Shown piece by piece: positions 1 through 35,072 of a DNA stretch of 35,072 bases; within the stretch, counting starts at the first letter, position 1, and each line of letters starts with the position of its first letter. The stretch is from NCBI GenBank assembly GCA_016223135.1, contig JACRPQ010000014.1, positions 1-35,072 of the forward strand. The letters run 5' to 3'. Below the pieces are notes generated by a model, which was not told the DNA's origin, did not search any database, and saw nothing but the letters and a program-made list of their open reading frames with translations. A program made the position numbers and the translations under genes. Origin of the DNA: Chloroflexota bacterium (GTDB lineage Bacteria > Chloroflexota > Anaerolineae > Anaerolineales > Villigracilaceae).

Positions 1-3
1 TCC

Positions 4-57
4 GCTGGTCGAGTAGGGTCGAGTAGCGAAGCATACCGAGACCCGTATCGAGACCAG
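4..57. repeat. REP-like palindromic repeat
   Basis: The ends are inverted copies of each other (CTGGTCGAGTAG at the left, CGAGACCAG at the right), with further GGTCGAGTA and TACCGAGACC arms inside, so the element can fold into a hairpin. It shares the GGTCGAGTAG / CGAGACC ends with the two repeats at 92-140 and 530-578 and appears to belong to the same family of extragenic palindromes. No coding role is seen. Confidence 0.6.
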
Positions 58-91
58 AACGTTTCATGTAATTTTCTGTTTTCAAGTTATT

Positions 92-140
92 GTTGGTCTC
101 GGTACGGACGGGGAAAAGCGCCCCGTCCTACTCGACCAAC
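92..140. repeat. 49-bp palindromic repeat, copy 1
   Basis: A 49-bp element starting GTTGGTC and ending GACCAAC, with an inner hairpin GGACGGGG-aaaagcg-CCCCGTCC. It is nearly identical (three substitutions) to 530-578 and lies 3 bp beyond the stop codon of the GIY-YIG nuclease gene, so it may also act as that gene's 3' hairpin. Confidence 0.8.
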
Positions 141-143
141 GAA

Positions 144-428
144 TTACTTTTGAAACTTCTTTTTTGCCAGCGCGGGAAGTTTTTCGTATTCACCGTTGAT
201 CAACGCTTCCCGCTTTGCTCTGCTCCAATTCTGAACTTGCTTTTCTCGATAATAAGCGTCGGCAACGCGCTCATATTCTTCGCCGTATACCAGTTCCACT
301 GGAAGCCGCCTCGATGTATATCTCGAACCCTTTCCAGATTGATGTTGTTCCATGCGTTTCTCAAGGTTTTTCGTTGAGCCAACATAATAAGAACCATCGG
401 CGCATTTGAGAATATACATCCATGCCAT
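144..428 (-). CDS. GIY-YIG endonuclease domain protein (YhbQ/UPF0213-like)
   Basis: A 94-residue protein consisting of a single GIY-YIG nuclease domain. The N-terminus carries MYILKCADGSYYVGST, which supplies the two tyrosine-containing motif strands (YIL and YVG). Next come a region with conserved arginines (ExRMxQHQSGKGSRYTSRR) and the EKQVQNWSRAKREALI segment, typical of small stand-alone family members. Such proteins are poorly characterised and presumed to be DNA nucleases; related catalytic domains occur in UvrC and homing enzymes. The reading frame is open further upstream, but residues before the ATG at 428 do not fit the family and a GGAG lies just upstream of that ATG, so this start was chosen. 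The gene stands alone on the minus strand and is bracketed by two copies of one palindromic repeat (92-140 and 530-578). Confidence 0.88.
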   Translation of the reverse strand: MAWMYILKCADGSYYVGSTKNLEKRMEQHQSGKGSRYTSRRLPVELVYGEEYERVADAYYREKQVQNWSRAKREALINGEYEKLPALAKKKFQK

Positions 429-529
429 GTGAGCGCTTGCTCCATCAAACTCAGTGGTCAAGTAAAGTGAGTACTTCGTACTCGTATCGAGCTGCCAGTA
501 AACATCAAACAAACGACTTCAAGCAACCT

Positions 530-578
530 GTTGGTCTCGATATGGACGGGAAAAAGCGCCCCGTCCTACTCGACCAAC
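530..578. repeat. 49-bp palindromic repeat, copy 2
   Basis: Second copy of the 92-140 element in the same orientation, with GTTGGTC/GACCAAC ends and a GGACGGG/CCCGTCC inner hairpin. It lies between the 5' side of the nuclease gene and the 3' end of deoC (stop at 585). Confidence 0.8.
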
Positions 579-584
579 AGCGCA

Positions 585-1541
585 TCATCCCATCGGCATG
601 TGATGTTTGGCGGCGTAGTGACCGGTGAGATAGTGATACAACTGCCGCTCCAAATCGGTCAGCAGGCTGGACGCGCCAAAGCGGAAGAGATGAGGCATCA
701 ACCACTCGTCGCCGAGTTCTTCCTTCATCAGGAACTGCCAGTTCATCGCCTGCTTGGCGGAGCTGATTCCGCCGGCGGGCTTGAAGCCGACCTTGTAACC
801 GAAACGCTCCAGATATTCGCGGATGGCGCGCGTCATGACGAGACTGACTTCCAGCGTGGCGTTGACCGATTCCTTGCCCGTCGAAGTCTTGATGAAGTCC
901 GAGCCTGCCATCATCGCCACCAGGCTGGCTTGATAGACCTGTTTGAGCGTGGCGAGGTCGCCTGTAGCAAGGATGGTTTTCATGTGGGCGTCGCCGCAGG
1001 CTTTGCGAAATTGAACCAGTTCGTCGTAGAGGGCGCGCCAGTTCCCCGTCAAAACGTGGTTACGGGCAATGACCACATCAATCTCGCGCGCGCCCGCTTC
1101 CACCGCCTGCTCGATTTCCTGAATCCGTTGTGGGAGCGGCGTCTGACCAGCGGGGAAGCCGGTGGCAACCGAGGCAACGGGAATGTCCGTGCCTTGAAGC
1201 GCCTCCACCGCGTCGCGGACGCGATTCGGGTAGACGCAGACTGCGGCAACGTGAATCCGCTCTCCGTTAAGTCCGAGGCGTTCCAGCATATCGGGGCGGA
1301 TGGGCTGGCGGGCTTTGGCGCACAGCCGGCGGACGCGGCCGGGCGTGTCGTCGCCGGAAAGAGTCGTCAGGTCAATACAGGTGACGGCGCGCAAGAGCCA
1401 CGCCGCCTGCCAATCCTTTTTGACGGTGCGGCGCTTGGGCAGGGTCTCGACGCGGCGCTCGACTGCGCTTTTGTTGACGTGCGCGCCCATCACCCAATCG
1501 AGGTCAAGGGGGGCGCCGGGGTTACGGGTGTTCAAATCCAT
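585..1541 (-). CDS. deoC: deoxyribose-phosphate aldolase
   Basis: Cytosolic class I aldolase that cleaves 2-deoxyribose 5-phosphate into glyceraldehyde 3-phosphate and acetaldehyde in deoxynucleoside catabolism. The 318-residue sequence shows the TIM-barrel signature residues. The Schiff-base lysine is K218 in SDFIKTSTGK, the second active-site lysine is K254 in GFKPAGGI, and the acidic residue is D155 in EIDVVI. It is longer than the short bacterial form (about 220-260 residues) because of a roughly 50-residue N-terminal extension (VMGAHVNKSAVERRVETLP...), as in the eukaryote-like/long DeoC subgroup. The ATG at 1541 is preceded by GGAG at a 5-nt spacing. The gene is divergent from the ATPase operon at 1669; the product glyceraldehyde 3-phosphate would feed the glycolytic enzymes encoded at 27503-30714. 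Confidence 0.95.
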   Translation of the reverse strand: MDLNTRNPGAPLDLDWVMGAHVNKSAVERRVETLPKRRTVKKDWQAAWLLRAVTCIDLTTLSGDDTPGRVRRLCAKARQPIRPDMLERLGLNGERIHVAAVCVYPNRVRDAVEALQGTDIPVASVATGFPAGQTPLPQRIQEIEQAVEAGAREIDVVIARNHVLTGNWRALYDELVQFRKACGDAHMKTILATGDLATLKQVYQASLVAMMAGSDFIKTSTGKESVNATLEVSLVMTRAIREYLERFGYKVGFKPAGGISSAKQAMNWQFLMKEELGDEWLMPHLFRFGASSLLTDLERQLYHYLTGHYAAKHHMPMG

Positions 1542-1568
1542 GGAAACTCCATTTCAATCTGTGACATG

Positions 1569-1574
1569 ATTATA
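1569..1574 (-). promoter_or_regulatory. putative -10 box of deoC
   Basis: A perfect TATAAT on the minus strand, 27 nt upstream of the deoC ATG. No convincing -35 hexamer is seen at the usual spacing. Confidence 0.5.
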
Positions 1575-1633
1575 CAGCCACCGCCCAAGAAGGGCGCATC
1601 AAATTGGCGGTGGTATTTCATCGGGTTTTCATA

Positions 1634-1639
1634 TATACT
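1634..1639 (+). promoter_or_regulatory. putative -10 box of the ATPase/permease operon
   Basis: TATACT 29 nt upstream of the ATPase ATG at 1669. A GAGG Shine-Dalgarno sequence follows at 1660-1663. No clear -35 is seen. Confidence 0.4.
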
Positions 1640-1668
1640 AGAAACAATTCACGCAAGACGAGGCGGCG

Positions 1669-3219
1669 ATGGAACCAACGTCTATACAACAAAGCGGCTT
1701 TCGCTTTCCGTTTGGGGAAGAATCTTGTGAGCATGAATTCAAGGTTCTTCAGGATGAATATAAGAGATTTTACTATAACCAGAGTCGCTTCAACACGGAG
1801 TCTCTTGAGGAGGATGTTTATTTGATTGTCGGACGGCGGGGGTCAGGCAAGACATCGCTCACCAAATATTTTGGGTTTCAAGAGCGCATCAAAAACGCCC
1901 ACAGCATTGATGTTGACGAACCGAACATCTATAGCGGCATCCTGCAGGGCATGGCGGAAAGACCCACTACATCCGCCGACCTGGCGGTCATTGAAGTGGG
2001 AAAGATTTGGGACTACCTTATTTGGTCTCTGATCTTTGATGAGTTTCGCGAAAAGGACTCCGCCATCAAAGCCGCCAGTTTGATGGTTCGCAAGGGGACA
2101 GCCTCTCACTTTGTCTACGACCTTCTTACGGGTTTGTTGAATAAGTATGTGGATGAAAGCGGACGGGTTGCCGGCGATATTTCCGCCACCACCTCTTCCC
2201 CCATGTTCGAAAACGCCAAAGCCAAAGTGCTGGAGATCACTCGCAAGGAGCCGGTCATCGTGGCGATTGACACGTTCGAGCGTTACAACCGCGAAGATAC
2301 GGCAATGATGATTGTTACTGCGGCGCTCATCCAACGCGCCAACGAATTCAATATCTCCTATGCCCATCGAGGCGTTCACGTCAAAGCGTTCGTCTCGGCG
2401 GAGATTTTTCCGCACATCAAGGAAAGCATCATCACCAACACGACCAAATTCATTCGCAACCCGGTCTACCTGCGTTGGAAGCCGAAGGATTTGATCCGCC
2501 TGATCATGTGGCGCTTCTACCGCTACATGGAGGAGCGCGGACACCGCATCGCACTCCACGAACCCGCCTGGGATAATTTTAGTGATATTCTGGCAAAGTT
2601 ATGGAATCCGTTTTTCGGCGAGAAGGTGCAAAACCTGCGGGGCGGATGGGAACGCAGTTTTCCCTATATTTTGCGTCACACCCAAATGAGACCCCGCCAA
2701 CTGGTGGTCATCTGCAATCAGATCGCCCGCCAGGCAGAGCGAAGCGGAAAATTCCCGCATTTCAAAGAGGTTCCCATTCCTCAGATTATCTCCGAATGCG
2801 AGTATGACCTGGCAGACGAAGTCCTGAATTCCTACGACCTGATTTATCCTCACGTGGCAGACATCATCACCGCGCTGACAAATGCGCCAATCATTTTCAA
2901 AGGAAACTATCTCGATCAGGTCGCCAAGCGGACCTCCAGCGCATGGGCGCCAGGAACATACTCCACTGCCGCCTTTCGCCGTGTGGTGGCGGAACTGGGG
3001 ATCGTCGGCAAGGTGCGGAGCAAGGATGAGACAAGCATGATCATTGGCGCCGATTTCGAATATGCGATGCAGGACCGCCTCACACTGACCAGCGACGACG
3101 AGTGTGTCATCCATCCGATGTTTTATTCCAAACTTCAGGTAAAGAAGAACGGCTGGATCGTCTATCCCTTCCCTGACCACGAAGATTACCAGCCATTACT
3201 GGACGAGAACAGCCGATGA
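1669..3219 (+). CDS. P-loop ATPase, Sll1717-like family
   Basis: A 516-residue predicted cytoplasmic STAND/KAP-like ATPase. Walker A is GRRGSGKTS at residues 55-63. Walker B is PVIVAIDTFER around 195-205, with D201 and E204. A basic region (FIRNPVYLRWKPKDLIRLIMWRFYRYM) follows, where AAA-type regulators carry sensor elements. The C-terminal 150 residues look like a winged-helix-type region (STAAFRRVVAELGIVGKV). The overall layout resembles proteins named after cyanobacterial Sll1717; the function of that family is not established. The ATG has GAGG 5 nt upstream. The stop overlaps the start of the first ABC-2 permease gene (ATGA at 3216-3219), so the two are probably translationally coupled. 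The protein has no ABC signature motif and is not an ABC ATPase. Family assignment is moderately sure; the role is unknown. Confidence 0.82.
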   Translation: MEPTSIQQSGFRFPFGEESCEHEFKVLQDEYKRFYYNQSRFNTESLEEDVYLIVGRRGSGKTSLTKYFGFQERIKNAHSIDVDEPNIYSGILQGMAERPTTSADLAVIEVGKIWDYLIWSLIFDEFREKDSAIKAASLMVRKGTASHFVYDLLTGLLNKYVDESGRVAGDISATTSSPMFENAKAKVLEITRKEPVIVAIDTFERYNREDTAMMIVTAALIQRANEFNISYAHRGVHVKAFVSAEIFPHIKESIITNTTKFIRNPVYLRWKPKDLIRLIMWRFYRYMEERGHRIALHEPAWDNFSDILAKLWNPFFGEKVQNLRGGWERSFPYILRHTQMRPRQLVVICNQIARQAERSGKFPHFKEVPIPQIISECEYDLADEVLNSYDLIYPHVADIITALTNAPIIFKGNYLDQVAKRTSSAWAPGTYSTAAFRRVVAELGIVGKVRSKDETSMIIGADFEYAMQDRLTLTSDDECVIHPMFYSKLQVKKNGWIVYPFPDHEDYQPLLDENSR

Positions 3220-4010
3220 ACTTCCTCCGCAAGTATTGGGCGATTTTCCAAATCACGCTCATCAACAGCCTCGCCTACCCCGGCGAACTCATCGGGCGAA
3301 GCCTGATGATTGTGCCGTTCATGTGGATCTTCCACCAATTATGGAAGGTCACTTTTGGCGCAGCGGGAACGGACATCATCAACGGCATGACCCTCCACAG
3401 CACGATGTGGTATCTGATGATGGCAGAGACCATCGAACTGAGCCGTCCGCAACTCGCACGGACGATTTCCGAGAACGTGAAAGACGGTTCCATCGCCTAC
3501 ATTCTCAACAAACCCTATAACTTCCTGCTCTATCAGTTCAGCAACTCCATGGGCGAGACAGTCTTCCGCGCCGTGATGAATGCCGTCTTCGGCGGATTGG
3601 TAGTCTGGTGGCTGGCAGGTCTGCCGCCTGCGCCGCTGGGCTGGGTATTCGCCGTCCCTGCGCTGCTCGGCACGTGGATCATGAATTTTTGCATTGCCTG
3701 TTTGATTGGATTGTCGGCGTTCCTCGTGGAAGAGGTTTCGCCGTTTATGTGGATTTACCAGAAATTCGTGTTCATCCTGGGCGGGTTCCTCATTCCGCTC
3801 GACTTTTATCCGGATTGGCTGCAGGCAATTGCCAAATCCCTGCCGTTTGCCTATATGATTTACGGACCAGCGAAATTATTCGTGGCGCCTTCGATGGAAT
3901 TGTTGGTTCATGTGCTTTCCATGCAGGCGATTTGGATTGCCGCGCTGGGAGCGATCCTTGTGCTGTCCTATCGGCGCGGAGTGGCGTACCTCACAGTCAA
4001 CGGAGGATGA
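3216..4010 (+). CDS. ABC-2 type exporter permease (DUF990/COG4587-COG3694 group), subunit 1
   Basis: A 264-residue integral membrane protein with about six hydrophobic helices. Its layout (MNFLRKYWAIFQITLINSLAY start, LLYQFSNSMGETVFRAVM in the middle, FILGGFLIPLDFYPDW in the second half) is typical of ABC-2 permeases of the daunorubicin/viologen exporter type. These normally work as a pair with a separate ABC ATPase. The start overlaps the ATPase stop by 4 nt, and a second, related permease follows at 4054. No gene for the usual partner ATPase is adjacent. Confidence 0.88.
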   Translation: MNFLRKYWAIFQITLINSLAYPGELIGRSLMIVPFMWIFHQLWKVTFGAAGTDIINGMTLHSTMWYLMMAETIELSRPQLARTISENVKDGSIAYILNKPYNFLLYQFSNSMGETVFRAVMNAVFGGLVVWWLAGLPPAPLGWVFAVPALLGTWIMNFCIACLIGLSAFLVEEVSPFMWIYQKFVFILGGFLIPLDFYPDWLQAIAKSLPFAYMIYGPAKLFVAPSMELLVHVLSMQAIWIAALGAILVLSYRRGVAYLTVNGG

Positions 4011-4045
4011 TACCCTCACCCTGCCCTCTCCCAAAGGGAGAGGAG
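4011..4045. repeat. CCCTC-rich palindromic spacer repeat
   Basis: TACCCTCACC followed by the hairpin CCTCTCCC-aaa-GGGAGAGG (4025-4043). Related palindromes occur at 18049-18096 and 29597-29655. The right arm runs straight into AGGAG, so the repeat supplies or abuts the Shine-Dalgarno of the second permease (ATG at 4054). Confidence 0.75.
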
Positions 4046-4053
4046 AAAGTTTT

Positions 4054-4836
4054 ATGAAACACCTCAAGTTTCTTCTCGCCATCTGGCAGGCAAATCTGCA
4101 ATCGGTCATGGAGTACCGCGTCTCGTTTTTGACGCAAGTCGTCGGGATGATGCTCAACAACTTCATCTACTTTGCCATTTGGCTCATCTTCTTCGACCGG
4201 TTCAAGGATGTGCGCGGCTGGGGCGCCAGCGACATGTACGTCACCTTTGGGGTGCTGGCAAGCGCATTCGGGCTGGTTTCGTTGTTTTTTGGCAATGCGT
4301 TTGTCCTCGGCGACATCGTCAACAACGGGCGGCTCGACTATTATCTCTCGCTCCCCCGCCCTGTTCTGCTTCACGCCGTTGCCAGCCGAATGATCACCAG
4401 CGGTATGGGCGACTTCACCTATGGTTTCATCAGTTACGCACTTTCAGGTCAGTTTGCATGGGACGGACTTTTGCGTTTCATCCTTGCCATCCTTCTGGCG
4501 GCAGTGGTGTTCGCCTCGTTCCTCATCCTGGTCAACAGCCTGGCGTTTTGGGTGGGTATCGTCTCTAGCTTCACCAACCTGATGATCAATGCCATGCTGA
4601 CCTTCGGCATCTATCCCATCACGCTTTTCGATAACTACGCCAAACTCATCCTCTTCACGGTCATCCCTGCCGCGCTGATGGGCGCGGTCCCGGCGGAGTA
4701 CATCCGCGCCGCAAGTTGGCAGACGCTGGCAGAGCTCCTGCTTGGGGCGATGATTCTGCTTGGGCTGGCGGTGTCCGTTTTCAGGTCGGGGTTGAAGCGG
4801 TATGAATCGGGAAGCGCCATCCAAATCGAGGTGTAA
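4054..4836 (+). CDS. ABC-2 type exporter permease, subunit 2
   Basis: A 260-residue polytopic membrane protein paired with the preceding permease. It has about six hydrophobic segments, an amphipathic start (MKHLKFLLAIWQANLQSVMEYR) and the motif NGRLDYYLSLPRPVLLHAVASR, the counterpart of the DGSIAYILNKPYNFLLYQF region of its partner. The reading frame is open upstream to 3910, but that part is shadow sequence over the first permease; the ATG at 4054 has AGGAG 8-9 nt upstream. The following M20 gene begins directly after the stop codon. The two permeases together would form the membrane channel of an exporter of unknown substrate. Confidence 0.9.
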   Translation: MKHLKFLLAIWQANLQSVMEYRVSFLTQVVGMMLNNFIYFAIWLIFFDRFKDVRGWGASDMYVTFGVLASAFGLVSLFFGNAFVLGDIVNNGRLDYYLSLPRPVLLHAVASRMITSGMGDFTYGFISYALSGQFAWDGLLRFILAILLAAVVFASFLILVNSLAFWVGIVSSFTNLMINAMLTFGIYPITLFDNYAKLILFTVIPAALMGAVPAEYIRAASWQTLAELLLGAMILLGLAVSVFRSGLKRYESGSAIQIEV

Positions 4837-6000
4837 ATGAATAAACAGTCGCTTATCGAATTGACCCAAAGACTCGTCCGCCAGCAAAGTTTGTCGGGTG
4901 AAGAGGGTCCAGTCACCCAGTTGATCGTCGAGGAGATGAAATCGCTCGGCTTTGATAAGGTATGGGTGGATGAAAACGGCTCCGCCGTCGGCGTCATCGA
5001 AGGGACAAAGCCCGGCAAAACGATTTTGTTCGACGCGCACACGGATACGGTGGGCATCGCCCCCGGCTCGGTCTGGACGAAGGAACCGTTCGGCGGCGAG
5101 ATTATTGACGGCTATCTCTACGGACGCGGCGCGGCGGATATGAAGGGCGCGCTCGCCGCCATGCTCCATGCCGCCGCAAGCGTGGACAGGGACAGGATCG
5201 CGGGCAGAGTGGTGGTTTCTGCTTCGGTCCTGGAGGAAGTGTACGAGGGCGGCGCGCTCAAAACCGTGATGCAAGCCGTTCACCCGGATTTTGTCGTCAT
5301 CGGCGAAGCGAGCAATCTGAACCTGGTTCACGGCGGGCGCGGACGGGCGGAGATTCACATCGAAACCATCGGCAAGCCGGCGCATTCATCATCCCCGCAC
5401 TTGGGCGTCAACGCCGTGCATTTGATGATGAAGGTCGTCGAGGCGGTGGAGAAAATCCCGCTGGGCGAACATCCCCTTCTGGGACCTGCCATCCTTGCCC
5501 TGACCGACATCATTTCCGAGCCATACCCCGGCTACTCCGTCATCCCCTCGCGCTGCAAAGTGACGTATGACCGCCGCCTTTTGCCGGGCGAAACGGTGGA
5601 GGATGCGCTGGGCGGCATCAATTCCCTCCCTGCGCTCAAGGACATTCCCTTCAAGGCAGTCATTGCACAGGGAGAACATCGCTCTTATACAGGCGCGACC
5701 CTCACCTGCACCAAGTTCTTCCCCGCTTGGGAGTTGGATACCCGGCATCCCTTTGTCCAGATGGCATTGAAGGGACTGCGCGAGGCGGGATTGAGCCCTC
5801 AACTTTCGGCATACCGTTTTTGCACGAACGCGGCGTACAGCATGGGGCAGGCTGGGGTGCCGACGGTCGGCTTCGGTCCCGGCACAGAGGCGGATGCCCA
5901 TGTGGTGGACGAACGTCTCAGTTTGGAGGCGCTCGAGAAGGCGGCGGAAGGCTACAGAGGCATCATCCAGGCGGTTTTAGGCGGCGAATTTCTGGTATAA
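4837..6000 (+). CDS. M20 family metallohydrolase, YgeY-like
   Basis: A 387-residue dinuclear-zinc hydrolase of the M20 peptidase/deacylase family. Visible metal and catalytic residues are H68 and D70 (FDAHTDT), D101 (GRGAADMKG), the E133-E134 pair (VLEEVYEG), E157 (IGEAS) and the late histidine in DAHVVDE. The dimerisation domain lies in the middle (KPAHSSSPHLGVNAV). The sequence most resembles YgeY, which databases call a selenium-metabolism-linked hydrolase; its substrate is not certain. The start codon immediately follows the permease stop, with GAGG just upstream, so it is the last gene of the 1669-6000 operon. The stop codon overlaps a TATAAT that probably serves rpsO. Confidence 0.88.
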   Translation: MNKQSLIELTQRLVRQQSLSGEEGPVTQLIVEEMKSLGFDKVWVDENGSAVGVIEGTKPGKTILFDAHTDTVGIAPGSVWTKEPFGGEIIDGYLYGRGAADMKGALAAMLHAAASVDRDRIAGRVVVSASVLEEVYEGGALKTVMQAVHPDFVVIGEASNLNLVHGGRGRAEIHIETIGKPAHSSSPHLGVNAVHLMMKVVEAVEKIPLGEHPLLGPAILALTDIISEPYPGYSVIPSRCKVTYDRRLLPGETVEDALGGINSLPALKDIPFKAVIAQGEHRSYTGATLTCTKFFPAWELDTRHPFVQMALKGLREAGLSPQLSAYRFCTNAAYSMGQAGVPTVGFGPGTEADAHVVDERLSLEALEKAAEGYRGIIQAVLGGEFLV

Positions 6001-6001
6001 T
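5996..6001 (+). promoter_or_regulatory. putative -10 box of rpsO
   Basis: A perfect TATAAT overlapping the stop codon of the M20 gene, about 90 nt before the rpsO start, leaving an 80-nt leader. The -35 region is weak. Confidence 0.5.
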
Positions 6002-6015
6002 CTCGGCTCGTGACT

Positions 6016-6058
6016 GGTCCTGCAAGCGGTTTCGCATGAGACTGCAAGTACGGAGACC
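6016..6058 (+). promoter_or_regulatory. possible S15 autoregulatory leader structure
   Basis: The rpsO 5' leader can form nested short helices: GGTC 6016-6019 with GACC 6055-6058, TGCA 6021-6024 with TGCA 6043-6046, and an inner GCG/CGC hairpin. Ribosomal protein S15 is known in several phyla to repress its own mRNA through leader structures that mimic rRNA. Whether this leader does so is an inference. Confidence 0.35.
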
Positions 6059-6090
6059 TGCATAATCTTGTAGAAAGGAAAGCAAACGTC

Positions 6091-6363
6091 ATGCCCTTAC
6101 AGAAAGAAGTAAAGGCGGAACTCATCTCGAAGTACCACCGTCATGACGGCGACACCGGCTCCCCCGAAGTTCAAATCGCCATCCTGACGGGGCGCATCCA
6201 GCAGTTGACCGATCACCTGCGCGCCAACAAAAAGGATGAGTCCTGCCGCCGCGGGCTTCTCAAACTGGTCGGACAGCGCCGCCGCATGTTGACGTATCTG
6301 CGTAAAGTGGATTACAAGCGGTACCTGGCTGTGACCGAAAGTTTGAACCTGCGTCACAAGTAA
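6091..6363 (+). CDS. rpsO: 30S ribosomal protein S15
   Basis: A 90-residue protein, the full usual length. It binds the central domain of 16S rRNA early in small-subunit assembly. Diagnostic segments are the [16 protein letters not shown] stretch, LTDHLR, and [18 protein letters not shown], followed by [12 protein letters not shown]. The ATG at 6091 is preceded by AGAAAGGAAAG at a suitable distance. The gene is followed by pnp on the same strand, the classical rpsO-pnp pairing, with a 250-nt structured spacer. Confidence 0.98.
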
Positions 6364-6371
6364 GTCAGTCA

Positions 6372-6404
6372 AGACCCTAAAGGTCTCGGAGACCTTTAGG
6401 GTCT
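6372..6404. terminator. perfect hairpin after rpsO (terminator or processing site)
   Basis: Arms AGACCCTAAAGGTCTC (6372-6387) and its exact complement (6389-6404) form a long stem immediately after the rpsO stop. There is no T-run, so it may stall or protect rather than fully terminate. The same arm sequence recurs as a separated inverted pair at 22746-22809, so it is also a repeat family. Confidence 0.65.
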
Positions 6405-6411
6405 AATTAAA

Positions 6412-6484
6412 TCCGCCGTCAGGAATTGAACAGCGCGAATGACCGCCGGTCATTCACACTCTTCAGTCCCTGACTTAAGGCGGA
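6412..6484 (+). promoter_or_regulatory. pnp leader stem-loop, possible autoregulatory site
   Basis: TCCGCC+GTCAGG (6412-6423) pairs with CCTGAC+GGCGGA (6469-6474 and 6479-6484), with a TTAA bulge on the right strand. Inside lies a perfect hairpin AATGACC-GCC-GGTCATT (6438-6454). In Escherichia coli the pnp leader is a double-stranded RNase III target used for autoregulation by PNPase. This element has the right position and form, but no such function is shown here. Confidence 0.5.
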
Positions 6485-6615
6485 AACCCAGTGTAGGGCT
6501 TGCATTGATCGCAATCAACTAACCGTCAAACCTGCGAAGGCGCGAAGAGGACAACCGGCTTTGCGCGTTTTGCGTTTGCCGGCAGATAATCGGTGCAGGC
6601 AGTTTAGGAGACAAA

Positions 6616-8859
6616 ATGAAACCCGAATCAAAAAAATATTCAACCGTTGTGGGAGGTCAGACTCTCACCTTTGAAACCGGCAAACTGGCCGGTCAGGCAG
6701 GCGGCGCCGTGACCTTCGGCACGACCGAGTCCATCGTCTTTGCCGCCGCCACCATGGGCGACGTGCGCGAAGGCATAGACTTCTTCCCGCTCAGCGTGGA
6801 ATACGAAGAAAGACTGTACGCCGGCGGAAAAATCCCCGGTTCGTTCTTCCGACGGGAGGGCAGAGCCTCCACCGAAGCCATCCTCACCGCCCGGCTCACC
6901 GACCGCCCCATCCGCCCGCTGTTTCAGGACGGCATGCGCAACGAAGTGCAGGTCATCGTCTATTCCTACTCGTCCGATGGCGTCAACCCGCTGGACATCC
7001 TCGCCATCAACGCCGCCTCCGCCGCCATCATGATTTCAGACATCCCCTGGAATGGACCCATCGGCGCGGTGCGCGTGGGACGCGTGAACGGCGAGTTCGT
7101 CATCAACCCCACCTTCGCCCAGATGGACGCTTCGGATCTGGACCTGCGGATTGCCGGCACCAAAGACGCCATCCTCATGGTCGAGTGCGGCGCAGATGAA
7201 ATCCCCGAAGACGTGATGGTGCAGGCGCTCGAACTTGGGCATCAAGCCATCCAGCCGTTGATTGACCTGCAACTGCAAATGGCGGCTGAAGTGGGCAAAC
7301 CCAAACGCCAGGTGGAATTGTTCCTGCCCAGCGAAGAAATCAAGAAAAAAGTCTATGACCGCGTGAGCGGACCGATGAACGAACTGCTCGAAAAGCCGCT
7401 CTCCAAGAGCGAGTTCTACAACGGCATGGCAGCCATCAAGCAGCAGGCAGAAGCCGAACTCTGTACCGTGCCGGAAGGCGCCAACCCGGCTGATTACATT
7501 CCTGTCAACATGTTCCGCGAGGCGTTCGAAATGGCAGAGCAGGCGGTCGTCCGCGAGCGTATTCTGACTCTGGGCAAACGCCCCGATGGACGCACGCCCA
7601 CCGAAATCCGCCCGATTTGGTGCGAAGTGGGCATCTCGCCGCGCGCGCATGGCACCGGTCTATTCACCCGCGGCGAAACCCAAATCCTCTCGTTTGTCAC
7701 GCTCGGCACGTTGGGCGAGGCGCAGGAACTGGACAACCTCTCCCCCATTGAGACAAAACGCTACATGCACCACTACAACTTCCCGCCGTTCAGCACGGGC
7801 GAGGTCAAGCCTCTGCGCGGACAGAGCCGGCGCGAGGTCGGGCATGGAGCGCTCGCAGAGCGGGCGCTGGAGCCGGTGATTCCGAGCGAAGAGTCGTTCC
7901 CGTATGCCATCCGCGTCGTATCCGAGGCGTTATCGTCCAACGGCTCGACCTCGATGGGATCGGTCTGCGGTTCGACATTGGCGTTGATGGATGCCGGCGT
8001 GCCGATCAAAGCCCCGGTTTCGGGCGTGGCGATGGGTCTCATCACCGATGCAAGCGGACGCTACAAAATCCTGACCGACATTCAAGGCACCGAAGACCAC
8101 CTCGGCGACATGGACTTCAAAGTGGCGGGGACGGCAAAGGGCATCACCGCCCTGCAGATGGACATCAAAATCAGCGGGCTGAGCGCTCAAATGATGAAAG
8201 AAGCGCTCGAACAGGCGCGTGAGGCGCGCATGCACATTCTGGAAAAGATGCTCGCCGTGATTCCCGCACCGCGCCCGCAGCTCAAGGAACACGCGCCGCG
8301 CATCATCACAGTGAAAATCCCTGTGGACAAAATCGGCGCGCTCATCGGTCCCGGCGGAAAGAACATCCGCGCTTTGCAGGAAGAGACCGGCGCAAAGATT
8401 GACGTGCAGGAAGACGGCACGGTGTACATCGCTTCGACCGACAGCGCCGGCGCAAAGATTGCACAGGAACGCATCGAGGCGCTGGGAGAAAACGCCGTCA
8501 TCGGCAATATCTACACCGGCAAGGTGGTGCGCATCGAAGCGTTCGGCGCGTTTGTCGAGATTCTGCCCGGTGTGGACGGTCTCGTTCACATTTCACAACT
8601 TGACAGCGATCGTGTCAACAAAGTGGAAGATGTGGTCAACCTCGGTGATGAAATCACGGTGATGGTGACCGACATTGACCCGCAAGGTAAAATCCGCCTC
8701 TCGCGGCAGGCAGTGCTCGAAGGCTGGACTGCCGAAGAGGCGCGCGAGAAAGACCAGCGCAAACCCGGCGGTGGCGGGGGACGCCCCGGTGGTGGGCGCG
8801 GCGGTGAACGCGGCGGCAGAGATGGTCACGACCGCCGCGGCGGACGGGATCGCAGATAG
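6616..8859 (+). CDS. pnp: polyribonucleotide nucleotidyltransferase (PNPase)
   Basis: A 747-residue phosphorolytic 3'-5' exoribonuclease, active as a cytosolic trimer and often part of the RNA degradosome. Two RNase PH-type domains are separated by a helical linker; the second contains the catalytic-core stretches RRPIR-like TDRPIRPLF and GSTSMGSVCGSTLALMDAGVP. A KH domain follows around residues 563-610 (KIGALIGPGGKNIRALQEETG), then an S1 domain around 629-700 (GKVVRIEAFGAFVEILPGVDGLVHISQL). The protein ends in a Gly-Arg-rich tail of about 30 residues, presumably RNA-binding. AGGAG precedes the ATG at 6616. A rho-independent terminator follows at 8871. Confidence 0.98.
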   Translation: MKPESKKYSTVVGGQTLTFETGKLAGQAGGAVTFGTTESIVFAAATMGDVREGIDFFPLSVEYEERLYAGGKIPGSFFRREGRASTEAILTARLTDRPIRPLFQDGMRNEVQVIVYSYSSDGVNPLDILAINAASAAIMISDIPWNGPIGAVRVGRVNGEFVINPTFAQMDASDLDLRIAGTKDAILMVECGADEIPEDVMVQALELGHQAIQPLIDLQLQMAAEVGKPKRQVELFLPSEEIKKKVYDRVSGPMNELLEKPLSKSEFYNGMAAIKQQAEAELCTVPEGANPADYIPVNMFREAFEMAEQAVVRERILTLGKRPDGRTPTEIRPIWCEVGISPRAHGTGLFTRGETQILSFVTLGTLGEAQELDNLSPIETKRYMHHYNFPPFSTGEVKPLRGQSRREVGHGALAERALEPVIPSEESFPYAIRVVSEALSSNGSTSMGSVCGSTLALMDAGVPIKAPVSGVAMGLITDASGRYKILTDIQGTEDHLGDMDFKVAGTAKGITALQMDIKISGLSAQMMKEALEQAREARMHILEKMLAVIPAPRPQLKEHAPRIITVKIPVDKIGALIGPGGKNIRALQEETGAKIDVQEDGTVYIASTDSAGAKIAQERIEALGENAVIGNIYTGKVVRIEAFGAFVEILPGVDGLVHISQLDSDRVNKVEDVVNLGDEITVMVTDIDPQGKIRLSRQAVLEGWTAEEAREKDQRKPGGGGGRPGGGRGGERGGRDGHDRRGGRDRR

Positions 8860-8870
8860 GCAATATAAAG

Positions 8871-8903
8871 ACTTCCGAGGCTCACAGGCTTCGGAAGTTT
8901 TTA
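8871..8903 (+). terminator. rho-independent terminator of pnp
   Basis: Stem ACTTCCGAGGC (8871-8881) pairs with GCTTCGGAAGT (8888-8898), with one G-U pair and the loop TCACAG, and a T-run follows. Confidence 0.85.
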
Positions 8904-9003
8904 TAACCCGCCTTACGCAGTTCCTTCGTAGTGTGACACATCGTCCCCGAAGAAGGGGGGTCATGTCGCCTGAAAATGCGAGATATTGTAGATTAACCTG
9001 AAT

Positions 9004-9090
9004 TCGGGATAAGGTTTTTGAATCGTCCCGAAGGCTTTTGACGCAGCGGGTTCGAGAGCCGAATCAGCCTTCGGGACGCTTATCCCGAAC
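9004..9090. repeat. long nested palindrome between pnp and queA
   Basis: Outer arms TTCGGGATAAG (9004-9014) and CTTATCCCGAA (9080-9090); inner arms CGTCCCGAAGGCT (9025-9037) and its exact complement (9067-9079). A 10-nt bulge lies on the left side. The palindrome sits in the 357-nt spacer (8860-9216) between the convergent pnp and queA genes, which otherwise holds only the pnp terminator and the small repeats at 9098-9157. It may stop transcription from both sides. Confidence 0.7.
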
Positions 9091-9097
9091 TGCGGAC

Positions 9098-9157
9098 TAG
9101 TCCCGCCTTGGCGGGACTTTGTACGAATAGCACGTGCGGGCATGGCAGATACCGCAC
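9098..9157. repeat. composite palindromic repeat, copy 1
   Basis: ACTAG-type hairpin with arms AGTCCCGCC (9100-9108) and GGCGGGACT (9111-9119), then TTTGTA, then ATAGC, then GCGGGCATGG (9136-9145) within a second hairpin (GTGCGG 9134-9139 with CCGCAC 9152-9157). The same order of parts recurs at 15041-15101. Confidence 0.6.
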
Positions 9158-9216
9158 TGGCTTTGTCAGAATAATTGGGAAAAATACAAAATCTCGCGCT
9201 ACTGCGTAACATCAGT

Positions 9217-10260
9217 TTATAAAATGAGCATCGCGTCGCCAAACGAGTAGAAGCGGTAGCCTTCCTGGATGGCGGTTTGATAGGTCTCCAAAATTTTCTC
9301 GCGTCCGGCGAAGGCGCTGACGAGCATGAGCAGGGTGGATTTAGGAAGATGGAAATTGGTGATCATCGCGTCCACGACTTTGAATTGATAGCCGGGCAGG
9401 ATGTAGAGGGAAGTGGGACCGGTGAAGGCAGTGATTGGTGACCAGTGATCGGTGTTTCCGATTTTCGATTTACGATTTTCGATTGCCGCCGATTCAAGTG
9501 TACGTACTGAGGTTGTCCCAACTGCAATGATGCGTCTGCCCGCTTCGCGGGTTTGGTTGATGAGGTCGGCGGTCTCTTGCGGCAGTTCGCACCACTCGGT
9601 GTGGATTTTGTGTTCTGCGGGATTTTCTTCCGTGACCGGCGCGAAGGTGTCCAAGCCAACATGCAGGGTGACATACGCAATCTTCACGCCCTGGGCTTGC
9701 AACTCGTCAAGCAGGCGCGGAGTAAAGTGCAGACCGGCAGTCGGCGCGGCGGCAGAGCCCGGCTCTTTGGCATAGACGGTTTGGTAACGTTCGGGGTCTT
9801 TGAGTTCGGCGTGGATGTAGGGCGGAAGCGGCACATGCCCCACTTTGGGAAAATACGGCTCGATGGGTTCGGCAAAACGGACGAGGCGCTCGGAACCGTT
9901 CAACATCGCTATGATTTCGGCTTGGGGTCCCTCTTCCACTTGTAGTTTGCTGGCTACGCGCAAACCTTTGCCCCCTACCAACGCCTCCCATGTGATCTCG
10001 TCGCGGCGGCGCAGTAAAAGCAGTTCCACACGCCCGCCGGTCGGTTTGCGGGCGTAGATGCGCGCCGGGATGACGCGGGTTTGGTTGAGGACGAGCAGGT
10101 CGTTTGGGCGGAGGTACTCCCCTATCTCGCGGAAGATGCGGTGTTCCAGCCTGCCCGTGTCGCGGTGCAGGACGAGCAGACGCGAAGAATCGCGCGGCTC
10201 GACGGGCGTCTGGGCGATGGAGGCTTCGGGGAGATGGTAGTCGAAGTCGGAGGTTTGCAT
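9217..10260 (-). CDS. queA: S-adenosylmethionine:tRNA ribosyltransferase-isomerase
   Basis: Transfers and isomerises the ribosyl moiety of SAM onto preQ1-modified tRNA to give epoxyqueuosine. The 347-residue protein has the family hallmarks: SDFDYHLPEASIAQTP at the N-terminus, LVLNQTRVIPARI, TAGLHFTPRLLDEL, VTLHVGLDTF, VGTTSVRTLES and ITNFHLPKSTLLMLVSAFAG. Between VRTLES and SLYILPGY there are about 10-12 extra residues (ENRKSKIGNTDHW) encoded by intergenic-type repeat DNA (9431-9487). The ATG at 10260 is used here, although the frame also has a TTG at 10269; no good Shine-Dalgarno is present. The first 36 bp of the gene are duplicated at 10999-11034, beyond a toxin-antitoxin pair. The natural neighbours ruvB and DUF2905 lie upstream on the same strand. 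Confidence 0.96.
   Translation of the reverse strand: MQTSDFDYHLPEASIAQTPVEPRDSSRLLVLHRDTGRLEHRIFREIGEYLRPNDLLVLNQTRVIPARIYARKPTGGRVELLLLRRRDEITWEALVGGKGLRVASKLQVEEGPQAEIIAMLNGSERLVRFAEPIEPYFPKVGHVPLPPYIHAELKDPERYQTVYAKEPGSAAAPTAGLHFTPRLLDELQAQGVKIAYVTLHVGLDTFAPVTEENPAEHKIHTEWCELPQETADLINQTREAGRRIIAVGTTSVRTLESAAIENRKSKIGNTDHWSPITAFTGPTSLYILPGYQFKVVDAMITNFHLPKSTLLMLVSAFAGREKILETYQTAIQEGYRFYSFGDAMLIL
9431..9487. repeat. spacer-type heptamer repeat inside queA
   Basis: The heptamers GATTTTC, GATTTAC, GATTTTC, GATTGCC (9460-9487) are preceded by a GTGATTGGTGACCAGTGATC stretch (9431-9450). The same GATTT(G/A/T)C heptamers form the spacer array at 20534-20588. Here the repeat is in frame and translated as a short charged insert in QueA. 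Confidence 0.75.
10225..10260. repeat. direct repeat at the queA start, copy A (functional)
   Basis: 32 identical bp (10225-10256) plus a one-base mismatch and CAT. On the minus strand it encodes the first 12 codons of the present queA. The second copy is at 10999-11034. Confidence 0.9.
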
Positions 10261-10295
10261 AACGTTCAAACGAGACTGTTTCGGCGTTCAAATGT

Positions 10296-10709
10296 TTATC
10301 TGCCCAGCCAAAACAGGGAAAGGTTCTTTTTAATCGCTTTGAATTCGGGGTCGCCTGTCACCAACGACGCGCCAAGTTCCTGTGCAAGAGATGCGGAAAA
10401 AGCATCGGCGTAGGAAATTGGATATTTGGCTTTCAGCCATGCCGCAGCAAGGATACGTTCTTCGGTCGCTTCATAAAATGTGATGGGAAAAGAACGTAAA
10501 TCATCCAAAGCCTCAAGGGCTTTTTCCTTTCCCTGCTCGCGTCCGATGATGTATGCCAACTCCCCCATGTTGATCAAACTCATGGCGAGGAGAATTTTCC
10601 CATCTTCTGCCTGTATTAACAAGTCTCTTACTTTTTCTCCGCCAGTCTCAGCGCCAAAATGAGCCATGAGGGCGAATGTATCCAGCACAAAAGCCGGTTT
10701 TTCAGGCAT
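10296..10709 (-). CDS. PIN-domain ribonuclease toxin (VapC-like)
   Basis: A 137-residue PIN-domain protein. The acidic Mg2+-binding residues are visible: D10 in FVLDTFALM, E50 in INMGELAY, D102 in ISYADAFSA and D120 in LVTGDPEF. Proteins of this family are metal-dependent RNases that act as toxins and are neutralised by a small antitoxin. The gene starts 8 nt inside the 3' end of the upstream small gene (10702-10947), the usual antitoxin-toxin order with coupling. Its target RNA cannot be told from sequence. It lies just upstream of queA on the same strand, so queA is probably now co-transcribed with it. Confidence 0.9.
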   Translation of the reverse strand: MPEKPAFVLDTFALMAHFGAETGGEKVRDLLIQAEDGKILLAMSLINMGELAYIIGREQGKEKALEALDDLRSFPITFYEATEERILAAAWLKAKYPISYADAFSASLAQELGASLVTGDPEFKAIKKNLSLFWLGR

Positions 10710-10947
10710 GTTTCCGCCTTATCCTGGCTTCTTCGCGCGCTAATTCCGCTTTACGCTCAGCGAGCAATGTGCGCGTCAGGGAGGTTTTCCCCGCGTATTT
10801 TCCAAAAGTCGCTTCAATGTGCCTGATGCGCTGCGCTTTTGTCATGGTGCGTTTTTTGGCGCGCAGGATTTTTTGGATTTGCTTATACGTTTCTGCCGAG
10901 AGTTCGATTGTTTTTCCCGCAGGAGTAATTAAACGCGGAGTTGCCAT
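10702..10947 (-). CDS. putative antitoxin of the PIN toxin
   Basis: An 81-residue basic protein overlapping the PIN toxin gene by 8 nt. The N-terminus (MATPRLITPAGKTIELSAETYKQI) resembles the DNA-binding end of small antitoxins, perhaps a ribbon-helix-helix or AbrB-like fold. The C-terminal half (LLAERKAELAREEARIRRKH) is a charged helix suited to wrapping a toxin. The exact antitoxin family is not recognised; the call rests mainly on size, order and overlap. AAGG lies 6-7 nt before the ATG at 10947, with TATAAT further upstream. Confidence 0.75.
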   Translation of the reverse strand: MATPRLITPAGKTIELSAETYKQIQKILRAKKRTMTKAQRIRHIEATFGKYAGKTSLTRTLLAERKAELAREEARIRRKHA

Positions 10948-10970
10948 GATACACCTTTCACTATGTGATA

Positions 10971-10976
10971 ATTATA
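10971..10976 (-). promoter_or_regulatory. putative -10 box of the toxin-antitoxin pair
   Basis: Minus-strand TATAAT 23 nt upstream of the antitoxin ATG, in an AT-rich stretch unlike its surroundings. Read-through from here would also transcribe queA. Confidence 0.55.
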
Positions 10977-10998
10977 TCCTAGCGGCGCGAGGGAGGGA

Positions 10999-11034
10999 TT
11001 CGGGGAGATGGTAGTCGAAGTCGGAGGTTTTCAT
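10999..11034 (-). pseudogene. vestigial queA 5' end (copy B of the direct repeat)
   Basis: On the minus strand it reads MKTSDFDYHLPE, the same as the present QueA start except K for Q at position 2, and then loses homology. It is preceded on the minus strand by TAAAAT at 7 nt (11042-11047), a leaderless-type promoter. It looks like the original queA start that was cut off when the toxin-antitoxin segment entered. Confidence 0.85.
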
Positions 11035-11041
11035 GGAGAGG

Positions 11042-11047
11042 ATTTTA
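11042..11047 (-). promoter_or_regulatory. putative -10 box of ancestral queA
   Basis: Minus-strand TAAAAT exactly 7 nt before the ATG of the queA remnant, the same spacing as at ruvB and the ROK kinase gene. It would now direct transcription of the remnant and perhaps the toxin-antitoxin segment. Confidence 0.45.
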
Positions 11048-11064
11048 CACCACCCGTCGGATGA

Positions 11065-11111
11065 TCGAGGAGTCTGAGAGTCTGATAGTCAAAAAGTCTG
11101 ACGGTCAAAAA
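11065..11111. repeat. degenerate AGTCTGA-type tandem repeat
   Basis: Repeated units of the form AGTCTGA(T/C)(A/G)GTCAAAA between the Roco gene and the queA remnant. Nothing else is recognised in 11048-11182. Confidence 0.5.
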
Positions 11112-11182
11112 AGTCCCGCGTCGGAAACGAATCCAAGCCGCGGGAAGGGTTGGGACAGGGCCGGCGGCCCGCCAGCCGCGTG

Positions 11183-11224
11183 GGGCAAGTCTCTGACTTG
11201 CCCGCGCAAATCTCCGATTTGCGC
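11183..11224. terminator. two back-to-back perfect hairpins after the Roco gene
   Basis: GGGCAAGTC-tct-GACTTGCCC (11183-11203) followed directly by GCGCAAATC-tcc-GATTTGCGC (11204-11224), starting 9 nt beyond the Roco stop. No T-run follows. The same type of palindrome lies on the other side of the Roco gene at 15152-15173. Confidence 0.6.
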
Positions 11225-11233
11225 CACGTACTA

Positions 11234-14200
11234 TCAGCCTAACAACTTCAGCAGCTTTCCAGCCAGTTCAACCACCGGCGCGCCGACTTTGCCTACGTTT
11301 TCGGCGGCTTGAATCAGCCCTTCGATGCTGACGCTGTACCACTTGCGGTTGGGTTTGGGTTTCTTCAGTTCTTCTTGCAAGTGTTCGAGGTTGTCACGGG
11401 TTTCTTCGGCTTGCTCAGCGGGCATGGACTTGAGCATTGCCTGCACAGCGGCGGTCAATTGTTTCAGCGTGTCTTGGACTTCGGGGGATAGCCCGGCGTT
11501 GAAACTGCCGTGGATGGTTTGCTTGACCTGGTTGTCTTTGCCAATGATAATGTTGCCACCCTCGAGGTTTCCATGCACTTCGATACGGACAGATTTATCT
11601 TCTTCTTTCTTCATTCTTCTCTCCTCTGGGAATAATCGCTCCCGGTCTTCGCGGCGGGATTCGGGGGTGACGAAGCCGTTCAGCACCTCGTGGACATTCA
11701 AGCGGATGACGCGCCTGTCCCAGGTTTCGGGGATTTCGGCGAGACCGTCGCGCTCGTAGGTGAGCAGTTTGTGATAGTCCAGCCGCAGACTGGGGTACTG
11801 CGCCGGGCAGATGAATTCTTGAATGGGAAAGGCTTCCTGCCCGGCGCTCTCGGTGAAGGTCTTGTGGATGGCGGCAAAGTGAGCGCGGATGGACGCCAGC
11901 ATCTCGCGGCGGGTGTTCTCCTGCCCGGTGACGCGAATCTCGATTTTCTTATCCGCCGCACTCGCCCGAACCAGGGCGCGGTTTTCATCCCAAGCCAGGA
12001 GCACGCCCCAGCGCCAGACCTGCCCGGAATCAATCCACTCGTGGGCGCGGACGATAAAGCGGGTGATGACGCTCTCCGGCAGTTCGGGGTAGGCATACTC
12101 GAAGGTCAGCGCGGCGGACCAGGCGGAGTCGGAGGCGGCGGGGGGTTCGTCCTGCGGCATGGCGTTGGGGAGGTACAGAGTCCCGTCTGCGGCGGCGGGG
12201 TAGGCGAGTTCGAAGCGCTGGAGAAGGTTGAGGATGAGGTTGCGATGCCAGGGTTCGTAATCTTTCAGGATGCGGCGGGTCATCGTTTCGGTCAGCCGCC
12301 CGGCGGCGGTGGAGCGCAGTTCTTGGTCGGTGATCAGGCGATAGACGGCGTTCGTCACCCAGTTGGGGTTGAGCACGCCATCCGGGCAGAGCGGCTCGCC
12401 GGCTTCGTCGCGGAAATCCAGTGCCACGCCCAGGTCGTGCAAGAGGGCGAGCAGCGCCTTCTGGTCTTCTTCATCTTCGATGCCCTCTTGGGCGCACAGG
12501 TCACGGTAACGCGCGTAGGGGATGATGTCGCGGCGTTCCTTCTCCCGCTCCAGCGCATCCTTGACCGCCAGGTGCGGACGGGCAAAGAGCACGCGCACAT
12601 GCGGCAGGGACTCGATTGCCTCTTGCAACGCGGCGCGCAGGCTCTTGATGCCTGCGTTCTCGCTGGCAGAGGTTTGCACAAAGGCGGCGATGTTCGGGAA
12701 GTCGCGCTTTAGGCGGTTTTGCGGCAGGTCGAGGACGTGCTGTTCGGCATCGGCGTGATTGCCGACGATGATGACGGGCGAATCGCCGCCAAAGGCGCGG
12801 ATGGTGCGCAGCCAGTACTCGACGCGGTTCTGCTCGTAGGTCTGGCGCACGTTGAGGACGAGGACATAGACGCAGCGCGCCGAGAAGAAGAAGGGATGGG
12901 TGGCGTGCATGAAGTCCTGCCCGCCGAAGTCCCAGACCCGGGCGGTGAAATCCCCAAAGGGCGTGGCGTGCGTCTCCACCGTCATCGTGCTGGGGCGGTT
13001 CTCCCGGTAACTGCCGTCCTTCAGGCGCCAGACGAGCGAGGTCTTGCCGGCGGCTGGCTGACCGATGAAGAGAATGCGCGCTTCGCCGAGGGTGCGCCCC
13101 TCCTGCCAGATGGCGCGGTAGAAGCGGAAGATTTCTTGCGCGTTGCCGCCGAAGATTTCATACCCCAACAGGGCGCGCGGCAGGGCGAGGGTCAGCGGGT
13201 TGCCGTTCAGGTTTAAGCGTTGCAAGTTCGCAAGTTGTCCGATTTCCGGCGGCAGGGCGGTGAGTTGATTGTCTTGAAGGTCTAACCTTTGCAGGCTGGA
13301 GAGCGCACCGATTTCGGGCAGCAGGGCGGTGAGTTGGTTGTTCCAAAGTTGTAAGGTTTTCAAGTTGGCAAGTTGACCAATTTCGGGCGGGAGGGCGGTG
13401 AGTTGGTTGCGCCCAAGGTTCAACTCTTGCAGGCGGGTCAGTGCGCCGATTTCGGGCGGCAGGGCGGTGAGGTTCAGCCTGCCCAAGCCCAATTCTTCCC
13501 AGTCGGTTTTGCGCCACAGTTCGGGCGGAATTTCGGGCAGCGGGTTGTCTGAGATGTCCAGCCGCTTCAGGGCAGGCAGTTCCCACACTTCGCGCGGCAA
13601 GGCGGTGAGATTCAGCCCGCTCAAGCCCAATTCTTCCCAATCGGTTTTGCGCCACAGTTCAGGTGGAATTTCGGGTAGCTGGTTACCTGAGATGTCCAGC
13701 TGCTTCAGGGCAGGCAGTTTCCACACTTCGGGCGGGAGGGCGGTGAGTTGGTTGCTCCAAAGGTCTAATTCTTGCAGGCGGGTCAGTGCGCCGATTTCGG
13801 GCGGGAGGGCGGCAAGTTGGTTGCTTTTCAAGTCCAAGGTTTGCAAGTTGGCAAGTTGACCGGTTTCGGGCGGCAGGGCGGTGAGTTGGTTGCTCCAAAG
13901 GCCTAATTCTTGCAGGCGGGTCAGCGCGCCGATTTCGGGCGGGAGGGAGGTCAGGCGGTTATATCTAAGTTGTAACGTTTGCAAGTTGGCAAGTTGACCG
14001 ATTTCGGGCGGCAGGGTGGTGAGTTGGTTGCCCGAAAGGTCTAACTTTTGCAGACGGATGAGCGCGCCGATTTCGGACGGGAGGGCGGTGAGGTGGTTGA
14101 GTTGCAAGTTCAAGGTTTGCAAGTTGGCAAGTTGACCGATTTCGGGCGGGAGGGCGGTGAGTTGGTTACTCGAAAGGTCTAACGCTTGCAGGTTGGCAAG

Positions 14201-14863
14201 TTGACCGATTTCGGGCGGCAGGGCGGTGAGGTTTAGGCTGCGCAAGCCCAATTCTTCCCAGTCGGTTTTGTGCCACAATTCGGGCGGGATTTCGGGCAGC
14301 GGGTTGCCAGAGATGTCCAACTGCTTCAGGGCGGGCAATCCCCACACTTCGGGCGGCAGGGCGGTGAGTTGGTTGCCCCGAAGGTCTAATTCTTGCAGGC
14401 TGGTGAGCGCGCCGATTTCGGGCGGGAGGGAGGTGAGATTCAGACCGCTCAAGCCCAATGCTTCCCAGTCAGTTTTGCGCCACAGTTCAGGTGGAATTTC
14501 GGGCAGCGGGTTGTCTGAGATGTCCAGCCGCTTCAGGGCAGGCAGTTCCCATATTTCGGGCGGCAGGGCGGTGAGGTTTAGGCTGCGCAAGCCCAATTCT
14601 TCCCAGTCGGTTTTGCGCCATAATTGAGGCGGGATTTCGGTCAGCGGGTTGCTTGAGATGTCCAGCCGCTTGAGGGCAGGCAATTTCCATAATTCGGGCG
14701 GGAGGGCGGTGAGCTGGTTGCCCCGAAGGTCTAATTCTTGCAGGCTGGTGAGCGCGCCGATTTCGGGCGGCAGGGCGGTGAGACCGAGACGGGAAAGGTC
14801 AAGCGAGGTGTCGCCGGTCTCGGCGGCTTGGCGGATGCGGGCGAGGGCGGTTTCGAGAGTCAT
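11234..14863 (-). CDS. leucine-rich-repeat Roco (ROC-COR) GTPase
   Basis: A 1209-residue multidomain protein. After a 30-residue N-terminus come exactly 23 leucine-rich repeats of 23 residues each (31-559), of the LPPEIGxLxxLQxLDLxxNxLTA type, alternating with [10 protein letters not shown] / [11 protein letters not shown] types. A ROC GTPase domain follows: P-loop GQPAAGKTS (601-609), WDFGGQ switch and a VGNHAD base-recognition motif. A COR region runs to about 1030. The last 118 residues (from 1092) have a [16 protein letters not shown] strand motif, a charged helical stretch and a hydrophobic amphipathic end ([19 protein letters not shown]). Roco proteins are dimer-regulated GTPases; bacterial roles are mostly unknown. 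GGAGA lies upstream of the ATG. The gene interrupts a ruvB-DUF2905-queA operon and is flanked by palindromes. Confidence 0.93.
13187..14773 (-). repeat. 69-bp tandem repeat array (23 LRR units)
   Basis: The DNA for residues 31-559 consists of 23 in-frame 69-bp units with no length variation. Some pairs form 138-bp super-units ([10 protein letters not shown] followed by [11 protein letters not shown]) that recur nearly unchanged, at repeats 2-3, 4-5, 7-8, 16-17 and 18-19. High nucleotide similarity between units suggests expansion by recombination. Confidence 0.9.
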
Positions 14864-14930
14864 GAGTCGTTAGTCTCCAATCGCTGGTCGTTGTCGTTGG
14901 GCATGAGGTACCGTCCACGAATGAGGGTGG

Positions 14931-15135
14931 GCAGACTTCCGAAGTCTCAAAGACTTCGGAGTGTGCACGCAAACTATGTCAGGCGCTCCGCACGGGGATG
15001 AACCCCCGCGCTTATTTTACGAAGACCCGCCAAGGCGGGACTAGTCCGCTTGAGCGGACTTTGTAATGATAGCCCGACGGCTCGTCGTCGGGCGGGCATG
15101 GACAACCTTTGCGTGCGCACACTTCGGAAGTCTGC
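14931..15135. repeat. large inverted-repeat element upstream of the Roco gene
   Basis: Left arm: GCAGACTTCCGAAGT (14931-14945), an inserted complementary stretch (AGACTTCGGA), then GTGCACGCAAA (to 14973). Right arm: TTTGCGTGC (15108-15116) and GCACACTTCGGAAGTCTGC (15117-15135). Between them lie smaller hairpins, including CCCGCC/GGCGGG near 15026-15039. It fills most of the 314-nt spacer 14864-15177 and would be a structured leader of the Roco mRNA. Confidence 0.7.
15041..15101. repeat. composite palindromic repeat, copy 2
   Basis: CTAGTCC hairpin with arms AGTCCGCT (15043-15050) and AGCGGACT (15053-15060), then TTTGTA, then ATAGC with hairpin GCCCGACG/CGTCGGGC (15072-15093), ending GCGGGCATGG (15092-15101). 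Same order of parts as 9098-9157. Confidence 0.6.
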
Positions 15136-15151
15136 GTCGAAGTCTTTCGTG

Positions 15152-15173
15152 GCGCAAGTCTGCAGACTTGCGC
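15152..15173. repeat. 22-bp perfect palindrome after DUF2905
   Basis: Fully self-complementary, centred on CTGCAG, with GCGCAAGT ends. It begins 4 nt beyond the DUF2905 stop and resembles the hairpins at 11183-11224, so copies of one palindrome family lie on both sides of the Roco gene. Confidence 0.8.
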
Positions 15174-15177
15174 TACG

Positions 15178-15411
15178 CTACTTCCTCCACAGCCGCGCAA
15201 TCAGGTTCAGAATCACCGTCAGCACCAGCGAAATGAGCAGGCTGGTGGCGAGGGGGAAGTAGAAGCGGAAGTTTTCGCCCTCGATGCGGATGTCGCCGGG
15301 CAGGCGTCCCAGCGGGAGACCGAATTTGGCGGCAAGATAGAGTCCCCCGCCGATGAGGAAGAGCAAGAGTCCGCCAAGCATTAAGTAACGGGCAATGGTT
15401 TCCATATTCAT
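15178..15411 (-). CDS. DUF2905 small membrane protein
   Basis: A 77-residue protein with two transmembrane helices (YLMLGGLLLFLIGGGLYLA and FPLATSLLISLVLTVILNLI) joined by the DUF2905 signature loop GLPLGRLPGDIRIEGENFRFYFP. The function of the family is unknown, but its gene is often next to ruvB and queA, as here (ruvB ends 88 nt upstream). The reading frame is open further upstream through minisatellite DNA; the ATG at 15411 (or 15405) matches the family start. No strong Shine-Dalgarno is seen. Confidence 0.9.
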   Translation of the reverse strand: MNMETIARYLMLGGLLLFLIGGGLYLAAKFGLPLGRLPGDIRIEGENFRFYFPLATSLLISLVLTVILNLIARLWRK

Positions 15412-15417
15412 CGGGTT

Positions 15418-15499
15418 TCCAGGTTTGAAGGTTGGGATGTTGCAAGTTGGAAGGTTCAGAGGTTGGCAGGTTAACTTGCAAACGTTCCAACTTGCCAAC
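15418..15499. repeat. palindromic AGGTTGG minisatellite between ruvB and DUF2905
   Basis: Degenerate units of the form (A/G)GGTTGGAAGGTT run up to a centre GGTTAACTTGC and then continue as the complement (TTCCAACTTGCCAAC). Arms TTGCAAGTTGGAA and TTCCAACTTG can pair. It is organised like the decamer arrays flanking tpiA. Confidence 0.6.
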
Positions 15500-16519
15500 T
15501 CATAACAGCCTCGGCTGTCCCTCTTCCCTCCACTCCAGCCCCAAATGCTCATACGCGGATTTGGTCGCCACGCGTCCCTGCGGAGTGCGGTCGAGGAAGC
15601 CAAGCTGCAGCAGGTACGGCTCGACCACGTCCATGATCGTATCCTGCTCCTCGCTGATGGAGGCGGCGATGGTGTTCAAGCCGACGGGTCCGCCGCCGTA
15701 TTTTTCGATGATGGTGCGCAGGACGCGGCGGTCCACGTCATCGAGACCGAGCGGGTCCACTTGCAGCAAGTCGAGCGCTTCGCGCGCAACCGCCTGGGTG
15801 ATGACGCCATCCGCGCGGACTTGAGCATAGTCGCGGACGCGGCGCAGCAGACGCAGGGCAATGCGCGGCGTGCCGCGCGCGCGCCTCGCCACCTCGCCGA
15901 CGCCGGATTCGTCTGCCTGGACTTTGAGCATCCCCGCCGCCCTTCTTACAATCTGACGCATGGCTTCGAGGTCGTAGTAATCGAGGCGATACACCGCGCC
16001 GAAGCGCGCCCGCAATGGAGCGGTGACCAGCGCCAGCCGCGTGGTCGCGCCGACGACGGTAAAGCGCGGCAGTTTCAGGCGGATGGAACGCGCCGAGGGT
16101 CCCTTGCCAATGACGATGTCGAGCGAAAAGTCCTCCATGGCGGGGTAAAGCACCTCCTCCACAGCCCGCCCGAGGCGGTGAATTTCGTCAATGAACAGCA
16201 CATCGCCCTGGCGCAGGTTGGTGAGGATGGCGGCGAGGTCGCCGGCGCGCTCGATGGCGGGTCCCGCCGTCACTTTGACGTTGACGCCCATCTCGTTGGC
16301 GACGACGTGCGCGAGGGTGGTCTTGCCCAAGCCGGGCGGTCCGTAAAACAGGACGTGGTCGAGCGCTTCGCCGCGTTTCTTCGCCGCAGAAATCAGGATG
16401 GAGAGGTTCTCTTTGACCTGATCCTGACCGATGAGGTCGGCGAGTTTTTGCGGGCGCAGGGCATTGTCCACGCGGTCGTCGGGTTTGGATTCGGGGTCGA
16501 GGGGACGAGGGGTTGGCAT
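15500..16519 (-). CDS. ruvB: Holliday junction branch-migration helicase RuvB
   Basis: A 339-residue AAA+ motor that, with RuvA, drives branch migration at Holliday junctions in recombination and repair. Walker A is GPPGLGKTT (60-68); Walker B is LFIDEIHRL (D111, E112). The sensor segment VGATTR, the arginine-finger region (RARFG) and the C-terminal winged helix ([34 protein letters not shown], then RGR-like TPQGRVAT) are present. The frame extends upstream, but the family start is [10 protein letters not shown] at 16519, with TATAAT exactly 7 nt before it, suggesting a leaderless mRNA. ruvA and ruvC are not in the window. Confidence 0.97.
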
Positions 16520-16526
16520 GGAAAGG

Positions 16527-16532
16527 ATTATA
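16527..16532 (-). promoter_or_regulatory. -10 box of ruvB (leaderless arrangement)
   Basis: Minus-strand TATAAT with 7 nt to the ruvB ATG. The surrounding DNA (16521-16570) is a degenerate tandem repeat of ATAAAGGAT(G/A)AG, so the promoter is embedded in a minisatellite. Confidence 0.55.
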
Positions 16533-16609
16533 AAGGATAAGAGATGAGGAATAAAGGATGAGGAAGGAAGAGTGTATGGCTTTTTCATTATCGCTCGACG
16601 GAATCAATT

Positions 16610-16694
16610 TTTGTACACGGATCGCACGGATGATGCGGAATTCTCCGTGAAAAACGGAAAGAAATCCATTCATTCCGCGAAATCCGTGTACAAA
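16610..16694. repeat. 85-bp triple-nested palindrome
   Basis: Three perfect nested arm pairs: TTTGTACACGGAT (16610-16622) with 16682-16694, GCGGAAT (16635-16641) with 16672-16678, and TCCGT (16644-16648) with ACGGA (16654-16658). It lies in the 346-nt spacer 16520-16865 between ruvB and the exporter operon. The rest of that spacer holds the ruvB promoter repeat and the terminator at 16817; 16695-16816 shows nothing recognisable. Confidence 0.75.
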
Positions 16695-16816
16695 GAAGGC
16701 TCGCATCCAGATTTTGAGACAGCCATAAGGAAGAGTGAGGAGAACGCGGCTGAGGGGATGAAAAATTCGATTGAGCAGAGTCAGGCGTCGGTGAGGGCGA
16801 AGCGGGTTTGCATCCA

Positions 16817-16848
16817 AAGAAAAAGGGACAGCCTCGCGGGCTGTCCCT
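16817..16848 (-). terminator. rho-independent terminator of the exporter operon
   Basis: Arms AGGGACAGCC (16824-16833) and GGCTGTCCCT (16839-16848) with a 5-nt loop. On the minus strand the stem is followed by a T-run, 17 nt after the stop codon of the adaptor gene. Confidence 0.9.
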
Positions 16849-16865
16849 GCTTTGAGAGGCGTCCG

Positions 16866-18032
16866 TTATTTCAAAGGTTCAAAAGTCACTTCGACGGTCA
16901 TGCCCCATTTGAGGCGCGGGTCGGTCTCCTGCACGTGGATATAGACGGTGTAAATCACGTCGCCGCTTTGGAGGTAGGATGCGCCGCTGATTTCGGCGAC
17001 GACGCCTTTGAGGCGAAGATCGGGCAGAGCGTCGGGCGTGAAGGTGACCGCCTGACCGACGGCGACGTTCACGACTTCGAGTTCGGTGATGTCGCTGGTT
17101 TCGATGACCCACGCGGAGGGGTCGGCAACGCTCACGGCGCGGACCTCGGGACCGACCTGCTCGCCCACGCTCACCGCCACATCCAGGACGACGCCGTCGA
17201 ACGGCGCGGTGATGATGTAGTTGGCGAGCGCCGCTTCTGCCGCGGCGGCTTGCGCTTTGGCGGCTTCGAGACGCGCCTCAGCCACAGCGAGTTGATCCTT
17301 GTTGACGCCTTCGGCGGAGATTTCCCATTGGTATTTTGCCTCCGCTTCGGCGGCTAGGGCGGCGTCGAGCGCGGCACGGAGGGAATCTTGTTCGCGCTGG
17401 ATTTTTTCGAGTTCGGCAACGGCGTTGTCGTAATCCCGCTGAGCGGCGCGCAGGTTATCTTCGGCGGTTTTGCGTTTGGCGTTGTCGGGGTCGAGGTCTT
17501 TGTATTTGTCGAACTCGGTTTGCGCGTCTTGCAAGTCCTGTTTGCGCTCGTTGACGGTCGCCTGCTGGTCGTCGAGGCGCTTTTGAATGTCGCGCGGGTC
17601 GAGGTCGTTCCATTTTTTCTGCGCGGCGGCGCGGGCAATTTGCGCTCGTTGGTAGGCGTCCCAGGCGGCGGCGCGGCTGGCATCGCCGTTACGGATGAGC
17701 GCGTCGAGCGCCTGCTGGGCGGTGAGGAGTTCCAGTCTTGCTGCAGCCAGCCCGGCTTCGGCTTGAGCCGCATTGGAGAGACGCGCCAGCACGTCGCCCT
17801 TGCGGACACGGTCACCGATTTTCACGTTGACCTGTTCCACAATTCCGCGCGCCTGAAACGACAGATTGGAGGCGCGGACGGGTTTGAGGTGTCCCTCCGC
17901 CACCACCTCGTTCGAGTCGGCGGGTGCGGCGGCGTTTTCCGGTGTAGGAGTCGTCGCTTGGGACGCGCAGGCGGTCAGCCCCAGCGCGAGGATGACAATT
18001 AGCATCATCAGTTTGCTTGTTGTTTTATTCAT
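16866..18032 (-). CDS. HlyD/MacA-type adaptor lipoprotein
   Basis: A 388-residue membrane-fusion/adaptor protein. A signal peptide ends in the lipobox LTAC (C22 is the predicted lipidated residue), followed by a Thr/Pro/Ala linker. The biotinyl-lipoyl-like half motif (RGIVEQVNVKIGDRVRKGDVLARL) precedes a long Ala/Gln/Lys-rich coiled-coil hairpin (about 90-270). The second lipoyl half is ITAPFDGVVLDVAVSVGEQV, and a beta-barrel domain follows. It would connect to the FtsX/MacB permease encoded directly upstream. In a cell without an outer membrane the partner would be in or outside the wall. AAGGAA precedes the ATG; a terminator follows the gene. Confidence 0.9.
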   Translation of the reverse strand: MNKTTSKLMMLIVILALGLTACASQATTPTPENAAAPADSNEVVAEGHLKPVRASNLSFQARGIVEQVNVKIGDRVRKGDVLARLSNAAQAEAGLAAARLELLTAQQALDALIRNGDASRAAAWDAYQRAQIARAAAQKKWNDLDPRDIQKRLDDQQATVNERKQDLQDAQTEFDKYKDLDPDNAKRKTAEDNLRAAQRDYDNAVAELEKIQREQDSLRAALDAALAAEAEAKYQWEISAEGVNKDQLAVAEARLEAAKAQAAAAEAALANYIITAPFDGVVLDVAVSVGEQVGPEVRAVSVADPSAWVIETSDITELEVVNVAVGQAVTFTPDALPDLRLKGVVAEISGASYLQSGDVIYTVYIHVQETDPRLKWGMTVEVTFEPLK

Positions 18033-18048
18033 TGTTTGTTCCTTATAC

Positions 18049-18096
18049 CCTCTCCCCTTGCCCCTCTCCCAAACTGGGAGAGGGGTTGGGGTGAGG
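18049..18096. repeat. CCCTC-rich palindromic spacer repeat
   Basis: CCCTCTCCCC-type arm, then hairpin CCCTCTCCCA-aac-TGGGAGAGGG, then TTGGGGTGAGGG. It fills the spacer between the permease stop (18102) and the Shine-Dalgarno of the adaptor gene. Related copies are at 4011-4045 and 29597-29655. Confidence 0.8.
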
Positions 18097-18101
18097 GAAA
18101 A

Positions 18102-20531
18102 TTATTCATACGCCAGCACTTCACGAATGGTCAACCGCGCGGCATTGCGGGCAGGCAGAACGCTTGCCACAGCGGAGAGAATCAGCACCAAGCCCAGCCA
18201 GATGGCATAGCCCATGTAGGTGAAGACGACGGCTATCGGGGTTTGGAACACCGCCAGGCTGACGATATAAGAGAGTCCGTAGGTGAACGGGATGGAGAGG
18301 AGGATTGCCAGCGCAAACGAAATCAAACCAATCACCACGCCTTCGGCAATGACCGTCCGCATGACGGCGCGGTCATCTGCGCCGATGGCGCGCGTGATTC
18401 CGATTTCACGGGTGCGCTCCAGCACGTTCATACCCATCGTCCCCGTCAGCCCCATCGAGCCGACGATGGCGGTCAGGATTGCCATGATGAGCAGGAACGT
18501 GACGAGGATGTCGAGGCTTTCCACCGCCACATCCAGCGAGGCGCTGCCTGCCTGTGCAAGGCGCACTTTGAAGCCCTTGTCGCGCATGTACTTGTCCAAC
18601 TCTTCGGCTTTGGCGTCCTGATAGGCGCGGTCATGACGTTCGGTCACGACGCGATAGGAGAAGGAACGCTTTGCCTGCTTGTTCATCACCGAGATGTATT
18701 CAAAGGGCGCGTATCCGATCAGTCCTTCCTGATCCACGAATTTGAAGAGACCCACCACCTGCCAGGCTTCATCCCGCCCGTTGATGCGCAGGGTGACGAA
18801 ATCGCCCGCCCGCAGGCTGGGGAACGATTTGCGCAGTCCCTCGCTCACCGCCATCTTGCGGACATCGCCAGGGCGTATCCAGCGTCCCTCCACAAGGATG
18901 GGCTGAACCAAACGGCTGTCGGCGGGCGGCGACAGCAGGGTAATGTTTTCGGCGACCCTGCCCTGTTCGTCCAGCAACTCGCCGCCGGCAAACTGCCAGC
19001 CTTCCACCTGCACCACCCCATCCACGCTTCCCACCACGCGCTCGATCTCCTGCACGCGGTACGGCTGGTCAAAGTCGAGCGTCACGTCGGCGCGGAAGTA
19101 TTTGCCAATCTGCCCGATGTAATCGTGCAGGGTCACGCGCACGTTGAAGACGGCAATGAAAATCGCGCCGCCCATCGTCAGCGTGAATAACGTCAGCGCC
19201 AGGCGGCTTTTGCGGCGGAACGTGTTCCTCAGCGAAATGATGAACGGACGCGGGATGTGGATGCCGCGCGCCGCGAGCAGACGCGTCGCCTTGACCTGCG
19301 CCCAATCGAACCACGAGAGACGCATCTCTCCGTCTTTGAACTGAATCGGCTCCTCAGCCGCATCTCCGCTGAGAGCACGCAGGACGGTGATGCGCGAGCC
19401 GTTGACCACCGGCGCCAGCCCCGCAATCAGCGGGACGAGCAGCCCCACCACGACTTGAATGAAGAACGGCAGAGGCAGGAGTCGGTATCCCAGCAGGTTG
19501 AAATCCAACTGGCTGGCGATGAAGGACGCCAGTTGATACGCTCCAATCCCTCCGAACGGCACGGCAATCAGCAAAGCCAGAACGCCAAACGCCATGATGA
19601 GCGTGATGTACATCTCGAAGACCTGACGTCTCTGCCCGCCGACCAGTTTCATCACGCCAATGTGACGCAGATGCTGGTTGAGCAGGGCGCTCAATGTGTT
19701 CGAAATCAACGAACTGGAGAGAAAGACGATGAGGATGCCCAACGCCAGCAGGATGCCCAAAATCGCGTTGACCGTGCTGGCAAGCGGATGTTTGTGCGTT
19801 TCTGCAAAGCGCGAGCGGATGACCACCCCGCCCGATTTTTCGATCTTGTCTTTTAGTTCCGCGCCCACTTCACGGATGTAATGCGGGTCGTCGCCGTCGC
19901 CAGCCACACGAACCAACATGCGGTTGTAGAGTTTCGGCTGCCCCAGGTATTGCAGAGTGTCGGTGGTGATGTAGCCAAACGGCGAAGCGAGGAAGTCGCC
20001 TGCGCCGGCTGCCGTGTCCTGCACAATGCCGGCGACGGTCAGGGTTTTGGTGGAGCCGTCGGGGAGTTGAAATTCAAGGAGACCTCCCACGCCCACGTCG
20101 AGGTCGCGAAGCGCATCTTTTTCCAGCAGAACTTCACGCTTGGCAGGCGCGGTCTTCCCTTCGAGAGGATTGAGCAGGTTGATGGCGTTGTCTTCAAAAC
20201 TCTCGAAAGCGACCATGTCGAGGGCGGTCCATTTCTCGGCGCCCGGTACGCGCACGCGCATATTGAAGACGCGCCGCGCCTCGGCATCCGCCACTTCCCT
20301 GTGATTGCGAATGGACGACAGGATGGCATCGTCGAAATTGGTCATGCGCAGTTCGATGTTGGCGGGCTGGTTCGCCGCAAACGAGACGCTCATGTCGTTC
20401 GAGATGATTTGATATGCGCCCGCGATGACGCCAATGGAAAACACGCCCACTGCAATGGAGAAGACCACCAGCAGGGTGCGTCCTTTGTTGTCGAGCAGGT
20501 CGTGCAATACTTTGCGCCAGCGAGGTTTCAT
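18102..20531 (-). CDS. MacB/FtsX-type ABC exporter permease
   Basis: An 809-residue membrane protein with one N-terminal helix (LLVVFSIAVGVFSIGVIAGAYQI), a large extracytoplasmic domain and two FtsX-type three-helix blocks. One block lies in the middle (ILGILLALGILIVFLSSSLI and following helices), the other at the C-terminus (FLLIMAILTAIVGSMGLTG, IGLISFALAILL, LGLVLILSAVASVLPAR). The ERTREIGITRAIGA motif before the last helices is the coupling element that contacts the ATPase. The tandem FtsX layout with two extracytoplasmic domains fits lipoprotein or peptide exporters and mechanotransmission complexes. Upstream are two ATPase genes, downstream the adaptor gene. There is no Shine-Dalgarno; a heptamer repeat lies directly before the ATG. 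Confidence 0.92.
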   Translation of the reverse strand: MKPRWRKVLHDLLDNKGRTLLVVFSIAVGVFSIGVIAGAYQIISNDMSVSFAANQPANIELRMTNFDDAILSSIRNHREVADAEARRVFNMRVRVPGAEKWTALDMVAFESFEDNAINLLNPLEGKTAPAKREVLLEKDALRDLDVGVGGLLEFQLPDGSTKTLTVAGIVQDTAAGAGDFLASPFGYITTDTLQYLGQPKLYNRMLVRVAGDGDDPHYIREVGAELKDKIEKSGGVVIRSRFAETHKHPLASTVNAILGILLALGILIVFLSSSLISNTLSALLNQHLRHIGVMKLVGGQRRQVFEMYITLIMAFGVLALLIAVPFGGIGAYQLASFIASQLDFNLLGYRLLPLPFFIQVVVGLLVPLIAGLAPVVNGSRITVLRALSGDAAEEPIQFKDGEMRLSWFDWAQVKATRLLAARGIHIPRPFIISLRNTFRRKSRLALTLFTLTMGGAIFIAVFNVRVTLHDYIGQIGKYFRADVTLDFDQPYRVQEIERVVGSVDGVVQVEGWQFAGGELLDEQGRVAENITLLSPPADSRLVQPILVEGRWIRPGDVRKMAVSEGLRKSFPSLRAGDFVTLRINGRDEAWQVVGLFKFVDQEGLIGYAPFEYISVMNKQAKRSFSYRVVTERHDRAYQDAKAEELDKYMRDKGFKVRLAQAGSASLDVAVESLDILVTFLLIMAILTAIVGSMGLTGTMGMNVLERTREIGITRAIGADDRAVMRTVIAEGVVIGLISFALAILLSIPFTYGLSYIVSLAVFQTPIAVVFTYMGYAIWLGLVLILSAVASVLPARNAARLTIREVLAYE

Positions 20532-20533
20532 GG

Positions 20534-20588
20534 GATTTGCGATTTACGATTTGCGATTTACGATTTGCGATTTTCGATTTGCGATTTA
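20534..20588. repeat. GATTTGC heptamer array at the permease start
   Basis: About eight units GATTTGC/GATTTAC/GATTTTC in tandem, filling the whole spacer from the stop codon of the ABC-cNMP gene (20586-20588) to 3 nt before the permease ATG (20531). Related heptamers lie inside queA at 9460-9487. Confidence 0.85.
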
Positions 20589-21773
20589 TGGACGTTTGCG
20601 GAAGAGGGAGAACAGACCGCGCCCGGAGCGGCTGTCTGCCGCGCGGTGTTCTTTCAATCTCTCCTGCACGATCTTCCCAACCGCCTCCGCCGTGATGGGC
20701 GATTGGTCCATCACACGCTGAAAATCTTCACGTTTGATGGTCAATACTTCAACGGGACCGCCGGCGCCCGCGCGCACATTGGCAATGGACTTGCCGCCGC
20801 GCATCAACTCGATCTCGCCGAAGAACTCACCGGGCTGGAGACGCGAGATGACGGTCTCGCCGCCCTTGCGGTCGAACAGCACCACCTCCACTTCGCCCTT
20901 CTGGATCATGAAGAACTTCTCCACATGCGCATCGCGCGAAAGGATGGTGGCTTTGGCGGGATAAACCTCGGTCTGCGCCAGTTTGGTGAACTCCAGCATG
21001 TGCCGATGCCTGAGCCAGGGCAGCGCCTTGGCGACCGTCTCGTTGATCAACTCTCCGTCCGAAATGATGATGTTGCGGGTGGTGCGCGAGGTCAGCGAGG
21101 GGTCGTGCGTCACCATCACAATCGTCTTGCCGCGCCGCGAGAGTTCCTCGAAAAGGTCAATGATGACATCCGCCGATTTCGTGTCGAGGTTGCCGGTCGG
21201 TTCGTCCGCCACCAGCAGAGGCGGGTCGCAGGCAAGCGCTCGGGCAATCGCCGCCAGTTGCTGCTGTCCCGTGGAAACCAGCACAGGCAGTTTGTTGGCA
21301 AACTTTTCCAGCCCCACCAGTTCGAGCAGTTCCATGGCGCGCTTGGGGCGTTCGTCGAAGTCATACATCTCGGCATAATCCATCGGGAGCATCACGTTCT
21401 CGAGCAGGGTCAGCATGGGCATCAACTGGAAGAATTGAAAGACAATGCCCAGATTGCGCCCGCGCCATTTCGAACGCTGGCTCTCGGTCACGCCGCTGTA
21501 AATATCCGTGCCGCCGATGACCACGCGCCCCGCGCTGGGATGGTCAATGCCTGTGATCATGTTCAACAGCGTGGACTTGCCGCTCCCCGACTTGCCGACA
21601 ATCGAAACGAACTCGCCGCGATAGATGGTCAGGTCAATGCCTTTGAGGACGGTGAACTCACCCGCCGCGCTCTTGAACGTCTTGACGACGCCGTGCATGT
21701 CAATCATGGCGTCAGCGGAGGACATGACATGCTGGACGGAAACAGGCTGAGGCGAAGAGCGGCGCGGGCTCAT
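20586..21773 (-). CDS. ABC ATPase fused to a cyclic-nucleotide-binding-like domain
   Basis: A 395-residue protein. Residues about 23-245 form a LolD/MacB-type ATPase with Walker A GKSGSGKS, Q-loop VFQFFQLMPML, Walker [13 protein letters not shown] and a switch histidine in VMVTHD. The signature motif is degenerate (VSTGQQQLAAIARAL instead of [15 protein letters not shown]). Residues about 265-375 form a CAP_ED domain (ILSRDAHVEKFFMIQKGEVEVVLF, LQPGEFFGEIELM). The conserved phosphate-binding arginine of that domain is not obvious; GKSIANVRA stands where RxAxVRA is expected. Its start overlaps the end of the preceding ABC ATPase gene (ATGA). The fusion suggests that ligand or protein binding gates transport. 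Confidence 0.9.
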   Translation of the reverse strand: MSPRRSSPQPVSVQHVMSSADAMIDMHGVVKTFKSAAGEFTVLKGIDLTIYRGEFVSIVGKSGSGKSTLLNMITGIDHPSAGRVVIGGTDIYSGVTESQRSKWRGRNLGIVFQFFQLMPMLTLLENVMLPMDYAEMYDFDERPKRAMELLELVGLEKFANKLPVLVSTGQQQLAAIARALACDPPLLVADEPTGNLDTKSADVIIDLFEELSRRGKTIVMVTHDPSLTSRTTRNIIISDGELINETVAKALPWLRHRHMLEFTKLAQTEVYPAKATILSRDAHVEKFFMIQKGEVEVVLFDRKGGETVISRLQPGEFFGEIELMRGGKSIANVRAGAGGPVEVLTIKREDFQRVMDQSPITAEAVGKIVQERLKEHRAADSRSGRGLFSLFRKRP

Positions 21774-22525
21774 TTCTTCCGCCTCCCACCGGACCTGAAG
21801 CCGGCTTCCGCCAAATCAACCTGATCCAACTCCCCATCCGTAATCCGCAAAGTGCGCGAGAAGCGCGGCGCCAGCGACTGATCGTGCGTCACCATGACGA
21901 TGGTCTTGCCCTGCTCTTCGACGAGGCGCTGAAAGAGTTCGAAGATGTGATCCGCCGTGACCGAGTCGAGACTGCCCGTCGGTTCGTCGGCGACGAGGAT
22001 GGGCGGATCGTTTGCCAGCGCGCGGGCAATGGCAACGCGCTGCTGCTGCCCGCCGGAGATGAGAGAGGGGAATTTATCCGCATGTTCTTCGATTTCCATG
22101 AGGCGGAGCAGTTCGAGTGCGCGCTCGCGGGAACGTTTGGGATGAAAGTTGCCGCATAAATCCATGGGCAGGGTGATATTCTCCACCAGCGTCAGCATGG
22201 GAAGCAGTTGAAAGGACTGGAAGACGACACCCATCGTCCGCCCGCGCCAGAAGGCAATCTCGTCTTCTTTCATCTTATGTACCGAGACAGACGAACCGTT
22301 TGCATGGACGATGACTTCGCCCGAGGTGAGATGATCCACGCCGGTTATCATATTGAGCAGGGTGGATTTCCCCGCCCCCGATTTTCCGATGATGCCAAGA
22401 AATTCCCCCGCCCGCACCTGCATGGTGATGCCTTTGAGCGCGGGAAAATCGCCCGCCGCGGTGGAGTACACTTTCACCACGTCACGCAGTTCGATGATGG
22501 GTTGGGATGGGAGGGTGGGCTTCAT
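21770..22525 (-). CDS. ABC transporter ATPase (LolD/MacB type)
   Basis: A 251-residue canonical ABC ATPase: Walker [10 protein letters not shown]-loop [11 protein letters not shown], signature [13 protein letters not shown], Walker [13 protein letters not shown] and switch histidine VMVTHD. It ends in a basic tail (GGRRKK). The frame is open upstream to 22654, but the ATG at 22525 fits the family start ([20 protein letters not shown]). It is the first gene of the operon and overlaps the ABC-cNMP gene by 4 nt. Because the signature of its partner is degenerate, this subunit would supply the intact signature in a mixed dimer; that is an inference. Confidence 0.93.
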
Positions 22526-22745
22526 AACAAGGTTATCATCGTCATACGCGAGGATTGCTTCGCCGGGTTTGACCCTCTTCGCAATACTTGCGCCTGCCCG
22601 CAAGTGCAGGTGTGACATTTTCAACACACATACAAAAACGGTCGCTGCGGGCAACCGTTTCGCTGGCGTGCCGTACGATATTCATTTTACCCTCTTCGGT
22701 AACTTGTGACAATTTTCGTAACAGCCCACCCGATTTCATCGCCTA

Positions 22746-22809
22746 AGACCCTAAAGGTCTTCTTTGCAGAACTTATCCATTCGATTTGTGGACAAGACCT
22801 TTAGGGTCT
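22746..22809. repeat. separated AGACCCTAAAGGTCT inverted pair
   Basis: AAGACCCTAAAGGTCTT (about 22745-22761) and AAGACCTTTAGGGTCT (22794-22809) are inverted arms separated by 32 nt. The same arms form the hairpin after rpsO (6372-6404), where they are adjacent. Confidence 0.75.
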
Positions 22810-22963
22810 GCCGCGCTTGATCGGTTATATCTTCCGAAGGAGCGCAAGCGCCGAGAATCAAGGCGAGCAAGAGGAAATATCTCCTGAACATTCTTCATCC
22901 TTTGCCTGCCTCAGTTACAGAGACCGTCATTACAAAGCACGGGTCAAAAGTCATTTGGGAGGC

Positions 22964-22969
22964 TATAAT
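22964..22969 (+). promoter_or_regulatory. putative -10 box of upp
   Basis: TATAAT 26 nt before the upp ATG. GGTCAA at about 22942 is a weak -35 candidate. Confidence 0.55.
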
Positions 22970-22995
22970 AAAAGTAACCTTTTTTGGAGGCGCTC

Positions 22996-23622
22996 ATGTC
23001 CAACGTATACGCATCGAAACATCCGCTTGTTGCCCATAAACTTTCCCGTCTGAGAGATAAAAACACAGAGCCGAAAAAGTTCCGCGAATTGGTGCGTGAA
23101 ATCGCCGCACTGCTCACCTACGAAGCCACCGCCGACCTGATGGTGATGCCGCGCGAATTGGAGACTCCGCTTGCCAAAATGACCGGCTACGAACTCAAGG
23201 AGAAAATCGGGCTGGTCCCCATTTTACGGGCGGGGCTGGGAATGGTGGAAGGCGTGTGGAGCCTGATGCCCAGCGCGGAGGTCTGGCACATCGGTTTGTA
23301 CCGCGATGAGCATACGCTCAAGCCGGTGGAATACTACAACAAACTGCCCACCGAGCCGCGCGTTTCGGTTTGTCTGATTCTCGACCCCATGCTCGCTACA
23401 GGCGGTTCGGCAACCGCAACAGCAGAGATTTTGAAACGCTGGGGCGTGAAGAAAATCAAGTTCGTCGGGTTGATTGCCGCGCCGGAGGGCATCCGCGCCA
23501 TGCAGGAACAGCATCCCGACATTCCGATTCACATCGCCGCGATTGACAGCCACCTCAACGATAGAGCCTACATCGTCCCCGGTCTGGGCGACGCGGGAGA
23601 CAGGCAGTTTGGGACGGGGTAG
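22996..23622 (+). CDS. upp: uracil phosphoribosyltransferase
   Basis: A 208-residue pyrimidine-salvage enzyme making UMP from uracil and PRPP. The PRPP-binding loop is [15 protein letters not shown]. Family segments include the N-terminal [20 protein letters not shown] (normally N-V-x-xxHPLxxHKLxxxR), [13 protein letters not shown] and the C-terminal uracil-binding stretch [22 protein letters not shown] lies 5 nt before the ATG at 22996; a TTG 12 nt earlier is less likely. The length is normal. It is followed on the same strand by the alcohol dehydrogenase gene after a 67-nt repeat-containing spacer. Confidence 0.97.
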
Positions 23623-23623
23623 G

Positions 23624-23650
23624 TTGGTAATTGGTAATTGGTAACTGGCA
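23624..23650. repeat. TTGGTAA heptamer tandem repeat
   Basis: Three TTGGTAA units in a row, then CTGGCAG, directly after the upp stop. Similar to the GTGATTGGTGACC stretch inside queA. Confidence 0.65.
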
Positions 23651-23689
23651 GATTGGAAAGTTGATTCTGCCCGGAGCGATTGAGCCACT

Positions 23690-24724
23690 ATGAAAGCCAT
23701 GCTTCTGAAAGAGATTGCATCTTTCAAAGACAATCCAGCTCCGCTTGCGCTGGAGGAGATGGACGAACCCAGGCTGGGCGAGGGCGAAATCTTAATTCGC
23801 GTCACGCGCTGCGGGGTCTGCCACACCGAACTGGACGAAATCGAGGGGCGGACTCCGCCTCCGCGCCTGCCGGTGGTGTTGGGGCATCAGGTGGTGGGCG
23901 TGGTGGTGGATGTTGGCGAACGTCCGCTGCACACGGCACGTATCGGTCAACGCGTGGGCGTGGCATGGATCGCCTCTGCGTGCGGGAAGTGCCATCACTG
24001 CCTGACAGGGAACGAAAACCTGTGCGCCGACTTCAAAGCCACCGGGCGCGACGTGGACGGCGGCTACGCCGAGTACATGAAGGTGCGCGCCGAATTTGCC
24101 CATCCCCTCCCCGACGCATTCAGCGACTCGGAAGCCGCGCCGCTGTTGTGCGCCGGCGCCATCGGCTATCGGTCACTGCGCTTGAGCAACATTCAGGACG
24201 GGCAAAATCTCGGCTTGATGGGCTTCGGCGGGTCGAACCATCTCGTGTTGAAGATGGCAAAGCACAAGTTTCCGAATGCAAAGATTTTTGTCTTCAGCCG
24301 CAATCCCGCCGAGCGCGAGTTTGCCCTGTCGCTGGGGGCGGCTTGGGCGGGCGCGATTGACCAGAGTCCGCTCGAGGGGTTGGATGCGGTCATTGACACC
24401 ACGCCGGTTTGGGGTCCAGTGAATGAAGCGCTGAAGGTCTTGAGTCCCGGCGGGAGGCTGGTGATCAACGCCATTCGCAAGGAAGAGTCCGATAAAGAAG
24501 TCCTCGCCCAATTGGATTATCCGTCGCAGTTGTGGATGGAGAAGGAAATCAAGAGCGTGGCAAACGTGACGCGCGCCGACGTGCGTGAGTTTTTGGAGTT
24601 GGCGGCGCAGGCGGGCATCAAGCCTGAGTTTCAGGAATACGAGTTGAAGGATGCCAACCGGGCATTGCTCGAATTGAAGCAGGGGAAAATTCGCGGCGCG
24701 AAAGTATTAACGATAGGAGATTGA
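23690..24724 (+). CDS. zinc-dependent alcohol dehydrogenase (AdhA-like)
   Basis: A 344-residue medium-chain dehydrogenase. Catalytic zinc ligands are C44 (CGVCHTEL) and H66 (GHQVVG). The four structural-zinc cysteines are C98, C101, C104 and C112 (ACGKCHHCLTGNENLC). The nucleotide-binding loop is GLMGFGGSNHL, a variant of GxGxxG typical of the AdhA-like subgroup. It would oxidise or reduce alcohol/aldehyde pairs with NAD(P); the substrate is unknown. The length is normal and no frameshift is seen. The Shine-Dalgarno is weak (GGAG, distant). The stop codon is 1 nt before the methyltransferase start, so the two genes are co-transcribed. Confidence 0.93.
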   Translation: MKAMLLKEIASFKDNPAPLALEEMDEPRLGEGEILIRVTRCGVCHTELDEIEGRTPPPRLPVVLGHQVVGVVVDVGERPLHTARIGQRVGVAWIASACGKCHHCLTGNENLCADFKATGRDVDGGYAEYMKVRAEFAHPLPDAFSDSEAAPLLCAGAIGYRSLRLSNIQDGQNLGLMGFGGSNHLVLKMAKHKFPNAKIFVFSRNPAEREFALSLGAAWAGAIDQSPLEGLDAVIDTTPVWGPVNEALKVLSPGGRLVINAIRKEESDKEVLAQLDYPSQLWMEKEIKSVANVTRADVREFLELAAQAGIKPEFQEYELKDANRALLELKQGKIRGAKVLTIGD

Positions 24725-24725
24725 A

Positions 24726-25466
24726 ATGATGGCGCACGCGCTCAAAGACCCCGAAGGAAACGAGATAAAGCATCTGCATCAGTTTGCCGACTTTGCAGGC
24801 AAACGTGTGCTGGAAATTGGATGCGGCGAGGGACGCCTGACCTGGCGCTACGCCTCCGCCTCGTCCCTGACCGTTGGGCTGGACCCTGACCGAAATGCCT
24901 TGCGCCTCGCCCGCATCAACCGCCCCTCCGACTTGGCGAAGAGAGTTCACTTCGTCAACGCCCACGCCGAACATATCCCCTTCCGCAAAGAGACTTTCGA
25001 CATCGCCGTCCTCGCCTGGTCGCTCTGATGAATTGCCCATGCGGGCATGGTGCATGCCCTGGCTGAAATTCACAGAACGCTCGCGCCTGACGGCGTCCTG
25101 ATTGACCTGCGTCCGCTTTGTGACCGCTGGAGCATCGAAGTGTTCTCCGCCCGCGAAACGCGCGAGACGGGTCACGTTACTGACCTGCCGCTCGGCTTGG
25201 AAGACGACGCCGCCGCGAACAACGCCATGAAAGAAGCCGAAATCAATGGCTGGTTCACACGCGAAAGAGAGACGTTCTTCCCGCTGCATTACGTCTGGGA
25301 CACCGCCAGCGACATGGAAAAATGGGTGGATGAGGAATGGACGAACTTCATCGGTCTCGATGAGGAGGCGAGGCGTGCCACCCGCTCCGCCTGGGCGCTG
25401 GGCGACGCGGACAGCCGCGTCCGCATCCGGGCGAAGATGCTGCTGACAAGGTGGAGAAAGTCATAA
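24726..25466 (+). CDS. class I SAM methyltransferase with two in-frame TGA codons (candidate Sec-Sec selenoprotein)
   Basis: A 246-codon frame interrupted only by TGA TGA at codons 101-102 (25026-25031). Before them: motif I VLEIGCGEGRLTW (about 28-40), the acidic GLDPD (51-55) and FDIAVLAWSL (91-100). After them, still in the same frame: IAHAGMVHALAEIHRTLAPDG, the conserved end of a UbiE-like core, then an intact, well-composed C-terminus to codon 246. The downstream 144 codons show no decay. A stem-loop resembling a bacterial SECIS follows the TGAs (25035-25063). If both TGAs are read as selenocysteine, the protein is full length, with a Sec pair at the end of core strand 4, near the methyl-acceptor pocket. 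Otherwise it is a 100-residue truncated pseudogene. AGGAG lies 6 nt before the ATG at 24726. The substrate is unknown. Confidence 0.78.
25035..25063 (+). promoter_or_regulatory. SECIS-like stem-loop
   Basis: Upper stem GGGCAT (25043-25048) with ATGCCC (25054-25059) around the loop GGTGC; the closing G-C of that loop can also pair. Lower stem GCC (25035-25037) with GGC (25061-25063). The first loop G is 17 nt after the second TGA and 20 nt after the first, inside the roughly 16-37 nt window of the bacterial SECIS model, and the loop starts with GG as that model expects. Confidence 0.6.
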
Positions 25467-25561
25467 CTGCCAGCTGGAAATCGTCTCGAAAGACTACAAA
25501 CCGGAGAAACAATTCATGGCGAAGTGCGTATTTTAAGTAACGTCATCATGAAAGAGAAAAT

Positions 25562-26518
25562 ATGAACCAAACCACTGGTAACCCGGAAGACTTTAAATCA
25601 AGACCGACACCTTCCCGCCTCTGGCAAATCTTGCGCCTGATCCCCTTGGCTCTCATGCTCCTCAGCGTGGGCATTCTTGTGGTCATGTTCCTGATGGGCG
25701 GCATGATCAAGATTGCTGCATGGTATTTGGCGCAACTCCTGCTCCCCATTCTCGGTCTGCTCTCGCTGACTACGCTCGTCATCTACGCCATCGCAAAACG
25801 GAAGTTCAACCGCCTCATGGGCATGACCGTTATCAGTGCGCTCGTGTGCCTGTCACCGGCTGTTATGCTGGTCAAGCCAATAGCTTTTCCTGCCTCGCTT
25901 GAGAAAACGACACCTTCCGCAACCGTGCGCCTGCCCGCAGATGTTCCGCTTCAAGTGGCTTGGGGAGGAGACAAGATCGAGACAAACTACCACGCCGCGG
26001 CGCCCGATCAACGCTGGGCATACGACTTTCTCGTGGCGCCTTTCTTAAACGGGAGCGACAAAGTGGAAGATTACGGTTGTTACGGCGTCCCAGTCCTTGC
26101 ACCCGCGGACGGATTGGTGGTAAAAACCCGCGACGGCGAACCGGACGAGGTGCCGGGGATCTCCTCCAATAACCTTACCGCCCCTGAGGGTAATTTTGTC
26201 GCAATCCAACTGAAGGAAACCGGGACCTATTTGATCATTGCCCATCTGAAGCCAGGCAGTGTGCGCGTAAAAGTCGGTGACACTGTCGTGGAGGGACAAG
26301 TCATCGGCGCATGCGGCAACTCCGGCAACACGAGCGAACCGCACATCCACATCCACCATCAGCGGCAAGACCCCAACCTCTATCCGCTCAATTTTGCAGA
26401 GGGGCTACCGCTGTACTTCAGGGACCATAACGGTCCTCCAATGCCTGTTGGAGGGTTCAGAATGGATGGAGAGAGGATCATCCTGACTGGGGATGTTGTA
26501 CAACACATCGGGAAGTAA
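25562..26518 (+). CDS. membrane-anchored M23 (LytM-type) peptidase
   Basis: A 318-residue protein with three N-terminal hydrophobic segments (about 25-50, 52-76 and 88-108) and a C-terminal M23 domain outside the membrane. The domain starts with QVAWGGDKIETNYHAAAPDQRWAYDF, which holds the first histidine and an aspartate. It continues through VLAPADGLVV, IAHLKPGSVRVKVGDTVVEGQ and CGNSGNTSEPHIHIHHQ, whose HxH is the second zinc/catalytic motif. Family members cleave peptidoglycan cross-links or are inactive regulators; the metal ligands look complete. The Shine-Dalgarno is weak. The 95-nt spacer before it (25467-25561) holds nothing recognisable. Confidence 0.88.
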   Translation: MNQTTGNPEDFKSRPTPSRLWQILRLIPLALMLLSVGILVVMFLMGGMIKIAAWYLAQLLLPILGLLSLTTLVIYAIAKRKFNRLMGMTVISALVCLSPAVMLVKPIAFPASLEKTTPSATVRLPADVPLQVAWGGDKIETNYHAAAPDQRWAYDFLVAPFLNGSDKVEDYGCYGVPVLAPADGLVVKTRDGEPDEVPGISSNNLTAPEGNFVAIQLKETGTYLIIAHLKPGSVRVKVGDTVVEGQVIGACGNSGNTSEPHIHIHHQRQDPNLYPLNFAEGLPLYFRDHNGPPMPVGGFRMDGERIILTGDVVQHIGK

Positions 26519-26551
26519 AAGACGGGGTGAGAACTAGACCAGACGTGGAGG

Positions 26552-26592
26552 ATCAGCCTATTCAGGGTGAGGAATACCTTGAATAGGCTGAT
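26552..26592. terminator. hairpin between convergent genes
   Basis: ATCAGCCTATTCA (26552-26564) pairs perfectly with 26580-26592 and extends by three more pairs (one G-T), with a 9-nt loop. No T-run on either side. It lies between the M23 gene and the convergent HExxH gene. Confidence 0.6.
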
Positions 26593-26615
26593 GAGATGAA
26601 AAAGTAAATTACAGC

Positions 26616-27371
26616 CTACTGCACATCCAACCCGCTGAGGCGCGACAGCAACTTATGGACCAGCATGGTCGGCAGAAGCAGCAAAGCGTGAATGGCGGAA
26701 CTCAACCCCAAAATCACCGCCACCGAATTGAGAAAACCGCTCACCCGCGGCGCGACATTTGCCAACATCCACGGACCCGCGCCGACCAGCAGGGCAAAAG
26801 CGAAGAGTATCCCCACCGAAATTAACAACTCCAGCCAGGCATGGCGATCTGATTCGGAGGGCATCATGGTGCTGCTCACAGTAAACGCAAGGTAAAACCA
26901 GAGATAGAAGTCTTTCACTGTTGGCAAAAGCCGAACCCCCAGCCAAAACAAAGCGAATTGCCCGCTGCGGAGCGTATCCCACAGCACACGCATCTCCAGG
27001 CGATAGATGGCAACATAGGCGACGAACAACGTCCCGAAAATCAATGGCGCGGCGCCGATCAGCGAATCGCGCACGATGTCCGATTTGGCGGTTTCCACAT
27101 AACCCAGCTGCAGGCGTCCGTTCGGCAGGGCGCGCGGGATGACGGAGAAGCCGCCCGTGCGCACGCGCAGGAGCTTTGCCGTCAGGAAGTGACTGAGTTC
27201 ATGCAAAAAGACGCCGGGCAAAAATAGAATTTGAAAGAATACGATGGTGAAACGCGCATCGCGGGTGAGGAGCAAAAACACCGCCTGTATTTCGCGGTGC
27301 AAAAACCGCTGGAGAAAGACCAGCGGCACGAGCATGGCAACAAACCAGAAGAAGCCAGCAAGTTGGGTCAT
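26616..27371 (-). CDS. HExxH integral membrane protein (M50-like)
   Basis: A 251-residue polytopic membrane protein with about six hydrophobic segments. HELSH within FLPGVFLHELSHFLTAKLL gives a zinc-binding HExxH inside a membrane helix, as in site-2/M50 proteases. A convincing distal Asp motif is not seen, so the protein could be an inactive or divergent relative. The frame runs upstream into a minisatellite; the ATG at 27371 (MTQLAGFFWFVAML) is the sensible start. No good Shine-Dalgarno is present. It lies 131 nt downstream of tpiA on the same strand. Confidence 0.75.
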   Translation of the reverse strand: MTQLAGFFWFVAMLVPLVFLQRFLHREIQAVFLLLTRDARFTIVFFQILFLPGVFLHELSHFLTAKLLRVRTGGFSVIPRALPNGRLQLGYVETAKSDIVRDSLIGAAPLIFGTLFVAYVAIYRLEMRVLWDTLRSGQFALFWLGVRLLPTVKDFYLWFYLAFTVSSTMMPSESDRHAWLELLISVGILFAFALLVGAGPWMLANVAPRVSGFLNSVAVILGLSSAIHALLLLPTMLVHKLLSRLSGLDVQ

Positions 27372-27399
27372 GGGGAAAGTAAATGCAAGAGGGGTATAA

Positions 27400-27502
27400 G
27401 TGTACAAGTATACAAGTACACAGGTAAACAAGTAAACAGGTTGAACTTGTGTACCTATGTACCTGTGTACTTGTGTACCTGTGTACCTGTGTACATTTGT
27501 AC
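27400..27502. repeat. palindromic decamer minisatellite downstream of tpiA
   Basis: Units such as ACAAGTACAC/AGGTAAACAA run to a centre CAGGTTGAACTT and continue as TGTGTACCTG/TGTGTACTTG units up to the tpiA stop. Left and right halves are largely complementary, so the DNA or RNA can fold back. A second array in inverted relation is at 28289-28413. Confidence 0.85.
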
Positions 27503-28261
27503 CTACTTCACAGCCGCCCTCACAATCGCGACAAACTCACCCGCCTTCAGGCTTGCGCCGCCCACCAGCGCCCCGTCAATTTCGGGCTGCTGGAAGAATT
27601 CGGAGGCATTCGCCGCCGTGACCGACCCACCATACAGGATGCGCATCGCTTGTGCAGTTTCCTCGCCGAACAAACGGCTCAGGGCTGGACGAATGACCTG
27701 TCCATGCACAAAATTGGCGTTTTCCCCGCTGGAGGCTTTTCCCGTGCCGATTGCCCACACGGGTTCATACGCGACCACAATGCGCGCAGCGTTGGCAGGA
27801 GCGACGTCAGCCAAGCCCAAGGTGATTTGGCGCAGGACCACTTCCGAGGTCCGCCCCGATTCGTATTCTTCCAGCGTCTCTCCTACGCAGACGATGGGAG
27901 TCAGGTCGTGTTTGAGCGCGGCGTGCAATTTCTTGTTGACCGTCGCATCGGTCTCGCCGAAATATGTCCGCCGTTCCGAGTGACCGATGATGACATAGCC
28001 GCATAATTCTTTGACCATGCCCGGCGACACCTCGCCGGTGAAAGCGCCCTTCTCCTCCCAATGCATGTTCTGCGCGCCAAGACCAATGCCGCTCCCCTCC
28101 AGCATGGAAGTGACGGCAAAGAGCGAAGTAAACGGCGGGCAAAGGACTTTCTCCACGCCGGCAACGTCCGTCAATGGACCCAGCAGTTGCGAAACCAGTT
28201 CGCGCGCCTCGGCGGCGGTCTTGTTCATCTTCCAGTTCCCAGCGACAAAGGGGGTACGCAT
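27503..28261 (-). CDS. tpiA: triosephosphate isomerase
   Basis: A 252-residue cytosolic glycolytic enzyme interconverting dihydroxyacetone phosphate and glyceraldehyde 3-phosphate. Catalytic residues are K11 with N9 (GNWKMN), the histidine in VIIGHSERR, the base glutamate in VVAYEPVWAIGTG and the phosphate-binding GGSV. The frame extends upstream through minisatellite DNA, but GGAGG lies 4 nt before the ATG at 28261. It is the last gene of gap-pgk-tpiA and is flanked by decamer arrays. Confidence 0.97.
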   Translation of the reverse strand: MRTPFVAGNWKMNKTAAEARELVSQLLGPLTDVAGVEKVLCPPFTSLFAVTSMLEGSGIGLGAQNMHWEEKGAFTGEVSPGMVKELCGYVIIGHSERRTYFGETDATVNKKLHAALKHDLTPIVCVGETLEEYESGRTSEVVLRQITLGLADVAPANAARIVVAYEPVWAIGTGKASSGENANFVHGQVIRPALSRLFGEETAQAMRILYGGSVTAANASEFFQQPEIDGALVGGASLKAGEFVAIVRAAVK

Positions 28262-28288
28262 GGCGCCTCCAGATTTTGTATGTTGATG

Positions 28289-28413
28289 TATACAGGTAAA
28301 CAAGTACACAGGTACATAAGTTCAACCTGTTTACCTGTTTACCTGTTTACCTGTTTACCTGTGTACTTGTGTACTTGTGTGCTTGTTTCCTTGTGTACCT
28401 TTGTACCTGTGTA
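28289..28413. repeat. palindromic decamer minisatellite between pgk and tpiA
   Basis: TACAGGTAAACAAGTACACA-type units run to a centre AAGTTCAACCTG, then come four CTGTTTAC-type units and several TGTGTACTTG/CTTTGTACCTG units, ending at the pgk stop. The centre is the exact complement of the centre of the 27400-27502 array, so the two are inverted copies around tpiA. Confidence 0.85.
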
Positions 28414-29586
28414 CTATTTATCCATCAGCGCCGCCACGCCGGGCAGTTCCCTGCCTTCAAGAAATTCCAGCGACGCGCCGCCGCCGGTGGAGACGTGCGT
28501 CATCTGTTTGGCGACGCCCGCCTTTTTAACTGCGCTCGCCGAATCGCCGCCGCCGATGACAGTCACCGCACTGGAGTCTGCCAACATGCGGGCGAGGGCA
28601 AACGTCCCTTCGGCAAACTTGGGTATTTCAAACACGCCCACGGGTCCGTTCCACACGATGAGTTTCGCGCCGTTCAATGCCTGCTTGTACAACTCGATGG
28701 TCTTCGGTCCCACATCGAGCATGCGCCAGCCGGCAGGGATTTTGTCCACGTCCACAATTTGCGTGTTTGCTTCGGCGTCGAATCTATCTGCAATGACCGC
28801 GTCCACCGGCAGGATGAGTTTATCGCCAGACTTTGCCATAATGGACTTGGCGGTTTCAATGGAGGCTTCCTCGACCAGGCTGTCCTGCATATTGAAGCCC
28901 TTCGCGGCAAGGAAGGTGTTCGCCATGCCGCCGCCGATAATCAATTTATCGCACTTGGAGAGCAGAGTTTCGACGACCAGAATCTTGTCGCTAATTTTTG
29001 CCCCGCCGAGGATGGCAATGTAAGGATGTTCGGGATTGGCAACGGCTTTACCGAGATATTCAAGTTCCTGTTCCATCAGGAAACCGGCAACCGCCGGCAG
29101 GAAATGGGCGATTCCCTCCGTGGAGGCGTGAGCGCGGTGCGCCGAGCCGAACGCATCATTCACATAGATGTCTGCCAGCGCCGCCATTTGCTTTGCCAAC
29201 GCTGGATCGTTCTTCTCCTCTCCGGGATGGAAGCGGGTGTTTTCCAGCATGATGACTTCGCCGGGTTGCAGCGCCTTCGCCATCGCTTCCACTTCAGGAC
29301 CGACGCAATCGGGCGCCATTTTGACGGGAATCCCCAACAATGACGCTAAAACTTCGGCAGCGGGTTTCAGGCTGAATTGCGGGTCGGGACTGCCCTTCGG
29401 GCGCCCCAAGTGGCTGGCAAGCAGAAGTGAAGCGCCCTGTTCGAGACAATATTTGATGGTTGGCAGGGCAGCGCGGATACGCTTGTCGTCGGTGACTTTG
29501 CCGTCTGCCATCGGAACGTTGAAATCCACGCGCATGAAGACGCGTTTGCCCTTCAGGTCAATGTCTTTGACGGTCTTTTTGTTCAT
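28414..29586 (-). CDS. pgk: phosphoglycerate kinase
   Basis: A 390-residue two-domain glycolytic kinase, the usual length, making ATP from 1,3-bisphosphoglycerate. Visible signatures are [50 protein letters not shown], the GGGMANTFL loop, WNGPVGVFE and the C-terminal GGGDSASAV and [18 protein letters not shown] lies 6 nt before the ATG at 29586, next to a CCC-rich palindrome. Second gene of gap-pgk-tpiA. Confidence 0.98.
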
Positions 29587-29596
29587 GGTTGCTCCT

Positions 29597-29655
29597 ACCC
29601 CCACCCACACCCTCCCCCACATTGGAAGAAATTGGGGGAGGGCTGGGGAGGGGGT
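29597..29655. repeat. CCC-rich palindromic spacer repeat between gap and pgk
   Basis: ACCCTCCCCCA and TGGGGGAGGG arms around a 14-nt loop, flanked by further ACCCCCACCC and GGGGAGGGGGT. Related to 4011-4045 and 18049-18096. It ends exactly at the gap stop and begins at the pgk Shine-Dalgarno. Confidence 0.75.
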
Positions 29656-30801
<1,146 letters not shown>

Positions 30802-32133
30802 TTATTCCAGCGGACTGGTGTATTCGGCAAGAATGGTCATCAAGATGTCCGCCAGTTTCTTTGAGTCGTGCCGCCAAGGGTAGCCCGCATCTGCCAAATC
30901 GGCGCAGCGGAGGCGTCCATCTTCCAGGGACTTTTCGTCCACCTGCACCCATTGCGAGTCGTCGAGCAGTTTTCCATTGTAATTGTCGTTGCACAACACC
31001 ACATCGAAAAGACGCCCCCCCGCATGTTCTTCCAATACCCGCACATGGTCATGGCAGGAATAGAGGTCGGTTTCGCCTTTTTGCGTGGCGATGTTGCTCA
31101 CATACACCTTGAGCGCCCGGCTTGCCCGCAGCGCGCCAAGCAGATCGTGAACCAGCAGATTGGGCAGAAGACTGGTGTAGAGGCTGCCCGGTCCCACCAC
31201 AATCATATCGGCGTTGAGCAGGGCACGGATGACCGGCGGATACGCCGAGGCGTCGTTCGGTTCGAGCCAGACGCGCTGGACGCGTCCCTGCATTTGCGGG
31301 ATGCGGCTCTCGCCCTCCACCCGAACCTGATTCAACGAATGCGGCAATTGCATATCCGCCACCAACTTCACGTTATGCAACGTGGAAGGAAGCACGCGCC
31401 CACCCACCGAGAGCACCTTGCCCGACTCGGCAATGGCGCTCTCGAAACTGCCGGTAATCTCCGCCAGCGCCGTGATAAACAGATTTCCGAACGAGTGACC
31501 GTCCAAAATCCCCGCGCCGCTGAAGCGATACTGAAAGAGTTGCGTGAGCATTTGCTCATCATTGGAAAGCGCCGCCAGGCAGTTGCGAATATCGCCCGGC
31601 GGCAGGATGCCAAAACTCTCCCGTAGGCGACCCGACGACCCGCCGTCATCTGCCACAGTGACGACTGCGGTCAGGTTGCGGGTATAGGCTTTCAGTCCAC
31701 GCAGAAGCGTGGCAAGACCATGACCACCGCCGATGGCGACGATGCGCGGTCCGCGCTCGCGGCGGCGAAAGTTCTCCAAATCCTCCACCACTGTCCGCCC
31801 CGGACGAATATAGGGACGCAGAAGGGAACGGTTCAACTGCCAAATGCCATACGCCGCCAGCCCCACGCCCAAAATAGTAAAAATTGCCACACGCAGCCCG
31901 CGCGGTAAAAACCGCAGGGAGGCATAGGAGAGGATGGTGAGCAAAATGGGGTTTGTCGAGTCGGTGCGGTATAAATCCAGCAAAAAGATTGCCAGCCCCA
32001 CCCCAAGCAGTGTAATTCCAAGCAACACCAGAAAAAACCATCGCTTCACCCCCAAGCCCGGCACGAACCAGCGCCCCAATCCGCGCAGGTTTCTCCAAAA
32101 TTGGTCGTTATTTCGCGTTTTATTGCTTCTCAT
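30802..32133 (-). CDS. YvcK/CofD-like gluconeogenesis factor with membrane anchor
   Basis: A 443-residue protein. The conserved YvcK domain starts at VAIGGGHGLATLLRGLK (about 133) and includes VTVADDGGSSGRLR, PPGDIRNCLAAL, GHSFGNLF and VVGPGSLYTSLLP. YvcK proteins bind UDP-sugars and are needed for growth on gluconeogenic carbon and for cell-wall synthesis in Bacillus and mycobacteria. About 130 extra N-terminal residues contain two hydrophobic spans (WFFLVLLGITLLGVGLAIFL and VAIFTILGVGLAAYGIW), which would tether the domain to the membrane. A TTG 9 nt upstream is possible; the ATG at 32133 is preferred. Its place next to gap-pgk-tpiA matches a role in central carbon flux. Confidence 0.92.
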   Translation of the reverse strand: MRSNKTRNNDQFWRNLRGLGRWFVPGLGVKRWFFLVLLGITLLGVGLAIFLLDLYRTDSTNPILLTILSYASLRFLPRGLRVAIFTILGVGLAAYGIWQLNRSLLRPYIRPGRTVVEDLENFRRRERGPRIVAIGGGHGLATLLRGLKAYTRNLTAVVTVADDGGSSGRLRESFGILPPGDIRNCLAALSNDEQMLTQLFQYRFSGAGILDGHSFGNLFITALAEITGSFESAIAESGKVLSVGGRVLPSTLHNVKLVADMQLPHSLNQVRVEGESRIPQMQGRVQRVWLEPNDASAYPPVIRALLNADMIVVGPGSLYTSLLPNLLVHDLLGALRASRALKVYVSNIATQKGETDLYSCHDHVRVLEEHAGGRLFDVVLCNDNYNGKLLDDSQWVQVDEKSLEDGRLRCADLADAGYPWRHDSKKLADILMTILAEYTSPLE

Positions 32134-32204
32134 GGTAAACAAGTCTAGCAGGGAGGGCGCGCAAAGTCAATCGAAGCGCTGACGGCTGCCGGGAGTGTCT
32201 CGGT

Positions 32205-32210
32205 TATAAT
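32205..32210 (+). promoter_or_regulatory. -10 box of the ROK kinase gene (leaderless arrangement)
   Basis: TATAAT exactly 7 nt before the ATG at 32218, so transcription would start at or near the start codon. CTGACG near 32179 is a weak -35. Confidence 0.55.
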
Positions 32211-32217
32211 TGCCGCC

Positions 32218-33159
32218 ATGAGCCTGATTGTCGCCATAGATATTGGCGGAACGCACATCCGCGCTGCCGCTTATACCCCCGAAAGTACACGCCCCATCGC
32301 CCATCACAAGACTCGTTCCCTGGCGCAAACGCCCGGCGTGTTCGACCGTCTTGTCGAAGCCGTCGAAGCCATTTGGCAGGAGGGCAACGTCGCTGCCATT
32401 GGGATTGCCTCGCCGGGTCCGCTCGACCCGCACAGCGGTACCATCCTCGACACGCCCAACATCCCCGAATGGGCAAACTTCCCCATCGCATCCAAACTGA
32501 CCGAACGCTTCGGCGTCCCTGCCTACCTCGATAACGACGCCAACCTGGCTGGGCTTGCCGAATGGCAGTTCGGCGCAGGCAAGGGTCACAGCGACATGGT
32601 GTACCTCACCATCAGCACCGGCGTGGGCGGCGGCGTGATTTGCAACAACCGACTGCTTCAGGGCTATCACGGCATGGGCGCGGAACTCGGTCACATGACG
32701 ATTGACCCAAACGGTCCCCTGTGCGGATGCGGGCATCGCGGACATGTCGAGTCGTTCTCTTCTGGACCTGCCATTGCGCGCTACGTCAACGAACGCCTTC
32801 AGGCGGGGGATACCTCCACGCTTCAACCCGACCCGAATCTGACTCCTGCCCAAATTGCCGAGGCGGCGCTGAAAGGGGATGCGCTTGCGATTTCCGCTTA
32901 CGCGCGCGCCGGGGAATATCTGGGCATTGCTGTGGCAAATTATCTCGCCATTTTCGACCCGTCCATTCTGATTTTCGGCGGCGGTGTGTCGCAGGCGGGC
33001 GATTTGCTGTTCAAGCCCTTTGAGGCAAGCCTGCGCCGGCACGTCTTTCACCCGCATTACTTGGACAATTTGACGATCACCAGAGCCGCATTGGGCGATG
33101 ATGCCGGTCTATTGGGGGCGCTGGCGCTGGCAAGGCTCGCCCTGAACGGGAAAAAATAA
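32218..33159 (+). CDS. ROK-family sugar kinase (glucokinase-like)
   Basis: A 313-residue cytosolic kinase. The ATP phosphate motif is AIDIGGTHIRAA at the N-terminus. The sugar-binding/catalytic stretch is YLDNDANLAGLAEW (first Asp is the base), followed by STGVGGG. The ROK zinc motif is ELGHMTIDPNGPLCGCGHRGHVES; the position that is usually the third cysteine is histidine (CGCGHRGH), so the site could be CCHH rather than HCCC. IFGGGVSQAG lies near the C-terminus. The likely substrate is glucose or a related hexose, feeding the glycolytic genes next door, but ROK proteins vary. Divergent from yvcK. Confidence 0.93.
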   Translation: MSLIVAIDIGGTHIRAAAYTPESTRPIAHHKTRSLAQTPGVFDRLVEAVEAIWQEGNVAAIGIASPGPLDPHSGTILDTPNIPEWANFPIASKLTERFGVPAYLDNDANLAGLAEWQFGAGKGHSDMVYLTISTGVGGGVICNNRLLQGYHGMGAELGHMTIDPNGPLCGCGHRGHVESFSSGPAIARYVNERLQAGDTSTLQPDPNLTPAQIAEAALKGDALAISAYARAGEYLGIAVANYLAIFDPSILIFGGGVSQAGDLLFKPFEASLRRHVFHPHYLDNLTITRAALGDDAGLLGALALARLALNGKK

Positions 33160-33404
33160 GCAAGAGCAGGTAGCCATGTGCAAGTCAAAGTTGTTTTCGC
33201 CCCCCTTGTGGGCGGCAACCAAATGGTGGACAGCCGAACGGGTGGGATAAGGCTGATTTTGTAGAAGCAGGTTCCGGCTGAGAAAGCCGCGCTTTGTCCT
33301 CTTTGAGGCAGGGCGAAACGTTTTTCCTTTTCTTTTTATTCCAATTTATCAACAGGCAGTCTGTTGTTGCATTTAACCACAGGCTTGCCAAGCAGGAGTT
33401 TCCC
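33160..33404. other. 245-nt spacer without a recognised element
   Basis: Between the ROK kinase and aminotransferase genes. It has a T-rich stretch near 33320-33345. AGGAG at 33394-33398 serves the aminotransferase. No clear hairpin, repeat or small gene is seen. Confidence 0.5.
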
Positions 33405-34733
33405 ATGAAAAAGTTGAATGTGCCGGGTCCCAAAGCCCGGGCTTTGATTGAACGTGACAAGAAGGTGGTTTCTTCATCTTATCCGCGCGGGTATCCCTTC
33501 GTGATGGATCACGGCAAAGGAGTGGAGGTTTGGGATCCCGACGGCAACCGCTTCCTCGACCTGATGGGCGGCATTGCGGTGGTCTCCACAGGGCACGCCA
33601 ACCCGAGAGTGGTCAAGGCAGTGCAGGAGGCTGCTGAAAAGTTCCTGCACATTTCGTCCGATTTTTATCACGAGAATTGGATCCGCTTGAGCGAAAAACT
33701 GGATGAGATTGCGCCGTTCGAGGAAAACGCCCGCACGTTTCTCACCAACTCCGGCACTGAGGCGGTGGAGACCGCCATCAAACTGGCAAAGTACAAGACC
33801 AAGCGCCATAATTTCATCGGCTTCTTCGGCGCGTTTCACGGACGCACAATGGGGTCGGTGGCGTTTACTGCCAGCAAGCCGCATTATCATCGCGGGTTTT
33901 ATCCGCTGATGCCCGGCGTGACGCATGTGCCGTTCCCCGATCCGTACCGTCCCATCCTGCACCGCAAAATGGGCGAGGACTATGGCGAAACGGTTGTCCG
34001 TTTTATCGAGGAGGAAGTGTTTGCGCATAACGTCCCCGGCGATGAGGTGGCGGGGATTTTGGTGGAACCCATTCAGGGTGAGGGCGGTTACATCGTTCCG
34101 CCGGATGGGTTTTTCCCAGCCCTGCGCAAGTTGTGCGACAAGTACGGCATCCTTTTGATTGCCGATGAAGTGCAAAGCGGCATGGGACGCACCGGTAAAT
34201 GGTGGGCGATTGAGCATTGGGGCGTGGAGCCGGATATCGTCACTTCGGCGAAGGGCATCGCTTCGGGACTTCCGCTCGGCGCCTGCATTGCCCGCGAATC
34301 AGTCATGGACTGGCCCAAGGGCGTTCACGGCAACACCTTTGGCGGCAATCCCATCTCTTGCGCCGCATCGCTGGCAACCATTGAGTTGCTCGAGGAGCAA
34401 TACCTAGCAAACGCCGCCGAAGTCGGTCAATATGCTCTGGATGCGCTGCACGAAATACAGGCACGCCATACATCGGTCGGCGATGTGCGCGGCAAGGGAC
34501 TGATGATCGGCATTGAATTTGTGAAGGACAAGGGGACAAAAGAACCGAACGAAGAAGTGCGCAACATGATCGAAAACATGGCATTCGAGCATGGTCTGCT
34601 GCTGCTTGGCTGCGGAAAGTCTGTCATCCGCCTGGCACCGCCGCTGTCCATCACAAAGAACGAGATGGATGAAGCGTTGGAAATCTTCGAATATGTCATC
34701 GGCATGGCGGAAAAGGCACAGGGGATGAGGTAA
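33405..34733 (+). CDS. class-III PLP aminotransferase (acetylornithine/4-aminobutyrate type)
   Basis: A 442-residue fold-type I PLP enzyme. The PLP lysine lies in TSAKGIASGLPLG; other signatures are TNSGTEAVETAIKLA, FFGAFHGRTMGS, EPIQGEGGY and IADEVQSGMGRTG. The N-terminus (PGPKARALIERDKKVVSSSYPRG) resembles archaeal-type members, some of which are amino-acid racemases or broad omega-aminotransferases, so the substrate (ornithine, GABA or branched-chain amino acid) is open. AGGAG lies 7 nt before the ATG at 33405; the frame upstream is spurious. It is followed by a terminator. Confidence 0.92.
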   Translation: MKKLNVPGPKARALIERDKKVVSSSYPRGYPFVMDHGKGVEVWDPDGNRFLDLMGGIAVVSTGHANPRVVKAVQEAAEKFLHISSDFYHENWIRLSEKLDEIAPFEENARTFLTNSGTEAVETAIKLAKYKTKRHNFIGFFGAFHGRTMGSVAFTASKPHYHRGFYPLMPGVTHVPFPDPYRPILHRKMGEDYGETVVRFIEEEVFAHNVPGDEVAGILVEPIQGEGGYIVPPDGFFPALRKLCDKYGILLIADEVQSGMGRTGKWWAIEHWGVEPDIVTSAKGIASGLPLGACIARESVMDWPKGVHGNTFGGNPISCAASLATIELLEEQYLANAAEVGQYALDALHEIQARHTSVGDVRGKGLMIGIEFVKDKGTKEPNEEVRNMIENMAFEHGLLLLGCGKSVIRLAPPLSITKNEMDEALEIFEYVIGMAEKAQGMR

Positions 34734-34779
34734 CTTCATCTGACACCGAAGCCTTCTACCAACAGCCTTTCAGAGAAAG

Positions 34780-34809
34780 AAAACTGCCCCCTTTATCGGG
34801 GGCAGTTTT
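34780..34809. terminator. bidirectional rho-independent terminator
   Basis: Perfect 12-bp stem AAAACTGCCCCC / GGGGGCAGTTTT with loop TTTATC. The A-rich and T-rich sides allow it to serve both the aminotransferase gene and the convergent gene at the right edge. Confidence 0.9.
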
Positions 34810-34888
34810 ACAAAACCTTGCGTAGAGCGCGTTCCCTCACACGCCGGGCGTGCAACTGGCGTTAGAGAACGCTACTTATGCCTAAAGC

Positions 34889-35071
34889 CTATTTACATTC
34901 CGTTGCATAGGACAAGGTATCGAAGCCAATGTTCGGGTCGAAGCCGGAACCAAACTCCAGCACAACCTTCACAATCCCGGCGCCCGATACCCGCCATGTC
35001 CAGTTGCCCGGCTCGCCAGGCACCGCACGCAGGGCATCGCCCGTAATAATTAGATTCCCATACTGCGGCGA
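34889..35071 (-). CDS. C-terminal fragment of an unidentified, probably extracytoplasmic protein
   Basis: The last 60 residues of a minus-strand gene that continues beyond the window, ending in ...FDTLSYATECK. The fragment (LRAVPGEPGNWTWRVSG, then AGIVKVVLEFGSGFDPN) has the Gly/Trp/Thr-rich beta-strand character of secreted or surface beta-sandwich domains. No family is recognised, and no function is proposed. It converges with the aminotransferase gene across the terminator at 34780; 34810-34888 holds only small GC hairpins. Confidence 0.6.
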   Translation of the reverse strand, partial: SPQYGNLIITGDALRAVPGEPGNWTWRVSGAGIVKVVLEFGSGFDPNIGFDTLSYATECK

Positions 35072-35072
35072 A

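Follow-up and report, generated by a model that had tools for sequence, protein, structure and literature searches.

From our analysis of a 35,072-nucleotide stretch of DNA (hereafter the window), a methyltransferase gene with two adjacent in-frame TGA codons was predicted, at a probability that we put near 0.9, to encode a selenoprotein in which neighboring selenocysteine (Sec) residues would be specified through one shared SECIS hairpin and would act as a unit at SAM. Recoding of the UGA codons to Sec, the step from which the rest of this reading is built, is on the comparative sequence evidence a prediction that we hold with still greater confidence. The features concerned are collected in Table 1.

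Table 1. Features of the methyltransferase locus in the window.
Feature	Coordinates	Strand	Basis or remark
Uracil phosphoribosyltransferase gene (upp)	22984..23622	+	ORF and neighbor comparison
Zinc-binding dehydrogenase gene (ADH_N, ADH_zinc_N)	23690..24724	+	TGA stop separated from the methyltransferase ATG by one base
Class I SAM-dependent methyltransferase gene	24726..25466	+	246 residues including U101 and U102; ATG 24726; stop TAA 25464-25466
Codons of residues 26-37 (presumed SAM motif I; invariant G32, G34, G36)	24801..24836	+	Column conservation
Tandem in-frame TGA TGA, taken as Sec-Sec	25026..25031 (TGA 25026-25028 and TGA 25029-25031)	+	Direct reading and homologue codons
Putative SECIS hairpin GGGCAT-GGTGC-ATGCCC	25043..25059	+	Stem 25043-25048, loop 25049-25053, stem 25054-25059; comparative

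Reading frame and domain of the methyltransferase

The reading frame is interrupted solely by the TGA pair, and a single PF13649 domain extends over both halves of the protein (residues 28-123, 63.6 bits against a cut-off of 27 in the Pfam domain search); direct reading and this domain together confirm the sequence-only reading of the window, which had described one continuous methyltransferase frame broken only by TGA TGA. Over 59 proteins that are 23-82% identical to the window protein, only six columns are invariant, namely G32, G34, and G36 of the glycine-rich stretch that we take to be SAM motif I, both positions of the pair (101 and 102), and L112. With PF13649 above its curated cut-off and a glycine-rich motif I, the protein classes as a class I SAM-dependent methyltransferase, and that it has a SAM-dependent methyltransferase fold is close to certain. 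The dN/dS ratio 3' of the TGAs was 0.11-0.18 against four relatives (a rough estimate, with dS above 1 for three of the four), which is indicative of purifying selection on the part after the TGAs. The lack of decay in that part, claimed earlier from the letters of the window, is borne out both by this ratio and by the codon pair of the homologues described below. The zinc-binding dehydrogenase gene directly upstream terminates with TGA (24722-24724), which indicates that TGA is also a normal stop in this genome, as had been supposed from other genes of the window, and genome-wide recoding of TGA is thereby ruled out.

State of the codon pair in the family

Three overlapping surveys, together of about 770 genomes, were performed: the window protein was run against 41 relatives (28 family rows), alignment A1 against 400 genomes from the phylum (51 family rows), and alignment A3 against 396 genomes from the class (49 family rows). 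As both positions of the pair were Cys in the queries, a Cys-Cys relative would have been favored. All family rows of the three surveys hold one or two in-frame TGA codons, and the top rows free of TGA scored 43.7, 70.8, and 70.9 bits against 85.6, 110.7, and 86.9 bits for the lowest family rows of the same surveys. Seven candidates were scored per genome in the surveys of the phylum and the class, where weak Cys-Cys relatives could have escaped. Among the nine TGA-free rows of the phylum survey that were retrieved (L134-L142), eight were without the motif and the ninth, L136, is a member of the family. In L136 (G067:C26, near base 975 of the locus, minus strand), which stands outside all counts, TGATGA and the hairpin are intact and the frame is broken just upstream; this break is an assembly error or a young pseudogene.

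The codons of the pair were read in 99 distinct members (70 by script, L077 by eye, and 12 and 16 more from the class survey), and TGA-TGA (UU) was found in 70, TGA-Cys (UC) in 24, Cys-TGA (CU) in five, and Cys-Cys or any other combination in none. Codons 101-102 of homologues had been singled out earlier as the place where unrelated residues would speak against Sec; in 99/99 members each position holds U or C with at least one TGA, and the absence of any Cys-only homologue among them is unusual. In a tree of 70 rows, estimated quickly by maximum likelihood with the pair masked, the states required 13 changes among UU, UC, and CU (mean 22.2 when shuffled), which is indicative that Sec and Cys were exchanged several times with one Sec always left. 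The UU state occurs across long-diverged clades of this tree. A UU copy and a CU paralogue occur together in each of three genomes, G004 (L019/L046), G005 (L011/L048), and G414 (L069/L114), and the CU copies are placed elsewhere in the tree.

Homologues outside the phylum were also sought. A tblastn search of plasmids returned 105 records, none with 80% query coverage; a search of IMG/VR returned nine weak loci, and a scan of genome contigs with the single window protein returned two close relatives.

The hairpin downstream of the TGA codons

The hairpin begins 11 nt past the second UGA, and the start of its loop is separated from the first TGA by 20 nt and from the second by 17 nt, in agreement with the position and the distances originally given for it. 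For bacterial SECIS elements, a 2026 review gives a G within the first two loop positions and a distance of 16-37 nt between UGA and loop (PMC13188914). The hairpin of the window lies within both limits. The description of it as SECIS-like, made before any comparison, has stood up, as these limits and the compensatory changes among homologues indicate. When column numbers are taken from the pair's first base, the 70 aligned members form the stem between columns 18-23 and columns 29-34, which enclose a five-base loop. Changes on both sides of a pair (compensatory changes) were observed in six of eight tested pairs; paired cells amounted to 93.6%, against at most 57.7% when the partners were slid, and the cells with both sides changed numbered 27, whereas shuffling gave 5.3 and reached as high a number in 0/500 trials. 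The two outer additional pairs are weaker, being unpaired in 18/70 members at 17-35 and in 16/70 at 24-28. For the single 60-nt stretch of the window itself, the folding energy does not stand out (z -0.11), and it is from comparison that the hairpin draws its support. A tree-aware test on one pair gave a median p of 0.0625 from five independent starred contrasts, which are too few.

As a control for the coding sequence, the codons of each member were replaced, in 300 rounds, by synonymous ones that the family itself uses. The core pairs were Watson-Crick in 5.91 of 6 on observation and in 3.48 (sd 0.12) after recoding, and all six were present in 64/70 members against a mean of 1.8/70 (at most 6) after recoding. 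As recoding seldom leaves all six core pairs, the hairpin is conserved far more strongly than the coding constraint would require. The loop reads GGTCC, GGTTC, GGTCG, or GGTGC in 65/70 members and begins with CG in the other 5/70. Outside the 70, six pairs are present in 14 of 16 further members and five pairs in two. The most distant member read, L215 (G470:C47, 103.7 bits), is UU and has a stem of largely different sequence (GGACGC / GCGTCC) with six Watson-Crick pairs. In L199 (G697:C37), likewise outside the 70, the one pair that is invariant among the 70, a G-C, is flipped to C-G. The protein of L199 has Gly and Ala swapped across the hairpin (AMVHGL instead of GMVHAL) with the RNA pair kept, so that here the protein seems to follow the RNA. 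UC members use only the 20-nt distance and CU members only the 17-nt distance; as the hairpin is at one place in UU, UC, and CU members, one SECIS would serve UGAs at 20 and at 17 nt.

Selenocysteine machinery

The genome of the window (3.82 Mb in 19 contigs, 98.4% complete) carries selA, selB, selC, and selD, all four of the genes whose presence the sequence-only reading presupposed: tRNA-Sec (selC) scored 70.2 bits against a gathering score of 47 and was called SeC with anticodon tca by ARAGORN, SelB scored 328.9 bits with its parts within one 633-aa frame, SelA 537.2 bits, and SelD 354.5 bits. The SelD frame (L113, G000:C1:218290-219225) itself has one in-frame TGA within the codons TGC GCG GGT TGA, which we take to be the motif of the Sec form of the enzyme, and judging from this TGA, SelD would be an independent selenoprotein of the same genome.

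Among 400 genomes of the phylum (two draws of 400 taken as the same), tRNA-Sec was detected in 42/46 family genomes and 285/354 others, and among the 41 relatives in 21/23 family-bearing and 10/18 other genomes. Because the trait is widespread in the phylum (327/400), this co-occurrence discriminates little. A convincing tRNA-Sec was not obtained from six family-bearing drafts (G018, G026, G203, G235, G292, and G350), in each of which the best match was a tRNA-Ser or tRNA-Leu according to ARAGORN, with additional, weaker matches in G292 and G350; the missing tRNAs may be due to gaps or to divergence of the tRNA. SelB gave a full match in G018 and none above the cut-off in G026.

Structure and place of the pair

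The AlphaFold2 model of the protein (pLDDT 96.3, pTM 0.91) is a confident single domain of the class I methyltransferase type, in which the pair sits between strand 91-97 and helix 105-118. In structural comparison, all 1000 chains realigned had Z of at least 8, and the best was YcgJ (Z 21.2, 201 residues, 5.5 Å); TleD (Z 20.3, 188 residues, 3.9 Å) and RebM (Z 19.4, 203 residues, 5.2 Å) were also matched. Profile alignment placed the pair opposite the His-His of RebM (SLHHM) and the Cys-His of TleD (SLCHM). In WbdD, two essential His cluster around the SAM methyl, a place taken by two His or two Tyr in RebM and NodS (PMC3482155). The connection from WbdD to the pair runs in two steps via RebM, WbdD's own profile alignment having ended before the pair. 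From this alignment with the His-His of RebM, the counterpart of the WbdD His at the SAM methyl, the pair is very likely at the reaction center. In E. coli UbiG, Glu-His stands opposite 101-102 in a pairwise run of poor score (-3.0), in a stretch that mafft scrambled and before which the profile alignment ended, and no argument is built on this match. ArsM presumably has a Cys near the place of the pair; it was absent from the 50 structural matches listed, to which we attach no weight.

Gene neighborhood

A same-strand relative of the zinc dehydrogenase lies upstream in 15/70 loci, many of them with short flanks, and a same-strand relative of upp adjoins in 16/70, again with flanks often short. 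DUF1801 was found upstream in 15/70 loci and a Ham1/rdgB relative in 6/70. At L122 (G302:C125), from another family of the phylum and the only locus checked for rph, the methyltransferase gene follows rph and rdgB. The recurrent neighbors in the 70 loci, whose flanks are often short, gave no hint of a metal(loid). None of the present results links the YgeY-like hydrolase, 20 kb distant in the window, to the methyltransferase gene. Elsewhere in the window, positions 11234-14863 of the minus strand hold a long leucine-rich-repeat ORF (1209 residues), in which many of the repeats resemble one another and which had earlier been called a Roco gene.

Comparison with known families

Among the best 25 of 45 matching NCBIfam families (June 2026), none has a model for which the window protein scores above the cut-off. 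The selenoprotein ArsM fusions NF041536 (25.3 bits against a cut-off of 575) and NF041537 (30.5 against 510), MTase/UXPK-star NF047649 (26.8 against 460), MduS NF045649 (29.1 against 380), and the UbiG/COQ3 O-methyltransferases TIGR01983 (32.1 against 102.95) were rejected on these scores, and ArsM proper (NF008823) was absent from the same 25 of 45. The ArsM selenoproteins and fusions (NF041536, NF041537) and MTase/UXPK-star resemble the present family in being class I methyltransferases with Sec, the ArsM substrate being a metalloid, but their Sec motif is UxxG (also CxxU for NF041537), with no adjacent Sec listed in the table of the 2026 review (PMC13188914). MduS, a methyltransferase domain-containing selenoprotein, likewise combines such a domain with two Sec, but has a model of 338 positions and the motif CxxU (PMC13188914). 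An adjacent Cys-Sec comparable to that found here is present in the bacterial CU-motif selenoproteins SaoL, SaoC, HgcA, MbdU, and KCU-star, which are other families, and several of the CU-motif selenoproteins carry names that refer to organometal or mercury chemistry (PMC13188914). RebM, TleD, and WbdD share the fold, but are not selenoproteins and methylate natural products or, in the case of WbdD, a phosphate (PMC3482155).

The table of the 2026 review holds 119 prokaryotic selenoprotein families with several Sec methyltransferases and several CU motifs, and UU is not among them (PMC13188914). In eukaryotic algae, a methyltransferase selenoprotein exists (PMC2375036), and the algal PDI_e selenoprotein (GUGUU) has a Sec-Sec dipeptide that was claimed as the first (PMC7539508); PDI_e shares Sec-Sec with the present family, but is a protein disulfide isomerase of a eukaryote, with the eukaryotic Sec system. 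In the open-access literature, we found no earlier report of this Sec-Sec methyltransferase family, and the algal PDI was the only Sec-Sec found in print.

Proposed mechanism and alternative readings

We propose that the hairpin would act as a SECIS by which the ribosome is supplied with SelB, GTP, and Sec-tRNA on two successive occasions, at first for the UGA 20 nt before the loop and then for the UGA 17 nt before it, and that the product would be a methyltransferase with adjacent selenocysteines, both UGAs probably being decoded in most molecules. The resulting selenolate/selenolate or selenolate/thiolate pair would work as a unit, in which at least one Se would be needed and either position could carry it, and it may bind, in front of SAM, a substrate of the soft metal(loid) or chalcogen type. 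Since either residue may be Se and one must be, one fixed nucleophile is a poorer fit than a soft atom bound in bidentate fashion or a vicinal Se-S bond. As for the function, we rank substrate binding above a redox switch and a redox switch above a methyl relay. A metal(loid) or chalcogen substrate held by the pair is a tentative proposal, well short of an even chance, and the ligands for a metal site are few, as the only conserved Cys besides the pair is C33 (47/59 proteins). To the most far-reaching reading, we would give a little less than an even chance; in it, one bacterial SECIS decodes two adjacent UGAs successively in an obligate-Se family (no Cys-Cys seen), and vicinal selenolates stand in for two catalytic His and carry out, at the SAM methyl, chemistry beyond that of thiols: either a soft metal(loid) is chelated and methylated, or the methyl is relayed via Se-methylselenocysteine.

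Two alternatives concern whether both TGAs are translated at all. After the TGAs, an ORF of 139 codons starts at an in-frame ATG (25047), which would suit a regular stop with an independent gene behind it; this reading, along with a pseudogene or a sequencing error, is nevertheless reduced to a negligible probability by the same codons in 99 homologues, the purifying selection downstream, the continuity of one domain across the TGAs, and the confident single-domain model. It could also be that in UU genes only one UGA is read as Sec, the other taking another residue or mostly terminating, with the Sec-Sec product a minor one. Double decoding by one bacterial SECIS was not found reported in the open-access literature, and the existence of UC and CU members suggests that either distance is sufficient by itself; yet UU is the commonest state (70/99) and is found in long-diverged clades, and we consider single decoding improbable.

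The other two alternatives accept the Sec pair and differ on its role. A vicinal diselenide or selenylsulfide could serve as a switch for methyl transfer, or the protein could be mainly a reductase; the interchange of UU, UC, and CU over the tree with CC in 0/99 suits a pair that forms one bond, and most uncharacterized bacterial selenoproteins are likely redox proteins according to the review (PMC13188914). Against this, the Pfam domain search found no redox domain in the protein, no redox partner recurred among the neighbors examined, and the invariant motif I glycines indicate that SAM binding seems retained, so that a redox switch appears rather unlikely, if a serious competitor. Conceivably, one Sec accepts the methyl from SAM as Se-methylselenocysteine and hands it to the final acceptor, with the second Sec or Cys assisting. 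A selenolate is a stronger nucleophile and a better leaving group than a thiolate, and the pair is aligned with residues at the SAM methyl in related enzymes, both of which speak for such a covalent relay, but Sec occurs at either position (UC and CU), which is awkward for a single fixed in-line geometry, and we regard the relay as the least likely of the three functions.

Significance

Many selenoprotein finders depend on Cys-containing homologues, and the authors of deep-Sep state that the method may miss selenoproteins without Cys homologues (PMC12013277). The fact that no Cys-only member was seen in about 770 genomes may explain why the family is absent from the table of 119 families and from the NCBIfam models listed. 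The natural series of UU, UC, and CU members with one SECIS at one place makes both the spacing tolerance of SelB and the double action of a SECIS directly testable. In essence, the selenoprotein methyltransferase with adjacent Sec predicted here raises the question of which methylation needs selenium beside SAM.
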